From Rosettibacter firmus (lineage in GTDB: Bacteria > Bacteroidota > Ignavibacteria > Ignavibacteriales > Melioribacteraceae): a stretch of DNA of 64,000 nt. The position numbers and the translations under genes were made by a program. The notes under the pieces were generated by a model, which was not told the DNA's origin, did not search any database, and saw only the letters and a program-made list of their open reading frames with translations. The stretch lies in assembly GCF_036860695.1 (NCBI RefSeq), contig NZ_JAYKGJ010000004.1:62001-126000 (forward strand), read 5' to 3'. Shown here one piece after another: positions 1 to 64,000 of the stretch. How positions within the stretch are numbered: the stretch's first letter is position 1; each line of letters starts with the position of its first letter.

Positions 1-2
1 TC

Positions 3-413
3 CAGAGTCATAGCACATCGAATGCATCATCAATTTCACAAAGAGCAGCTCTTGCTGCTTTACTTGGTCCTCAAGATTATGTTGAATTTTCCAGAAATGA
101 ATTTCAAAAAAGAAGAGATATTCTTTATAACGAGCTAACATCAATCAATGGAATTAAATGCTATAAACCACAGGGAGCTTTTTATTTATTCCCCAATGTA
201 TCTTTTTATTTTGGCAAACATAGTGGAAACATAACTATTAACAACTCATTTGATTTAGCACTTTATCTTTTAAATCAAGCCAAAGTAGCAGTAGTTCCTG
301 GAAGTGTTTTTGGTGCAGAAGGATACATAAGATTATCATATTCAACATCTGTAGAAAATTTAATTGAAGGTGCAAAAAGAATAAAAGAAGCTTTACAAAG
401 ATTAGTAAGTTAA
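3..413 (+). CDS. Class I/II aminotransferase, C-terminal part (aspartate aminotransferase-like)
   Basis: The gene is cut by the left window edge; 136 codons remain before TAA. It starts within SHSTSNASSISQ, which matches the post-lysine segment of class I PLP aminotransferases, where S-H-S-T-S-N follows the Schiff-base lysine loop. The rest fits the small C-terminal domain: GAFYLFPNVS, then a PGSVFG segment and an R-L-S-Y motif (IRLSYSTS) whose Arg binds the substrate alpha-carboxylate. The likely reaction is amino-group transfer between aspartate or a related amino acid and 2-oxoglutarate, in the cytoplasm. Substrate cannot be settled without the N-terminal part. The gene converges with the downstream dehydrogenase across a gap of about 20 bases with no visible terminator. 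Confidence 0.85.
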   Translation, partial: QSHSTSNASSISQRAALAALLGPQDYVEFSRNEFQKRRDILYNELTSINGIKCYKPQGAFYLFPNVSFYFGKHSGNITINNSFDLALYLLNQAKVAVVPGSVFGAEGYIRLSYSTSVENLIEGAKRIKEALQRLVS

Positions 414-434
414 CAGCTGATTTAATTTAAAGAA

Positions 435-1799
435 CTATCGAATCCAGACTGTTTTTATATTTACAAATTCTTTAATTCCATAATGAGAAAGTTCTCTTCC
501 ATATCCAGAATTTTTAACTCCACCGAAAGGCAATCTCGGATCACTTTTTACCATACCATTAATAAATACAGAACCTGCTTCGATTTGGCGAGCAAGTTTT
601 CTGGCTTTCTCAATATTATTTGTCCACAACGAAGCACCAAGACCATATTTGGTATCGTTGGCAATTTCAATAGCTTCGTTATCATCTTTTACTTTTATTA
701 AAGCTGCTACTGGACCAAATATTTCTTCTTCATAAGCAGGCATTCCTTTTTTAACATTAGCAAGTACAGTTGGTTCAAAGAACAAACTTTCTGAATCTAT
801 TCTTTTACCTCCACATAAAATTACTGCTCCATTTTCCACCGAATTTTTGACCTGATATTCAAGTTCAATTAATAAATCTTCTCGTGCAATTGGTCCAAGT
901 TCTGTTGTTTCTTCCATTGGATTACCAACTTTAACTTTCGACATCAAATCAACAAATTTTTTCTCAAATTCATCATAAACTTTTTCAACAACAATAAATC
1001 TTTTTGCTGCAATGCAACTCTGACCATTATTAATTAATCTCGCATTTACTCCTGTTTTAACAGCTAAATCAATATCAGCATCTTCAAGAATTATAAATGG
1101 ATCGCTACCACCTAATTCCATTACAGATTTTTTTAAAAACTTACCACAATATCCTGCAACCTGTCTACCAGCATATTCGCTACCAGTTAATGTTACAGCT
1201 TTAACTTTTGGATGATTGATAATTTCTTCGACATCCGAAGGATTAATCAGAACAGTTCTGAATAAATTTTGTGGAAATTGAGCATCTTTAAATATTTTCT
1301 CAATTGCTAAAGCACACATTGGAACATTAGAAGCGTGTTTTAGTAAACATGCATTACCTGCCATTAAAGCAGGGACTGCAAATCTAAATACCTGCCAGAA
1401 TGGAAAATTCCATGGCATTATTGCAAATATTATTCCGAGCGGATCAAATTGAATATAACTTTCTGATGCATCTGTTTGAATATATTCTTTCTGTAAAAAA
1501 TCTTCTGCATTTTCTGAATAATATTCACAAACCCATGCACACTTTTCTATTTCTGATATTGCTTGAGTTATTGGTTTTCCCATTTCTGTTACAATAATTT
1601 TAGCATACTCTCTTTTATTCTCTTTTAAAATCTTTGCAACATTTTTCATCAATATACTTCGTTCATAAAATGAAGTTTCTTTCCAGTATTGAAATGCATT
1701 TTGAACATCATCTATTAAATTAAAAACTATTTCCAGAGAATATTCTTCAAAAACTTTTTCAACTTTTTTTGTTGATGGATTAATTGATTTAATTGCCAT
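435..1799 (-). CDS. gabD: NAD(P)-dependent aldehyde dehydrogenase, succinate-semialdehyde dehydrogenase type
   Basis: A complete 454-residue aldehyde dehydrogenase. The oxyanion Asn is in PWNFPFWQ (N131), the general-base Glu is in MELGGSDPF (E228) and the nucleophile Cys is in NNGQSCIAAKRF (C262). The C-terminus, FGGVKNSGYGREL followed by GIKEFVNIKTV, is typical of the short succinate-semialdehyde dehydrogenase group (GabD/Sad, about 455 residues). It probably oxidises succinate semialdehyde or a similar aldehyde to the acid in the cytosol. The start is supported by a run of six G just upstream of the ATG on the minus strand. It has no partner GABA aminotransferase in the window, so the physiological aldehyde is uncertain. 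Confidence 0.88.
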   Translation of the reverse strand: MAIKSINPSTKKVEKVFEEYSLEIVFNLIDDVQNAFQYWKETSFYERSILMKNVAKILKENKREYAKIIVTEMGKPITQAISEIEKCAWVCEYYSENAEDFLQKEYIQTDASESYIQFDPLGIIFAIMPWNFPFWQVFRFAVPALMAGNACLLKHASNVPMCALAIEKIFKDAQFPQNLFRTVLINPSDVEEIINHPKVKAVTLTGSEYAGRQVAGYCGKFLKKSVMELGGSDPFIILEDADIDLAVKTGVNARLINNGQSCIAAKRFIVVEKVYDEFEKKFVDLMSKVKVGNPMEETTELGPIAREDLLIELEYQVKNSVENGAVILCGGKRIDSESLFFEPTVLANVKKGMPAYEEEIFGPVAALIKVKDDNEAIEIANDTKYGLGASLWTNNIEKARKLARQIEAGSVFINGMVKSDPRLPFGGVKNSGYGRELSHYGIKEFVNIKTVWIR

Positions 1800-1930
1800 T
1801 TTACCCCCCAGAAAATTTAAAACAAATATAATCAGTAAGCTTCGATTTTAGTATAAAAATTTTGTAAGTTATAAGAAAAATAATTCAAATATAAACATGA
1901 TAAATTACCTCAATTAAATAATTATTCTTT

Positions 1931-3271
1931 ATGAAAAAATCTAAACCTAAAACTTTTGTTCTCGACACAAATGTTATTTTACACGATCCAACCTGCATTC
2001 ATCACTTTGAAGAAAATAATATTATAATTCCACTGGTTGTAATTGAAGAACTTGATCATTTCAAGAGAGGAAATCAGGTAATTAATTTAAATGCAAGAGA
2101 GTTTGCAAGAACTCTGGATTCAATAACAGGTAATGAAATTTTTAATGGTGGAGTTCCACTTGGTCGTGGAAAAGGTAAAGTAAGAATTGTTATCACAAAA
2201 GGATTGAACAAAGAAATTCAAGAAATATTTCGGGAAGATAATGTTGATCATCGTGTATTGAGTGCAGCTTATGAAGCATTAAAGAATAGCAAAGATAAAA
2301 CAAAAGTTGTTCTTGTAAGTAAGGATGTTAATCTTCGAATGAAGGCTAAAGCTATTGGTATACCTGCTGAGGATTATTCGACAGATAGAATTCCAAATAT
2401 CGAAGAATTATACAGTGGAAAAGAAATAATAGAAAATTTTGATGATGATATTTTACAAAAATTATATCAACCACCTTACGAAGTTCCTTCGAAACAAATT
2501 CTAAAAAAAATAAAAGTTGAAGCTGTTCCAAATAAATTTTTTATAATGAGGAATTCCAATCGTTCTATTCTAACTGTATTAGATAAAGAAATGGATAAAT
2601 TCAGAAGAATTGATAAGGAAACTGTTTATGGAATTAAACCAAGAAATGCAGAACAAACTTTTGCAGTAAATGCATTATGTAATCCAGATATTCCACTTGT
2701 TACTTTAACAGGCAAAGCAGGCACAGGAAAAACATTACTTGCACTTGCAAGTGCTTTACACGTCAGAAAAAATTATAGACAAATTTATGTTGCTCGTCCA
2801 GTTGTGCCACTTAGCAATAAAGATATTGGATATTTACCCGGAGACGTAGAAAGTAAATTAGCTCCATATATGCAGCCATTATGGGATAACTTAAAAGTAA
2901 TTCAGGATCAATTTCCAGAGACAGATAAAAACTATCAACTAATTAATTCATTGGTAAAAGAAGAAAAACTTGTAATTGAACCATTAAGTTATATTCGTGG
3001 GAGAAGTTTGCAAAGAATTTATTTTATTGTTGACGAAGCACAAAATTTAACTCCACACGAAATTAAAACAATAATAACTCGAGCAGGCGAAGGAGCTAAA
3101 ATTGTTTTAACCGGCGACATATATCAAATCGATCATCCTTATCTTGATGCTCAATCTAATGGCCTTTCTTATCTTATTGAAAATTTTAAAGGCCAGAAGC
3201 TATATGCTCATATAAATCTTGAAAAAGGTGAACGCTCAATACTTGCTGAACTTGCAAGTAATTTATTATAG
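1931..3271 (+). CDS. PIN-PhoH family ATPase (PhoH2/YlaK-like)
   Basis: A 446-residue two-domain protein. Residues about 6-145 form a PIN nuclease domain with the acidic set visible in LDTNV (D12), VVIEELDHF (E39/E40), NVDHR (D106) and SKDVN (D132). Residues about 235-446 form a PhoH ATPase with Walker A GKAGTGKT (261-268) and Walker B YFIVDEAQN, followed by the sensor-like segment LTGDIYQIDHPYLD. PhoH2-type proteins are described as RNA-unwinding and RNA-cleaving ATPases; here that role is inferred from domain order. It is a single gene with its own promoter region of about 130 bases on the left and converges with the lipoprotein gene on the right. Confidence 0.92.
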   Translation: MKKSKPKTFVLDTNVILHDPTCIHHFEENNIIIPLVVIEELDHFKRGNQVINLNAREFARTLDSITGNEIFNGGVPLGRGKGKVRIVITKGLNKEIQEIFREDNVDHRVLSAAYEALKNSKDKTKVVLVSKDVNLRMKAKAIGIPAEDYSTDRIPNIEELYSGKEIIENFDDDILQKLYQPPYEVPSKQILKKIKVEAVPNKFFIMRNSNRSILTVLDKEMDKFRRIDKETVYGIKPRNAEQTFAVNALCNPDIPLVTLTGKAGTGKTLLALASALHVRKNYRQIYVARPVVPLSNKDIGYLPGDVESKLAPYMQPLWDNLKVIQDQFPETDKNYQLINSLVKEEKLVIEPLSYIRGRSLQRIYFIVDEAQNLTPHEIKTIITRAGEGAKIVLTGDIYQIDHPYLDAQSNGLSYLIENFKGQKLYAHINLEKGERSILAELASNLL

Positions 3272-3287
3272 CTTTCTTAATATTTTT

Positions 3288-4187
3288 TTATTGAGAAGTT
3301 TTCACAAGAGTAGTTTCTATGCTGAAATTTAATGGTTCTACTCTTGAAAAAGATGGCATAGTTCTTCTCATATTACCCGATGGTCTTCTAAATTCACCCT
3401 GTGGAAAATTTCTAACCGGTCTATCTTTTACATCTGACAATTTAATCTCTTCGGTCTCAAATGTAATTTTTAATTTATCACCCGGCTTTGATTGTATGCA
3501 AAGCTTATCTTCGTGATTTCCTGATAATGGAATTTGAAGTTCATAAACAAGTTTATTTGCATTAACTGCCATTTTAATTTTTATATCTTTATCATTATTA
3601 ATTGAATACAACCATAAAGGATATTTATTTTCATCAACAATTTGAAAATTTTGTTCGTTAGCCAGTAATCTTTCTACCATTTTATCAAGTTTCACTTTTT
3701 CATTTCTGAGAGAATCTCTGTCACTTATGGGCGGTCTATTTCTAATATCAAAATTCTCTTCTAAACGAGATTCTAAAATTCCCAGTGGATATTTCAAACC
3801 AATTATTTTTGATTTATCCTCAGGAACAAACCAAACAATAAATCCCCTTCGTAATATTTGAATTGCTTGAGATGGATTTTCTACAATTAAACATAGATAA
3901 ATAAAATTATCGTTGTTTTTAATTCCTATCGAAACATTTTTATCTTTAATATAGGTAAGATTATTTACCCAGTCATTATAATTACCATCAATATTTATTT
4001 CTTCGGAATTCCATTTACTTACAATCTGCTCTGTTGAACTGCAACCAATTAAAAGCGTGCTTATAATGATTAAGGAAATATTGTAAAATATCTTTAAGGA
4101 TTTGTGAATATAACTCAAATAATTATCTGTTATTATTGATAAACTTCGAAAGTTCATTTTCACATTCATATAAAAATTCCTTTTCAT
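3288..4187 (-). CDS. Lipoprotein with carbohydrate-binding/DOMON-like beta-sandwich start
   Basis: A 299-residue protein of unknown function. A hydrophobic stretch at residues 33-48 ends in the lipobox LLIGC (C49), so it should be lipidated. The n-region is unusually long (about 32 residues), yet the ATG at 4187 has a good ribosome site (AGGAG, about 8 bases upstream), so I keep that start. After the lipobox, the segment INIDGNYNDW resembles the opening of CBM9/DOMON-like domains (I-D-G-x-x-x-D/E-W). The C-terminus is rich in Arg and Pro. It is monocistronic and divergent from the GH9 gene 250 bases away, so a role in glycan handling is possible but not shown. Confidence 0.7.
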   Translation of the reverse strand: MKRNFYMNVKMNFRSLSIITDNYLSYIHKSLKIFYNISLIIISTLLIGCSSTEQIVSKWNSEEINIDGNYNDWVNNLTYIKDKNVSIGIKNNDNFIYLCLIVENPSQAIQILRRGFIVWFVPEDKSKIIGLKYPLGILESRLEENFDIRNRPPISDRDSLRNEKVKLDKMVERLLANEQNFQIVDENKYPLWLYSINNDKDIKIKMAVNANKLVYELQIPLSGNHEDKLCIQSKPGDKLKITFETEEIKLSDVKDRPVRNFPQGEFRRPSGNMRRTMPSFSRVEPLNFSIETTLVKTSQ

Positions 4188-4438
4188 TATATAAACTCCT
4201 GAATTTCATTTTTTTGACATTTCCCTACAATACTTAGTTTAAATCAATCATAAAGAGAATAAATCTTTCAGGATTTTATCTAAATGATAAATATTTATTA
4301 TTAAGATAAAAACCATTTTCCAATCATTAAATAATTTCTTCTAAAACAAATGATTATACGATTTTAATATGGCATTCTTTATGCAATTTTTTTTATTATA
4401 ATTCTTTATCGAATCATACTTTTAAAAAGGAGAATTAT

Positions 4439-6901
4439 ATGAAACAAACGATGATATATTTTATAGTTCTTGCAATGACATACTCAATTTATAGTCAATC
4501 AAATTTGAAAATAAACGAAATGGGATATTATGAATTACCAGGATTAAACATTATGGTATTTGATGATTTCTATCCAGAAGGTCATCAAGGTGGTGTTACA
4601 ATTGTTATGTTCGGGAAACGACTTGCAGCTAATGGAGATTTAAGATTAGAACCTACACCTGGACAATGGTCACCTGTCCCCAAAATTGGAAATAGAATTG
4701 TCGATAAAAAAAATAATACAATTACAGTAGAATTGTGGTATCCTGATTCAAGCAAAGATAGAAAGGGATTTAATCCAATTGAATATCCAGATCTTAAATT
4801 AAAATACAAAATAAGAACTGAAGTTGATGGACAAAGTTTAAAAGTGATTGTTGACCTTGATGAACCTTTACCTGAAGAGTGGTCAAACAAAGTTGGATTT
4901 AATTTGGAATTATTTCCTGGAGAATATTTCAATGAATTTTATTTAATGGATAATAACACAGGGCAATTTCCAAGACAACCAGTTAATGAAATGTTCTATG
5001 ATAGTGATGGAAATCTCCAGATAAAACCACTTGCAGAAGGTAAACAATTAATTGTAGCTCCAGACAAAAAAGAAAAGAGAATAGAATTTTACAGTCTAAA
5101 AAACAAACTTATACTTCTTGATGGAAGAGGATTACACAACAATGGATGGTTTATAATTCGTTCCACAATTCCAGCCAATGTTACTAAAAATGCAATTGAA
5201 TGGATAATAACACCTTCGATTGATACAACCTGGAGATATAAACCTGTAATTCAGATTTCACAGATTGGTTATCATCCTGAACAATCCAAATTTGCAGTGA
5301 TTGAATTAGATAAGCTAACAAAAAAACTTGATGAGATAAAACTTATAAAAATAAATAAAGACTCAGAGAAAATAATCAAACAAGAGAGCAATCCAATTTT
5401 GTGGGGAAATTTCTTAAGATACAAATACATACGCTTCGATTTTTCTGAAATAAAAGAAGAAGGACTTTATAAAATTAAATATGGAAACATAGAATCGAAT
5501 GTATTTGAAATAAAGAATGATATTTTTTCCAAAGGAGTATGGCAACCTACAATAGATTATTTTCTTCCAGCTCAAATGTGTCACATGAGAATTGAAGATA
5601 GATACAAAGTTTGGCATGGGCTATGTCACATGGACGATGCAATTATGGCTCCAACTAATCACAATCATTTCGATGGATATTATCAACATGAATCAACATT
5701 AACAAAATACAAATCAGGAGAACATGTGCCAGGATTAAATATTGGAGGCTGGCATGATGCAGGTGACTATGATCTAAGAATTGAATCTCAAGCAGAAACT
5801 GTTTATAAACTTTCTCTTGCTTATGAATTATTCCACATTGAACACGATCAAACAACTATTGACCAGAACCAGAGATTAGCAATTATACACAAACCTGATG
5901 GCAAGCCAGATATATTACAACAAATTGAACATGGTATATTATCTATAATTGGTGGTTATGAATCTTTAGGTAGATTATATCGAGGGATTATTTGCCAATC
6001 GCTCAAACAATATGTTCATCTTGGTGATGCATCAACTATGACTGATAATTTTATTTATAATGAAAACAAATTAAATCCAATTTTAGAGAAAAAACTTTTA
6101 AATGATGACCGTTTTGTTTTTACTGAAATAAATCCTCAAAGAGAACTTTATGTTGCACAAACTTTAGCAGCTGTTTACAGAGTGATGAAAGATTATAATA
6201 AAGAATTAGCAGAAAAATGTTTGAATATTGCAGAAGAACTATTTATCCAGAATTCTAATATTAATGAAAAAATAAAACTCAATGCTGCAGCTGAACTTTA
6301 CATATCAACATCAAAAGATACTTACAAAAAAATATTATTAAACAATATTGATGAATTATCAAACCACATTGAAAATTATAGTGAAACAATTGGAAGAGTT
6401 GTTGAAAAAATTAACGATAAAAATTTTGTAAATAAGATTGAAGCCAGTGTTAAAAACTATTATAACAAAACAATTGAATTACAAAAAGAAAATCCATACG
6501 GAATACCATATAAACCATATATCTGGGGTGCAGGCTGGGGAATCCAGGAATTTGGAGTGAATTTATTATTACTGCATCTTTACTTCCCACACATTATAAA
6601 TAAAGATTTTGTTTTTAATGCATTAAACTTTGTTCTTGGCTGTCATCCAGGAGAAAACACAGCATCATTTGTTTCGGGCGTCGGTGTAAATTCACTAATT
6701 GTTGCATATGGATTTAACAGAGACGAATGGAGTTATATTCCTGGTGGTGTTGCAAGTGGCACTGCTTTAATTCGTCCCGATTTACCTGAATTAAAAATCT
6801 GGCCTTATTTATGGCAACAATCTGAATATGTTTTAGGTGGAGGAACAACTAATTTCATTTTATTAGCAATAGCTGCAGACTATCTCTATAATAAACAATA
6901 A
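4439..6901 (+). CDS. Secreted GH9 family glycoside hydrolase (cellulase-type) with CelD-N Ig-like domain
   Basis: An 820-residue exported enzyme. A signal peptide (residues 1-19, ending IYSQ) is followed by an N-terminal beta-rich region of about 250 residues with no clear family assignment. A CelD-N Ig-like domain follows (from about 275, with IQISQIGYHPEQSKFAVI), then a GH9 (alpha/alpha)6 domain. The GH9 catalytic aspartates are in GGWHDAGDYD (D440 and D443). The usual C-terminal N-E motif is not obvious; E796 in LWQQSEYVLGGG is the best general-acid candidate. GH9 enzymes cut beta-1,4-glucan and related chains. A strong AAGGAG site precedes the start. It is the first of nine same-strand genes of a saccharolytic cluster. 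Confidence 0.88.
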   Translation: MKQTMIYFIVLAMTYSIYSQSNLKINEMGYYELPGLNIMVFDDFYPEGHQGGVTIVMFGKRLAANGDLRLEPTPGQWSPVPKIGNRIVDKKNNTITVELWYPDSSKDRKGFNPIEYPDLKLKYKIRTEVDGQSLKVIVDLDEPLPEEWSNKVGFNLELFPGEYFNEFYLMDNNTGQFPRQPVNEMFYDSDGNLQIKPLAEGKQLIVAPDKKEKRIEFYSLKNKLILLDGRGLHNNGWFIIRSTIPANVTKNAIEWIITPSIDTTWRYKPVIQISQIGYHPEQSKFAVIELDKLTKKLDEIKLIKINKDSEKIIKQESNPILWGNFLRYKYIRFDFSEIKEEGLYKIKYGNIESNVFEIKNDIFSKGVWQPTIDYFLPAQMCHMRIEDRYKVWHGLCHMDDAIMAPTNHNHFDGYYQHESTLTKYKSGEHVPGLNIGGWHDAGDYDLRIESQAETVYKLSLAYELFHIEHDQTTIDQNQRLAIIHKPDGKPDILQQIEHGILSIIGGYESLGRLYRGIICQSLKQYVHLGDASTMTDNFIYNENKLNPILEKKLLNDDRFVFTEINPQRELYVAQTLAAVYRVMKDYNKELAEKCLNIAEELFIQNSNINEKIKLNAAAELYISTSKDTYKKILLNNIDELSNHIENYSETIGRVVEKINDKNFVNKIEASVKNYYNKTIELQKENPYGIPYKPYIWGAGWGIQEFGVNLLLLHLYFPHIINKDFVFNALNFVLGCHPGENTASFVSGVGVNSLIVAYGFNRDEWSYIPGGVASGTALIRPDLPELKIWPYLWQQSEYVLGGGTTNFILLAIAADYLYNKQ

Positions 6902-6942
6902 ATTTCTAAAAGAGCTATTAAAAAAATTACAGGGGTTTTCTT

Positions 6943-8046
6943 ATGAAACGAAGAGATTTTATAAAAACAAGTGCAATAATTTCAGCAGGACTTTCATTAA
7001 CTAATTTTACATTAAGCTCAAGCGAAGTCAAAACTCAAAATAAAGTTATTAAGATTCCAAGATATATAGGTTTTAATCTCACAGAAAAAGCTGGTATCAA
7101 CGGGAAAAAATTTAATGAAGAAGATTTTGAAATCATGGCTGAATGGGGATTTAATTTTGCTCGCATCCCTATGTCATACTGGAACTGGGCTCCTAAAGAT
7201 GATTGGTATAATATTAATGAAGATTTTTTCAAAGACATCGATGAAGTTATTGAATTCGGTAAACAATATAATATTCATATCAATCTTAATTTGCATCGTA
7301 TTCCTGGTTATTGTATTAATGGAAGAAATTTTGAACCTTATGATTTATTTGAAGATACTCCAAAAAACATGCAAAAAGCTCTTGATGCTGCTGTATATCA
7401 CTGGAAATATATTGCAAAAAGATATGCAGGCATTCCAAATTCTCAATTGAGTTTCGATTTGATTAACGAACCTCCCAAAAGAACCAATGAAGAAAGATAT
7501 GTAGAAATTGTAAAAGCTCTTGTTAAAGGAATAAAAGAAGAAGATCCTGAAAGATTAATAATCGCAGATGGAAAAGATATTGGAAGGTATCCAGTTATGG
7601 GATTAGTTGGAATTGTTGATGTTCAGAGCACACGTGGTTATGATCCGATGAGCTTAACTCATTACACAGCTACTTGGGTTCCAAAAGATGAATTTGAAAC
7701 TTTTAATCCTCCTACCTGGCCACTTAAAGGTGATGATGGAAAAATATGGGATAAAGCTGCACTTAAAGAAAAATTAATCGATTCATGGATGCCTCTGGTC
7801 GAAAAAGGTGTTCAGGTTCATGTGGGCGAATGGGGTTGCTACAATAAAACACCACATGATATTGTTCTAAGATGGATGGAAGATGTTTTATCTCTCTGGA
7901 AAGAAGTTAATTGGGGTTATGCAATGTGGAATTTAAAAGGGGATTTCGGTATTCTTAACAGTAATCGTGCTGATGTAAAATATGAAAATTATAAAGGACA
8001 CAAATTAGATAGAAAAATGCTTGAACTACTAAAAAAATATTTCTAA
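6943..8046 (+). CDS. Tat-type exported GH5 glycoside hydrolase (endoglucanase/mannanase family)
   Basis: A 367-residue GH5 TIM-barrel enzyme, complete. The N-terminus MKRRDFIKTSA fits a twin-arginine export signal, followed by a short hydrophobic stretch. The acid/base Glu is in FDLINEPP (E176) and the nucleophile Glu is in VHVGEWGCY (E296). Other GH5 landmarks are NLHRIPGY near residue 117 and the terminal AMWNLKGDFGIL segment. GH5 covers cellulases, mannanases and xyloglucanases; specificity cannot be read from sequence alone. It lies 41 bases after the GH9 gene with a ribosome site (AGGGG) before the ATG, so the two are probably co-transcribed. Tat export implies folding in the cytoplasm before transport to the periplasm. 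Confidence 0.9.
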   Translation: MKRRDFIKTSAIISAGLSLTNFTLSSSEVKTQNKVIKIPRYIGFNLTEKAGINGKKFNEEDFEIMAEWGFNFARIPMSYWNWAPKDDWYNINEDFFKDIDEVIEFGKQYNIHINLNLHRIPGYCINGRNFEPYDLFEDTPKNMQKALDAAVYHWKYIAKRYAGIPNSQLSFDLINEPPKRTNEERYVEIVKALVKGIKEEDPERLIIADGKDIGRYPVMGLVGIVDVQSTRGYDPMSLTHYTATWVPKDEFETFNPPTWPLKGDDGKIWDKAALKEKLIDSWMPLVEKGVQVHVGEWGCYNKTPHDIVLRWMEDVLSLWKEVNWGYAMWNLKGDFGILNSNRADVKYENYKGHKLDRKMLELLKKYF

Positions 8047-8177
8047 AAAATTTTACAATAGTTATGCTATCAATAAATATTTCTTGAAAGATTAATTGAT
8101 AATATACTGTTTCCACGATGTTGAGAATTGATTTATAAAATAAATCTCACAATAAAAATTAAGTGGAGATAATTAAA

Positions 8178-9239
8178 ATGAATCGGAAATCATTCTTAAA
8201 GATCATACCACTTGCTGGAATACTTTTAAGTTCACAAAATGATTTAATATTTTCTAAAGGTAAAGAAAAAAATCAAAACATATTCAAAAACAAATCAACA
8301 CTCGAAAAAGTAAAATTAGCAATGTTAAGCATGCAACGTGCAACATGGGAACAGGGTGTAGCAATGCAAGCAATGCTCGAATCTGGCGAAGAAGAACTTG
8401 TAATTTTGATGGCTAAAGAGGCAGTATTAAGACAATCACCTGATGGAAGACTTGCAATGCTGGGAGAAGAATTTGCTCTAAGTGATGCATGTTCACCTGG
8501 AGAAGCTGTTCTATGGGCTGCAAAAAAGACTGGCGATGAATCTTTGATGAATGGCTTTAATAAACTCCTCGATTATATTATGAATAAAGCTCCTCGCAAC
8601 AAAGATGGAATTATTTATCATTTTACAAACGTTCCACAAATCTGGAGCGATATAAATTACATGTTACCTCCATTTCTTGCAGTTGCAAAAAAATATGAAG
8701 AAGCAGTAAAGCAAATCGAAGGAGCTTTTTCTTGTCTGTGGAATCCTGATAAAAAACTTCTATCGCATATGTGGGATTGTGAAAAAAATGAATTCGTTCG
8801 AAAAGATTGCTGGGGTGTTGGTAATGGATGGTCGGCTGCTGGACTTACAAGAGTCATAAACATGTTGCCAGATTCCATGCAACAAGAGAAGAATAAACTA
8901 ATTAATTATGTAAAAGATATAATTGATGGTTGCATTGCACACATCAGAGAAGATGGATTATTCCATAATATTGTTGATAATCCAAATTCTTTTGTAGAAA
9001 CAAATTTATCTCAAATGCTTGCTTATACAATCTATCGGGGTATAAAAAGTGGCTGGCTCGATAAAAGTTATAAAAAATATGCCGATAAAATGAGAACTGC
9101 TGCACATTCTAAAGTTGACAAACTTGGATTAGTTCAGGGTGTATGTGGATCTCCAGAATTTGATCATCCTGGAACTGCAACAGAAGGACAGGCATTTTTT
9201 ATTTTGATGGAAGCTGCTTATAGAGACTTAAATTCTTAA
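8178..9239 (+). CDS. Exported GH105/GH88-like unsaturated uronyl hydrolase
   Basis: The reading frame can be extended to a GTG at 8163, but ATG at 8178 is better: GGAG lies 9 bases upstream and the signal NRKSFLKIIPLAGILLSS then starts properly (353 residues). Landmarks of the (alpha/alpha)6 GH105 fold are IWSDINYMLPPFLA, with the catalytic-type Asp, and CWGVGNGWSAAG, corresponding to the R/x-G-N-G-W motif. The C-terminal CGSPEFDHPGTATEGQAF also fits. Known members remove the unsaturated uronic acid left by polysaccharide lyases. The NRKSFLK start may be a weak Tat-like signal. It follows the GH5 gene by 131 bases. Assignment between GH105 and GH88 is by resemblance only. Confidence 0.82.
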   Translation: MNRKSFLKIIPLAGILLSSQNDLIFSKGKEKNQNIFKNKSTLEKVKLAMLSMQRATWEQGVAMQAMLESGEEELVILMAKEAVLRQSPDGRLAMLGEEFALSDACSPGEAVLWAAKKTGDESLMNGFNKLLDYIMNKAPRNKDGIIYHFTNVPQIWSDINYMLPPFLAVAKKYEEAVKQIEGAFSCLWNPDKKLLSHMWDCEKNEFVRKDCWGVGNGWSAAGLTRVINMLPDSMQQEKNKLINYVKDIIDGCIAHIREDGLFHNIVDNPNSFVETNLSQMLAYTIYRGIKSGWLDKSYKKYADKMRTAAHSKVDKLGLVQGVCGSPEFDHPGTATEGQAFFILMEAAYRDLNS

Positions 9240-9372
9240 TTACCAGAATGTTACTTCAAGTTATATAATTATGTCTTGTAGTTTAGATATATTTTTAATA
9301 TTTATAAATTAGTAAATTGTTCTTTATGGCTGGAAGAAATGATTTGTCTTATTAATTGTAGAGGGGGAGGTT

Positions 9373-10224
9373 ATGAAAAAGTTTTTTAATTACGTACTGA
9401 TATTTTCTTCACTCTTATTTTTAGCCTGTAGCAGCAAAATAGAAAAGAGTCCGGCAGCAGGTTATGAACCACCAACTTTATTAAAACAGCCGAGATTATA
9501 TTATCCTAAAATCGCTCAAGAAAATGCCCTCTGGGGCAGTACCAAACTTATCATCTCAATCAATGAAAATGGAATTGTTAATAATGTTTATGTAATTAAA
9601 TCTTCCGGACACAAAATTCTTGACAGTGCTGCTATTAATTATTGCAAAAATCTTTTATTCAATCCTGCTAAAAGAAATGGAAAACCTGTTAACTCAAAAA
9701 TTGAATGGGTTATTAAATTCAATATCTCTGATCAAAACTGGGAAATTGATAATTATCTTCTCGAATTATCAAGATTATATGATAAGGTTCAACGTCTTAA
9801 TCAGGAATACAGAATTGAAGTTGAACGAGAAATATTGAAAAAGCACAATGAGTTTGTTCAAAACTTTAGCGATGCTCTTAATTTTAATAAAGTATTATTA
9901 CAGATAATATTACCAGAGATTTCAAAAGAGTGGGAAAAAGATTGGAATGGCTGGCCACTTTCCTTTTTATTATATCATGATTTTATTAAAAGATTTCCAG
10001 ATTACGATAGTATTTCTGTAGTAAAAAATTTATTGATTAATTCTTTGAAGTCAGATATCCAGTACATTAAAAATACACCAGCTTTAGACATTAATGTAAA
10101 GAAAGAAAAGGAAAAAATTCTTAACAAAATAAAAATTTTCATAACTACAAATTATCCAGATGTTATACTAAAAGATATTAATCTGGAAGCCAATGTAAGT
10201 TCAATTTATTTATCAAAAATGTAA
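9373..10224 (+). CDS. Lipoprotein with TonB C-terminal-like domain
   Basis: A 283-residue lipoprotein with lipobox LFLACSS (C20). Residues about 45-120 resemble the TonB C-terminal fold: YYPKIAQENALWGS, then IISINENGIVNNVYVIKSSG and a late FNPAKRNGKPV before a WVIKFNI strand. The remaining 160 residues are predicted mainly helical and charged, with no family I recognise. Unlike a true energy transducer it has no cytoplasmic membrane anchor or proline-rich linker, because the lipid would fix it to a membrane. A GGGGGAGG ribosome site precedes the ATG. Sitting inside the saccharolytic cluster, it might cooperate with the receptor encoded at 18.8-21.8 kb, but that is inference. Confidence 0.75.
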   Translation: MKKFFNYVLIFSSLLFLACSSKIEKSPAAGYEPPTLLKQPRLYYPKIAQENALWGSTKLIISINENGIVNNVYVIKSSGHKILDSAAINYCKNLLFNPAKRNGKPVNSKIEWVIKFNISDQNWEIDNYLLELSRLYDKVQRLNQEYRIEVEREILKKHNEFVQNFSDALNFNKVLLQIILPEISKEWEKDWNGWPLSFLLYHDFIKRFPDYDSISVVKNLLINSLKSDIQYIKNTPALDINVKKEKEKILNKIKIFITTNYPDVILKDINLEANVSSIYLSKM

Positions 10225-10264
10225 TTAATTAAAGGAAAGATAATCCATAAAACTAATCAACTAT

Positions 10265-11479
10265 ATGTCATACATGGTTAATAAACACTTTTCAAGAAAT
10301 TTCTTTGCATATCTTATAGTTTTTTTATTTTCATCACTTAATCTATCTGCTCAATTCATTAATACATTTAATGATGGACTTAAATTAGATCCCAGAGGAT
10401 TAAATGGTTGGACATACAGAACTGGAGATGGAGAAGCCACAATGAATTTTGTTCCATCTCCAGATGGATATGCTTCAATAATTGTTGATGCCACTAAAGA
10501 TAAAATGGGAATATGGTGGGCATTGATAAGAAGAAGAATTTCAGAAAATATGGATCTCTCATTAATTCAAAATCCAGAATTTGAATTCAGAATCGAGGCA
10601 AAAGTAAGAGTTAGTGATGCACCTAAAAGAATCAATCTCCATCTTAATACACAAAGGACTACAGATTTTCACTCTCATTTAATGGAATACGATATCCCAG
10701 ATACTACAAACTGGCATATTATCAGTATGACTACAAAGAATTTTGATGCAAGACCTGGAGATACTGTTTATGCTCAGCTTGCATTAATGGATTGGGGTTT
10801 TGAAAAATATCGTGTCGATATTGATTATTATAAAGTTGACATTGTTAATATTAATTCTACTGGAAAAGATTTAGGAGAACCAATTCCCTATCATCCACCA
10901 ATTCCAGATACTTCTACTTTTAATTTTCATATCCCTGTAAGCAATGATGCAATTATTGATTTAAATTTACCTGACCTGAATTTTAATAACTGGTCAACAA
11001 TCGATGAAACTGGTAATAAAATAAACTTGATCACCGTAAGTCAAAATCAATATATAATATTAAAATTCGATCTAAGAGATTTTAAAAACAAAAAAGTAAG
11101 TGGCTCTGGATTACTTGAATTAACAACTTATTCATTACAAAATTCTCCTGATTACAAAAAAGATTTTGGAATGATTAGAGTTACAGAAATTCTTGGTGGT
11201 GATAATTGGACTCAAGAAAAAGTCACATTTAATAATTTTTGCAAAAATCAGCCAATTAACAAAGTATTAAATAGCCAGATGATAATTGATGTTTCTGTAA
11301 ACAATCGAAAGGGAGAAAAAAATTATATTACAATATCAAAACCTGTATTACAAAGACTAATTGATGGAAAAACAAAAGGTTTAGCTATAAAACCACTGGG
11401 AGCTGTAGTTGCTTCATTTTATGCATCCGAAAATAAGTTTATGATACCTAAACTTCATTTTAATATTCTAAACGAATAA
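10265..11479 (+). CDS. Secreted protein of unknown function, possible carbohydrate-binding C-terminal domain
   Basis: A 404-residue protein with a signal peptide (hydrophobic to residue about 29, ending LNLSAQ). The start could also be the ATG at 10274; neither has a strong ribosome site. Residues 30-200 are beta-rich, with conserved-looking Trp and Asp and the phrase NLHLNTQRTTDFHSHLMEYD; I recognise no family. Residues about 240-400 resemble DNRLRE/CBM96-type beta-sandwiches: a W-x-x-E-K-V-T-F-N-N segment, then an IIDVSVNN strand and a late ASFYASEN. No catalytic residues stand out. Its place between GH genes suggests polysaccharide binding or an uncharacterised enzyme. Confidence 0.7.
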   Translation: MSYMVNKHFSRNFFAYLIVFLFSSLNLSAQFINTFNDGLKLDPRGLNGWTYRTGDGEATMNFVPSPDGYASIIVDATKDKMGIWWALIRRRISENMDLSLIQNPEFEFRIEAKVRVSDAPKRINLHLNTQRTTDFHSHLMEYDIPDTTNWHIISMTTKNFDARPGDTVYAQLALMDWGFEKYRVDIDYYKVDIVNINSTGKDLGEPIPYHPPIPDTSTFNFHIPVSNDAIIDLNLPDLNFNNWSTIDETGNKINLITVSQNQYIILKFDLRDFKNKKVSGSGLLELTTYSLQNSPDYKKDFGMIRVTEILGGDNWTQEKVTFNNFCKNQPINKVLNSQMIIDVSVNNRKGEKNYITISKPVLQRLIDGKTKGLAIKPLGAVVASFYASENKFMIPKLHFNILNE

Positions 11480-11511
11480 AATTGCTTACATAAATATCAT
11501 TGAGGTATTAT

Positions 11512-12495
11512 ATGAAAATTCTTTTTATTGGTGGTACTGGAAATATTAGCACTTCTGTAAGTAAACTCTGTATCGAAAGAGGTTTTGAATTATATCTACT
11601 CAATAGAGGATTAACCAATAATAAAATTGAAGGAGCTAAAACAATCACTGCAGACATCAATAATTTTTCTCAAGTAGATGAAGCACTAAAAAATTTTTAC
11701 TGGGATGCAGTTGTAAACTGGATTGCTTTTACTCCAGAACACATAGAAAGAGATTTAAAACTTTTTAAGAATAAAACAAAGCAATATATTTTTATCAGCT
11801 CTGCTTCGATTTATCAGAAACCACCATTAAATCCAGTCATTACAGAATCAACACCACTTAAAAATCCATACTGGGATTATTCAAGAAACAAAATTGCATG
11901 CGAAGAAAGATTAAATAAAGCTTATCGAGAAGAAGATTTTCCAATAACTATAGTTAGACCTTCTCACACTTATTCTAATGTTATTCCCGTACCAATAGGA
12001 GGATGGACAGAATATACAATTGTGGATAGAATTAAAAAAGGTGAAAAAATAATTGTACATGGTGATGGAACATCACTATGGACTTTAACACATGCAGATG
12101 ATTTTGCACTTGGATTCATTGGCTTAATTGGCAATTATAAAACCATCGGTCACGCATTTCATATTACATCAGATGAAGTATTAACATGGGATCAAATTCA
12201 TTTCTTACTGGCAGAAGCTGTTGGAAAAGAACCGAATATAATTCATATCCCTTCTGATTTTATTGTAAAATGTGAACCATCTTTAACTGGCTCATTACTC
12301 GGCGATAAAACCTGGAATGCAATATTCGATAATTCAAAAATCAAAAAATTCTGTCCAGATTTTGTTGCCAGAATACCATTTAGAGAAGGCATTAAAAAAA
12401 CAATTCAATGGTTCGAAGAAAAACCAGAAAGAAAAATTATACGCAAGGAAACAAATGATATGATTGATAGAATAATTCAATGTTATAATAAATGA
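11512..12495 (+). CDS. NAD-dependent epimerase/dehydratase (extended SDR family)
   Basis: A 327-residue SDR protein starting at ATG 11512, with GAGG at 11502-11505. A TTG at 11500 would overlap that ribosome site and is less likely. The Rossmann motif is FIGGTGNIS near the N-terminus, and the catalytic pair is YSRNK (Tyr and Lys, after ISSASIY). No signal peptide is seen, so it acts in the cytoplasm, probably on a nucleotide sugar or a free sugar derivative. Closest in feel to WcaG-type epimerases encoded in polysaccharide-use clusters. It sits 32 bases after the preceding gene on the same strand, consistent with one transcript. Substrate unknown. Confidence 0.85.
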   Translation: MKILFIGGTGNISTSVSKLCIERGFELYLLNRGLTNNKIEGAKTITADINNFSQVDEALKNFYWDAVVNWIAFTPEHIERDLKLFKNKTKQYIFISSASIYQKPPLNPVITESTPLKNPYWDYSRNKIACEERLNKAYREEDFPITIVRPSHTYSNVIPVPIGGWTEYTIVDRIKKGEKIIVHGDGTSLWTLTHADDFALGFIGLIGNYKTIGHAFHITSDEVLTWDQIHFLLAEAVGKEPNIIHIPSDFIVKCEPSLTGSLLGDKTWNAIFDNSKIKKFCPDFVARIPFREGIKKTIQWFEEKPERKIIRKETNDMIDRIIQCYNK

Positions 12496-12688
12496 TCATC
12501 ATTTTATTAATCTGATAAATATTTATTTTTTTAATAAATCAATAATTCCCTGAACATTTGTTACTACAAAAATTAAAGCATTGAATTATTAATATAACAC
12601 AGTAAAACTGTCGAGTACTCCAGCTGGCATAATTTTAGTCTATTCAATTTTTATACTTACTTTCAACAAATATTCCAGGGAGGAAAAC

Positions 12689-13513
12689 ATGAAAATATTA
12701 TCAAAGTTATTATTAATTCTTTTCATTATATCAACTCAAATATTTTCACAGGGAGAAACAGAACTAAAGAAAGGAGTAAATTTAATTCCAACTAAAATTT
12801 ACACAGAAGAAGAAGATGCAAGAATTTTAAAACTCTTTGAAGGACTTCGAGTAGCAGATGTATCTGATGGAATGGATATGGTTGGTTTGCCTGGAAGAGG
12901 TTTGGTTGATCCTTCAATTCATCCTGCGTGGATTGATCCTGTTGACTTAACTCATCAATTCAGAGGAATTGCTATTACTGCAAGATATGTCCCCACACAA
13001 AAACCAGATCGTCCAGAGCATGGAGAAGAATTTTCTAAATGGGAAGGAAATTTTTATAATGCATATTCAAGCGAAGCATTTACACAATTAATAAAACCAG
13101 GTACTGTAGTTGTGATTGATGATGTCGAAGAAAAAGATATTGGTTCAATAGGTTCATATAATATTCTCGAATGGCATCGTCGAGGAGCTGTTGGTGTAGT
13201 TACAGATGCTTCTGCAAGAGATCTTGATGAAATTGCAATTGAAAAAGTACCACTCTATTTTAGAAAACCAGGTCGTGGAATTAGACCAGGTAGAAATGAG
13301 CTTGAATCTGTAAATAGACCGGTTGTTATTGGTGGAGTACTGGTCTGCCCGGGTGATATAATAGTAGCCGATAAAGATGGTGTTTGTGTTGTACCACGTT
13401 ATGTAGCCGAGGATGTAGCCAAGTATGCAAGAGAAATTTTGAATAAAGATAAAGAAGGAAGAAGAAACTTATACGAAAGCTTGAAAATGAAATTAGATAA
13501 AACTGTTAAATAA
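12689..13513 (+). CDS. Exported RraA-like/HMG aldolase family protein
   Basis: A 274-residue member of the RraA-like fold (annotated in databases as RraA, dimethylmenaquinone methyltransferase-like or 4-hydroxy-4-methyl-2-oxoglutarate aldolase). The core runs from RVADVSDGMDMVGL to GDIIVADKDGVCVVP, with the aldolase-type Arg-Asp pair in VVTDASARDLDEI. The unusual point is a clear signal peptide: MKILSKLLLILFIISTQIFSQG, cleaved near residue 21, behind a strong GGGAGG site. Canonical RraA and the aldolases are cytoplasmic. Export plus a position beside glycoside hydrolases suggests periplasmic cleavage or rearrangement of a sugar-acid-like compound; this is inference. The next gene starts 14 bases downstream. 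Confidence 0.85.
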   Translation: MKILSKLLLILFIISTQIFSQGETELKKGVNLIPTKIYTEEEDARILKLFEGLRVADVSDGMDMVGLPGRGLVDPSIHPAWIDPVDLTHQFRGIAITARYVPTQKPDRPEHGEEFSKWEGNFYNAYSSEAFTQLIKPGTVVVIDDVEEKDIGSIGSYNILEWHRRGAVGVVTDASARDLDEIAIEKVPLYFRKPGRGIRPGRNELESVNRPVVIGGVLVCPGDIIVADKDGVCVVPRYVAEDVAKYAREILNKDKEGRRNLYESLKMKLDKTVK

Positions 13514-13527
13514 ATTTCTAAAAACAT

Positions 13528-14880
13528 ATGAAAAAAAATTATTTCATCTATCTCGCTTTAATTATTGTGATAATATTTCAAAATATCTTATCCAAAAATT
13601 TGTCATCAAATTTAGATTCGACAAATAAAATTATATTAAATGAATTAAAATATGTGCTCCAAAAAGATATTGAAAAATGGTATCCACTTGCTATTGATAC
13701 AATTTATGGTGGATTTTTTAGTGATATCAATTATAAATGGGAATTAGCAGGAGCTCAAAATAAATTTATTGTTACACAAGCACGTCACATCTGGACGTGT
13801 GCAAAATTGTCTGAATTCTATCACAATGATTACTACACAAAAATTGCAAAGCATGGATTTGAATTTCTTAAAAATGTAATGTGGGATAAAAAGTACGGTG
13901 GTTTTTTCGATTTAGTTACCAGAAAAGGAAAACCAATTAAAGAAAACAATAAAATAATAAAAAAAGCTTATGGACATGCATTTGTTATTTATGGTTTATC
14001 TGCTTATTTCGAAGTTAGCAATGATTCATCAGCATTGAAGTTAGCTCAAAAAACTTTTGAATGGCTTGAAAATCATAGTTACGATACAATCTATGGTGGT
14101 TACTTTCAATTCATTTCTGAAAAAGGAGAACCATTTGTAAATGGATATAATGGAACTCCACCAAAAGATTACAATTCAATGATTCACATTCTTGAGGCAT
14201 ACACAGAGTTATACAAAACATGGAAAAACGAAAAACTAAAAGAAAGATTAACTTCTTTATTTTATTTAATAAGAGATAAAGTAACAACCGATAAAGGCTA
14301 TATGAGATTATATTTCCAGAGAGATTGGACGCCTGTTGAATTTAATTATTCAAGCACGGATAAAAACAAAAATTTTCTGCTTGATCATGTATCATTTGGT
14401 CATGATATTGAAACTGCATATCTACTTTTAGAAGCTGCAGAAATCTTAGGAATAAAAGATTCACTAACAATTATCAAAGCCAAAACTATGGTCAATCATA
14501 CTATAAGTAATGGATGGGATTCTTTTAATGGAGGAATATTTGATGCTGGATATTATTTCAAAGATAAAGATAGTATTACAATTATTAAAAATACAAAAGA
14601 ATGGTGGTCGCAAGCAGAAGCACTAAATTCGTTTTTATTAATGTCAGAATTATTTCCAGAAGACAGAGTTGTTTATTATAATTATTTTAAATCCCAATGG
14701 GAGTACATTAAAAAATATCTTATTGATAATATAAATCAAGGATGGTTTATTGGTGGAATAGATATCGTTCCAGAAAATAAATTTTCTCCTAAAAGTACTA
14801 TCTGGAAATGTAATTACCACACAACACGAGCTTTAATAAATTGCATCAATACATTAGAAAGAAATAATAATTACAAATAA
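13528..14880 (+). CDS. Exported AGE/cellobiose 2-epimerase family protein
   Basis: A 450-residue (alpha/alpha)6-barrel protein with an N-terminal signal peptide (about residues 1-23). Family signatures seen in order: TQARHIWT, AYGHAFVIYGL, DYNSMIHILEAYTEL, FGHDIETAYLLLEAAE, WWSQAEALNSFLL and WKCNYHTTRALI. The His residues of the FGHD and YHTTRA motifs correspond to catalytic histidines in cellobiose 2-epimerases and N-acylglucosamine 2-epimerases. It would interconvert Glc and Man at the reducing end of a disaccharide, or a free sugar, but in the periplasm rather than the cytosol. It lies 14 bases after the RraA-like gene and 16 bases before the GH27 gene, so these three are tightly linked. 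Confidence 0.87.
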   Translation: MKKNYFIYLALIIVIIFQNILSKNLSSNLDSTNKIILNELKYVLQKDIEKWYPLAIDTIYGGFFSDINYKWELAGAQNKFIVTQARHIWTCAKLSEFYHNDYYTKIAKHGFEFLKNVMWDKKYGGFFDLVTRKGKPIKENNKIIKKAYGHAFVIYGLSAYFEVSNDSSALKLAQKTFEWLENHSYDTIYGGYFQFISEKGEPFVNGYNGTPPKDYNSMIHILEAYTELYKTWKNEKLKERLTSLFYLIRDKVTTDKGYMRLYFQRDWTPVEFNYSSTDKNKNFLLDHVSFGHDIETAYLLLEAAEILGIKDSLTIIKAKTMVNHTISNGWDSFNGGIFDAGYYFKDKDSITIIKNTKEWWSQAEALNSFLLMSELFPEDRVVYYNYFKSQWEYIKKYLIDNINQGWFIGGIDIVPENKFSPKSTIWKCNYHTTRALINCINTLERNNNYK

Positions 14881-14896
14881 CAAAAGTGAGAGCATT

Positions 14897-16105
14897 ATGA
14901 AAAGAATTAATTTAATAATTATTTTAATTGCAACATCATTATATGCACAAAAATTCGAAGGACTTGCATTAACACCACCAATGGGCTGGAATAGCTGGAA
15001 TAAGTTTGGATGTGAAATCAATGAAGAAATAATAAAGAAAATGGCAGATGCAATGGTTGAAAGTGGAATGAAAGACGCTGGCTATCAATATATAATTATT
15101 GATGATTGCTGGCAGGGAGAACGTGATAGTCTTGGTTTTATTCAACCAGATCCACAAAGATTTCCATCAGGTATAAAAGCATTAGCTGATTATATTCATT
15201 CTAAAGGATTAAAATTTGGAATTTATTCCTGTGCAGGCTGGAAAACATGTGGTGGAAGACCAGGTAGTCGTGGTTATGAATTTCAAGATGCAAAAAAATA
15301 TGCTGAATGGGGCGTAGATTACTTAAAGTACGATTGGTGTTACACAGAAGGATTAAATGCAGAAGGAGCATATCTAACTATGCGCAATGCACTTTATGCA
15401 GCTGGTAGACCAATTGTTTTTAGTATTTGTGAATGGGGAAATAATAAACCCTGGGAATGGGGAAAAAATATTGGCCATTTATGGAGAACTACTGGCGATA
15501 TAACAAATTGTTTTGATTGTATAGTTGATCATGGAACCTGGAAATCCTGGGGTGTAATGCAAATACTTGATATGCAAAAAGGATTAAGAGCTTATGCTGG
15601 CCCAGATCACTGGAATGATCCTGATATGCTTGAAGTTGGGAATGGAATGTCAGTCAACGAAGATAGGGCTCATTTTTCAATGTGGTGTATGCTTGCAGCA
15701 CCATTAATTGCTGGAAACGATTTATCAAATATGTCAAAAGAAACAATAGAAATTCTTACTAATAAAGAAGTAATTGATATAAATCAGGATTCACTGGGAA
15801 TTCAAGGATTTAAATACTTTGAAAAAGATAGTATTGAAATCTGGTTTAAACCCTTAAAAAAAGATAACTGGGCTGTATGCTTTCTTAATCGATCAAAAAA
15901 AACACATGAAATTAAATTTTCATGGAAAGAGCATGAAGTTATAGACTCAATTTTTAATAAAGAAGCTAACTTCAAAAAAACTGTTTTCAATATCAGGGAT
16001 TTATGGAAAAAGAAAAATATTGGTACAACAAAAGATGATTTCGTTGCTGTCATTCCTTCACATGATGTAATTCTATTAAGATTATCTCCTATCAAACAAC
16101 ATTAA
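14897..16105 (+). CDS. Exported GH27 alpha-galactosidase
   Basis: A 402-residue GH27 enzyme, full length. A short signal peptide ends at LYAQ (about residue 18). Landmarks are LTPPMGWNSWNKFGC at the start of the barrel, the nucleophile Asp in LKYDWC (D146), the acid/base Asp in LWRTTGDI (D201) and GPDHWNDPDMLEVGNG. A beta-sandwich C-terminal domain follows from about residue 300. It should release terminal alpha-1,6- or alpha-1,3-galactose, for example from galactomannan or raffinose-type sugars. It is the last gene of the + strand run; a hairpin with A and T tracts at 16132-16165 follows. Confidence 0.93.
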   Translation: MKRINLIIILIATSLYAQKFEGLALTPPMGWNSWNKFGCEINEEIIKKMADAMVESGMKDAGYQYIIIDDCWQGERDSLGFIQPDPQRFPSGIKALADYIHSKGLKFGIYSCAGWKTCGGRPGSRGYEFQDAKKYAEWGVDYLKYDWCYTEGLNAEGAYLTMRNALYAAGRPIVFSICEWGNNKPWEWGKNIGHLWRTTGDITNCFDCIVDHGTWKSWGVMQILDMQKGLRAYAGPDHWNDPDMLEVGNGMSVNEDRAHFSMWCMLAAPLIAGNDLSNMSKETIEILTNKEVIDINQDSLGIQGFKYFEKDSIEIWFKPLKKDNWAVCFLNRSKKTHEIKFSWKEHEVIDSIFNKEANFKKTVFNIRDLWKKKNIGTTKDDFVAVIPSHDVILLRLSPIKQH

Positions 16106-16131
16106 TATAACTTTCAAAACAGGTTTAAAAT

Positions 16132-16165
16132 AAAAAAGGCTGAGTTTATTCAACTCAGCCTTTTT
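16132..16165. terminator. Bidirectional Rho-independent terminator
   Basis: A perfect 9-bp stem, GGCTGAGTT at 16138-16146 and AACTCAGCC at 16152-16160, closes a 5-base loop. Six A precede it and five T follow it, so it can stop transcription from the GH27 gene on the + strand and from the T9SS protein gene on the - strand. Confidence 0.9.
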
Positions 16166-16184
16166 CAAAACTGCCTAATACAAC

Positions 16185-18728
16185 TTACTTCAAGAGAATC
16201 ATTTTCTTATAAGCCTTAAAATCACCTGCTTCAATTCCATAGAAATAAACACCAGAAGCTAAGTTTGCTGCATTAAAGTCAACTGTATAAACACCTGCAT
16301 TCATGAACTTATTATCAATCAATGTAACTACTCTTTGCCCGAGTATATTATAAACTGTTAGTTTTACATTTGCAGGTTTAGCAATTGAGAATTTTATTGT
16401 TGTAGTTGGGTTAAATGGATTTGGATAATTTTGTTCAAGAGCATAACCATTTGGAATTTGATCAAGATTTTTAACCGATGAGATCACAGTTACTTTTATA
16501 AATTGAATTAAATCAACACTTACATTTTGACCTGCTAATGTAATTGAATGATTTCCTTGAGATAACTGGAATCTATCTGTTAGATAAGATAATCCAGTTG
16601 AATCATCTTTGCTTTCAAGAGTAGCAGTCAAAACAGTATTGCCATCTGCTTTAATAGTTAAATTCTGTGGTCCACTGTAATTTTGATACAAAATATTCAA
16701 TGAATAAGAACCATCTGCAGGTGCATTTACATTAAATGTAATTGAACCATTTGTATTAAGTGCAACAGATTTAAACCAGCTTGGTACCCAAACAGCACCT
16801 TCAACCTGTGGTTGAACCAAATCATATGCTGTAACATCAGCACCAGTTAATTCTTTTATTATCTGACCATTTTTAATAATTCTAATACCAGCAAAGTTCT
16901 GCCATCCCCACGATTTTTCAATTTTAATTGTGTTTGTTCCCTGCTTAAATGTTAAAGCACCAGCTTCAAGAATATCTGCTTGTTTAACAACTACCCATTG
17001 CCAGCTATTAACATCAATTCCAGTTGCTGGTCCAGATGCTGGATCAAAAATCAATTCGCCCCAGCCATGTGCTGCATCATGAATCTCAACACCATTAACA
17101 TAAGTATGTTGACCTCTCTGTGAATTACCACGCATATGCTGTAAAATACCTAAATCATATTCACCACCTTCTGGTAAATCGAATGTCCATTCAATATAAC
17201 CACCAGCATCCATTACAAAATAAACAAAGCCAGATACTGATTTAATCTGAGCATCGCCGCCTAAAGTTGTTTTTTCTGCTTCATGTTCAGAAACTATATC
17301 ATATTTATAAATAGGTCCAGCCATATTTCTTAACTGTTCTACATATTGTTCTTTATTTTGTTCAAATATTGCTTTTTTCTCCGGGAACCAATTTAAATCA
17401 CCAAGTGGTAATCCATCTGTTCCAGCTGTTAAAAGAAATGCGGGTTGTGTATAAGAGAAGTTTTCTGGTAAGGGCCAGCTTGGGCATGTAGCACAAACAG
17501 TACCATCTGGATTTGTTGGTAATTTCCAGAAATATGTTGGAATTTCACTTGCACCAGCTCTTAATCCTGTAATATTCTCTATCATTTTAGGAATTATTTC
17601 AGATGGATAAGTTGGGAAATTTGGTCTCTGGTCTAACCAGAATGTATCCTTAACTACCATATTTTCATATTTGCTTAAAAAGTCTTCTTTAAGAACTGGT
17701 CCAACAAATGGTTGTTTTCTAATAGAATCACCATAAAATGTAATAAATTGTGGATCTAACCATGCAGCTGTATTAGTAAATAAAATTCTCCTACTTTTTT
17801 CAGGTCCATATTTGGTTGGCAATGCACCGAAGCTAAAGATTCCAGATGTTGTAGCTCTTGGATCTCTGTTTGGACTGTCTAATTCAGTTTGATTATGTGC
17901 TTCACCATGCCAGAATGGATTAATAATTAAATTATTTGCAAAATATGCTTCGTATAACCATGGTGTTGTATTAATACCACGACCATTAAAAACAATTGTA
18001 TTATGATTAAATCTCAAATACTTTGCTGCTCCACTTTCAATTTGAAGTGATGTAAATCCAATATTAAAGAAAGTATTATTTTCAATTATTACTGTATCTG
18101 CATCATTCCATATTGAGATTCCTCTACCAGTCCAGATTTGTGTTGGAGGGGATTCTAACAAATTTCTATAAACACAATTTGTTATAATAATGTCATTATT
18201 TTTACCAGTCCATGCAACAAGTGCAAAATTAGTTCTTTCAAAAATGCAACCGTCAAAAACGAAACGGCTATCACTTGCATCAATTTGAATTGGTTGATAA
18301 GCTGTTTGAACACCAGCATCATCACAACCAATAAAATAAATATTCTTAAATGTTATGCTACCACCCCCAGTAATTAAACGACCGGTAACTGACCCATCCG
18401 GTCTTGATACTCTTTGAATTACTGCCGGGAATTTATCTGGATTTGTGGGATCGGGTTTTTCGCCAACAATTCTTAAATGCCAACCATCATTTTTAATTTC
18501 TTCTGTAACCCAATAAATTCCACCTGCACGTAATTTATAAACTCTTCCGGCAGGACGATTGACATCTTCGTTAATAGCTTTTGTTAAAGCATCTACTACA
18601 AAATTACCCTGGCTGTCGAGATATTCTACGACAAGAGTATCGCCCTGTTGTGCACTGACTTTTTTAGCCGGTGAAAAAAATAATACTAATGTTAAAGAAA
18701 CAAGTAGCAACTTTAAAAATTGCTTCAT
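16185..18728 (-). CDS. T9SS-exported right-handed beta-helix protein with carbohydrate-binding domains
   Basis: An 847-residue protein. After a signal peptide (to about residue 26, VSAQQ), residues 50-400 show short repeated strands with Asn-rich turns (ITNCVYRNLL, IIENNTFFNIG, FNHNTIVFNG), typical of pectate-lyase/chondroitinase-B-like parallel beta-helices. Residues about 480-640 and 650-765 look like two CBM6/35-type beta-sandwiches. The end is a type A sorting domain with EQNYPNPFNPTTTIKFS and a final KKMILLK. It probably binds or cleaves a uronic-acid polysaccharide at the cell surface; I cannot name a catalytic residue. It has an AGGAGGAT ribosome site and follows the receptor gene by 59 bases, so they are probably one operon. 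Confidence 0.85.
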   Translation of the reverse strand: MKQFLKLLLVSLTLVLFFSPAKKVSAQQGDTLVVEYLDSQGNFVVDALTKAINEDVNRPAGRVYKLRAGGIYWVTEEIKNDGWHLRIVGEKPDPTNPDKFPAVIQRVSRPDGSVTGRLITGGGSITFKNIYFIGCDDAGVQTAYQPIQIDASDSRFVFDGCIFERTNFALVAWTGKNNDIIITNCVYRNLLESPPTQIWTGRGISIWNDADTVIIENNTFFNIGFTSLQIESGAAKYLRFNHNTIVFNGRGINTTPWLYEAYFANNLIINPFWHGEAHNQTELDSPNRDPRATTSGIFSFGALPTKYGPEKSRRILFTNTAAWLDPQFITFYGDSIRKQPFVGPVLKEDFLSKYENMVVKDTFWLDQRPNFPTYPSEIIPKMIENITGLRAGASEIPTYFWKLPTNPDGTVCATCPSWPLPENFSYTQPAFLLTAGTDGLPLGDLNWFPEKKAIFEQNKEQYVEQLRNMAGPIYKYDIVSEHEAEKTTLGGDAQIKSVSGFVYFVMDAGGYIEWTFDLPEGGEYDLGILQHMRGNSQRGQHTYVNGVEIHDAAHGWGELIFDPASGPATGIDVNSWQWVVVKQADILEAGALTFKQGTNTIKIEKSWGWQNFAGIRIIKNGQIIKELTGADVTAYDLVQPQVEGAVWVPSWFKSVALNTNGSITFNVNAPADGSYSLNILYQNYSGPQNLTIKADGNTVLTATLESKDDSTGLSYLTDRFQLSQGNHSITLAGQNVSVDLIQFIKVTVISSVKNLDQIPNGYALEQNYPNPFNPTTTIKFSIAKPANVKLTVYNILGQRVVTLIDNKFMNAGVYTVDFNAANLASGVYFYGIEAGDFKAYKKMILLK

Positions 18729-18787
18729 ACTGAATCCTCCTATTTAGTTTTAAAGAGATTTTTTAAGTTGAGAAAACAATTTCTCAT

Positions 18788-21781
18788 CTAAAAATTGTAC
18801 CTTAAGCCAACATCCATTGTAAATCCATAGTATTCTGTATATGCTGCGTTAGTTTCATCATTACCTCTGTAACTTCTATCTGCTCTTTTATTGAGATTAT
18901 TCAGGTTAACAAATAATTGCAAACCCCATCTCAATTTTTGTTGCAGTGTTAAATCCCAGCGATAATAAGTTCCTGTAGATTGATCGAGACCAGGGTAATT
19001 AGCCAGGTATGTTAATTTATCCGTTTGATATAAGAATGATAATCTTGCCGAAAAATCTTTATAATCATAGCCAAGTGTAAAATTGAAAATATGTGCAGGT
19101 TGATAAGGCATTCTACCAGTTCGAATTGTATCACTTACAACATATTTAATTGTAACTCTGGGTGGTTTTCCTTCAACAACTCGATTAACAACAAATCTCT
19201 GTTTATCAACTTCAGAGAAAATTCTTGTATAGTTAGCATTAAATATCAGTCCCTTAAATATAGAAGGTAAATACCAGAAATGTGTTTGCCATTCTACTTC
19301 GAAACCACGATAATATGCAGGGTAAGGATTATTCAAATAAGTATCCATATATGGTGTTGCAACTACTCTACCATCTTTATCTCTCAACCAGGAAGTTGGA
19401 ATATTTAAGCCTTCAGGTATAGCAACCCCAGGTTGTAACTGATAACCGGATTGAAAAATTAAATTATCAATTTTTTTATAAAATCCTGAAAGTGTAAAGA
19501 ATCCTATATAATTCTGATATACTTGAATCGACGCATCATAATTAGTAGATTTTGCAGGTTTCAATGCAGCATTATTAGCTCTGATATATCCATTATATCT
19601 ATCGATTGTAGTTATAGGTGCATATTGTATATAATCCGGTCTTGTTAAGGTTTCTGTTCTTGCAAGACGTATCTTCATCCAGCTAAGTGGATTAACTATT
19701 AAATGTACCATTGGTAACCAGAACTTATTTTCTCGTGTATTTTCTAAGTCCTGGAAATCAACTGGTGGAAGCTGTACTCCAGCCTGTTCAGCTTCTTTAA
19801 ATCTTTGTCCATGATATTTTGAATAGTCTTTTTCAAAACGTACGCCTGGTATCAAAGTAATTAAATTTTTATAACTAATTTCTGTCATAATATAAGCTGC
19901 TTGATAGCGTTCAATTCCATCATAATCATAACCAATTGAACCCATTGAATAATAAAGCCAATTACCGGGTGTTTCTTTAGAAGTCTCCTGTAATGCTTCC
20001 AAAAATTGTCTGAGTAATCTTTCATTTACCATAAAGCCTAAATCATATTCACCATTGAGGAAATGAGGAGGTTTTTCGTTGGTAAGAAATCTGGAAATTG
20101 GGAATACAGCATTAGAACGAGCAAGTGCAGAATCCTGTAACCAATTCCAGTCATTTGGATACTTAGCACTCAAATATCTAAGCACAGGGTCTACAACACT
20201 ATTTAATCCTACTCCACCATATTGAATATTATCCCTACCATATTGTTCCTGATCATTATTTTTGTCGAGCCATCTGAATTTTCCACCTAATTTTACATAA
20301 CCATTAATATTCTTTCCTAAATTAAAAGGAACTTTTATATTGAGTTGATATGATGTTTCATTTTCTTTTAGTTTTATACTATACTTATGAGCATTCTTAA
20401 ATCCTGTTTTTAAAGTATCAATAATTTGTAAAGATGGGATTAAATGAGGATCCATTCCGGGTTCAACTTTGGCAGTTTGAAATGCTCCATTTTCTTGAAC
20501 AAAACCAAAAACAAGATCCCCCGGATTATCAGTTAAAGAAGATGACCTTGATAAAGACATATCAAAATTCATAAAACCATAATCCTGTTGAAAACCAATT
20601 GCTCCTGTGAATAAAGAAGTATTCCCTTCTCGTAATTCAAGATTATAGTAATGACTATTATGTTCTATAGCCATATCATTAATTCTAAAAAGTGCTTTCG
20701 TGTGTAGTCTATTATAAAATGAATTAGCAGTAAGTTTACCATATGGTAATTTATAATCAAGCAAAATGCTGGCTCCAGTTCTTCCTCTTTTAACATTTTC
20801 ATTTCTCAAAGTTATTTCATTAGGTTTTACAATAATATTTTCTCCCGAGCCAGTTTGATTATAACTACCAGAAAATTTATCTGCACTTCTATCGTAATTA
20901 TCAAGGTTAAAATTCAACATTATACCAAGTTTACTATTTAGAAACCTATTGCTTACACTCCCATTAAAATTATAATTACCATAATAATTTTGAAGTTGAT
21001 TATATCCACCCTGTGCAGTAACATTTATTTTTAAACCTTCAGGAGCTTCTTTCAATCTTAAATCTACAGTACCACCCAATGCATCAGCATCCATATCAGG
21101 TGTATTTGCTTTTTTAAGAACTATACCATCAAGCATATTTGAAGAAATTAGTGATAAATCAACACTTCTATCGTAACTGCTGGTTGAAGGTAGACGTACT
21201 CCATTAACAGTTATTGTATTATATTTTGGTTCTAAACCTCTTATAGAAATTTTTGTAGCTTCTCCACCATATCTCTCTATTGAAACACCGGGTAATCTTC
21301 CTATTGATTCAGCTGCATTTACATCCGGTAATTCTTTTATACGATCTTTTGAAACTACATTTGCAATTGTATTAGCAGATAATTGTTGATTAATTGCAGA
21401 TAGCTGACCTTCTGCCTGTGCAGTAATAATTATAGTTTCTCCAGTAATAGTTTTTGCTTCAAGATAAAAATTCTGTTCTAAAGTTCTATTGGGAACAACT
21501 GTCACTTCTGTTGATACAGTAGTATATCCAATATAGGAAACAGTCAAAGTATAAGTGCCTGCTGGAATTCCTCTAATAACATATTTGCCATCAATATCTG
21601 TAGCTGCCCCCAAACTCGTATTTTTAATTAAAACATTTGCTCCAATTAAAGGCTCTCCTGTATCTTTCTCAAATACTCTACCTCTAATTGTTCCTGTCCC
21701 CTGAGCAAATAATGAGTTTGTAATTATCAGTAAGCATATAATAAAAGTTAATTTTTTTAGAAATGTGTAAATTTTTATCAT
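18788..21781 (-). CDS. TonB-dependent outer-membrane receptor with CarboxypepD-reg-like N-terminal domain
   Basis: A 997-residue receptor starting at the ATG at 21781, which has GGAGGAG just upstream; the open frame reaches 21820 but lacks a site there. The order is signal peptide ending NSLFAQG, then a carboxypeptidase-regulatory-like beta-sandwich (GRVFEKDTGEPLIGANVLI), a plug domain (ESIGRLPGVSIERYGG, ISIRGLEPKY) and a 22-strand-type barrel ending in GLRYNF with the terminal aromatic residue. It should import oligosaccharides with TonB energy. It resembles SusC/FecA-type receptors, but no SusD lipoprotein gene is adjacent. It leads the - strand operon facing the glycoside hydrolase genes. 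Confidence 0.93.
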   Translation of the reverse strand: MIKIYTFLKKLTFIICLLIITNSLFAQGTGTIRGRVFEKDTGEPLIGANVLIKNTSLGAATDIDGKYVIRGIPAGTYTLTVSYIGYTTVSTEVTVVPNRTLEQNFYLEAKTITGETIIITAQAEGQLSAINQQLSANTIANVVSKDRIKELPDVNAAESIGRLPGVSIERYGGEATKISIRGLEPKYNTITVNGVRLPSTSSYDRSVDLSLISSNMLDGIVLKKANTPDMDADALGGTVDLRLKEAPEGLKINVTAQGGYNQLQNYYGNYNFNGSVSNRFLNSKLGIMLNFNLDNYDRSADKFSGSYNQTGSGENIIVKPNEITLRNENVKRGRTGASILLDYKLPYGKLTANSFYNRLHTKALFRINDMAIEHNSHYYNLELREGNTSLFTGAIGFQQDYGFMNFDMSLSRSSSLTDNPGDLVFGFVQENGAFQTAKVEPGMDPHLIPSLQIIDTLKTGFKNAHKYSIKLKENETSYQLNIKVPFNLGKNINGYVKLGGKFRWLDKNNDQEQYGRDNIQYGGVGLNSVVDPVLRYLSAKYPNDWNWLQDSALARSNAVFPISRFLTNEKPPHFLNGEYDLGFMVNERLLRQFLEALQETSKETPGNWLYYSMGSIGYDYDGIERYQAAYIMTEISYKNLITLIPGVRFEKDYSKYHGQRFKEAEQAGVQLPPVDFQDLENTRENKFWLPMVHLIVNPLSWMKIRLARTETLTRPDYIQYAPITTIDRYNGYIRANNAALKPAKSTNYDASIQVYQNYIGFFTLSGFYKKIDNLIFQSGYQLQPGVAIPEGLNIPTSWLRDKDGRVVATPYMDTYLNNPYPAYYRGFEVEWQTHFWYLPSIFKGLIFNANYTRIFSEVDKQRFVVNRVVEGKPPRVTIKYVVSDTIRTGRMPYQPAHIFNFTLGYDYKDFSARLSFLYQTDKLTYLANYPGLDQSTGTYYRWDLTLQQKLRWGLQLFVNLNNLNKRADRSYRGNDETNAAYTEYYGFTMDVGLRYNF

Positions 21782-22152
21782 GCTGCTCCTCCCGATAGTT
21801 TCTATTATGATATGTAACAAACTAAAGAAATGTCATACAATATTAAACACCTAATTAAATACCTTACAAACTATTGGTAAAATAAGAATCAAATTTGCTT
21901 TTTACTTTATTTTATTCTTCTTTGCCCATGCAAATAATAAAGAACATTAATAAACGAAACCCTTCATTCAGGGTTACTTAAAACACTTTTTACACATAAA
22001 TTATGCCACTTAAAGGGATTAAAAAAGTTGTAAAAAAGAGATGGTTTTAAGATTTGTTGTTTATTATTTTAATAAAAAATTATGTTTATAATAAAATGTT
22101 TATAGGAATTAAAAGTTAAAAGATTGATATAATAAAAGGCAGGTGTGAAATC

Positions 22153-22228
22153 TGGTGCTTCCTGGGGGACTCGAACCCCCGACCAATAGATTAAGAGTCT
22201 ACTGCTCTACCAACTGAGCTAAGGAAGC
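22153..22228 (-). tRNA. trnK: tRNA-Lys (CUU anticodon)
   Basis: Read on the - strand, a 76-base cloverleaf starts GCTTCCT and ends AGGAAGC-A-CCA, giving a perfect 7-bp acceptor stem with the CCA encoded. The D arm includes AGCTCAGTTGGTAGAGC and the T arm GGGGGTTCGAGTCCCCC. The anticodon loop is CTCTTAA between TAGA and TCTA, so positions 34-36 read CTT for lysine AAG codons. It sits alone between the receptor gene and the BtuF-like gene. Confidence 0.96.
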
Positions 22229-22319
22229 GTCGCAAAAATAATCAATTTTTTTTCTTCAACAAAGTTCACTTTTAATTAACATTTTTTTATATAATTGATA
22301 ATAATTTCATTTTATTTAT

Positions 22320-23219
22320 ATGAAAGCACTAAAGTTATTTTTCATTATTCTATTTATCCTTTGTAGCTGTAACAAAGAAGAACAGAACAATAATAAAATT
22401 ATCTTTAAAGATGATATTGGGAATACCATAACTTTAAATAAATCGCCTAAGAGAATTATAACCTTAGCTCCCAATCTTACAGAAATTATCTTTGACCTTA
22501 AACTCGATAAATATCTTGTGGGAAATACCCTTTATTGCAACTTCCCCGAACAGGCTAATAAAATTGAAAAAGTTGGAGATATGATTAATTTTGATTTTGA
22601 AAAAATTATTTCACTAAAACCCGATTTGATTTTCATTACTGTTGAAGGCAATACAAAAGAAGCATACAATAAATTCAATGAGTTGGGCTTAAAAGTATTT
22701 GTATCAAATCCGAGAAATATTTCTGGAATAAAAAAAACTTATTTAGATATTGCAAAAATTCTTGGAGCTGAAACACTGGCTAAAATTAATATTTCATTAA
22801 GAGATTCTCTTATAGCTAAAATTTCAAGAGCTGCTAAAAATTATGAAAGAAAAAGTGTAATGTATCTTGTAGAATTACAACCTTTAATGTTAGCAGGAAA
22901 AAATACTTTCATTAATGAATATTTAGAAATTTGTGGTCTTGAAAACATTGCAAAAGATGTTAATATAAATTATCCCATTTTTAATAGAGAAGAGATTCTA
23001 AAACGAAATCCAGATATAATTATTATTCCAGATGATGGCATTATTACAAAACAAAAAATTTTAGAGCTTTATCCCGAATGGAAAAATTTGAAGGCTATAA
23101 ATAATAACAAAGTTATTTTTGTTAACAGGGATTTATTTTCAAGACCTGGTCCAAGATATGCAGATGCAGTTAAAGAATTGTTTATTACTCTTCATCCTCA
23201 AGAAAAAGATCTTCGTTAG
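22320..23219 (+). CDS. BtuF-like periplasmic binding lipoprotein (vitamin B12/siderophore type ABC transporter)
   Basis: A 299-residue type III substrate-binding protein with lipobox ILCSC (about residue 18). The domain shows KSPKRIITLAPNLTEIIFDL and KPDLIFI, then a long helix and a second lobe with YLVELQPLMLAGKNTF and NPDIIII, which are BtuF/FecB landmarks. It would capture cobalamin or an iron chelate for an ABC importer, yet no permease or ATPase gene is nearby. No cobalamin riboswitch is recognisable in the about 90 bases upstream. The 3' end overlaps the 3' end of the opposite-strand small gene by 35 bases. Confidence 0.85.
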   Translation: MKALKLFFIILFILCSCNKEEQNNNKIIFKDDIGNTITLNKSPKRIITLAPNLTEIIFDLKLDKYLVGNTLYCNFPEQANKIEKVGDMINFDFEKIISLKPDLIFITVEGNTKEAYNKFNELGLKVFVSNPRNISGIKKTYLDIAKILGAETLAKINISLRDSLIAKISRAAKNYERKSVMYLVELQPLMLAGKNTFINEYLEICGLENIAKDVNINYPIFNREEILKRNPDIIIIPDDGIITKQKILELYPEWKNLKAINNNKVIFVNRDLFSRPGPRYADAVKELFITLHPQEKDLR

Positions 23220-23430
23220 ATTCTGCAATGAAAAGCATAGCACATTTATCACCTTTAAATTTACCTGTGTTCTTACAATTTTTATGACGTTCTTTTATTT
23301 TATTAAGATCAACTTCGCCTGGTTCAACACCAAAAAAAGTAAGTGCTTCGCCACATTCTGCACAAAAGATTACATTATTTTTTATTGATTCTTCTTTATC
23401 GGTTTTATAATGTTTTTTCTTCATATTCAT
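23185..23430 (-). CDS. Small Cys-rich protein, zinc-ribbon-like, unknown function
   Basis: An 81-residue soluble protein with FCAECGEAL and, later, HKNCKNTGKFKGDKC, giving CxxC plus His/Cys pairs that could bind zinc. The C-terminus is acidic (NEDLFLEDEE). Start codons at 23430 and 23424 both lie behind AAGGA. It overlaps the gene upstream on the same strand by 26 bases, which suggests translational coupling, and overlaps the BtuF-like gene tail to tail by 35 bases. I do not recognise a family. Confidence 0.6.
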   Translation of the reverse strand: MNMKKKHYKTDKEESIKNNVIFCAECGEALTFFGVEPGEVDLNKIKERHKNCKNTGKFKGDKCAMLFIAESNEDLFLEDEE

Positions 23431-23740
23431 AATCCTTTAACTCCCAGTCCAGACCTTCACATGGAAGTTCTTTTAATGTTGGATGTTTATCATACTTCAT
23501 ACAAATTATTGCTGATTTATCAAAATATCTACATGATGAACACAAAGTATTATTAATAAGTTCTTCATTTTCTTCTTGAAACAATCTATATTGAATTGTT
23601 GCTGGATAAATTATCACTCCATAAATTGAAAGAATAACCAACCACCACCAGTACTTATATTCAATCAATCCATATAATAACCATAGAACTGGAATTAACA
23701 ATGCTGTACGAATTATTCCCCAAAATATTATCGCACCCAT
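23405..23740 (-). CDS. Small membrane protein with C-terminal cysteine cluster, unknown function
   Basis: A 111-residue protein. Residues 3-25 and about 32-48 are two hydrophobic segments rich in Ile, Leu and Trp. The rest is soluble and contains LCSSCRYFDKSAIICMKYDKH and LPCEGLDW, four Cys spaced like a small metal site. The last 26 bases overlap the next small Cys-rich gene, so the two probably form a unit. No family recognised. Confidence 0.62.
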   Translation of the reverse strand: MGAIIFWGIIRTALLIPVLWLLYGLIEYKYWWWLVILSIYGVIIYPATIQYRLFQEENEELINNTLCSSCRYFDKSAIICMKYDKHPTLKELPCEGLDWELKDYEYEEKTL

Positions 23741-23977
23741 TTCAACCTTTCATAGCCTTATAAAATAGACTAACATAAAATATAATTTACTTTGCGAAGT
23801 ATCAAACCAGAAAAATCCATTATTGGTTTACAAAAATGATATTTTAATTCAATAGACTTTTATGACCTGAAAACTTTGTTAATAATAAGTCATTTCTTAA
23901 TATTATACTTTTATTGATTTTAGAATTAACAAAATTTAACTTATCATTGTAATTAATACTTTTATTTTCTAAACAAA

Positions 23978-25051
23978 ATGGAAAATCATTTGAAAGAAAA
24001 TCAGAAATCGGATTCTCAAAATTCACATTCACAAACTGGTAAAAAACAAAGAAGATTTTTTTATAGGAAAAAAGTAAAACCAATTCAAGCATATCAAGAG
24101 TTTAGAGAAGTACAGAATTTTAGCTTTAAAAAAGTATCAATTGTTATTCCCCTTTACAACGAAGAAGAATCCATTAAACCTTTGTATAATGATCTAAAGA
24201 AGTCATTGAAAAATATATCTTGCGAACACGAAATTATTTTTGTAGATGATGGAAGTACAGATAAATCATTAAACATAATTAAAGAATTAGCACGTTATGA
24301 TAATCGTGTTCACTATCTTAGTTTCAGAACAAATTATGGAAAATCTGCTGCTTTACAAATGGGATTCAAACATTGTACTGGAGATGTAATAATTACTATG
24401 GATGCCGATCTTCAGGATGACCCCGAAGAAATACCAAATCTTTTAAGAAAACTTGAAGAAGGTTACGATCTTGTATCTGGCTGGAAAAAGAAAAGATACG
24501 ATCCTTTCATTAAAAAATACTCATCCAGATTTTTTAATTTTGTTACTCGTTTCCTTTCAAAAGTAAAAATTCATGATTTTAATTGTGGATTGAAAGCTTA
24601 TCGTAGAGCTGTAGTTCAGAGCATAAATGTGTATGGTGAACTTCATCGTTATATTCCTGTACTTGCAGGCTGGAAAGGTTTTACAGTATCAGAAATTGTA
24701 GTAAAACATCATCCCCGTAGATATGGAAAAACAAAGTTTGGCATTTCACGTTTCTTCAAAGGATTTTTAGATTTAATTACTGTAATTTTTACAATTCGTT
24801 TTATCAAAAGACCAATGCATTTATTTGGAATTGCTGGATTGCTATTTACAATTCTTGGAACTTTCATTAGTCTCTGGTTAACTTATGAAAAATTATTTTT
24901 TGGAAGAGGAATAAATAATCGACCTATTTTCTTTCTTGGAATTTTATTAATTATAGTTGGCATCCAATTCTTTGCAATTGGACTTCTGGGAGAATTATTT
25001 GTTCATAATTTTCAAAGCGATAAAGAATATGTAATAAAAGAAAAAAAATAA
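23978..25051 (+). CDS. Membrane GT2 glycosyltransferase (polyprenyl-phosphate sugar transferase type)
   Basis: A 357-residue GT-A enzyme of the DPM1/GtrB/ArnC type. A basic N-terminal tail of about 45 residues precedes the catalytic domain (VSIVIPLYNEEESI, FVDDGSTDKSL, NYGKSAALQMGF, and the DxD-like TMDADLQDDPEE). Two transmembrane helices follow at about 280-300 and 315-345. Members move a sugar from a nucleotide to undecaprenyl phosphate at the inner membrane. It opens the surface-glycan locus; an adjacent gap of about 240 bases to the left probably holds the promoter. Sugar unknown. Confidence 0.88.
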   Translation: MENHLKENQKSDSQNSHSQTGKKQRRFFYRKKVKPIQAYQEFREVQNFSFKKVSIVIPLYNEEESIKPLYNDLKKSLKNISCEHEIIFVDDGSTDKSLNIIKELARYDNRVHYLSFRTNYGKSAALQMGFKHCTGDVIITMDADLQDDPEEIPNLLRKLEEGYDLVSGWKKKRYDPFIKKYSSRFFNFVTRFLSKVKIHDFNCGLKAYRRAVVQSINVYGELHRYIPVLAGWKGFTVSEIVVKHHPRRYGKTKFGISRFFKGFLDLITVIFTIRFIKRPMHLFGIAGLLFTILGTFISLWLTYEKLFFGRGINNRPIFFLGILLIIVGIQFFAIGLLGELFVHNFQSDKEYVIKEKK

Positions 25052-25067
25052 CCAAAATTTTTCTGCA

Positions 25068-25082
25068 CTATCAGAGTGATAG
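25068..25082. promoter_or_regulatory. Palindrome similar to a TetR-family operator
   Basis: CTATCA and TGATAG form a perfect inverted repeat with a 3-base centre (GAG). The half-sites equal the core of the tetracycline operator, which has a 1-base centre instead. It lies about 130 bases before the epimerase gene. No TetR-type gene is in the window, so this is only a candidate site. Confidence 0.25.
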
Positions 25083-25210
25083 AGAATACTTAACAAAATA
25101 AACTATGCATTGAAAAAAACATTAATTCCTTTGACATCACCAATTTTATACCTTTCAAATATTCTAATTAAAAATTCTTATTTTTCACAAAAAGAAAAAG
25201 GAATATTTAC

Positions 25211-26269
25211 ATGAAATATCATCTTGTTACTGGAGCCTGTGGATTTGTAGGAAGAAACACTGTAAAACAATTACTAAAAAGAACTAATGATATTATTCTT
25301 ATGGTTGATGATTTATCCGTTGGTACACATCCATCTACATGGCTGGAAGATTCTACAAGAAAAAATTTTAAAGACATTGAAATATTCGGAAAGGATGAAA
25401 GATTATTCTTCTGGAAAACCGATATACGTAAATTTTTAAATAAGCTTCAAGAAAATTCAAACTGGTTAAAAAGTGAATATGGCTTGAACATAGAAAGATT
25501 TGCAGATGTCTTTCACTTTGCAGCTATAGTTGGTGGCCGAGCAAAAATTGAAGGTGATCCAATGGCTGTGGCTCTTGATTTATCTATAGATGCTGAATTC
25601 TTTAACTGGATTGCTAAAGCTAAACCTGAAAGAGTTTTATATCCAAGTTCTTCTGCTGCTTATCCAATTAATTTGCAAACAGAAAATAATGCAATTGCAC
25701 TTAAAGAATCTGATATTAATATTGATGGATACACTCTTGGAAAACCTGATATGACTTATGGATGGACAAAACTAACCGGTGAATATCTTGCAAAAATTGC
25801 TGCACAACATTATGGAATTTCAATTGTATGCATAAGACCATTTTCTGGTTATGGAGAAGATCAGGATTTGAGTTATCCAGTTCCTGCAATTGCTGCAAGA
25901 GCAGCAAGAAAAGAGAATCCTTTTGAAGTATGGGGGACTGGTAAACAGGGAAGAGACTTTGTTCATATAGATGATGTTATGGATTGTATGTTTTTAGCAA
26001 TGGATAAAATTCATGATGGCTCTGCAATTAACATTGGTTCAGGTAAACTGACTACATTCATAGATTTAATAAAATTATTTGCAAGTTTTGCAGGTTACAA
26101 TCCAACCATTAAACCTTTAGTAGATAAACCGATGGGAGTTCATTCAAGATATTCTGATATGAGTTATGTAAAAGAAAAATTAGGCTGGCAACCAAAAATT
26201 TCGCTCGAAGAAGGAATGCGAAGAGTTTATGACGTTGCAGTTGAAAGATTAAAAAAATTAAGTGACTGA
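25211..26269 (+). CDS. NAD-dependent sugar epimerase/dehydratase (extended SDR)
   Basis: A 352-residue SDR enzyme. The NAD motif is TGACGFVGRN, followed by FHFAAIVGG and the serine segment LYPSSSAAY. The catalytic Tyr-Lys pair is in YGWTKLTGE and a late RDFVHIDDV motif is present. The 80-residue insert between the first strand and FHFAAIVGG is longer than usual. It should modify a nucleotide sugar for the surface glycan; the exact reaction (4-epimerase, 4,6-dehydratase or reductase) cannot be told. It is preceded by the good ribosome site AAAGG and belongs with the following glycosyltransferases. Confidence 0.85.
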   Translation: MKYHLVTGACGFVGRNTVKQLLKRTNDIILMVDDLSVGTHPSTWLEDSTRKNFKDIEIFGKDERLFFWKTDIRKFLNKLQENSNWLKSEYGLNIERFADVFHFAAIVGGRAKIEGDPMAVALDLSIDAEFFNWIAKAKPERVLYPSSSAAYPINLQTENNAIALKESDINIDGYTLGKPDMTYGWTKLTGEYLAKIAAQHYGISIVCIRPFSGYGEDQDLSYPVPAIAARAARKENPFEVWGTGKQGRDFVHIDDVMDCMFLAMDKIHDGSAINIGSGKLTTFIDLIKLFASFAGYNPTIKPLVDKPMGVHSRYSDMSYVKEKLGWQPKISLEEGMRRVYDVAVERLKKLSD

Positions 26270-26416
26270 AAATTCTAATATTTTCTTGATAAACTAAAAA
26301 AATAAGTAATTCTTGTTATATATTATTGAAATCTTTTAAAAACATTATCGAATTCCAGATTCAAACACATAAATTGTAATACAAGTAAGAAATAATATTA
26401 TCAAACAAAAAAGATT

Positions 26417-27709
26417 ATGAAAAAAGTTATAATATTTGGACCCGGTCCACAGTTTAAGGGAGGTATAGCTAACTACACTTCTTCGCTTGCAAAAGCACTT
26501 TCTAAACTTGGTGCCGAAGTTCATATAGTTTCCTGGACTCAACAATATCCATCGATTATACCAAGAGATTTTATTGATCATTCAAGTCAAAAAAATTTTC
26601 TGGAAGGGACTCCAGTTAAAGTCCATTATATAACAAATTATAATAATCCAGTTTCATGGGAAAAAACAATAAAAGTTATAAAAGAACTCAAACCCGATAT
26701 TGTTGTATTTCAATGGGCTATTTCTGTTCAAGGATTACCAATGGGCTATATTGCAAAAAGATTAAAAAAAGACAACAATTGTGAAATAATTTTTGATTTA
26801 CATGTAGTAGCACAAAAAGAAAGAAGTATAATAGATAATTTATTTCTAAGATATGCACTTTCTAAACCACACACATTTATAGTTCATTCCTTAAAAACAT
26901 TTGAAGAACTAAAAGAAATTTTCCCAAAACAAAAATTTATACTTTGTGATCAGGTGCCGAGAGAAGATTTTAAAAAATTAATTAACTCCAAATTAAAACA
27001 GGTTATTAAACTTTATCACCCCGTTTATGATATGTTCACACCGAATATGAATGTAGACAGAGAAAAAATTCGAAAGGAACTTAAATTAAGAAAATATGTT
27101 TTCCTGTTTTTTGGATTCATAAGAAAGTATAAAGGACTTCATAATGTTATACGTGCGTTTGCAAAACTTGCTCAGGAGCGAGATGATGTTTCATTATTAA
27201 TTGTTGGAGAATCTTTCTGGCATACTCTCGACGATAAAAAGTTATCAACAAAAATTAAAAAGTCTGTCTTTGGATTTTTAAAAAAATTGTTAACAAAAGA
27301 AACTGAAGACGAAAGTAATTATCGCCCACTTGATTTAATTGATGAACTTGGAATTAGAGATAAAGTTGTTGTTGTAAATAAATATGTTCCTAATGAAGAA
27401 GTTCATAAATATTTTCAGGTTGCAGATTGTAATGTTTTGTTTTATGAAGTTGCTACTCCATCAGGCGTAGAATCTCTTGCTTATAATTTTAAATTACCAA
27501 CAATTGCAACTGCCGTTGGACATTTCCCTGAAACAATCAAACATGGATATAATGGTTATTTAGCAAAACCTAATGACATCGATTCGATGTATCAAACAAT
27601 GAAAGATTTTCTTAATAATCCAATTCCACGTGGCAGAATTGAAGAACAGGCAAAAAAATTAAGCTGGGAAAACTATGCCAAAGCAATTTTGAATGAACAA
27701 AATATATAA
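26417..27709 (+). CDS. GT4-like glycosyltransferase
   Basis: A 430-residue GT-B protein. The N-terminal lobe begins with IFGPGPQFKGGIANYTSSLA, with the Gly-rich loop typical of GT4 acceptor domains. The C-terminal lobe contains FLFFGFIRKYKGLHNVIRAF and the donor-binding region VATPSGVESLAYNFKLP, where the E-x7-E pattern is partly kept (the first Glu is replaced). It is cytoplasmic or peripheral, adding a sugar to a lipid-linked glycan. It sits 147 bases after the epimerase and 112 before the YfhO-like gene. Confidence 0.86.
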   Translation: MKKVIIFGPGPQFKGGIANYTSSLAKALSKLGAEVHIVSWTQQYPSIIPRDFIDHSSQKNFLEGTPVKVHYITNYNNPVSWEKTIKVIKELKPDIVVFQWAISVQGLPMGYIAKRLKKDNNCEIIFDLHVVAQKERSIIDNLFLRYALSKPHTFIVHSLKTFEELKEIFPKQKFILCDQVPREDFKKLINSKLKQVIKLYHPVYDMFTPNMNVDREKIRKELKLRKYVFLFFGFIRKYKGLHNVIRAFAKLAQERDDVSLLIVGESFWHTLDDKKLSTKIKKSVFGFLKKLLTKETEDESNYRPLDLIDELGIRDKVVVVNKYVPNEEVHKYFQVADCNVLFYEVATPSGVESLAYNFKLPTIATAVGHFPETIKHGYNGYLAKPNDIDSMYQTMKDFLNNPIPRGRIEEQAKKLSWENYAKAILNEQNI

Positions 27710-27821
27710 TCATTAAACTGCTAAGAAACTGTTAGAAATTTCAAATATATTACCTCTGTGAACTTTGCAGTTCCATACAACAAGTTCTTAAAGAGAAAAA
27801 TTATAATGCAGGAGTTTATAA

Positions 27822-30317
27822 ATGAAAAAACAAAAATCTAAAGAACCAGCCAGAGAATTTGGTTTCTCCTTAGAAAAAATTATCCCGGAAAAATTTCAAA
27901 CTCCATTTTTTTTGATACTCATAATTCTATTACTCTTCCTTTTCTTTTTCCCTGTTATGTTTGGTGATAAAACAACTTCTTCTGGAGATTTAATTCAAGG
28001 AAAAAGTTTAAGACAATATGCATTGAAAGAAAGAGATGGAGTATCTCTCTGGAATCCACATATATTTTGTGGAATACCTGCTGTAGTTACATCTATGTCA
28101 CCTCGATATTATGACCTAACTGTAATGATTTATTCTTATGCATCAAAAATATATTCTGCTGCATTTAAAAATTATAATGCCCTGTACACTTTCAACTTAC
28201 TAATACTGGCTTTTACTTCATTTTTCTTTATGCGAAGTTTTGGTGCCAGCAGACTGGTAAGTTTTCTTGTTGCAATATCAACAATTTTTAGCACTGGAAT
28301 TCTTGTTCTCTTTTATATTGGTCATACTTCTAAACTTGTAAGTCTTTCTATATTCCCATTCATTTTAATGATGCTTTTTAAGTTCCAGAAAGAAATAAAA
28401 ATTCTGGATGTTCTATTATATATAATTGGCTTACATATTCTAATTTTTGGTGCACATGTACAAATAGTATTTTACTTCGGTTTGGTTGCATTAATTTATT
28501 TCATTTACTTTTTTATTCATTCATTTATTACAAAAAATAATTTTTTGCAAAAACAATTATTGAAATCGCTCCTGATTTCTATTGTTGCTGGATTAATTGC
28601 AATTGCTATGTCATACGATACTTATGGACAACTTTATGAGTACAAACTATATTCAACACGTGGTACAAAAAGTATTGTGGAATTACAAAATCCAGTTGCA
28701 AAATCTCAAACTAATTCTTATGAGTATAATACAAACTGGTCATTTTCTCCTGGAGAAGTTTTAACATTTTTAATTCCATCATATTATGGATTTGGTAGAT
28801 CAACATATCAAGGACCTCTCACAAATAATCAACCTGTTGAAGTTAACACTTACTTTGGTCAAATGCCTTTTGTTGATACAGCAATGTATATGGGTGTAAT
28901 AATTTTTGTGCTTGGATTATTTACTCTCTTTGTTCGATGGAAAGAACCATTGATTCAATTTTTAGGAATAACTGTAATCTTATTTATCTTTTTATCATTC
29001 GGAAGAAATTTCCCATTGATATTTAATTTATTCTATTACTACTTCCCATTTTTCGATAACTTTAGAACACCATCAATGATTCTTCATGTTGTTCAAATTA
29101 TCTTTCCAATACTTGCTGGTTTCGGTTTATTAAAAATTATTTCTTTAAGAGAAGAAAAAAATCTAAAATTAGAAAAAGCAATTAAAAATCTCGCATTTAT
29201 TTTTACTGGCCTTTTCATACTTTCAATACTATTTAATTCAATGCTTACAGATTGGTTTACAGAGAGAGTACAAAATTATGCATCCACTTTAGGCAATCAG
29301 CAAGAAGCACAAATGTTTAATGCATTGTCTGGTTACATGGCTGACATGTTCAGAAGCGATTTTCAAATTGCAATGGTTTTATTAGCATTAACATTCTGGC
29401 TTTGTCATGCTTACATTAATAAAAAAGTTAATAAAGATCTCGTAATATCAGGATTAATAATTTTTGTTTTGATAGATTTATTTAGGATTGGTAATCGTGG
29501 TGCAAGTTATGTAGATTCTGCAAAGATTGATGAATTATTTAAAGAACCAGAATATGTCACAGTAATTAAACAGCAAAAAGAGAAAACGCCTTTTAGAATC
29601 CTTAATTTAAAACAGGATGGTTTCGGCACACTTCAGAATAATGCAAACTTTCATGCATACTTTTTACTTGAAGACTTTTACGGTTATTCAGCAGTAAAGC
29701 CCAGAAGTTATCAGGATATAATTGATGTTGTTTCGCCAGTAAACTTAACTTTATGGAATATGCTTAGTGTAAAATATATAATTACGGATAGACCATATAA
29801 TCCTGATGGGTTCGTACCAATTTATCAAACACAAAATACATTTGTTTATAAAAATGTAAATGCACTTCCAAGAGTTTATTTTGTTGATAGTGTTGCAGTA
29901 AAATCTCCATTAGATATTCTAAACGAAATAAAAAATGAATCATTTAATCCAAAACATGTTGCATTTGTAGAAAACAAAGATTTTGAAATCTGGAAAACAG
30001 ATTCAACAACATTAGCAGAAATTATCAGTTATAAAGACGAACAAATAATTATTAAAACAAAGTCAACAAAAAATCATTTCTTATTTTTTAGTACAACATA
30101 TTTACCAGGCTGGAAAGCTTTTATCGATAACAATCAAACAAAAATTTATAAAACAAATTATGGATTTCAGGGTATAGTTGTTCCTGAAGGAGAACATAAA
30201 ATCGAATTTAAATATGAACCAAGAGCTTTTGTAGTTGGGAAAACCATTTCTTTGACATTAAACTTACTTTTATATGCAGGAATAATTGTTGTGTTGCTAA
30301 TTCAGAAGAAAAAATAA
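27822..30317 (+). CDS. YfhO-like multi-pass membrane protein (GT-C-like)
   Basis: An 831-residue inner-membrane protein. About a dozen hydrophobic helices fall between residues 25 and 570, with a final helix at about 810-825. A large extracytoplasmic segment (about 590-800) ends in the family-typical FSTTYLPGWKAFIDNNQ and VPEGEHKIEFKYEP. YfhO-family proteins resemble GT-C transferases and are linked to glycosylation of lipoteichoic acid or surface proteins. The ribosome site AGGAG is 8 bases before the ATG. Its stop overlaps the start of the flippase gene (TAATG), so the two are coupled. Confidence 0.88.
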   Translation: MKKQKSKEPAREFGFSLEKIIPEKFQTPFFLILIILLLFLFFFPVMFGDKTTSSGDLIQGKSLRQYALKERDGVSLWNPHIFCGIPAVVTSMSPRYYDLTVMIYSYASKIYSAAFKNYNALYTFNLLILAFTSFFFMRSFGASRLVSFLVAISTIFSTGILVLFYIGHTSKLVSLSIFPFILMMLFKFQKEIKILDVLLYIIGLHILIFGAHVQIVFYFGLVALIYFIYFFIHSFITKNNFLQKQLLKSLLISIVAGLIAIAMSYDTYGQLYEYKLYSTRGTKSIVELQNPVAKSQTNSYEYNTNWSFSPGEVLTFLIPSYYGFGRSTYQGPLTNNQPVEVNTYFGQMPFVDTAMYMGVIIFVLGLFTLFVRWKEPLIQFLGITVILFIFLSFGRNFPLIFNLFYYYFPFFDNFRTPSMILHVVQIIFPILAGFGLLKIISLREEKNLKLEKAIKNLAFIFTGLFILSILFNSMLTDWFTERVQNYASTLGNQQEAQMFNALSGYMADMFRSDFQIAMVLLALTFWLCHAYINKKVNKDLVISGLIIFVLIDLFRIGNRGASYVDSAKIDELFKEPEYVTVIKQQKEKTPFRILNLKQDGFGTLQNNANFHAYFLLEDFYGYSAVKPRSYQDIIDVVSPVNLTLWNMLSVKYIITDRPYNPDGFVPIYQTQNTFVYKNVNALPRVYFVDSVAVKSPLDILNEIKNESFNPKHVAFVENKDFEIWKTDSTTLAEIISYKDEQIIIKTKSTKNHFLFFSTTYLPGWKAFIDNNQTKIYKTNYGFQGIVVPEGEHKIEFKYEPRAFVVGKTISLTLNLLLYAGIIVVLLIQKKK

Positions 30318-31780
30318 TGTTAGAACGAATTAAGAATACAATTAAAGACACTTTTATTTATAGCTTAAGCAATATTGCACCTAAAATTATTGGTGTTATA
30401 CTTCTTCCAATCTACACAGCATATTTAAACAAAGCTGAATTTGGAACATGGGATTTACTTGATGTAACAACAAATATATTAGCAGAAATATTTTTATTCG
30501 GTCAGGCAGCATCTCTAATTTTTCTTAACAATTCTTCTGAATTTAAAGAAAAGAAAAAAATCACACTCTTTACTTTGTTTATATTTTTATTTGTAGCAGG
30601 CACATTTTTAATAATCATATCTGAGTTATTTATTTCATTAGACATTATTACCGATAAGATAATTAATACAATTTATATAAGATTAATAGCATTAATAGTT
30701 CTTTTCAGAACTTTGAACAATTTATTCCTGTCAAAATATCGAGCCGAAGAAAAAGCAATTTTCTTTTCATCAATAAGCATAATTAAGCTTTTAATAATTG
30801 CTGCACTCACAATTTATTTCATTGTAAATATTAAAAAAGGAATTGAAGGGATATTTCTTGCTGCTGTAATAGGCGAAGCAATAATATCAATTTTTCTGTT
30901 TTTATCTTTGATCAGACAAATGAATTTTAAATTTGATTTTAAGATTTTGAAAATATCATTAAAGTTTGGATTCCCTTTAATCTTTGCATCACTTGGAATA
31001 ATGTTGCTCAATTTAAGTGATCGTTATATTATTACTTATTTTTTAGGATACGAAGCAAATGCAATTTATGGACTTGGTTACAGAGTTGCTGGTGTATTAA
31101 ATATGTTTTTAGTAATGCCTTTTAGTATGAGTTTGATGCCCATTGCATTTAAATATTATGGTCAACAGGATGATAAAAGATTTTTCAGTAAAATTATGAC
31201 TTATTCTACCTTTGTATTTATCTGGGGATCTATTTTTATTTCTCTATTCAGTAAAGAAATAATAAAGATATTTGCACTAAAACCAGAATTTTATAATGCA
31301 TTTTATGTTGTACCAATAATATTATTTTCGTATGTATTTAGTGGAATGAGACTAACAGCATCACTTGGAATGATGTTAACAAAAAACACAAAACATATTG
31401 CATCAATCACTCTTGGTGCAGCAATATTAAACATAGTACTGAATTTAATTTTTGTTCCATATTTTGGAATACTTGCAGCAGCAATAAACACACTTATAGC
31501 CTTTGTTATATTTTATTACATAACACAAAAAGTTTCTAACAGATATTTCCCTATACCATTTGAGAATAAAAAATTAATTCTAATGATATGCACTGGAATT
31601 ATATTGTCATCATTTGGGTATTTTCTGAAAGATAATTTTATTTATCAAATATTAAAGATAATTATTGCCTGTTTTTTCCCTGCAACTCTATACTTATTAG
31701 GTTTTTTTGAATTAAACGAAATCAATTTTTTAAATTATTTTGCTAAAAAATTAATTGTTTTTAAAAATGGGAAAAAATAG
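30317..31780 (+). CDS. Wzx-like polysaccharide flippase (MATE/MOP superfamily)
   Basis: A 487-residue protein with 12-14 hydrophobic helices. The opening FIYSLSNIAPKIIGVILLPIYTAYL and the GxxxRxxG-like inner loops are typical of O-antigen/polysaccharide biosynthesis exporters of the MOP superfamily. It would flip a lipid-linked oligosaccharide across the inner membrane. The ATG overlaps the previous stop, and the following glycosyltransferase starts 14 bases inside its 3' end, so three genes are translationally coupled. Confidence 0.9.
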   Translation: MLERIKNTIKDTFIYSLSNIAPKIIGVILLPIYTAYLNKAEFGTWDLLDVTTNILAEIFLFGQAASLIFLNNSSEFKEKKKITLFTLFIFLFVAGTFLIIISELFISLDIITDKIINTIYIRLIALIVLFRTLNNLFLSKYRAEEKAIFFSSISIIKLLIIAALTIYFIVNIKKGIEGIFLAAVIGEAIISIFLFLSLIRQMNFKFDFKILKISLKFGFPLIFASLGIMLLNLSDRYIITYFLGYEANAIYGLGYRVAGVLNMFLVMPFSMSLMPIAFKYYGQQDDKRFFSKIMTYSTFVFIWGSIFISLFSKEIIKIFALKPEFYNAFYVVPIILFSYVFSGMRLTASLGMMLTKNTKHIASITLGAAILNIVLNLIFVPYFGILAAAINTLIAFVIFYYITQKVSNRYFPIPFENKKLILMICTGIILSSFGYFLKDNFIYQILKIIIACFFPATLYLLGFFELNEINFLNYFAKKLIVFKNGKK

Positions 31781-33077
31781 TAAAAAAGTATTAATTATCA
31801 CATACTACTGGCCACCCTCAGGTGGAATAGCCGTACACAGATGTTTAAAATTTGCTAAATATCTCAGGTATTTTGGATGGGAACCAGTGATATGCACTGC
31901 AGAAAATCCAGAATATCCTGTCTTAGATGAATCTAATTTTAAAGACATTCCTGATGGAATAACAGTTCTTAAAACAAAAATATGGGAACCATATAATCTC
32001 TTTAAAATTATCACTGGCAAAAAAAAGGAAGAGCGAATTCACAATGTTTTTTTAGAAGAAGAAAAACATACTTTTGCACATAAATTAGGAATATGGATAA
32101 GAGGGAACATTTTTATACCGGATGCAAGAAAATTCTGGATCAGACCAACTGCAAATTTTCTAATTAAGTATCTTAAAGAAAATCCTGTGGATGTATTATT
32201 TACCAATGGACCACCCCATACTAATCACATGATAGCATATAAAATAAAAAAGAAATTAAAAATTCCATGGCATGCAGATTTTCAAGACCCTTGGACACAA
32301 GTAGATTACTTCCCACAACTTATGTTAAATCCTATTTCAAAGAAAATCCATAAGATGATGGAACAAAGAGTATTTAAATTTGCGGATAAAATTACTATTT
32401 GCAGCGAATCATGGAAAAAGGATCTTGAATCCATAGGAGCTAAAGATGTAGGTGTGATTGTATGGGGATTTGATGAAGACGATTTTAAGAGTATAAATGA
32501 GCCATTATCAGAAAAATTTACAATAAGTCACTACGGGAGTTTAGGTCCTGATAGAAATGCGAAAACTCTATGGAAAGTATTATCAGATATATCAAAAGAG
32601 AATAAAGAATTTTCCGAAATGCTAGAAATCGAACTGGCAGGATTTATTGGTTACCCTGTTATTGAGGAAATAAAAAGTAATGATTTAAGTAAAAATTTAC
32701 GTTTACTCCCACATTTATCGAGAAATGATACACTCAAAAGAATGCATCGTTCACAGGTTTTGTTACTAATATTAAATAATATGCCCAATGTAAATGGAAG
32801 ATTACCTGGAAAACTTTTTGAATATATAGCATCAAGGAGACCAATTTTGTTGATTGGTCCAGAAAATAGTGACGCTTCTAAGATTATTAAAAGTATAAAT
32901 GCTGGATATTCATGTAATTTTGATGATTATGAAAAATTACGCATTTGTGTCTTGGAACTATATAACAAATTTAAGAACAAAGTTTTATTCTCAAATACTA
33001 ACGATATTACAATGTATTCAAATAGAAATCTAACACAAAAATTAGCACAATATTTAAACGAGATCACTAAAAATTAG
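31767..33077 (+). CDS. GT4-like glycosyltransferase
   Basis: A 436-residue GT-B protein starting at ATG 31767; a TTG at 31755 is possible but less likely. The N-terminal lobe has VLIITYYWPPSGGIAVHR, a common GT4 opening. An interior WHADFQDPWTQVDYFP segment follows. The donor lobe shows TISHYGSLGPDRNAKTLW and GRLPGKLFEYIASRRPIL, with the E-Y-I-A-S pattern of nucleotide-sugar binding. It should be peripheral to the inner membrane. It overlaps the flippase gene by 14 bases. Confidence 0.87.
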   Translation: MGKNSKKVLIITYYWPPSGGIAVHRCLKFAKYLRYFGWEPVICTAENPEYPVLDESNFKDIPDGITVLKTKIWEPYNLFKIITGKKKEERIHNVFLEEEKHTFAHKLGIWIRGNIFIPDARKFWIRPTANFLIKYLKENPVDVLFTNGPPHTNHMIAYKIKKKLKIPWHADFQDPWTQVDYFPQLMLNPISKKIHKMMEQRVFKFADKITICSESWKKDLESIGAKDVGVIVWGFDEDDFKSINEPLSEKFTISHYGSLGPDRNAKTLWKVLSDISKENKEFSEMLEIELAGFIGYPVIEEIKSNDLSKNLRLLPHLSRNDTLKRMHRSQVLLLILNNMPNVNGRLPGKLFEYIASRRPILLIGPENSDASKIIKSINAGYSCNFDDYEKLRICVLELYNKFKNKVLFSNTNDITMYSNRNLTQKLAQYLNEITKN

Positions 33078-33090
33078 TTATCAATTTAAA

Positions 33091-34479
33091 ATGAACCGGA
33101 AAATAAGAGTACTTTGCTTTACAGACCTTGCAACTGGTAGAGATGTAGAGATGATATTACCAATAAGATTTTTTGCAGAAAAGTTTTTGAATTGTGAATT
33201 TTATCATGCTCTAAATATAGATATCCATAAAATTTTTATTATAAAACCAGATATTATTTTACTCCCAAATACAATTGGTTCCAATCTTTATTTTGAGATC
33301 TCAAAAATTGCACATCAACAATCTATACCATTATTTGCATTGATTTCTGAAGGAAATTTCCGTACTGATGGTTCATTTAATATCTGGGGTTTTAATAAGG
33401 ACAAAAAATTCTATCAGGAATTTATATGCTGCTGGAGTCAAAGAACTGCAGAATACCTTAAGAAAATTGTACCTGAGTACAAAGATAGAATAGTTGTAAC
33501 AGGTGGTGTTGGATTTGATAGGTATGTTATCTACCAGTTCATGACTAAAGAGAACTTCTTGAAAAAATATAAAAAAGAAGAATATAAAAAAGTTATTGGT
33601 TATGCAGGATGGGCTTTCGGTAAAAAAGATCATAAAAGAGGTAGAGAAGAATTAATTTCTTTTTTCAAAGGAGATCATTCAAAACTTCAATGGGTTGAAG
33701 AACAAAGAATTAAAGTACGAGAAATATTAAGATCATTAATAGAATCAAATCCGGATATTCTCTTTATTCTTAAACAACATCCGCAAGAAAATGCACCTGA
33801 ACGCCCAGAACCTGTTATCAACGAAATGTGTGAACTGGTTAACTATCCTAATGTTTTATACTTGTGTAATGAAGAATCTATACACGACTTAATTTCTGTA
33901 TCCGATATCTGGACTTGCTTTGAATCTACTACTGCACTTGAAAGCTGGCTTATGGGGAAACAAACAATTTTTATAAATCCAGATCCAGATTTTAACCGCG
34001 ATTTAATTTATAAAGGTTCTGCCTTAGCAAAAAATTATAATGAAATTCAAGAAATGATTTCTCAATTCTATAATAAAGGAAAAATTGATGAATTTTTTTA
34101 TGAGGACAAAATTAAAATGAGAAATCAACTAATAAATGATATAATAGGATTTGGTGATGGATTCAATCATATACGTGCTTCGTTATATTTAAAAAAGACA
34201 ATTGATCACTATCTTGAAGGTAAATATAATCCAACATACAAATTTCACTTCTGGCACTGGTTGGTTTATATACTAATTAGAATAGCAGGACCATTTTACA
34301 ATAAAAAATTATACTCACACATATATAAACTAAAAAAACATCTCTGGGTATTTGAAGATTACAAAATGGATAAACTCTATCAATTGTATGAAAGATATAA
34401 AATATTTCTTGATAAATTTTATCAAATTAAAAATATAGATGAAAAATATATTGCTGGCGAACTATTGAAAAATATTTAA
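33091..34479 (+). CDS. Surface carbohydrate biosynthesis protein (GT-B-like transferase)
   Basis: A 462-residue protein, 13 bases after the previous gene. It resembles surface-carbohydrate biosynthesis proteins and CDP-glycerol-glycerophosphotransferase-like GT-B enzymes: a Rossmann-like N-terminal half with IKPDIILLPNT and FALISEGNF, then ILFILKQHPQENAPER and a donor-site motif WTCFESTTALESWLMGK. The C-terminal 120 residues are Lys/Tyr-rich and helical. It is probably cytoplasmic and acts late in building the surface glycan. I cannot name the donor. Confidence 0.72.
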   Translation: MNRKIRVLCFTDLATGRDVEMILPIRFFAEKFLNCEFYHALNIDIHKIFIIKPDIILLPNTIGSNLYFEISKIAHQQSIPLFALISEGNFRTDGSFNIWGFNKDKKFYQEFICCWSQRTAEYLKKIVPEYKDRIVVTGGVGFDRYVIYQFMTKENFLKKYKKEEYKKVIGYAGWAFGKKDHKRGREELISFFKGDHSKLQWVEEQRIKVREILRSLIESNPDILFILKQHPQENAPERPEPVINEMCELVNYPNVLYLCNEESIHDLISVSDIWTCFESTTALESWLMGKQTIFINPDPDFNRDLIYKGSALAKNYNEIQEMISQFYNKGKIDEFFYEDKIKMRNQLINDIIGFGDGFNHIRASLYLKKTIDHYLEGKYNPTYKFHFWHWLVYILIRIAGPFYNKKLYSHIYKLKKHLWVFEDYKMDKLYQLYERYKIFLDKFYQIKNIDEKYIAGELLKNI

Positions 34480-34535
34480 CAAAACCACAAAGTAACGAGG
34501 GCTTATGTTAATTAGAATAATTATTATCATCATAG

Positions 34536-34790
34536 CCCGGTGAAATTATAGTTAACAAACTAGTTCAAACTACCGTGAATCACGAACATTTCTATGATAA
34601 TTCACAAATCAGAATGCCAATGTATAAATTAGATGGGAAAAAATATTACATACACGATATTTTCAGAAAACTCCATTATGCATTTAAAGGATATTTTATA
34701 TTAAAAGATTATGCAGATTTTCTTGGTGCAAAAATTTATAATGCCAGTTCAAAAAGCTACATAGATGCATTTGAAAGAATTTTCATTTAG
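34536..34790 (+). pseudogene. Remnant of a larger gene (C-terminal fragment, possibly DUF115/MptE-like)
   Basis: The open frame begins right after a TAG at 34533 and runs about 84 codons to a TAG. The only start is a GTG at 34575 with no ribosome site. The end, LGAKIYNASSKSYIDAFERI, looks like the closing segment of DUF115/MptE-like proteins (G-x-K-I-Y-N-A-T-x-G type) encoded in surface-glycan loci, and NHEHFYDN fits a region shortly before it. No upstream part of such a gene is present, so I read this as a truncated leftover. Family match is from memory. Confidence 0.35.
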
Positions 34791-34854
34791 TTCAGCTTCC
34801 TGTTTATCACCATAATATTTTCTCCGGTTTTCAAGTTTGATAAATTTTATTTCA

Positions 34855-34905
34855 TTGAGTATTTTTACTCATCATATTGAGTAAATTTACTCATAATATT
34901 GAGTA
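34855..34905. repeat. Phased array of alternating TTGAGTA / TACTCAT half-sites
   Basis: Five 7-base elements occur at 34855 (TTGAGTA), 34866 (TACTCAT), 34877 (TTGAGTA), 34888 (TACTCAT) and 34899 (TTGAGTA). Each start is exactly 11 bases from the next, about one helical turn, with 4 bases between elements. TACTCAT is the reverse complement of ATGAGTA, so neighbours form back-to-back inverted repeats in a 22-base unit. The array ends 14 bases before the ATG of the broken ATPase at 34920, in the place of an operator or mRNA hairpin set. Confidence 0.85.
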
Positions 34906-34919
34906 TTTTGAATAATTTT

Positions 34920-36107
34920 ATGTATAAAAGAAAACAATACGATCTAATATTAAAAAGACTTAAAGAAAAAGATAATTTTATACAGGTTCTTATTGGACCA
35001 CGACAATGTGGCAAAACTACATTAGCTCAACAAATAGCTGCATCAATTAAAATCAAAACACATTATATAACTGCTGACTCTCCTGTCCCCTATTCAACAA
35101 CCTGGCTGGAACAACAATGGGAAGTAGCAAGACAATTATCCAGAAAATCCTCCAGAGGTGCACTTTTAATTTTAGATGAAATACAAAAAATACAGGGCTG
35201 GTCTGAAGTAGTAAAAAAATTATGGGATGAAGATAAATCTAATAAAATAAACTTAAAAGTAATGATTCTTGGTAGCTCTCCATTATTAATACAAAAAGGA
35301 CTAACTGAAAGCTTAGCCGGAAGATTTGAATTAATTCCTCTTTATCACTGGAGTTTTAGTGAAATGAATGAAGCATTTGGCTGGAGCTTAGAAAAATATA
35401 TTTATTTTGGTGGTTATCCTGGCGCAGCAAAATTAATTAATGATGAACAAAGATGGTCAAATTATATAAAAGACTCTTTAATCTAAACAACTATTTCAAG
35501 AGATATTTTTCTTCTTACAAGAATAGACAAACAATCTTTGTTCCGACAATTATTCAAACTGGGAACCAGTTATTCTTGTCAAATAGTTTCTTATCAAAAA
35601 TTATTAGGGCAACTTCATGATGCTGGCAATACAACTACCTTAGCACATTATCTTCAATTATTATCAAATGCTGGAATGCTGACCGGTCTTCAGAAGTACT
35701 CAGGCTCAGAAATCAGACAACGCTCCTCAAGTCCCAAATTCTTATCTTTAAACAATGCATTAATTACATCTCAATCTCAATACACATTTAAAGATGCAAA
35801 ATTAGATACTAATTTCTGGGGTCGTTTGATCGAAAATGCAGTTGGCTCCCATTTATATTCAGCCACTATTGGAACAAAATTAAAATTGATGTACTGGAGA
35901 GAAGGTTCCTATGAGGTAGATTTTATCTTGCAAAATGGTTCTAATTTAACAGCTATTGAAGTTAAAAGCGGTAGATTAAGAGAAAGTCTTAGAGGTTTTG
36001 ATTTATTCTGTAAACAATATAATCCTAAAAGAAAATTATTAATCGGTCAGGGTGGTATCTCAATAGAAGAATTTTTATTAACACCTGCCAGCGAATGGTA
36101 TAATTAA
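34920..36107 (+). pseudogene. AAA ATPase with DUF4143-type C-terminus, interrupted by one in-frame stop
   Basis: The frame encodes a full-size ATPase of about 396 residues except for TAA at 35484-35486. Before it: Walker A IGPRQCGKTT, Walker B GALLILDEIQK, the sensor region LKVMILGSSPLLIQKG and LAGRFELIPLYHWSFSE. After it, in the same frame: RDIFLLTRIDKQSLFRQLF, then the DUF4143 nuclease-like tail with MYWREGSYEVDFIL and IEVKSGR. The family normally has Glu (GAA) before T-x-I-x-R-D, so a single G-to-T change explains the stop. A TTG at 34899 falls in the repeat array, so ATG 34920 is preferred. Likely a recent pseudogene, or a split gene. Confidence 0.85.
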
Positions 36108-37916
<1,809 letters not shown>

Positions 37917-37984
37917 TTTTGTTTCAGAAAAAAATTTTCTTATTTAAGATTACTAATAATAATACTTTATTAAAAAAGTAAAAA

Positions 37985-39232
37985 ATGAATAAAAATAATT
38001 TCTTTAAACAAACTGAAACCCCAAAATCAAAAAACATTGATAAGTCTCAAAATTCACAATTAAAATACTATTACGGTCGACAATGTATCTCGGGGGATGA
38101 TATACAAGCCGTAACTGAAGTACTAAAATCAGATCTTATTACTCAGGGTCCAAAAGCTAAAGAATTTGAAAATGAACTTTCAAAATTCTTTGGAGCAAAA
38201 TTTGCAGCTACAGTAGCCAATGGTACAGCTGGATTACATTTAATTGGTTTAGCTCTCGGATGGAAACAAGATGATATTATTATAACATCACCAATTACAT
38301 TTTTAGCAAGTGCTAATTGTGCCATTTATGCTGGTGCTAAGGTTGACTTTGTAGATATCGATGAAAAAACTTATACTATTGACCCAAATAAACTTGAAGA
38401 TAAAATAAAATCTTATTCTTCTAAGAATAAAAAAATAAAAGCTGTAGTTGCAGTTGATTATGCTGGTCATCCATGTGACTGGAAATCTCTAAATGAATTA
38501 AAAAATAAATATGATTTTCAATTAATAAACGATTTCTGCCATGCATTAGGAGCAGAATATGAAAATGATATTAAGTATGCAGTCAAATATGCTGATGCAG
38601 TAAATTTAAGTTTTCATCCTGTAAAACATATCACAACTGGCGAAGGTGGTGCTGTTCTAACAAACAATGAGCTAATTGACAGAAAAATTAAAACTCTTCG
38701 AACTCATGGCATGACAAAAGATGAATCGATACTCGAAAAAAATGATGGTCCATGGTATTACGAAATGCATGAAGTTGGCTTCAATTATAGAATAACAGAT
38801 TTTCAATGTGCACTTGGTATAAGTCAACTCAAAAAATTAAATAAATTTCTTGAACAGAGAAGAACAATAGCAAATTTTTATAATAATTATTTTAAAGACG
38901 ACGAAAGATTTATTACTCCTTTTGTTGCAAGCAACGTAAAACATGCATATCATCTTTATCCACTTCAAATAAAATTTGATGAATTAAAAATTGATAAAAA
39001 AGAATTTTACTTCCGACTGAAAGAAAATGGCGTTGTTTTTCAGGTTCATTATATACCAGTTCACCTTCAACCTTTTTATAAAAAAAATTTTGGATTTAAG
39101 GAAGGTGATTTTCCAATTTCAGAAAAATTTTATCAAAGAGAATTATCTATTCCAATTTACCCTTCGCTAAATGAAGAAGATCTCACATTTATAAGTAATG
39201 CAATTGTAACTACACTTAACGAAATGAAATGA
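37985..39232 (+). CDS. pseC: UDP-4-amino-4,6-dideoxy-N-acetyl-beta-L-altrosamine transaminase
   Basis: A 415-residue DegT/DnrJ/EryC1-type PLP aminotransferase. The N-terminus has an added polar tail of about 25 residues before YYGRQCISGDDIQAV. PseC landmarks are SDLITQGPKAKEFE, FAATVANGTAGLHL and the PLP lysine in LSFHPVKHITTGEGGA. It adds the 4-amino group to the PseB product, with glutamate as donor. Its last four bases (ATGA) overlap the start of the next gene, so translation is coupled. Confidence 0.93.
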   Translation: MNKNNFFKQTETPKSKNIDKSQNSQLKYYYGRQCISGDDIQAVTEVLKSDLITQGPKAKEFENELSKFFGAKFAATVANGTAGLHLIGLALGWKQDDIIITSPITFLASANCAIYAGAKVDFVDIDEKTYTIDPNKLEDKIKSYSSKNKKIKAVVAVDYAGHPCDWKSLNELKNKYDFQLINDFCHALGAEYENDIKYAVKYADAVNLSFHPVKHITTGEGGAVLTNNELIDRKIKTLRTHGMTKDESILEKNDGPWYYEMHEVGFNYRITDFQCALGISQLKKLNKFLEQRRTIANFYNNYFKDDERFITPFVASNVKHAYHLYPLQIKFDELKIDKKEFYFRLKENGVVFQVHYIPVHLQPFYKKNFGFKEGDFPISEKFYQRELSIPIYPSLNEEDLTFISNAIVTTLNEMK

Positions 39233-40692
39233 AAGTATCAATCATTACAGAAGGTTTTGAAAATACCGGTTATGGACATATTACTCGTTGTATTTCTCTT
39301 TATCAGGCTTTCATGGATAGAAATATCTATCCAGCTCTATATATAAATGGAGACGAAAAATCAAAATCGTTTTTGAGTAATGTTAATTACGAATTAATTG
39401 ACTGGCTTACTCATCCTGCACAACTAATAAAAAAAATCATTAATAGTGATATTGTGATTATTGATTCATATAACGCTGGCAAAGAGTTTTATGAAAACAT
39501 TTCAAGATTTACAAAAATATTATTGATGATCGATGATTTCATTAGAATTGATTATCCACCGGGCATAGTATTAAATGGAAGTATAAATGCAGAGCTATTA
39601 CCATATCCTAAAAAATCTAATATAGAATATTTATTAGGTACAAAATATATTCCAATAAGAAAAGCTTTCTGGGAAATCACCAATAGAAAATATAAAAGTG
39701 AACTTGAATCGATTTTAATTACTTTTGGAGGACAGGATATAAGAAATCTAACAATCCCGGTTTTAAATGCAATTACAGATTATAATCCCGAATTAAAAAT
39801 AAGTGTTGTTTTTGGGAATAAAGATGGAAACAAATATTCAGAATTAAAAAGTAAATATCCAAATGCAGAATTTTATTATTCAATTAATGAATATGAAATG
39901 AAAGAATTAATGATTAATTGTGATTTAGCTATATCTGCTGCCGGTCAAACTTTATATGAATTAGCTGCTACAGGTACACCAACTATTGCTATTGCTGTTG
40001 CTGAAAATCAAAAGAATAATATAAACGAATGGCACAAAGCTGGTTTTATACTTGAGCCTATTTTTTATAATGATATAAATTGCATTAAAAAAATAATTGA
40101 ACAACTGAATAAATTAAAATCAATAAGATTGAGAAAGAAACTTGGTAACAATGGAAAAATAAAAGTTGATGGTAAAGGAAGTAAAAAAGTTGTAAACCAT
40201 TTAATCGAAAAGTATTGTGAAGAAGAAGGATTCTATTTAAGAAAAGCTATTGATATAGATTCCGAACCTGTCTTTAATTTATCAAACGATCCAGCTGTAC
40301 GACAACAATCTATAAACAAAAATCCAATAACATGGGAAGAACATTTACAATGGTTTAATAGCAGAATTAATGACAAAAATTATTTATTTCTACTTGCATT
40401 TGATAAAGATGATAAATTTATTGGTCAAATTAGATTTCAGATCGAAGAGGAATCGGCAATAGTAAGTATAAGCATCACAAAAGAATTCAGAGGTAAAGGA
40501 TTATCAAAAAAAATTATAAAAGCAGCATGCTCAAAACTTTTCAACGAACGTAATATAAAACTTATTGTTGCTTATATATTACCTGATAATCATGCATCAA
40601 TAAATGGATTTAAATCTGCAGGATTTACACAAATTGGAGAAGAAAATATTAATGATGAAAAATATTTAAAATTTGTTTTAAAGAGAGATTAA
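39229..40692 (+). CDS. pseG: PseG-PseH fusion: UDP-sugar hydrolase with GNAT acetyltransferase
   Basis: A 487-residue fusion. Residues 1 to about 330 form a PseG GT-B-like hydrolase, with TEGFENTGYGHITRCISLYQA at the start (the G-x-G-H-I-x-R motif), and ITFGGQDIRNLT and SAAGQTLYELAATGTP. This half removes UDP from the 2,4-diacetamido sugar. Residues about 335-487 form a GNAT domain with FYLRKAIDIDSEPVF, ISITKEFRGKGLSKKI (acetyl-CoA loop R-G-K-G) and NHASINGFKSAGF; it fits the N4-acetyltransferase step done elsewhere by separate PseH. The frame is continuous with no stop or start between halves. It overlaps pseC by ATGA and ends one base before pseI. Confidence 0.92.
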   Translation: MKVSIITEGFENTGYGHITRCISLYQAFMDRNIYPALYINGDEKSKSFLSNVNYELIDWLTHPAQLIKKIINSDIVIIDSYNAGKEFYENISRFTKILLMIDDFIRIDYPPGIVLNGSINAELLPYPKKSNIEYLLGTKYIPIRKAFWEITNRKYKSELESILITFGGQDIRNLTIPVLNAITDYNPELKISVVFGNKDGNKYSELKSKYPNAEFYYSINEYEMKELMINCDLAISAAGQTLYELAATGTPTIAIAVAENQKNNINEWHKAGFILEPIFYNDINCIKKIIEQLNKLKSIRLRKKLGNNGKIKVDGKGSKKVVNHLIEKYCEEEGFYLRKAIDIDSEPVFNLSNDPAVRQQSINKNPITWEEHLQWFNSRINDKNYLFLLAFDKDDKFIGQIRFQIEEESAIVSISITKEFRGKGLSKKIIKAACSKLFNERNIKLIVAYILPDNHASINGFKSAGFTQIGEENINDEKYLKFVLKRD

Positions 40693-40693
40693 A

Positions 40694-41728
40694 ATGCAAA
40701 TAGGAAAAATTAATCTAAATGAAAAAGTATTTATTATTGCCGAACTCTCTGCAAACCACAATCAAAAATTTGAAATAGCAGTTGAATCAATTAAAGCAAT
40801 CAAAGATTGTGGAGCTGATGCTGTAAAACTTCAAACTTATACACCAGATACAATTACCATTGATTGTAACAATGAGTATTTTCAAATAAAGCAGGGAACA
40901 ATCTGGGATGGTATTACACTTTATGAACTTTATAAAAAAGCTTATACACCATGGGAGTGGCAACCAAAATTAAAAGAAGTTGCTGAAGATTTAGGATTAA
41001 TATTTTTTTCAACTCCATTCGATAAATCTGCTGTTGATTTTCTTGAGGAATTAAATGTACCATGTTATAAGATTGCTTCTTTCGAAATTGTAGATATCCC
41101 ATTAATTGAATACGTTGCTTCCAAAGGAAAACCAGTTATCATTTCTACTGGTATTGCCACAGAGAATGAGATTCAAGAAGCAGTTGATGCATGTAAAAAA
41201 ATGAATAATAATCAAATTGCACTATTAAAATGCACATCCGAATATCCAACACCAATTGAAGATTCTAATCTTAACACTATAACATTATTAAAAGAAAAAT
41301 TTCAAACTATAGTTGGATTATCTGATCATACACAGGGAATAATAGCTCCAGTAACATCAATTGCATTAGGTGCAAGAATTATAGAAAAACATTTTATACT
41401 TGATAGAAATTTAGGTGGACCAGATGCTTCTTTTTCATTAGAGACACATGAATTTAAACAAATGGTTGAACAGATTCGACTTGCTGAAAAAGCACTTGGA
41501 AAAGCTACTCTTGAACTTTCAGATAAACTTATAAAAAGCAGAACATTTGCTCGCTCTTTGTTTGCTGTAAAAGATATAAATGCTGGAGAGTTATTTACAG
41601 AAGATAATATTAAATCGATACGACCAGCATATGGTTTGCCTCCAAAGTATCTAAAAGATATAATTGGAAAAAAAGCAAAAGTAAATATTAAAAAAGGGAC
41701 TCCTTTAAACTGGGATTTAATAGAATAA
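40694..41728 (+). CDS. pseI: Pseudaminic acid synthase
   Basis: A 344-residue NeuB-family enzyme that condenses phosphoenolpyruvate with the trideoxy sugar to give pseudaminic acid. The barrel shows FIIAELSANHNQ, ADAVKLQTYTPDT, FFSTPFDKSAVDFLE, YKIASFEI, ISTGIATENEI and GLSDHTQG, all typical. The antifreeze-like SAF domain occupies about residues 285-344 (RSLFAVKDINAGELFTEDN). The choice of PseI over sialic or legionaminic acid synthase rests on length, sequence style and the pse neighbours. Two bases separate it from the nucleotidyltransferase gene. Confidence 0.93.
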   Translation: MQIGKINLNEKVFIIAELSANHNQKFEIAVESIKAIKDCGADAVKLQTYTPDTITIDCNNEYFQIKQGTIWDGITLYELYKKAYTPWEWQPKLKEVAEDLGLIFFSTPFDKSAVDFLEELNVPCYKIASFEIVDIPLIEYVASKGKPVIISTGIATENEIQEAVDACKKMNNNQIALLKCTSEYPTPIEDSNLNTITLLKEKFQTIVGLSDHTQGIIAPVTSIALGARIIEKHFILDRNLGGPDASFSLETHEFKQMVEQIRLAEKALGKATLELSDKLIKSRTFARSLFAVKDINAGELFTEDNIKSIRPAYGLPPKYLKDIIGKKAKVNIKKGTPLNWDLIE

Positions 41729-41730
41729 AA

Positions 41731-42024
41731 ATGAGATTAAAAAAAGAACATATAGACATTATAAAAAAATTAACTCAAGAGATATTTGGCTACGATGCAA
41801 AAGTTTACCTCTTTGGTTCTCGAGTAGACGACAAAAAAAGAGGTGGTGATATAGATTTATATATTGAAACTAATATTAAAGATAACATACTCGAAAAAAA
41901 ATTAAAACTTATTGGTGAATTACATAAACATCTTGGCGAACAAAAAATTGATATTGTTATTAATAACTTTAGAGACGAAAAATTTATTTACTCAATTGCT
42001 AAAAATGAAGGGATTCTTCTATGA
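41731..42024 (+). CDS. MNT-type minimal nucleotidyltransferase
   Basis: A 97-residue DNA polymerase beta-like nucleotidyltransferase. The motif LFGSRVDDKKRGGDIDLYIE contains the G-S and D-x-D metal site. A third acid lies in KIDIVI. In HEPN-MNT pairs such proteins act as antitoxins that AMPylate or oppose a HEPN RNase; that role is known for the family, not shown here. Its stop overlaps the start of a shortened partner frame by ATGA (42021-42024). Lying between pseI and the cytidylyltransferase gene, it should be transcribed with the pse operon. Confidence 0.85.
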   Translation: MRLKKEHIDIIKKLTQEIFGYDAKVYLFGSRVDDKKRGGDIDLYIETNIKDNILEKKLKLIGELHKHLGEQKIDIVINNFRDEKFIYSIAKNEGILL

Positions 42025-42110
42025 GCAAAGAAAAATTAATTCTTTCATCCATAGTTAAGGAATGCCTGATACATCAGAAAAGAATGAATTATGCATATAA
42101 TAAACTCTAA
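42021..42110 (+). pseudogene. Truncated HEPN-type partner of the nucleotidyltransferase
   Basis: ATG at 42021 overlaps the previous stop and opens a 29-codon frame ending in TAA at 42108. The peptide starts MSKEKLILSSIVKECLIHQK and continues to YAYNKL, resembling the N-terminus of HEPN-type nucleotidyltransferase partners (about 130-150 residues). Only 58 bases remain before the next gene, so most of the partner has been deleted; no shifted frame rescues it. The family match is from memory. Confidence 0.6.
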
Positions 42111-42168
42111 ATCCTTTGCCAAGTAACTGTTTTAATTATCTAATAACCAAAGGAATATTAATTAAAGA

Positions 42169-42927
42169 ATGAATAGTCATTTCAATAACATTACTGCAAT
42201 AATTCAAGCAAGAGTTGGTTCAACAAGATTACCAAATAAAATATTCAAAGAAGTTTGTGGAAAGCCTATCTTATGGCATGTAGTAAATAGAGTATCAAAA
42301 TCAAAAATCATAAATAATATAATAGTTGCAACAACTAATCTTAAAGATGATGATGTTACAGAAAATTTCTGCAAGGAGAATAATATTTTATATCATAGAG
42401 GCAGTTCCGAGGATGTTTTATCAAGATATTATGAAGCAGCACAAAAATTTAATGGAGATTTAATTTTAAGAATTACATCTGATTGCCCATTAATTGATCC
42501 TAAAATAATTGACAAAATGCTCGCGGAATTTTTAATCTTATACGAAAAAGAAAAATTAGACTACATGAGTAATTCTATTGTTCGAACATTTCCAAGAGGA
42601 TTAGATACTGAAATATTTCCTTTAAGTGTTTTAGAGAAAGTACATTTTGAAGCAAAAGAAAAATATGAAAGAGAACACGTAACGCCATATATTTATCAGC
42701 ATCCCGAAATATTCAAAATAAAAAATTACGCTAATGAGATTGATTATTCATATTATCGATGGACACTTGATACAGCAGAAGATTTAGAATTGATTAAAAT
42801 AATTTATGAATCTTTATACAACAAAAAAGAAATCTTTTTATTTGATGATATATTAAAATTATTTAATGAAAGACCTGAATTAATAGAGATAAATAGAAAT
42901 GTAAAGCAAAAACAACTTGGTGAATAA
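42169..42927 (+). CDS. SpsF-like cytidylyltransferase, probable CMP-pseudaminic acid synthetase
   Basis: A 252-residue nucleotidyltransferase of the SpsF/CMP-sugar type: AIIQARVGSTRLPNKIF (the R-x-G-S-x-R-L-P-x-K motif), KPILWHVVNRVSKSK and ILRITSDCPLIDP, with the metal-binding Asp. Pse pathways need a CMP-transferase (PseF) after PseI; no other candidate is in the operon, so this enzyme most likely does that step. It is shorter and more SpsF-like than the classical PseF, hence no symbol. It is the last gene of the operon, ending one base before the convergent prfA. Confidence 0.8.
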   Translation: MNSHFNNITAIIQARVGSTRLPNKIFKEVCGKPILWHVVNRVSKSKIINNIIVATTNLKDDDVTENFCKENNILYHRGSSEDVLSRYYEAAQKFNGDLILRITSDCPLIDPKIIDKMLAEFLILYEKEKLDYMSNSIVRTFPRGLDTEIFPLSVLEKVHFEAKEKYEREHVTPYIYQHPEIFKIKNYANEIDYSYYRWTLDTAEDLELIKIIYESLYNKKEIFLFDDILKLFNERPELIEINRNVKQKQLGE

Positions 42928-42928
42928 A

Positions 42929-44008
42929 TTATGCTTCTTTGAGTTTTTCGGTTTTATCTGCAATCTTTAAGTGTTCAATTAATTCATCAAGTTCACCTTC
43001 CATAATGCTATCGAGATTATAAAGAGTTAATCCAATACGATGGTCTGTTACTCTATTTTGTGGAAAATTATAAGTACGAATTTTATCGCTTCTATCACCT
43101 TTGCGTACCATTGATTTTCTTTGAGCAGCAATTTCATTCATCTGTTCAGTCATTTTTAAATCATAAAGTCTGGCTTTCAATACTTTCATTGCTTTCTGTC
43201 TATTCTTCAATTGCGAACGTTCATCCTGACATTGTACTACAATTCCAGTTGGAATATGAGTTATTCTTATTGCAGTTTCTACTTTATTAACATTCTGTCC
43301 TCCCGCACCACCACTTCTATAAACATCAATTCGTAAATCATTAGGATCAATATCAATTTCGATGTCTTCAACTTCTGGCAATACAACAACCGAAGCAGCG
43401 GAAGTATGGATTCTACCACTTGCTTCTGTAACTGGAACTCGTTGAACTCTGTGTACGCCACTTTCATATTTCATATCACCATAAACACTTTCACCTGATA
43501 AAGAAAAAACAACTTCTTTTATACCGCCCAATCCCGTATCATTTAAATCAATTAATTCTTTTTTCCATCCTCTTTTCTCTGCATACCTCGAATACATTCG
43601 ATATAAATCTGCTGCAAATAAACTTGCTTCTTCGCCACCAGTACCTGCTCTTATTTCAATGATTACATTTTTATCATCATCGGGATCTTTTGGGATTAAC
43701 AGCATTTTAATTTTTTCTTCGAGTTCAGCTAACTTTTTATATAAATCTTTTAACTCTATTTCTGCTAATTCTACCAGTTCTTTATCATCAGAAGTATTAA
43801 TTATTTCCTGATTCCCTGAAATGTTTTTCATTACTTCTTCATATTCATTATAAGCTTTTACAATTTCTTCGAGTTCACGTCTCTCTTTGCTCAAAGAAAT
43901 CATACGAGATTGGTCGGATATAATATTCGGGTCTGAAAGTTGTTGGTTAATCTCGCTGTACTTTTCTTTAATCGATTTTAGTTTTTCGTATAATTCCATA
44001 TAACTCAA
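42929..44008 (-). CDS. prfA: Peptide chain release factor 1
   Basis: A 359-residue class I release factor. The stop-codon-reading P-x-T motif is in [19 protein letters not shown], and the peptidyl-hydrolysis GGQ motif is in [16 protein letters not shown] rather than S-P-F marks RF1 (UAA/UAG) not RF2. The N-terminal domain is intact and the length is normal. No frameshift is present, as expected for RF1. It sits apart from the adjacent operons and converges with the pse operon. Confidence 0.96.
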
Positions 44009-44057
44009 AATATTTTATGCAAATATACAAAAAGTTTAGATGGCTTAAATTATTAAT

Positions 44058-44699
44058 TTATGTGAGTTCATTTTTATCAATTTTTTTCTTCCTGATAGGA
44101 AGAACTGCAATTTCTTTTCGCATATTAAAGTAGTCCTGATAAGGCTTTAATTTTTCAACACTTTCTTCAGAAGTATCACACAATAAATCAAGAGCATCAT
44201 CTAAATTAAGAAGCACTGGCATACGATTATGAAAAGGTTCTATAAATTTATTTGATGTAGTTGTAATAATTGATACCGAAAGATTATCTTCTTTATCTTT
44301 ATAAATTATTCCTGGAACAAAAAAATATTCTTCGTTATAGATATAAATTCTGTGTTGCACTTTTTTCCCCTGCACTTCTATCCATTCATAAAAACTTGTC
44401 ATAGGAACCAGACATCGATTATTCATAAATAAATCGTTCCAGAATTTTTTTTCTTTAATGGTTTCCATTCTTGAATTTACAATTGTTGGTTTATCTTTTG
44501 AAAATTTAATTCCCCAATTTATTAAGCTTATCTGAAGTTTATTTTCTTTTTTATAAATACAAAGAATTTTATCGTTCGGTCTAATATTTTCTTTTTTAAA
44601 TGTTTCCACAAGAGAAGAAGCATCTACATCATATTTTTTTTCGAGTATTTTCTGTATTAAGATTGATGCTTCAACTTTTGATTCAAATCCATAACACAT
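44058..44699 (-). CDS. SRAP domain protein (YedK/HMCES-like, abasic-site crosslinking)
   Basis: A 213-residue SRAP protein. I place the start at 44699, where AGGAAA precedes the ATG, because this makes Cys residue 2 (M-C-Y-G-F), the catalytic Cys that crosslinks to abasic sites; a longer frame to 44741 would bury it. Other landmarks are NRCLVPMTSFYEW, with the catalytic Asn/Glu region, and PFHNRMPVLL with the active His. Members protect single-stranded DNA abasic sites during replication. It is downstream of the GT2 and miaA genes on the same strand, 26 bases after the GT2 stop. Confidence 0.9.
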   Translation of the reverse strand: MCYGFESKVEASILIQKILEKKYDVDASSLVETFKKENIRPNDKILCIYKKENKLQISLINWGIKFSKDKPTIVNSRMETIKEKKFWNDLFMNNRCLVPMTSFYEWIEVQGKKVQHRIYIYNEEYFFVPGIIYKDKEDNLSVSIITTTSNKFIEPFHNRMPVLLNLDDALDLLCDTSEESVEKLKPYQDYFNMRKEIAVLPIRKKKIDKNELT

Positions 44700-44725
44700 A
44701 ATTATTTCCTGAATAAATTTTGATT

Positions 44726-46072
44726 TTATAATTGTCGGCAAATATCACGCAGGCAATATAAATATTTAAGTTGAGTATTTACATCGGGTATTAATTCATT
44801 TCTGTTAATTTCAAAATGATAATTCATCATCTTCAATAAATCATCAACTGCATCAAACATATTAACAGGTGGAAAATCTGTATCACGCAGATAATGAATT
44901 AATTTCATTGTTCTAAATGCATCAAACCAGTATAATTTTTGTTTTTGTATCTGTTCATCATTTTTAGAATTAGATAAAATATTTTCCCACGCTGTTTCAA
45001 AAGAATTTAGTTCAAGGAATTCTCTTAATCTAAAATGAATTTTCTCCGATTCTGTAAGATAATATTGAGCATCTTTTATTGTCTTATTATGAAAAATTAA
45101 AAGCCATTGTTTAAGAATATTAAAGCATTCAGGATTATAGAGTTTGTATTCATTTTTTTCATTTAAATATTTACTTATACTTTTGCCTGTCCCAAAAGGA
45201 ACTCTCCACGAACTTCTACTCGAAGGAAAAACAGTTGTTGAATTTATATGATTTATAGTTGTTATCTTTGCAAGTTTTTCAAGGAAATAAAAATCTTCAC
45301 CTGCTTTTCGTTTATTCATTCCACCAGCTTTACAATAAGTTTCTGTGTCACATACTATTGTTGATCCTATTGAATGATATGCATAATGAGAATTAGAATA
45401 TTTCAATCCCAGAACATAGTATCTCAAGAATATTTCATAATTAATTATTGCTAATTTTTCTCCTTCACTGTCGGGAAGTAAATGTTCATAATAAACTACT
45501 GCTGCATTAACATTTTTTTGATTGAATGCTTCTACAATTTTATTCAAATAATTTTTTGCTATTAAACAATCAGCATCGAGTGAGATTAAAATATTTTTCT
45601 TTGGATTATTGTAATCAAATATTCTTAATGCTAAATCCATTCCGATTTTTCTTGCCAATCCCACTCCAGCATCTTTATCAGGTAGTTCATATCCTTTTGA
45701 AGAAGCGTCGACAAATCCAATATTTATTTTATTATCATAAATCTTATATGCCAGTTCACTTTGCAAATTTTTATTGATAATACTTCTCAATAATTCTATT
45801 GTATTTTTATTTTCGTTAATAATTTCTGTATTGCAGGATTCAGGATTGTTAATCACAAACAAAAATAATGTTTCGTCAAAATAATCTGATTCATTTTCTG
45901 AAATTGAATTCAGAAGCTTAAGAATATTTTCATACTCTTTAATTGCAGGGATTACAACGATGTTTTTAAATCTTTTGTTACTATTACATTCAATTTCCCA
46001 GTGATCAATAAAATATTTTTTCAAATATGATAATACATAAGAAGGTAAATTTTCAGAAGTTATTTTATTCAT
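44726..46072 (-). CDS. GT2-like glycosyltransferase encoded with miaA
   Basis: A 448-residue soluble protein. The first half is a GT-A/GT2-like domain: NIVVIPAIKEYENILKLLNS, then LISLDADCLIAKNYL with a D-x-D-like site, and AAVVYYEHLLPDSEGE. Residues 220-270 include a GGMNKRKAGEDFYFLEKL segment, the acceptor-side E-D motif of GT2. The C-terminal 150 residues are helical and unassigned. Its ATG overlaps the miaA stop by ATGA, so it is translationally coupled to a tRNA-modification enzyme. Substrate unknown. Confidence 0.8.
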   Translation of the reverse strand: MNKITSENLPSYVLSYLKKYFIDHWEIECNSNKRFKNIVVIPAIKEYENILKLLNSISENESDYFDETLFLFVINNPESCNTEIINENKNTIELLRSIINKNLQSELAYKIYDNKINIGFVDASSKGYELPDKDAGVGLARKIGMDLALRIFDYNNPKKNILISLDADCLIAKNYLNKIVEAFNQKNVNAAVVYYEHLLPDSEGEKLAIINYEIFLRYYVLGLKYSNSHYAYHSIGSTIVCDTETYCKAGGMNKRKAGEDFYFLEKLAKITTINHINSTTVFPSSRSSWRVPFGTGKSISKYLNEKNEYKLYNPECFNILKQWLLIFHNKTIKDAQYYLTESEKIHFRLREFLELNSFETAWENILSNSKNDEQIQKQKLYWFDAFRTMKLIHYLRDTDFPPVNMFDAVDDLLKMMNYHFEINRNELIPDVNTQLKYLYCLRDICRQL

Positions 46073-46983
46073 GCGAAGTAATTATCTTCAATAATTTTTT
46101 TAGCTGCATCAAAATCTGCTTCTTCAAGCCAGTGAATTTTAATTCCCTCTCTCTCCATTTTTCTGAACCAGGTCATCTGTCTTTTTGCAAATTGTTGAAT
46201 TGCACTGTTTAATTTCTGAAACATATCATTATAATTAAGCTCACATTTTAGATACATACCAATATATTTATATTCAAGACCAAAAAATTCTAATTTGTCG
46301 AATGTAATTCCTTCTGCAACAAGTTTCTCAACTTCTTCAATCATTCCGTTTTCAAGTCGATATTTCAATCTTTCAGTAATTCTTTCTTTTATTTTTTCTC
46401 TACCTGGATTTATTCCAATTGTTAAGGATCTTATTTCAGGATGTTCATTAAAATTATTTTCTGCTTCGGAAATAATTATTGCTCTTATAATTCTATCTTT
46501 TTCTAACAAATCTGTAGTATTATGTAATTTTGGATTAACTTTTATAAGTCTTTCTCTCAGTTCTTCAATACTTAATTTATCCAGTTCTTCATACTTTTCT
46601 TTTGAGAATTCTACTTTATTTAGTTTATAGCCTTTAAGAATTGAATGAAGATATAATCCTGTTCCGCCTACGAGAAAAGGAATTTTATTTCTTGATGTGA
46701 TATCATTAAAAGCTTTGTAAAAATACTCGTTGAAAAGAAATAAATTAAACTCTTCAGTTGGTTCAACAATGTCTATCAAATAATAAGGAATTTTTTTCCC
46801 ATTGATTATATAATCTTCCAGATCTTTTCCTGTACCAATATTCATTCTTTTATATACTTGACGAGAATCTGCTGAAATTATTTCGCCATCAAAATGATTT
46901 GCCAATAATGCAGCAAGTTTTGTTTTACCAACAGCAGTAGGACCAAGAATAGTAATCAAATTATAAGACATAAAATTCATCAA
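46069..46983 (-). CDS. miaA: tRNA dimethylallyltransferase
   Basis: A 304-residue MiaA that transfers the dimethylallyl group to N6 of A37 in tRNAs reading UNN codons. Landmarks are ILGPTAVGKTKLA (P-loop), SADSRQVYKRMNIGTGK, PYYLIDIVEP, PFLVGGTGLYL and AIQQFAKRQMTWFRK. Length and order are normal. Several Met codons lie at the start (residues 1, 2 and 5) with no clear ribosome site to choose between them. It heads the miaA, GT2 and SRAP gene string. Confidence 0.95.
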   Translation of the reverse strand: MMNFMSYNLITILGPTAVGKTKLAALLANHFDGEIISADSRQVYKRMNIGTGKDLEDYIINGKKIPYYLIDIVEPTEEFNLFLFNEYFYKAFNDITSRNKIPFLVGGTGLYLHSILKGYKLNKVEFSKEKYEELDKLSIEELRERLIKVNPKLHNTTDLLEKDRIIRAIIISEAENNFNEHPEIRSLTIGINPGREKIKERITERLKYRLENGMIEEVEKLVAEGITFDKLEFFGLEYKYIGMYLKCELNYNDMFQKLNSAIQQFAKRQMTWFRKMEREGIKIHWLEEADFDAAKKIIEDNYFA

Positions 46984-47028
46984 ATTTTATAATACAGAAC
47001 ACATCTATCAATCACAAAATTTTATCTA

Positions 47029-49356
47029 TTATAATAATGATGCTACAGGCAGAGTAATTATGAAAGTAGCTCCTTCGCCAAGTGCACTTTGGACTTCAAT
47101 TTTTCCTCCATGAGCTTCAACTATTTGCTTGGTTATAGAAAGTCCCAATCCAGTTCCTTCTTTTTTTCCCTGTGTGAAGAAAGGTTCAAATATTTTTTCT
47201 TTTAAGCTTTCTGCAATTCCTAATCCAGTATCTCTAATAAATATTCTAACTTTTTTATCTTTCTCATCTTTCTTTGTTAGAACAGTAATAGTTCCTCCTT
47301 CTGGCATTGCATCGCATGCATTTTTAATAAGATGCATATAACATTGATAAAATTCTTTTACATCGAGTTTCACATTTACATCTTTATCAAATTCATTTGC
47401 TATTTTGCAATTACGAGATTCAACATAAGTTTCTATGCGAGTAGAATAATCTGTTAATGTTTTATTTAAGCTAACATTTAGTGTTCTTAAAATTGTTTTC
47501 CCTTCTGAATAGCTTGATGTAGTTTGAACCAGATCGGCAACATGATTTAATTGTTCAAGCAACATATCAACAATCTGGACATTATCTGGAGATAAGTTTT
47601 TGTTCTTTAAATGTTCTGCATAACGTTTACTTACAAGTATTGGTTTTTTAATATCCTGAATTAAAAAGTTTGCCATCTTACCAAGAGATTGTACACGTTC
47701 TGCCTGTAAAAGTTTTTCTACAAGTTCTGCATTTTGAATTGCGATTGCCGAATGAATAGACATTGCATTAAGTAATTCCTCATCGTATTTAGAGAATTCA
47801 CCTTTTTTGCTATTCAACAATTGAAGAACTCCGATTATATCACCTTTTCTATTTTTAATAGGAAATGTCAATGCATTTTTTGTTTCATAACCACTTGCTT
47901 TATCGAAATCTGAACGATAGCGTGGATCTTTTGAAACATCTTTTATATTTAATATTTCACCTGTTCTTGCAACATATCCAGCCATCCCTTCTCCAATTTT
48001 CAATCTTATCTCTTTTATTTCCGATCCCATAGCAATTAAAGACCACAATTCATTTTTTTCATGATCTATTAGATAAAGTGTGCCTCTGTCTGCTTCAGTA
48101 AGTTCTGTGGCAACTTCTACAATATTTTTCAATACTTCATCTAACTTAATAGTTGAATTAACTAATTCAGCTGCTTTAATGATCATTTGTAATTGGTCTA
48201 CTTTCATTTTTATTTCCTCGTTTTCAATATTTTTTTTGATTTCTCTAATTTCTTCTTTTTCTGAAAGTATTTTTAGTTTAGTATCAACTTCTTCGAATAT
48301 TTCTTCTGTTTCATAATCCTGCCAGGTTATATGTCTTCCTTTTTTGTCAACTTTAGATTCTTCATCACTCAATTGATTTTCTGTTGTTTCTTCTTTTTCT
48401 ATAGACTGCTCATTAATTGGGAAACTTTCACTTTCTGATTTCATAGTTACATTTTCTTCAATATTTTCTTTGTGTGTTTCTATTTCTTCTATGTTTTCTT
48501 TATCAAATGTTGTTTCTTCTGTTTGAATTTCTGGTTTTTGCTCAACACCACTTAAAATCTGAAATAGTACATCATCCAGATTTTCTTTTTCTATATTACT
48601 GCTTTCTTCTTTTGGCAACTCAAATTCTGGTTTTGGTATTCCAGTTTCTTTAAATACAACATTTGTTTTTTCTTCTTCTTGCTCAGTTGTTTCTGTTAAA
48701 TCAACTTCTGCTTTTGGAATCCCATCCTCATTATATAATATTTTCTCAATATCTTCTATTTCTTCGGTTATTGATTTAGATTCTTTCTTGTTCTCAGAGA
48801 TTTCTTCGATGGGTTGAATTATTTTTTCTTCATTAGATGTATCAGCAATTGTTTGAAAATATTCTTCTGTAATTTTTTCTGTAGTTAATCTTTCTTCTAC
48901 TGAATCATCAAAAGTAGATTTTTTTCCTTTTTCAGCCGTTTCTTCGATTTCTTCTTCTATCTCAGGCAAGGGTTTTAGCATATTTAATTTTATATTTTCA
49001 TCCTGTTGTATCAAATTTTCAATTTCATCTAACGATAGTGCAATTAAATAAGAATCACGAAGTACAACTGCTGTAGAAGTTCGAGAAGTTTTTTCTAAAT
49101 ATTCTTCGTGACCAAAGAAAGTATTATCATAAAAAACTGAAGATTTACTTTTACCGAGTAATCTTTTTTTAATAACATTTACTTCGCCACTTACAACTAA
49201 AAAAATTTCATTTGTATGATCACCTTCTCGATAAACTATCTCTCCTTCATTAAAGGTGACCAATCTTCCTTTAATATTACTAAAATCGATTTTCTGAATA
49301 TCAACATTTTTTAGTAATTTGTTTTTACTTAAACTAATTATTAATTGATTTTCCAT
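47029..49356 (-). CDS. cNMP-binding, GAF and HATPase protein (kinase-like, phospho-His missing)
   Basis: A 775-residue cytoplasmic regulator. Residues 15-135 are a CRP-like cyclic-nucleotide-binding domain (EGEIVYREGDHTNEIFLVVSG). Residues 140-375 are a Glu/Thr-rich disordered linker. Residues about 395-545 are a GAF domain (EADRGTLYLIDHEKNELWS, IGEGMAGYVARTGE). Residues about 555-775 form a histidine-kinase core with N box IKNACDAMPEGG, G1 DTGLGI and G2 GTGLGLSITKQI. The DHp motif reads SLGKMANFLIQDIKKPI; residue Q567 (CAG) stands where the phospho-His belongs. No response regulator is adjacent. It starts 16 bases from a divergent ATG. Confidence 0.9.
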   Translation of the reverse strand: MENQLIISLSKNKLLKNVDIQKIDFSNIKGRLVTFNEGEIVYREGDHTNEIFLVVSGEVNVIKKRLLGKSKSSVFYDNTFFGHEEYLEKTSRTSTAVVLRDSYLIALSLDEIENLIQQDENIKLNMLKPLPEIEEEIEETAEKGKKSTFDDSVEERLTTEKITEEYFQTIADTSNEEKIIQPIEEISENKKESKSITEEIEDIEKILYNEDGIPKAEVDLTETTEQEEEKTNVVFKETGIPKPEFELPKEESSNIEKENLDDVLFQILSGVEQKPEIQTEETTFDKENIEEIETHKENIEENVTMKSESESFPINEQSIEKEETTENQLSDEESKVDKKGRHITWQDYETEEIFEEVDTKLKILSEKEEIREIKKNIENEEIKMKVDQLQMIIKAAELVNSTIKLDEVLKNIVEVATELTEADRGTLYLIDHEKNELWSLIAMGSEIKEIRLKIGEGMAGYVARTGEILNIKDVSKDPRYRSDFDKASGYETKNALTFPIKNRKGDIIGVLQLLNSKKGEFSKYDEELLNAMSIHSAIAIQNAELVEKLLQAERVQSLGKMANFLIQDIKKPILVSKRYAEHLKNKNLSPDNVQIVDMLLEQLNHVADLVQTTSSYSEGKTILRTLNVSLNKTLTDYSTRIETYVESRNCKIANEFDKDVNVKLDVKEFYQCYMHLIKNACDAMPEGGTITVLTKKDEKDKKVRIFIRDTGLGIAESLKEKIFEPFFTQGKKEGTGLGLSITKQIVEAHGGKIEVQSALGEGATFIITLPVASLL

Positions 49357-49372
49357 TATACTTATAGATATT

Positions 49373-49996
49373 ATGTTAAATAATGAAATTGAAAAAGCAA
49401 TCCAGCATCTTTCAAAAAACGATCCTGTATTATCTGCTTTAATTCAGAAGTTTGGAACATATAAAATAGAAACACACAAAAAATACTTTTTTGATTTATT
49501 AAGAGCAATAATAGGACAGCAGTTATCTATGAAAGCTGCTGCTTCAATTGAAAAAAAGTTTATGACATTTTTTAAAAACAAACCAACTCCTGAATTAATC
49601 TTAGAAACAGAGAATACTCATTTGCGAGCACTTGGTTTATCAAATTCAAAAGTAATATATATTAAAGATTTATCCGAGAAAATTATTACTAAACGAATTA
49701 CGCTTAATAGAATATCAGAAAAATCAGATGAAGAAATAATCAATGAACTAACTCAAGTAAAAGGAATTGGAATATGGACAGTTCACATGTTTTTAATATT
49801 CACTTTAGGAAGATTAAATGTATTACCTTATACAGATCTTGGCATAAGAAAAGCTGTTGTTTTAAATTACGGATTAAAAAAATTACCAGATGAAATAAAA
49901 CTTAAAAAGTTAGCAAAAGATAAAGGATGGCATCCATATTGTTCTGTTGCCAGCATTTATTTATGGAAGAGCTTAAATAATAAGAATCTCGATTAA
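49373..49996 (+). CDS. DNA-3-methyladenine glycosylase II-like (AlkA/HhH-GPD)
   Basis: A 207-residue HhH-GPD glycosylase. RAIIGQQLSMKAAASIEKKF opens the helical core, the helix-hairpin-helix is in ELTQVKGIGIWTVHM and the catalytic Asp is in LPYTDLGIRKAV. No iron-sulfur Cys cluster is seen, as in AlkA. It excises alkylated bases from DNA. The ATG lies only 16 bases from the divergent kinase-like gene start, so its promoter must be very compact or lie within the neighbouring gene. The ECF sigma gene follows 19 bases downstream. Confidence 0.9.
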   Translation: MLNNEIEKAIQHLSKNDPVLSALIQKFGTYKIETHKKYFFDLLRAIIGQQLSMKAAASIEKKFMTFFKNKPTPELILETENTHLRALGLSNSKVIYIKDLSEKIITKRITLNRISEKSDEEIINELTQVKGIGIWTVHMFLIFTLGRLNVLPYTDLGIRKAVVLNYGLKKLPDEIKLKKLAKDKGWHPYCSVASIYLWKSLNNKNLD

Positions 49997-50015
49997 AAAG
50001 CAGGCATCATATTAC

Positions 50016-50579
50016 ATGGAAGAAAAAGAATTAATTGAAAAAGCACAAAAAGGGGATAGAAAAGCATTAACAGAACTCGTTAAGATGTATGAACAAACTG
50101 TTTATAACTTTTCTTTTAAAATTTGCAGAAATAAAGAACGTGCTGAACATACAATGCAGGAAACATTTTTAAGCATGGTTAAAAATTTACATCAATTTAG
50201 TGGCGATTCTAAATTATCTACATGGCTTTATCGTGTAGTTGCTAATCATTGTTTAATGCTTGCTCGTTCAGAAAGTAAATATGGATTCACATCGATTGAT
50301 GATGATGAAGCTCTAATAGATGAAAAAAATCTTGCAGATTGGAAAGTTACTCCAGAACATGTTACAGAAAATAATGAACTAAAAAAAATACTGGACGAAG
50401 CAATTCAAAAACTTGCACCTGAATATAGAGTTGTATTTATGCTTAGAGATGTTGAAGGCTTATCTACAGAAGAAACAGCTAAGATTGTTGAATTATCGAT
50501 ACCAGCAGTTAAATCTCGTTTACATCGAGCAAGAGCTTTTTTAAGAAACGAGTTAAATAAGAGGTTAGCTTATGAATAA
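50016..50579 (+). CDS. ECF-type RNA polymerase sigma factor
   Basis: A 187-residue sigma-70-family factor with region 2 at about residues 10-80 (AEHTMQETFLSMVKNLHQF, STWLYRVVANHCL) and region 4 at about 125-182 (EYRVVFMLRDVEGLSTEET, IPAVKSRLHRARAFLRNEL). There is no region 3, so it is ECF type. The next gene, a zinc-binding anti-sigma, overlaps it by 8 bases, the usual regulator pair. The target regulon is unknown; DNA-repair and oxidative-repair genes are close by. Confidence 0.94.
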   Translation: MEEKELIEKAQKGDRKALTELVKMYEQTVYNFSFKICRNKERAEHTMQETFLSMVKNLHQFSGDSKLSTWLYRVVANHCLMLARSESKYGFTSIDDDEALIDEKNLADWKVTPEHVTENNELKKILDEAIQKLAPEYRVVFMLRDVEGLSTEETAKIVELSIPAVKSRLHRARAFLRNELNKRLAYE

Positions 50580-50802
50580 GCCAACATGTAAAGATGTAAT
50601 GATGCACATATGCGATAATCTCGGTGAAGAATTAAATTCACCAACCTGTATTGAAATTAAAGCTCATTTAGAAAACTGCGAAAACTGTCAACACTTCTTT
50701 AAGTCAGTGGAAGATACAATTCAATTTTACAGAAAATATAATATTCAAATTTCAGAAGATGTACATAATAGACTTTTAGAGTTTCTGGGATTAAAAGAAT
50801 AA
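50572..50802 (+). CDS. Small zinc-finger anti-sigma factor (zf-HC2/ZAS)
   Basis: A 76-residue soluble protein with the ZAS motif H-x3-C-x2-C in AHLENCENCQHF and an earlier CKDVMMHICDNL segment that may supply the other ligand. No transmembrane helix is present, as in RsrA-like cytosolic anti-sigmas that sense thiol oxidation. It overlaps the sigma gene, so it most likely binds that sigma. Redox sensing is inferred only from the family. Confidence 0.85.
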   Translation: MNKPTCKDVMMHICDNLGEELNSPTCIEIKAHLENCENCQHFFKSVEDTIQFYRKYNIQISEDVHNRLLEFLGLKE

Positions 50803-50821
50803 TTTAATCACACATCTAAAA

Positions 50822-51022
50822 TTATTTCTGTTCTTCGCTTTGAGTTTTACATGTTGTTATTCCAAAAGGAGCATATAATGGACACCAGCCAATTAATGCA
50901 GTAGCAATAGGGATTAACCCAATTAAACCCCACCAGCTTTTTGTGATTAGTCCAATAGCAATTATTAAAATACCAATTATAACTCTAAGTATTTTATCTG
51001 TAGAACCAATATTCTTTTTCAT
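50822..51022 (-). CDS. DUF2892 small membrane protein
   Basis: A 66-residue protein with two hydrophobic segments (residues 11-27 and 29-44) and the DUF2892 features MKKNIGSTDKILRVIIGI at the start and GWCPLYAPFGITTCK near the end, with two conserved Cys. AGGAGGT lies just before the ATG. Related domains are fused to rhodanese in YgaP. Function unknown; thiol or sulfur handling is a guess from the relatives. Confidence 0.9.
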   Translation of the reverse strand: MKKNIGSTDKILRVIIGILIIAIGLITKSWWGLIGLIPIATALIGWCPLYAPFGITTCKTQSEEQK

Positions 51023-51072
51023 ATTACCTCCTATATTTGCTTACTGTTAGATGAAATAAATTTATTAGAGTT

Positions 51073-52257
51073 TCATTTTAATAACATACATTTTCGAGTT
51101 AATATTTTATCACCAATTGATAAAGAAATTACATAAAACCCGGCTGATAAATCACTCCCATTAAATTCAAGCTCATAAATACCCGGATAAGTAAAATCGT
51201 CTTTAAGAATTTTTACTTCATTACCCAGTATATCATATACTTTAATCAAAATTCTTTTATTTATAAACTCTTCATTTTCTGGAATTAAGTATTTTATTTT
51301 AGTTACAGGATTAAAAGGATTGGGATAGTTTTGAAACAATTCGAGATTATTTGATAAATCAAGTTTTACAAAAATTTCTTTTGAGTATTCAGAAGTTCCA
51401 TCATAATCAATTTGTTTCAATCGATATGCAAATTCATTACCTCCTTTTGGTTCGTCTATAAAATAATAATACTTTGGTGAGTTACTATTGCCGTGTCCTT
51501 CTACAAAACCTATAGTTTCCCAATTATAAAATCGACCTATGTTTCTTCTTTGTATTTGAAATCCATAATTATTCATTTCAGTTGCAGTTGACCATTTTAA
51601 CAGAACTTTATCTTTATAGACTGTACCAAAAAAAGATGTAAGTTCAACTGGAAGAGGGGAAGGAATAGAATTACTAAAAAAATCATTTCTATTATCGTTC
51701 GTATCCCAACCATTTCCATTTCCATATGTAGAACCACCATTATTATCTTTTCTACATAATGATCTTGTATTACTGGATGGATAAACAGCATAATTACTAC
51801 CCTCATACTCATTGGCAGTACTACCATAACCAACAAAATCTATAACATTTTCATCTTCTTTATTACTAATTGGATCAGTATTATTAACAAGAGCCAGTTT
51901 GCCACTTGTGCCTGATAAATTAATGTTTCCGATTAAATCGGGTGTGGTTGGTAAATCACTTCCAGTGTTTCCTGAACTATATAATTGTATTAAGTAATAA
52001 CTAAAAGCCTGTATATTCCCAGTTAATTGCAAAACAGTATAGTTATAACTTGTTGCTGGTGAATATTGAATAGACCAGTTTGATAAATCCACACTATTTG
52101 ATGTTGGATTATAAAGCACAACATAATCATATTTATAAACAGCATCTGAATTTCCACCATTCCCATAAATTTCTGCTATTACAACATGATCTGCAACCTG
52201 TGCGTAATAGATTATACTTATAAATAAAAATAATGATGAAAATAATTTTGCTTTCAT
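51073..52257 (-). CDS. T9SS-exported lamin-tail domain protein
   Basis: A 394-residue protein starting at 52257, with AAGGG 5 bases before the ATG; a Met 4 codons earlier at 52269 has no site. After the signal (ending IYYAQV), residues about 20-180 form a lamin-tail domain (VVIAEIYGNGGNSDAVYKYD, VLYNPTSNSVDLSNW). A short FN3-like region (VELTSFFGTV, LLKWSTATEMNNYGFQIQR) follows, then a sorting domain with FQNYPNPFNPVTKIKY and the final RKCMLLK. It should be anchored at or released from the cell surface. Function beyond adhesion is unknown. Confidence 0.86.
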   Translation of the reverse strand: MKAKLFSSLFLFISIIYYAQVADHVVIAEIYGNGGNSDAVYKYDYVVLYNPTSNSVDLSNWSIQYSPATSYNYTVLQLTGNIQAFSYYLIQLYSSGNTGSDLPTTPDLIGNINLSGTSGKLALVNNTDPISNKEDENVIDFVGYGSTANEYEGSNYAVYPSSNTRSLCRKDNNGGSTYGNGNGWDTNDNRNDFFSNSIPSPLPVELTSFFGTVYKDKVLLKWSTATEMNNYGFQIQRRNIGRFYNWETIGFVEGHGNSNSPKYYYFIDEPKGGNEFAYRLKQIDYDGTSEYSKEIFVKLDLSNNLELFQNYPNPFNPVTKIKYLIPENEEFINKRILIKVYDILGNEVKILKDDFTYPGIYELEFNGSDLSAGFYVISLSIGDKILTRKCMLLK

Positions 52258-52383
52258 TGTGCCCTTCATTTAGAAATGTTTTAAGTACCTTCAAAAAATT
52301 AAGAATTTTAGTTTATAAAAACATCAAAATTTTATTGAACTTTTTGAATTTATTTTCTGTCTTTATAGATAAACAAATTACTT

Positions 52384-53001
52384 ATGTGTTTCAAAATCAT
52401 TTTACTTTTAATGCTATTAATTGGAGATTATCAGGAAGGAAAAAAATCTAAAGTGGAAAATATTGATAAAAAATTTGAATCTATAATTTTAGGTGGTGGT
52501 TGCTTCTGGTGTACAGAAGCAATTTTTCAAAGAGTAAAGGGAATTACAAGTGTAGTTAGTGGTTATTCAGGAGGCAACGTAGCTAATCCCACTTATGAAT
52601 TAGTATGCACAGGAAAGACCGGTCATGCAGAAGTTGTTAAGATTACTTATGATCCAAAAGTTATTACACTCGAAGAGATCCTTGAAATTTTTTTCAGCAC
52701 ACACGACCCAACAACTTTAAATCAACAGGGGGCAGATATTGGAACTCAATATCGTTCTGTAATTTTTTATTACAATGAAAATCAAAAAAGAATTGCAGAA
52801 GATATAATTAAAAAATTAGAGTCAGAAAAAATCTGGGATAAACCAATTGTTACTGAATTAATGGAGTTCAAAAATTTTTATAAAGCTGAAGATTATCATC
52901 AAAATTACTACAATAACAATACACATCAACCATATTGCAGCTTTGTAATCTCACCAAAACTTAATAAACTAAAAAAGTTTTTCAAGGAAAAATTAAAATA
53001 A
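52384..53001 (+). CDS. msrA: Peptide methionine-S-sulfoxide reductase
   Basis: A 205-residue MsrA. The catalytic motif GGGCFWC lies at residues 37-43, followed by [34 protein letters not shown] and a terminal [12 protein letters not shown]. It reduces the S-epimer of methionine sulfoxide. The first 18 residues are hydrophobic ([19 protein letters not shown]), which could be an export signal and would put the enzyme in the periplasm, though the start could also be later. No recycling Cys is obvious beyond the motif. No MsrB is fused or adjacent. Confidence 0.93.
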
Positions 53002-53029
53002 AAAAACCCGGTAATAAATTTACCGGGTT
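53001..53029 (-). terminator. Rho-independent terminator of the cold-shock gene
   Basis: AACCCGGTAA (53005-53014) pairs with TTACCGGGTT (53020-53029) around a 5-base loop. On the - strand the stem is followed by a T tract (complement of the A run at 53001-53006), so it ends the cold-shock transcript. On the + strand no T tract follows, so it should not serve msrA. Confidence 0.85.
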
Positions 53030-53055
53030 AATTGTGAAGCAAGTTAAATCTAATA

Positions 53056-53268
53056 TTATTTTATTACTTTAACTTCTTGAGCTTGCGGACCTTTTTGTCC
53101 TTGAGCAATAGTGAATTCAACTTGCTGACCTTCTTGTAGACTTCTATAACCTTCGCCTACAATTGCTTGGAAATGAACAAATACATCCTCGCCATCTTTA
53201 CGAGAGATGAATCCATAACCTTTAGAACTATTGAACCATTTTACGGTTCCTCTTACTTTTTCTGCCAT
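53056..53268 (-). CDS. Cold-shock domain protein
   Basis: A 70-residue CspA-family OB-fold protein binding single-stranded RNA and DNA. RNP1 is SKGYGFIS and RNP2 is [18 protein letters not shown] and the C-terminal GPQAQEVKV are typical. An AGGAG site precedes the ATG. It has its own terminator at 53001-53029. The gene stands alone between msrA and tRNA-Asn. Confidence 0.97.
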
Positions 53269-53399
53269 CTTAAAGATGCTCCTAAAATGTTAATAAATAA
53301 ATTAATTTTAGAACAGAACACCCGAATTGTTAAAAAACAATTTACTACTGCTCAAGTTCATAAAAAAAGGGACTTGCAGATTAACCACAAGTCCCTTCG

Positions 53400-53471
53400 C
53401 TCCGCGTGCAGGACTCGAACCTGCAACCCTGCGGTTAACAGCCGCATGCTCTACCATTGAGCTAACGCGGA
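53400..53471 (-). tRNA. trnN: tRNA-Asn (GUU anticodon)
   Basis: On the - strand, TCCGCGT pairs with ACGCGGA in a 7-bp acceptor stem. The D arm contains AGCTCAATGGTAGAGC and the T arm GCAGGTTCGAGTCCTGC. The anticodon stem TGCGG/CCGCA encloses CTGTTAA, so 34-36 read GTT for asparagine. CCA is not encoded, unlike the tRNA-Lys in this window. Confidence 0.95.
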
Positions 53472-53580
53472 ATGCAACATAACAAATTCGATAAAAAATC
53501 GTGCACAAAGATAGAGTATATCTGCTGTTTTGTCAAGTATTTTATGATTTTTTAGTTTCCTTTCTTTTTTCAGGAATGTG

Positions 53581-53688
53581 ATGAAAATAACTCATAAAAA
53601 AATTTTATTTGTAAAGTTACTCAATCTTGTTATATTAATGTCGACCTTAACGTCTTTATTTACCCAAAGCACCTATAGAGTTAATTAA
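53581..53688 (+). CDS. Very short signal-peptide-like reading frame, possible leader or remnant
   Basis: A 35-codon frame preceded by AGGAA 6 bases before the ATG. The peptide has a basic start (MKITHKKILF), a hydrophobic middle and a possible cleavage region (SLFTQS), ending at TAA 41 bases before the giant surface-protein gene. It could be a small exported peptide, an upstream leader controlling the next gene, or the 5' stub of a deleted secreted protein. No family recognised; low confidence that it is functional. Confidence 0.3.
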   Translation: MKITHKKILFVKLLNLVILMSTLTSLFTQSTYRVN

Positions 53689-53729
53689 TTTTTTTGAAGA
53701 TTTATAAATTATTACATAAATCAAAATAA

Positions 53730-56700
53730 ATGAAAATAATTTTTAGGTGCTTTGTTTTCATTTATTTCTTGGTTATAAATGTTAATTTCTCTCAAACCAA
53801 CGTTCAGGGCATAATAAATTCAAACACAACCTGGTCAAAAAGCAATGGTCCTTATATAGTCACTGGATCAATTACAATCCGTGATGGAGCTATCCTCACA
53901 ATAGAAAGTGGTGTAGAAGTTCACTTTAACTCATCATCTTATTACATCACTGTAGGTTATAGCTCCAATTCTAAAGGAACATTGATTGCAAATGGTGTTA
54001 CTTTCAAAGGCTTACAATCAAACGATTCAAGAATCTATTTCAAAGATGGTTCTGCAAGTGGTTCTTTAGAGAATTGCATTTTCGATAATACTTATCTTTT
54101 AATCGAAAACAACGAAATTACTCTTAGTAATTTGACTTTTAGTAATTGTGTATATCCAATTGTATTAAACAATGGTAGTAGTATAATCCCCTCAAATATT
54201 AATTTCACTGCAAGCAATGATAATTATGGAATTTTATTTCATGGTTATATTCAAAATAATTATGTACTCAAAAACCATAAGTTACCTTACTTTATTGATA
54301 ATTTAACAATAAGAAACAATGCCACATTATTAATCGAGCCTGGAAATGAAATCTATTTAAAATCATCCAGTCCAATTACTGTAGGTTCATCAACTTCTTC
54401 TAAAGGTATACTTAATGCAAGCAATGTATATTTCAAAGGAACATTAACAGGTGCTTCAAAAATTTATTTTAATAATCAAAGTGGTGAAGGAACTTTTACT
54501 AATTGTACTTTTGACAACACATATTTGACAATTGATAACACAAACGTATCTGCTTCTGATTGCCTTTTTAAAAGTGTAGAGTATCCAATTATACTTGAAG
54601 ATGGTGGAACTATAAATGCACTGAATCTTTCTTATGACACAAATGTTTTGTATCCAGGATTCTGCTATCAAGGTACAATTACAAGCGACTTAATCATAAA
54701 AAAAGAAAATTCTCCTTACTACATAAAAAGTCTTGCTATAAGAAATAATTCTACATTAACTATTGAATCAAATACAAAAATTTATTTCCCGAGTAGTACT
54801 GGTATTACGATTGGTTATAGTTCAACTTCAAAAGGGAATTTGGTTGCTGATGGAATAGAGTTCATAGGATTATCAGGTAGTGATGCATTAATACAAATTA
54901 ATTATAACTCCAATAGCCAAATAACTAATTGTTTATTTAATAATGCTTATCTCGTAATTGATAATTCATCTCCAGAAATTAAAAATTGTAGATTTACAAA
55001 AAATTCGAATGCAATAATTGTAAGAAATAATTCCAATCCCGTAATTATCAATAACGATTTTTATAATAACACTTATGCACTTGTTAATAATAATAACTTC
55101 ACAATAAATGCTAAAAATAATTTCTGGGGAGATCCGGGTGGTCCTTCTCATTCGAGTAATCCCACAGGGATTGGACAAAAAATTCAGGGAATGATCGATT
55201 TTACTCCTTATTCACCCACACCTATTAATGGAAATATTTCTTTTGATTTGCTTCAACAAGAAATTGATTTTGGTGAAGTAGTAATTGGTTCTTACATAGA
55301 AAAAAATTTTAAAATAATTACAAGCAATGGTTCTATAGATTTATTTATTAATAAAATTGAAACTGATAATAATGCATTTTCAATCAGTACCACATCATTA
55401 AAAAATATCTGGGTTGCTAAAGCAGAAACTATTTTTATTAAATTGAAATTCACTCCACAATCAGCTTCTGATATTCAGGGTAATTTATTGATATATAACA
55501 ACAAACAAAATAATTCGCCTGCAATTATACCATTAAAAGGAAAAGGGATTTCAAAAATTGTAACAAGCCACGATACTTTATCTTTTGGACTGGTTGATTT
55601 GAAAGATAGCAAAACTCTTCCATTAATCATAACAAATAGATCTCAACAAAGTGTAACGATTGATTCCATCAAAATTACAAATAGCAATTTTACTTATTTA
55701 CTGGGTGAAAATTTGAATTTACTTTCTTATGATGAATCAATTTCTATTTCCCCAAATAATTCTATTCAGAGCACAAAAGAAGCAACATCACTATTTTATC
55801 TTTCACCAAATAAATCAAAAGAAATACTTGTTACATTTAAACCTTCTACACGCAATATTGAGAATGGCATTCTCAAAATATATTACAGCAATCAGATTTA
55901 TGAAGTTTATTTAATGGGTGAAGGATATGCATCACCACTTTCTGCAAGAATTGTAAGTATGGATTTTCAAAACTTTCCTAATATACAATTAAATGTTTCA
56001 GTCGATACATTTTATCAAGGAATTAGTTCATTAACACTCAGTAACTTCCAGGTTTATGAAAACGGGGTTCTTCAAACAGATAATTTTAATGTTATACAAC
56101 CGGGACAATCAGGAAATGCCAGATTAGCTGATATAATTTTTATTATGGACAACAGTGGAAGTATGGGTGACGAACAACAAGCAGTTTCGAACAATGTAAT
56201 TGAATTTGTTAATGGTCTTGTAAATTCAGGTGTTGATTTTGCACTTGGACTTTGCAGATATGGTTCTTCAACAAATTCCGGAAATCCAATAATTGAAAAC
56301 AATGGAGAACTTACAAGTAACGCTGAATATTTTAAGAACAACTTATGGACATTAAATAACACTAATGGCAGTAGAGAACCTGGTTATTATGCAATAAAAT
56401 ATTCTGCTTCTTCATTTACATTCAGACCTGGCTCACAAAAAATATTTATAATTATTACAGATGAAGACCCGGATCAGGGTGGTGCAACAATTGACGAAGC
56501 AGTTTCTGTCTGTCTTGATAATAATATCAATCTTTATGTTCTAACTAATTCAAGACTCTATTCAAAATTTACTCCTATTACAAATGTTACCAATGGAAAT
56601 ATATTTGATATTTACTCTGACTTTAATCAAATATTAAATTCAATATCAAACATAATTTCAAGTAATTATCTTATACAATATAAATCACTTAATACAATTG

Positions 56701-59700
56701 CAAATAACGAAAAAAGAGAAGTAATTGTAACTGTTCATTATAAATCGAATATAAGTTCAGATACTATATTTTATAATCCTGCATCAATTCCAAAAATTAT
56801 TCGAACCGATTCCACATTAATTCTTCATAGTAAAGCCTGGACTGAAGGTACTGCATTGAAAATAAGTGCAGTCATAACTGACGAAGTTGAACCATTTGTA
56901 AACTCTGCAATACTCTTTTATAAAAGAACCGATCAAAATTCATATAGCACTATCCAGATGACCAGAGGAAATAATGATAAATATTTTGCAATCATACCAT
57001 CTTCGTCTGTTAAACCTCCGGGGATTGATTACTACATTACTGCAACAGATGGAACCTTAAGTACTTCGGATCCTAAAACCAATCCTTCACAAAATCCATA
57101 TCAAATAGCAATACTACCAAATGTAGCACCAGTAATTAATCATAACATTGTTGAAGCATCTTCTAAAAATATGGGAATAAATATATCAGCTGTAATTACA
57201 GATAACACAAATTATATTACAGAAGCAATACTTTATTATAGAAAATCCGGTCAAATTACATATCAATATGTTACGATGACTCAATCGGCAAATAATACTT
57301 ATATGGCACTCATTCCATCACAATTTGTAACAGGTGTAGATATTGAATATTTCATTAAAGCAACAGATGATTTTGGTCTAAGTTCATTTCATGGTACAGT
57401 TGATAATCCACATAAGATTTCGATAGTTGCATTAAATATAAATGCTCAATTAGATACTCTTCAAAAAGGTCCATCAATTAAAGATGTAAAAATACCGAGG
57501 AATGGAGCTGGCTACTGTTATTTCACACTCAAAGCAAATGGTAATGATGTTTTTTCATCATCAAAAGTAAAGGCAACACTAATCTCGCAAACAAGAAACA
57601 TCCCTGTGGAAGGAATTTTCATTAATAAAGGTGTATTTCGTTTAGATTTACCTGGATATATTTTTATTGATTCATCAATGACATTTTCACTTGGAAACGG
57701 AATAACAGTAAGCGATACTTTTTATTCTTTTAATTCTTCTTCTTATCTAATTAAAATAACAAGAATACCAAATCAGTTTGAAAGAACCTGGAGTATTTTT
57801 GCAAGCGGCAGTGCTGGAGTGAGTTTTTCAGCAGGCTCAATTGGTGCCGGGGTATCTGCATCGTTAGCAAAACTATCAGTAAAGGGAGAAGCAGGTGGAA
57901 ACCTTGATATAATTATTGATCAAGATAAAAAACTAAGTTTCGATAGAAGACTGGAAGCAAGTTTAACTGCCAAAGTTGAAATTCCAGAAGTAAATTTAGC
58001 CGTAACTTCTGCTACAGTTACAAGTACTTCAGCTACAAAGAAAGTATTCTTCGGTCAACAATTTGGCTTTTCTGATTTAAAACTTGACGCAGAAAAAATA
58101 AAAATGGCTCAAGCAGGTTTTATGCTCGAAACAATGTCGTACGCAGGACTAACTTTATCTCCCGGTGTAGGTGCAGTTCTTCAAGCATTAGTTAATGTAA
58201 TAAACCAAACTGCTGGCATGGATCAAATTTTTAATGATGGATTAATAAAAATTTATTCTGGTTTAGGTCTTGAAGGATCTATTGGTGCAGGTTTCCAGGC
58301 TGAGTTTCAGGGAATTAAATTTAATGCTCTTAATCCATCTTTCAATATTGCAACCAATTTAAAAATAAATAACTTCAATACCGCTCATCCTTCTAATACA
58401 CCAAATACAATTGGTTCTAACGAATTAAACTTTGCTCTAAATTTTAATTTCTCTGCTCTGGATTTTGGTTTAAAAGCAAATGACAAAGTTGAATTACAAG
58501 GAGATAACTTTAGTTTATTTGACATAGGTATAGGCAGTGAATTTAGTGCGGAAACAAAGCTCACTCCATCTCGTAATTTTAATGGACTATCTTTATCATT
58601 TAAAGGTGGTGGAGGTCTTAACCTATTTAATGCTTCACGCAATACATATTACAAAACAACAATTGACATTCCAGCTGATTTATATCCTTCTTTAATAAAT
58701 TCAGGTAGTTCTATCATTAATCTATTTACAAAAGGAAATTTCATTCATTTGGGAAGTGATATTCTTAATCAATCAATAAATGCTTTTAAAGCTACTTTTA
58801 ATAACATTTCTACACCCATTGAAATTACTACGTCTGAAATCAGAGGAAATGGTTACACACTAAATTTAGGAATAGATCTCGATGCTGCTCTGGGTGTAGG
58901 GATTGGAATTTCGTTTGGTATAACCGGTCGATATTATGATGAAATCTCCTTCCCGAGAAAATTTTCTAAAGTCTATTTGAATGGAGAGAATTATTTGATT
59001 TATTCAAGTGAATACTCTCCTGAAATGGAAAGTGATGATTTCAATTCAATTCTTTATGATATCTTTTCGGGAGTCCTTCCACTAATAAAAGAATCATTTT
59101 TGAATATTATAAACTCAGTAGAAAAAATAATAATAGCAGGTCAAGAATTTATTATCGATGTCAAAACAGCAGTCGGCGATGCAATTGGGACAATTGAGGG
59201 GATAGCCGAAGATGCAGGTTCAATAATTATTTCCACTTTGGGTTCATTTCTTCCATCATCTTATCAAGCAGCACCTTTTGAACCATCAATACCAATTAAA
59301 ATAAACAAATCAACAACAGTTTATCATCCAATTGGCGAGAAAAAATATGAATTATACCAGAGCAATCTTATTATCATCAGCGATGTAATTTGTATTTCAT
59401 TTAAAAAGAGTGGCGAAAATGTTTTACAGGATACAATGAAATCTCCATATACAATTAAAATGATAGTTCATCCCGATAGTTTGAAAAAATTTAATTTGAG
59501 TATAGAAGATTCATTGAACATAAAAATCTATCATTACGATAAAAAACTTTTGAACTGGGTTTACATCGGTGGAGAGTTTTCAAAAGACACAGTAATAGTA
59601 AATACCAATAAACTTGGCGAGTTTGCACTGGGAATTGAATTAACAAGTATTTCAGACAAAGAAGCACCACAGATTATCGATTACGGTCCAAAACAGGGAG

Positions 59701-60263
59701 CAATCGTAGAATCACTCCCTGAAATTTATGCTATTGTAAAAGAAAATAAATTTGGTTCTGGTCTGGATCTGGTAAACTCAAAAATTTTAATAAATGGAAA
59801 AGAAAAAGAAATAATGTATGATCCTTCTACTTCTAAAATATTTTATAACACAAATAGTGAAGATATCAAAAACAACGAAACAAATTATGTTGAAATAATC
59901 GTTTATGATTTTGCAGGCAATCAAACAAAAATTAGTTTTGATTTCAGGGCAACAATTACATCAATTAACAATGAAAATGTAACATATAAATATGAACTTT
60001 ATCAGAATTATCCCAATCCTTTTAATCCAGTTACCCAAATCAAATTCTCTCTCGCTGAAAAGTGTAAAGTTGAATTAAATATTTATGATGTAAGAGGTAG
60101 ATTAATAAGAAATTTATTTAAGGAAGAACTTGATGCAGGCATTCACAATTTAGAATGGGATGCAACAAATAATCTTGGTTATAAAGTTTCAAGTGGAGTT
60201 TATTTCTATCAATTAAAAACAACAAAATACAATGTTGTAAAAAAGATGCTTTTAATTAAATGA
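53730..60263 (+). CDS. Giant T9SS-exported mosaic surface protein (beta-helix, anchor-D, VWA, FN3-like)
   Basis: A 2177-residue protein. Signal peptide ends VNVNFSQ. Residues about 40-500 are a beta-helix built of three tandem 143-residue repeats, closing with NNFWGDPGGPSHSSNPTG. Residues about 505-735 carry two HYDIN/choice-of-anchor-D-like domains (QQEIDFGEVVIGS, DTLSFGLVDLKDS). A VWA domain has MIDAS DNSGSMG (D807, S809, S811). Two FN3-like domains lie near 1040 and 1145 (ISAVITDEVEPF, ISAVITDNTNYI). A large beta-rich, Ala/Gly/Ser-rich region (1340-1770) is unassigned. The end is a sorting domain (YQNYPNPFNPVTQIKF). No ribosome site is seen. Probably an adhesin or surface scaffold. Confidence 0.88.
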   Translation: MKIIFRCFVFIYFLVINVNFSQTNVQGIINSNTTWSKSNGPYIVTGSITIRDGAILTIESGVEVHFNSSSYYITVGYSSNSKGTLIANGVTFKGLQSNDSRIYFKDGSASGSLENCIFDNTYLLIENNEITLSNLTFSNCVYPIVLNNGSSIIPSNINFTASNDNYGILFHGYIQNNYVLKNHKLPYFIDNLTIRNNATLLIEPGNEIYLKSSSPITVGSSTSSKGILNASNVYFKGTLTGASKIYFNNQSGEGTFTNCTFDNTYLTIDNTNVSASDCLFKSVEYPIILEDGGTINALNLSYDTNVLYPGFCYQGTITSDLIIKKENSPYYIKSLAIRNNSTLTIESNTKIYFPSSTGITIGYSSTSKGNLVADGIEFIGLSGSDALIQINYNSNSQITNCLFNNAYLVIDNSSPEIKNCRFTKNSNAIIVRNNSNPVIINNDFYNNTYALVNNNNFTINAKNNFWGDPGGPSHSSNPTGIGQKIQGMIDFTPYSPTPINGNISFDLLQQEIDFGEVVIGSYIEKNFKIITSNGSIDLFINKIETDNNAFSISTTSLKNIWVAKAETIFIKLKFTPQSASDIQGNLLIYNNKQNNSPAIIPLKGKGISKIVTSHDTLSFGLVDLKDSKTLPLIITNRSQQSVTIDSIKITNSNFTYLLGENLNLLSYDESISISPNNSIQSTKEATSLFYLSPNKSKEILVTFKPSTRNIENGILKIYYSNQIYEVYLMGEGYASPLSARIVSMDFQNFPNIQLNVSVDTFYQGISSLTLSNFQVYENGVLQTDNFNVIQPGQSGNARLADIIFIMDNSGSMGDEQQAVSNNVIEFVNGLVNSGVDFALGLCRYGSSTNSGNPIIENNGELTSNAEYFKNNLWTLNNTNGSREPGYYAIKYSASSFTFRPGSQKIFIIITDEDPDQGGATIDEAVSVCLDNNINLYVLTNSRLYSKFTPITNVTNGNIFDIYSDFNQILNSISNIISSNYLIQYKSLNTIANNEKREVIVTVHYKSNISSDTIFYNPASIPKIIRTDSTLILHSKAWTEGTALKISAVITDEVEPFVNSAILFYKRTDQNSYSTIQMTRGNNDKYFAIIPSSSVKPPGIDYYITATDGTLSTSDPKTNPSQNPYQIAILPNVAPVINHNIVEASSKNMGINISAVITDNTNYITEAILYYRKSGQITYQYVTMTQSANNTYMALIPSQFVTGVDIEYFIKATDDFGLSSFHGTVDNPHKISIVALNINAQLDTLQKGPSIKDVKIPRNGAGYCYFTLKANGNDVFSSSKVKATLISQTRNIPVEGIFINKGVFRLDLPGYIFIDSSMTFSLGNGITVSDTFYSFNSSSYLIKITRIPNQFERTWSIFASGSAGVSFSAGSIGAGVSASLAKLSVKGEAGGNLDIIIDQDKKLSFDRRLEASLTAKVEIPEVNLAVTSATVTSTSATKKVFFGQQFGFSDLKLDAEKIKMAQAGFMLETMSYAGLTLSPGVGAVLQALVNVINQTAGMDQIFNDGLIKIYSGLGLEGSIGAGFQAEFQGIKFNALNPSFNIATNLKINNFNTAHPSNTPNTIGSNELNFALNFNFSALDFGLKANDKVELQGDNFSLFDIGIGSEFSAETKLTPSRNFNGLSLSFKGGGGLNLFNASRNTYYKTTIDIPADLYPSLINSGSSIINLFTKGNFIHLGSDILNQSINAFKATFNNISTPIEITTSEIRGNGYTLNLGIDLDAALGVGIGISFGITGRYYDEISFPRKFSKVYLNGENYLIYSSEYSPEMESDDFNSILYDIFSGVLPLIKESFLNIINSVEKIIIAGQEFIIDVKTAVGDAIGTIEGIAEDAGSIIISTLGSFLPSSYQAAPFEPSIPIKINKSTTVYHPIGEKKYELYQSNLIIISDVICISFKKSGENVLQDTMKSPYTIKMIVHPDSLKKFNLSIEDSLNIKIYHYDKKLLNWVYIGGEFSKDTVIVNTNKLGEFALGIELTSISDKEAPQIIDYGPKQGAIVESLPEIYAIVKENKFGSGLDLVNSKILINGKEKEIMYDPSTSKIFYNTNSEDIKNNETNYVEIIVYDFAGNQTKISFDFRATITSINNENVTYKYELYQNYPNPFNPVTQIKFSLAEKCKVELNIYDVRGRLIRNLFKEELDAGIHNLEWDATNNLGYKVSSGVYFYQLKTTKYNVVKKMLLIK
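53850..55140 (+). repeat. Three tandem 429-base coding repeats in the giant gene
   Basis: The phrase ITVG/ITIG followed by Y/S-S-S-x-S-K-G recurs with its Val/Ile codon at 53952, 54381 and 54810, exactly 429 bases (143 codons) apart. Each unit also shows a PY-(I/F/Y)-x opening, I-R-(D/N)-x-A/S-x-L-x-I-E and a NCxFDNTYL-like turn. The DNA copies differ at many positions, so the duplication is old. Confidence 0.8.
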
Positions 60264-60290
60264 AGATTGTCCAATTAATAAATAATAAAA

Positions 60291-61529
60291 ATGAAAAATA
60301 TAATTTATTACTTATCAATCTTAATTTTATGTTCTGATATTTTCTTTGCACAAGATTACTGGCAAAAGACAAATGGTCCCGCCTCCGGAACAATTAGTGC
60401 TTTAGCTGTTAATTCAAGCGATTACATTTTTGCTGGAACTTATGGAAATGGAGTTTATATTTCTACCGATAAAGGAAATAGCTGGCAACAGACAAGCTTA
60501 AAAAACAAATGGGTAAATTGTCTAATAATTAATACTAATGGAACTATTTTCGCTGGAACCGACAATGGAGGAGTTTTTCGTTCCAATGATAATGGTTCTA
60601 CATGGACTCAATGTAATAAAAACATTACCTGGACATGGGTTTGTTCATTTACCATTAATCCTCAGGGTCACATTTATACAGGAACTTATAAAGCAGGATT
60701 ATACTATTCAACAGATAATGGTGATAACTGGATTTCGATTAACACCGGTTTAACAAATCCATCTATTACATCCATCATTTTTAATTCAAATGGAGATATC
60801 TTTTTAGGAACTGATGGACAAGGCATTTATAGGTCAAAAGACAATGGTTTAACATGGACAAAAATGGGAAGAAGTGGAGATAAAATATATTGTTTTGCTA
60901 TAAGTCAAAGCGGTAAAATTTTTGCTGGTATTTCTGGCGGAATTACTTATTCAAACAATAATGGAGATTATTGGGATTATGTTTATGATATGGATATTAT
61001 GGCTACAGATATTCGATGCATTTTGATTTCAAATAATAATGTGTATGTTGCTGCTGATGCAAGTGATTTCTGGGCTTCATTGAAAGGTATTTACTATTCT
61101 TTTGATGAAGGTAATAAATGGACACATTTAAAATCCGGACTTAGTGAAGGTGTATACTCTTTAGCTATTGATTCAAAGGGATATATTTTTGCCGGTGCAA
61201 AAGATGGATTCGTCTATCGTTCTGTAAATCCTATAACTTCTGTTAAAGATTTTAAAACCAAACCCAATTCTTATGGCCTTTCTCAAAATTATCCAAATCC
61301 ATTCAATCCAGTTACAACAATAGAATATTCAATTCCTCAAAAAGAAAATGTTAAAATCACTGTATACGATATTTTAGGTAGAGAAATAATTACTCTTGTT
61401 AATCAGATTCAAAATGCTGGTACTTACAAAATAAAATTTGTTGCCAATGAATTAAACAGTGGAGTTTACTTCTACAAAATGCAAGCAGGCAATTTTTCTG
61501 ATACTAAAAAAATGTTGCTACTTAAATGA
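60291..61529 (+). CDS. T9SS-exported beta-propeller (BNR/sortilin-like repeat) protein
   Basis: A 412-residue protein with a signal peptide (ending DIFFAQ). Residues about 25-315 show about seven propeller blades with the Asp-box-like phrase S-x-D-x-G-x-x-W (STDKGNSW, SNDNGSTW, STDNGDNW, SKDNGLTW, SNNNGDYW, SFDEGNKW), each following a GxxGxGVY/I-type strand. The tail is a sorting domain (SQNYPNPFNPVTTIEYS, final KKMLLLK). Members of this fold bind glycans or proteins, or act as sialidases; no sialidase Arg triad is evident. It follows the giant gene by 27 bases and is likely co-transcribed. Confidence 0.87.
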   Translation: MKNIIYYLSILILCSDIFFAQDYWQKTNGPASGTISALAVNSSDYIFAGTYGNGVYISTDKGNSWQQTSLKNKWVNCLIINTNGTIFAGTDNGGVFRSNDNGSTWTQCNKNITWTWVCSFTINPQGHIYTGTYKAGLYYSTDNGDNWISINTGLTNPSITSIIFNSNGDIFLGTDGQGIYRSKDNGLTWTKMGRSGDKIYCFAISQSGKIFAGISGGITYSNNNGDYWDYVYDMDIMATDIRCILISNNNVYVAADASDFWASLKGIYYSFDEGNKWTHLKSGLSEGVYSLAIDSKGYIFAGAKDGFVYRSVNPITSVKDFKTKPNSYGLSQNYPNPFNPVTTIEYSIPQKENVKITVYDILGREIITLVNQIQNAGTYKIKFVANELNSGVYFYKMQAGNFSDTKKMLLLK

Positions 61530-61558
61530 TAATTAAAAAATTATAAGGAAGAACTAAC

Positions 61559-62104
61559 ATGAAATATTTTTTTTATTTCATTTTAATTTTTCTTCTTTTC
61601 TTTTTATCTGGTTGCGATAAAGACAATAAAATTACAAACAACGAAGATGAGATCTTAACCGTTACAATGCCCCGTCCAAAAGGCTGGCTACTTGGTACAT
61701 GGACAGCAACAATGCCAGAATATGCAACATTCGCACAAAAATCTGCTTTCGCAGGTAAAAAAATTAAATTAATATTAAACAAAGAACACACCATGAATAC
61801 TGGTTATTGGTATGAAGGCCAATTAATATGGGACGACGGTTCATCTAATGCAATAACTTTTAATTTTAAGTCGCCCGCAGAAACCCCCTACACTTATATA
61901 CAATGGTTATATGATAGTGAATATGATATCGAAAATCTTTATCTTGAAATTAGAGAAAATAATAATTATATCATTTTAAGTACTACATATTTAGGGTCCA
62001 AGGGCGTTGCTCCTCAAACTATTTCATTCGATTGGCAGATTAACATAAACGGTGTTTATGAAAGCGCATATTTTATAAATCAGATTGTATTTTCAAAAAA
62101 ATAA
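61559..62104 (+). CDS. Small lipoprotein of unknown function
   Basis: A 181-residue protein with lipobox FFLSGC (C20). The mature part is beta-rich with GWLLGTWTATMPEYATF and EHTMNTGYWYEG, and may be a small lipocalin-like or immunoglobulin-like barrel. I recognise no family. AAGGAAGA precedes the ATG. It lies 29 bases after the propeller gene and before the barrel gene, so it is probably part of the same surface-protein string. Confidence 0.72.
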   Translation: MKYFFYFILIFLLFFLSGCDKDNKITNNEDEILTVTMPRPKGWLLGTWTATMPEYATFAQKSAFAGKKIKLILNKEHTMNTGYWYEGQLIWDDGSSNAITFNFKSPAETPYTYIQWLYDSEYDIENLYLEIRENNNYIILSTTYLGSKGVAPQTISFDWQININGVYESAYFINQIVFSKK

Positions 62105-62164
62105 AATTCTATCAATCCATTGATAGATTTAATAAATAATAACAAATAAACAGAGGAGTTAAAA

Positions 62165-62722
62165 ATGAAAAAAGCTACAGCCATTCTTTTTTTTGTTCTT
62201 TTAATAGTACTTAATCTTAGCATTAAAGCACAATCAGATTTTGGATTAAAAGGCATCGGCGCAAAATTGGGTTATGTCTCTCCAGAAGATCCTATTGAAA
62301 GTACAATCGGTTTTGGTGCAGTAGTCAATCTAGGCCAAATTATTCCTGCAATAAAACTTGATGCTGGAATTGATTACTGGTCTAAAACTTATGACAGCGG
62401 ATCAATTTATGGTACTACTTGGGAAAGTACTATATCAGCCATTACAATTTATGGACTCGGGAAATATTATATTCCTGTTGGTAATACTCCGGTTAAACCT
62501 TATGGTGGAGTTGGTTTAGGATTTGTAATTTCTAAAGTTAGCGTGGATGTACCTGGCTTTTCTACATCAGAAAGTGATACTGATTTTGGATTCAGATTAG
62601 TTGGAGGAGCTGATTACCAGATTTCACCAAACATAAAAGGATTTGCCGAAATTAATTATCACTCAAATGGAACAGACTTCCTTGGAATTTTTGCAGGTGT
62701 AGTATATATACTTGGCAAGTAA
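62165..62722 (+). CDS. Small outer-membrane beta-barrel protein
   Basis: A 185-residue protein with signal peptide (ending NLSIKAQ) and about eight amphipathic strands typical of OmpX/OmpW-like 8-stranded barrels (YGLGKYYIPVGNTPVKPYGG, GVGLGFVIS, FGFRLVGGADYQI, FAGVVYIL at the end). AGAGGAG precedes the ATG, and a strong terminator follows. Function unknown; the pore or adhesin role is a guess. Confidence 0.82.
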   Translation: MKKATAILFFVLLIVLNLSIKAQSDFGLKGIGAKLGYVSPEDPIESTIGFGAVVNLGQIIPAIKLDAGIDYWSKTYDSGSIYGTTWESTISAITIYGLGKYYIPVGNTPVKPYGGVGLGFVISKVSVDVPGFSTSESDTDFGFRLVGGADYQISPNIKGFAEINYHSNGTDFLGIFAGVVYILGK

Positions 62723-62752
62723 TTTTAATACAATTAATTTATAACTTTGCTT

Positions 62753-62792
62753 GATGACCCGGTAAAACAAACTTACCGGGTCATCTTTTTTT
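62753..62792 (+). terminator. Rho-independent terminator after the barrel gene
   Basis: GATGACCCGGTAA (62753-62765) pairs perfectly with TTACCGGGTCATC (62773-62785) around a 7-base loop, and seven T follow. It ends the transcript of the preceding outer-membrane protein genes. Confidence 0.93.
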
Positions 62793-62857
62793 GAGATATC
62801 TCTTCCTTTAATCCTTTTCTATTTGTAACTTAATAGCACAAAATAGGAGAACTGAAT

Positions 62858-63265
62858 ATGGAAATAACTCATCTCGATCATATAGCAATTGCAGTAAAAA
62901 ATTTAGATGAAAAAATTAAATATTACGAAAATGTTCTTGGATTAAAATGTAATTCAATTGATGAATCAAGAACACAAAAAACAAGAACTGCATATTTCAC
63001 AATAGGCCAGACAAAAATTTATTTAATTGAATCGACCGAACCTTATGGCCCAATTGGAAGATTTATTGAAAATAAAGGTGAAGGAATTCATCACATATCT
63101 TTTGCTGTAAAAGATCTACCTGCTGCATTAAAAGAAGCTGCTTCAAAAGGTGTACAATTAATTGATACTGAGCCAAAATTAAGTCCAGAAGGTTATTACA
63201 TTGCTTATTTACATCCAAAATCTACACATGGAGTACTAACACAACTTTGTGAGTTACCCAAGTAA
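62858..63265 (+). CDS. mce: Methylmalonyl-CoA epimerase
   Basis: A 135-residue glyoxalase-fold enzyme interconverting (R)- and (S)-methylmalonyl-CoA in propionate and odd-chain metabolism. It has the paired beta-alpha-beta-beta-beta units: metal ligands in ITHLDHIAIAV (His 7) and GEGIHHISFAV, and a late TQLCEL Glu. KIYLIESTEPYGPIGRF and the STHGVLTQLCE end are family-typical. The ribosome site is AGGAG 9 bases before the ATG. No mutase gene is in the window. Confidence 0.9.
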   Translation: MEITHLDHIAIAVKNLDEKIKYYENVLGLKCNSIDESRTQKTRTAYFTIGQTKIYLIESTEPYGPIGRFIENKGEGIHHISFAVKDLPAALKEAASKGVQLIDTEPKLSPEGYYIAYLHPKSTHGVLTQLCELPK

Positions 63266-63304
63266 AACATTATTTATAAAATTAAATTCATACTTCACAT
63301 CATT

Positions 63305-64000
63305 ATGATAAAAGTATTCTCGTCAATTTTATTTTTTGCTTTATTCTTAAATCTACAAGCACAAAATGATGCAAAATATTGTTCGGAATCTAAAATTAAA
63401 TTATACAATAAAACTCTAACACTTTATAAAACATCATATTATAGCGATACAACCATTAACATCACTTATTACAAATTAAATTTATTCATCGATTACAACT
63501 CAAAATTTTTAAAAGGTGTTACAACTATAAAATTGAAACCTTCATTGGATGCTATTAATAATTTCTACCTTGATTTTTATTCCGATTTTAATATCGATTC
63601 TGTCGTAACAAGTAATATACGTTTGAGTTTTTCTAAAACAATTTCAAATAAACTCATAATTTATTTAAATAAATCTTACCCAAAGGATACTGAAATAGCA
63701 ATAGATATTCATTATCATGGCACTCCAAATTCTAACGGGGGCATTGGAGGAAGTTTTGTATTTGAAAAGACACAAGCACAAAATCCTGTTATCTGGACTT
63801 TAAGTCAACCTTATGGTGCAAGAGATTGGTTCCCTTGTAAAGATACTCCTTCGGACAAAGCTGATTCTTCTGATGTATGGATAACTGCTGATTCATTTTT
63901 TGTCTCGGTATCAAATGGAATTTTAAATGAAGTTGTAAATAATCATGATGGAACAAAAACTTATAAATGGAAAAATAGTTACCCAATTGCTAACTACCTT
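63305..64000 (+). CDS. M1 family aminopeptidase, N-terminal part (partial)
   Basis: The frame starts at ATG 63305 and is still open at the window end (232 codons seen). A signal peptide (to about residue 20, ending LNLQAQ) precedes the beta-sandwich N-terminal domain of M1 metallopeptidases: YKLNLFIDYNSKFLKGVTTI, FVFEKTQAQNPVIW, SQPYGARDWFPCKDTPSDKA and VSNGILNEV. The zinc motif H-E-x-x-H lies beyond the edge. It should be an exported aminopeptidase. Confidence 0.88.
   Translation, partial: MIKVFSSILFFALFLNLQAQNDAKYCSESKIKLYNKTLTLYKTSYYSDTTINITYYKLNLFIDYNSKFLKGVTTIKLKPSLDAINNFYLDFYSDFNIDSVVTSNIRLSFSKTISNKLIIYLNKSYPKDTEIAIDIHYHGTPNSNGGIGGSFVFEKTQAQNPVIWTLSQPYGARDWFPCKDTPSDKADSSDVWITADSFFVSVSNGILNEVVNNHDGTKTYKWKNSYPIANYL

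Follow-up and report, generated by a model that had tools for sequence, protein, structure and literature searches.

The window is a stretch of 64,000 nucleotides from Rosettibacter firmus, and a short array of half-sites lies in it directly in front of a gene encoding an ATPase with an AAA_14 domain (94 bits) followed by a DUF4143 domain (82 bits). The array consists of two perfect TGAGTA-N4-TACTCA palindromes and one lone half-site; read in the other register, its unit is TTTACTCA-N6-TGAGTAAA with a period of 22 bp. A 71-aa open reading frame with no Pfam match is found upstream of the array, at 34575–34790. The features of the locus, in window coordinates, are as follows.

34837–34842, plus strand: −35-like hexamer TTGATA, 17 bp before TATTTT, a geometry enriched in 126 array loci
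34856–34861, plus strand: half-site 1, TGAGTA
34860–34865, plus strand: TATTTT, a −10-like hexamer lying within the first palindrome
34866–34871, minus strand: half-site 2, TACTCA (TGAGTA on the minus strand), forming the palindrome 34856–34871 with half-site 1
34878–34883, plus strand: half-site 3, TGAGTA
34888–34893, minus strand: half-site 4, TACTCA, forming the palindrome 34878–34893 with half-site 3
34900–34905, plus strand: half-site 5, TGAGTA, with a mismatching partner position (GAATAA)
34920–35486, plus strand: 5′ part of the ATPase gene, with an ATG start, the AAA_14 domain at about 34977–35366, and an in-frame TAA at 35484–35486
35487–36107, plus strand: 3′ part of the ATPase gene, in frame with the 5′ part and encoding DUF4143 (the winged-helix part and the nuclease-like part)
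35532–35747, plus strand: predicted winged-helix domain, from an alignment with the structure model of ortholog L030
about 35628–35669, plus strand: predicted recognition helix (NTTTLAHYLQLL), from alignment to the L030 model
35892–35969, plus strand: PD-(D/E)XK-type motif YWREGsyEVDF ... IEVKSG, corresponding to L030 D335, E348, and K350

The 11-base lattice described in the first-pass annotation is exact, with TTGAGTA starting at 34855, 34877, and 34899 and TACTCAT at 34866 and 34888. The adjoining ATPase gene that it named is likewise present, and the distance is corrected: since the homologous start is the ATG at 34920, the last half-site ends 14 bp 5′ of the start. The in-frame TAA, either a genuine nonsense mutation or an error of assembly or sequencing, splits the gene between its AAA and DUF4143 parts and leaves the array intact, and because of this nonsense codon the array in the window may now be an orphan.

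The regularity of the array was judged not to be a chance event from the letters alone, and simulation bears this out. In 200 randomizations of the window under an order-1 Markov model, TGAGTA ladders went no further than two steps, so that not even three half-sites were reached; 60 random versions yielded no ladder of at least four steps, whatever the hexamer, and in the window itself the five-step TGAGTA ladder is the only hexamer ladder with at least four steps. Single TGAGTA hexamers occur at chance level (30 observed versus 29.6 expected), and it is therefore only the arrangement of the half-sites that is unusual. Nor are the repeats scattered over the genome: the exact TGAGTA-N4-TACTCA palindrome occurs at three places in the 3.24 Mb of the R. 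firmus genome, two of them within the array, leaving one other, and dispersed repeats of the REP/BIME kind were rejected on this count.

Within the class, a 38-bp array pattern allowing up to three mismatches was detected in 12 of 197 genomes, and at least nine of these carry it at an ortholog of the ATPase. Scanning the GTDB genomes with a DNA pattern of three half-sites, blind to genes, gave at least 119 loci. Far from the phased repeats being absent from homologous loci, 87 of the 119 GTDB matches listed have the array directly 5′ of an orthologous ATPase gene that points away from it; these comprise 86 loci with the ortholog start no more than 150 bp from the array and locus L107, which has arrays on both sides. 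The host genomes belong to Bacteroidota, Proteobacteria, Nitrospirota, Spirochaetes, Acidobacteria, Verrucomicrobia, Actinobacteria, Planctomycetes, and others, and a Thermoplasmata contig carries the array with no adjoining ATPase gene. Orthologs found by protein, and hence free of array-pattern bias, carry the array too, on the same 11-bp lattice. The search upstream of DUF4143 ATPase genes that had been proposed from the sequence thus recovers the array at orthologs across many phyla. Records of Bacteroides finegoldii and Collinsella aerofaciens have the array at ATPase genes as well, Thermus oshimai has a variant of it, and a version built from TGCGTA half-sites occurs on a phage-labelled contig; plasmid and phage-labelled records also contain the gene together with its array. 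On the Thermus oshimai plasmid, the ATPase gene and variant array are flanked by an ABC transporter permease gene on one side and a cyclase gene on the other. The ATPase gene is patchy yet widespread, being encoded in 57 of 395 genomes of the phylum. That the array is a chance or functionless simple AT-rich repeat has in its favor the AT-rich window and the chance frequency of TGAGTA alone, but the random models never reached it and its conservation across phyla with variable spacers refutes the idea, to which we attach next to no credence.

Aligned units reveal what is being conserved. Across 49 units from orthologs found by protein, the half-site columns carry about 0.8–2.1 bits versus about 0.2–0.65 bits for the N6 spacer, which shows an alternating purine–pyrimidine trend. 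Where one half-site of a palindrome pair deviated, the pair was still complementary in 0 of 21 cases, and only 1 of 42 altered hairpin-arm pairs remained so. Conservation of the half-sites, variability of the spacers, and the loss of hairpin pairing indicate that the signal is read as DNA rather than RNA. The first-pass annotation had offered stacked hairpins in RNA as one of two possibilities, and an array working in mRNA, where hairpins before the start codon would control translation or bind an RNA-binding protein, draws on the closeness of the array end to the ATG and on the predicted fold of the window RNA, which at −17.9 kcal/mol is better than shuffled versions at −9.2 kcal/mol (z −3.6). 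A structured RNA leader was nevertheless rejected despite this good single-sequence fold, as the compensatory stem changes are missing; moreover, the arms pair incompletely in several orthologs (L034 and L050), and the likely transcription start in loci of the Proteobacteria type comes after much of the array. We consider an mRNA function very improbable.

The position of the array relative to promoter elements is also constrained. Among 126 array loci, 19, 27, and 10% have TTG at 16, 17, and 18 bp, respectively, ahead of the TA-rich center of the first palindrome (about 56% together), compared with about 3% at most other offsets. As these putative −35 boxes peak 16–18 bp before it, the center of the first palindrome is probably the −10 box, and a protein bound at the array would cover it. 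In the window, the TTGATA-17-TATTTT arrangement matches at 9 of 12 positions, which taken alone is at chance level, and its geometry is that enriched in the array loci. Several Bacteroidota loci have a TAnnTTTG box immediately 5′ of the array, and in loci of the Proteobacteria type much of the array is upstream of the likely start of transcription.

To place the protein, a structure model was built by AlphaFold2 with 68 orthologs (pLDDT 94, pTM 0.93). It comprises an AAA+ domain, a winged helix (approximately residues 206–277 of L030, as read from helices and strands), and a PD-(D/E)XK-like end; the Walker A and B motifs and D335, E348, and K350 (L030 numbering) are invariant or nearly so in the 68 orthologs. 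Searching the PDB by sequence gave only P-loop matches. With Foldseek, Orc1/Cdc6 on origin DNA and RuvB rank first, and with VIA-align the archaeal ATPases 2qen (Z 16.5) and 2fna (Z 16.4) rank first, with p97 and NLR proteins at 14–15, a small margin. These matches support the fold and not the function, because other AAA+ and NLR proteins score close behind. By the same small margin, the model has the STAND/SSO1545-type arrangement of ATPase and winged helix represented by 2qen and 2fna: the ATPase and winged-helix parts align over about 260 residues with rmsd 3.2–3.6, but identity is only 13–17% and the alignments end near residue 288, leaving the nuclease part outside. The winged helix of STAND-type ATPases is often regulatory, without DNA binding, and we know of no operator arrays for the archaeal proteins 2qen and 2fna.

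Orthologue L030 matches the PADLOC PDC-S01 model PDLC04791 over its full length (residues 5–394, 1.3e-176, 585 bits). The ATPase family is PDC-S01, a very common candidate single-gene phage defense, and the window gene shares the AAA_14 and DUF4143 domains; the full-length match and the ATPase and PD-(D/E)XK residues establish membership, but unlike intact PDC-S01 the window copy has a nonsense codon and its frame is broken. PDC-S01 is described as an ATPase fused to a PD-(D/E)XK domain and as the fourth most common defense across prokaryotes, with 29,494 bacterial and 9,986 archaeal systems; experimental validation is pending for most such candidates (PMC12988326). In the literature we found no description of an operator or of regulation for PDC-S01. 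An AAA_14 and DUF4143 protein of T. thermophilus, TT_P0211, showed expression elevated 6.6-fold in plasmid-carrying cells (PMC4406477). The pTT27 gene TT_RS11170, annotated as an ATP-binding protein and probably the same gene as TT_P0211, has a palindrome TGAATGA-CTA-TCATTCA just 5′ of its ATG (L236, about 6074–6100, minus strand).

Divergent members of the family provide a hint as to the reader of the array. The most divergent change every half-site together, to GTGAGC-type in L048 and L056 and TGCGTA-type in L051, and in these three loci the predicted recognition helix differs as well (NAATIA and NTSTLV versus NTTTLA). In some other members the recognition helix differs and the half-site does not. 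The joint change of half-site and putative recognition helix, seen in a few lineages only, is suggestive and not proof.

Not every array has a gene. Of the 119 GTDB loci listed, 32 (for example L065, L074, and L111) have no adjacent ATPase gene, about 27 of them with both flanks visible and five at a locus edge. Weak protein remnants were detected by tblastn at four solo arrays; most show nothing. Three loci (L038, L107, and L140) have a second array just downstream of the ATPase gene. The Lunatimonas pair L140/L172 differs by an internal deletion of the gene and not by an insertion, and Lunatimonas salinarum (L172) keeps the downstream array, demonstrating that gene deletion can leave an array behind; the approximately 27 solo arrays are only partly explained. 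Such arrays, the few downstream copies, the patchy and widespread gene, and the conserved nuclease-like motif would suit a mobile or homing element, whose ATPase-nuclease would act at the repeats, moving or copying its own gene, and for which solo arrays would be targets or scars. We detected no clean empty site or target duplication in the Lunatimonas and Thermus pairs examined, the Thermus flanks having no clean junction. A mobile element with terminal repeats was rejected on these grounds and because downstream arrays are present in few loci, and since homing would also leave the promoter geometry unexplained and the Lunatimonas pair reflects a deletion, we judge that reading unlikely.

Upstream repeats extend beyond the window subfamily. 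From genomes of the window's family, 80 DUF4143-type genes were collected; dropping near-duplicates and the six genes of the window type gave a set of 72. The DNA upstream of these shows self-repetition at lags of 33 bp (z 14.2) and 32 bp (z 12.6), and that of 65 control genes shows none (z 0.2 at lag 33). Individually, 54% of the DUF4143 genes and 8% of controls have significant direct repeats at 20–23 or 31–35 bp (Fisher 2e-9), lags that were picked after viewing the sequences, while the lag profile behind the z values covered all lags. Significant inverted repeats occur at 47 versus 6% (3e-8), and direct or inverted repeats at 76 versus 14%. The repeats differ among DUF4143 paralogs and are common mainly to close ones. 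In the R. firmus genome, two DUF4143 genes in tandem (L012 and L010, contig C2, about 528–530 kb) have different repeats ending at the ATG, those of L012 being 23 bp long and exactly 33 bp apart, and some genomes encode 13–15 DUF4143 paralogs. In the window subfamily the period corresponds to two turns of DNA (22 bp), in the other DUF4143 genes mostly to three (32–34 bp). The DUF234 sister family is rare in the phylum. We found no literature on DUF4143 upstream repeats or on the array motif itself, and family-wide private upstream repeats at DUF4143 genes are new and wider than the window array.

The array, its conserved promoter place and absence of genomic scatter, the independently conserved half-sites, the predicted winged helix, and the private arrays of the paralogs favor the idea, raised in the first-pass annotation, of a cooperative one-face operator for ATPase autoregulation. 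The array is probably a transcriptional operator bound cooperatively by the DUF4143 ATPase, which would control its own gene. Since the half-sites recur every 11 bp, the proposal is that ATPase subunits sit side by side along a single face of the DNA, each reading one TGAGTA half-site through its winged helix and holding on cooperatively, probably aided by ATP-dependent contacts between AAA+ domains. The bound filament would lie over the −10 region (in Bacteroidota, over the transcription start) and repress the gene; were the protein titrated away or changed in state, for example when foreign DNA invades, expression would rise. We infer that the ATPase itself binds, that its binding represses, and that invasion relieves the repression. 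Support for the ATPase as binder is only indirect, coming from the predicted winged helix and the concerted half-site changes. Promoter overlap and half-site conservation are also compatible with another reader, a host or cotravelling regulator for which the ATPase gene is merely a target. A nonsystematic look found no other gene consistently adjacent, however, and the array is nearly unique in its own genome. The gene and its array are spread over many phyla and also occur on plasmid and phage-labelled records, which makes a shared host regulator unlikely, and a regulator would need to codiversify with each of the paralogs that carry different repeats within one genome. We therefore regard a separate reader as a rather unlikely alternative to autoregulation by the ATPase.

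Among known systems, Orc1/Cdc6 proteins, which place AAA+ and winged-helix domains on repeated inverted boxes, offer a fair mechanical analogy, but the TM-scores are low (about 0.33) and the array is on a promoter and not at a known origin. Most type II toxin–antitoxin cassettes are negatively autoregulated (PMC7730913), and as with their operators, the protein product here is thought to occupy inverted repeats over its own promoter; here, though, there is no antitoxin partner, and a single protein would unite the ATPase, the nuclease-like part, and the DNA-reading part. The mycobacterial IniR, an ATPase with an SSO1545-like domain, binds a promoter and regulates transcription (PMC5760070), but unlike the putative array-reading ATPase it is an activator of another operon with a separate C-terminal DNA-binding domain.

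A broader and still speculative possibility is that the superfamily of single-gene ATPase-nucleases, among the commonest candidate defenses, consists of self-contained sensor-effectors, each polymerizing on its private array and stored there at rest; when DNA invades or host transcription is lost, the protein would come off, turning the gene on and arming the nuclease, and the up to 15 paralogs of a genome would be orthogonal channels. Although PDC-S01 genes number in the tens of thousands, we found no paper that says how they are controlled. The family-wide, paralog-specific signature of a probable operator is a first handle on PDC-S01, and from it a target sequence can be predicted for each protein, which makes specificity, autoregulation, and induction directly testable. 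In addition, the signature supplies a collection of operator–reader pairs that seem orthogonal to one another.
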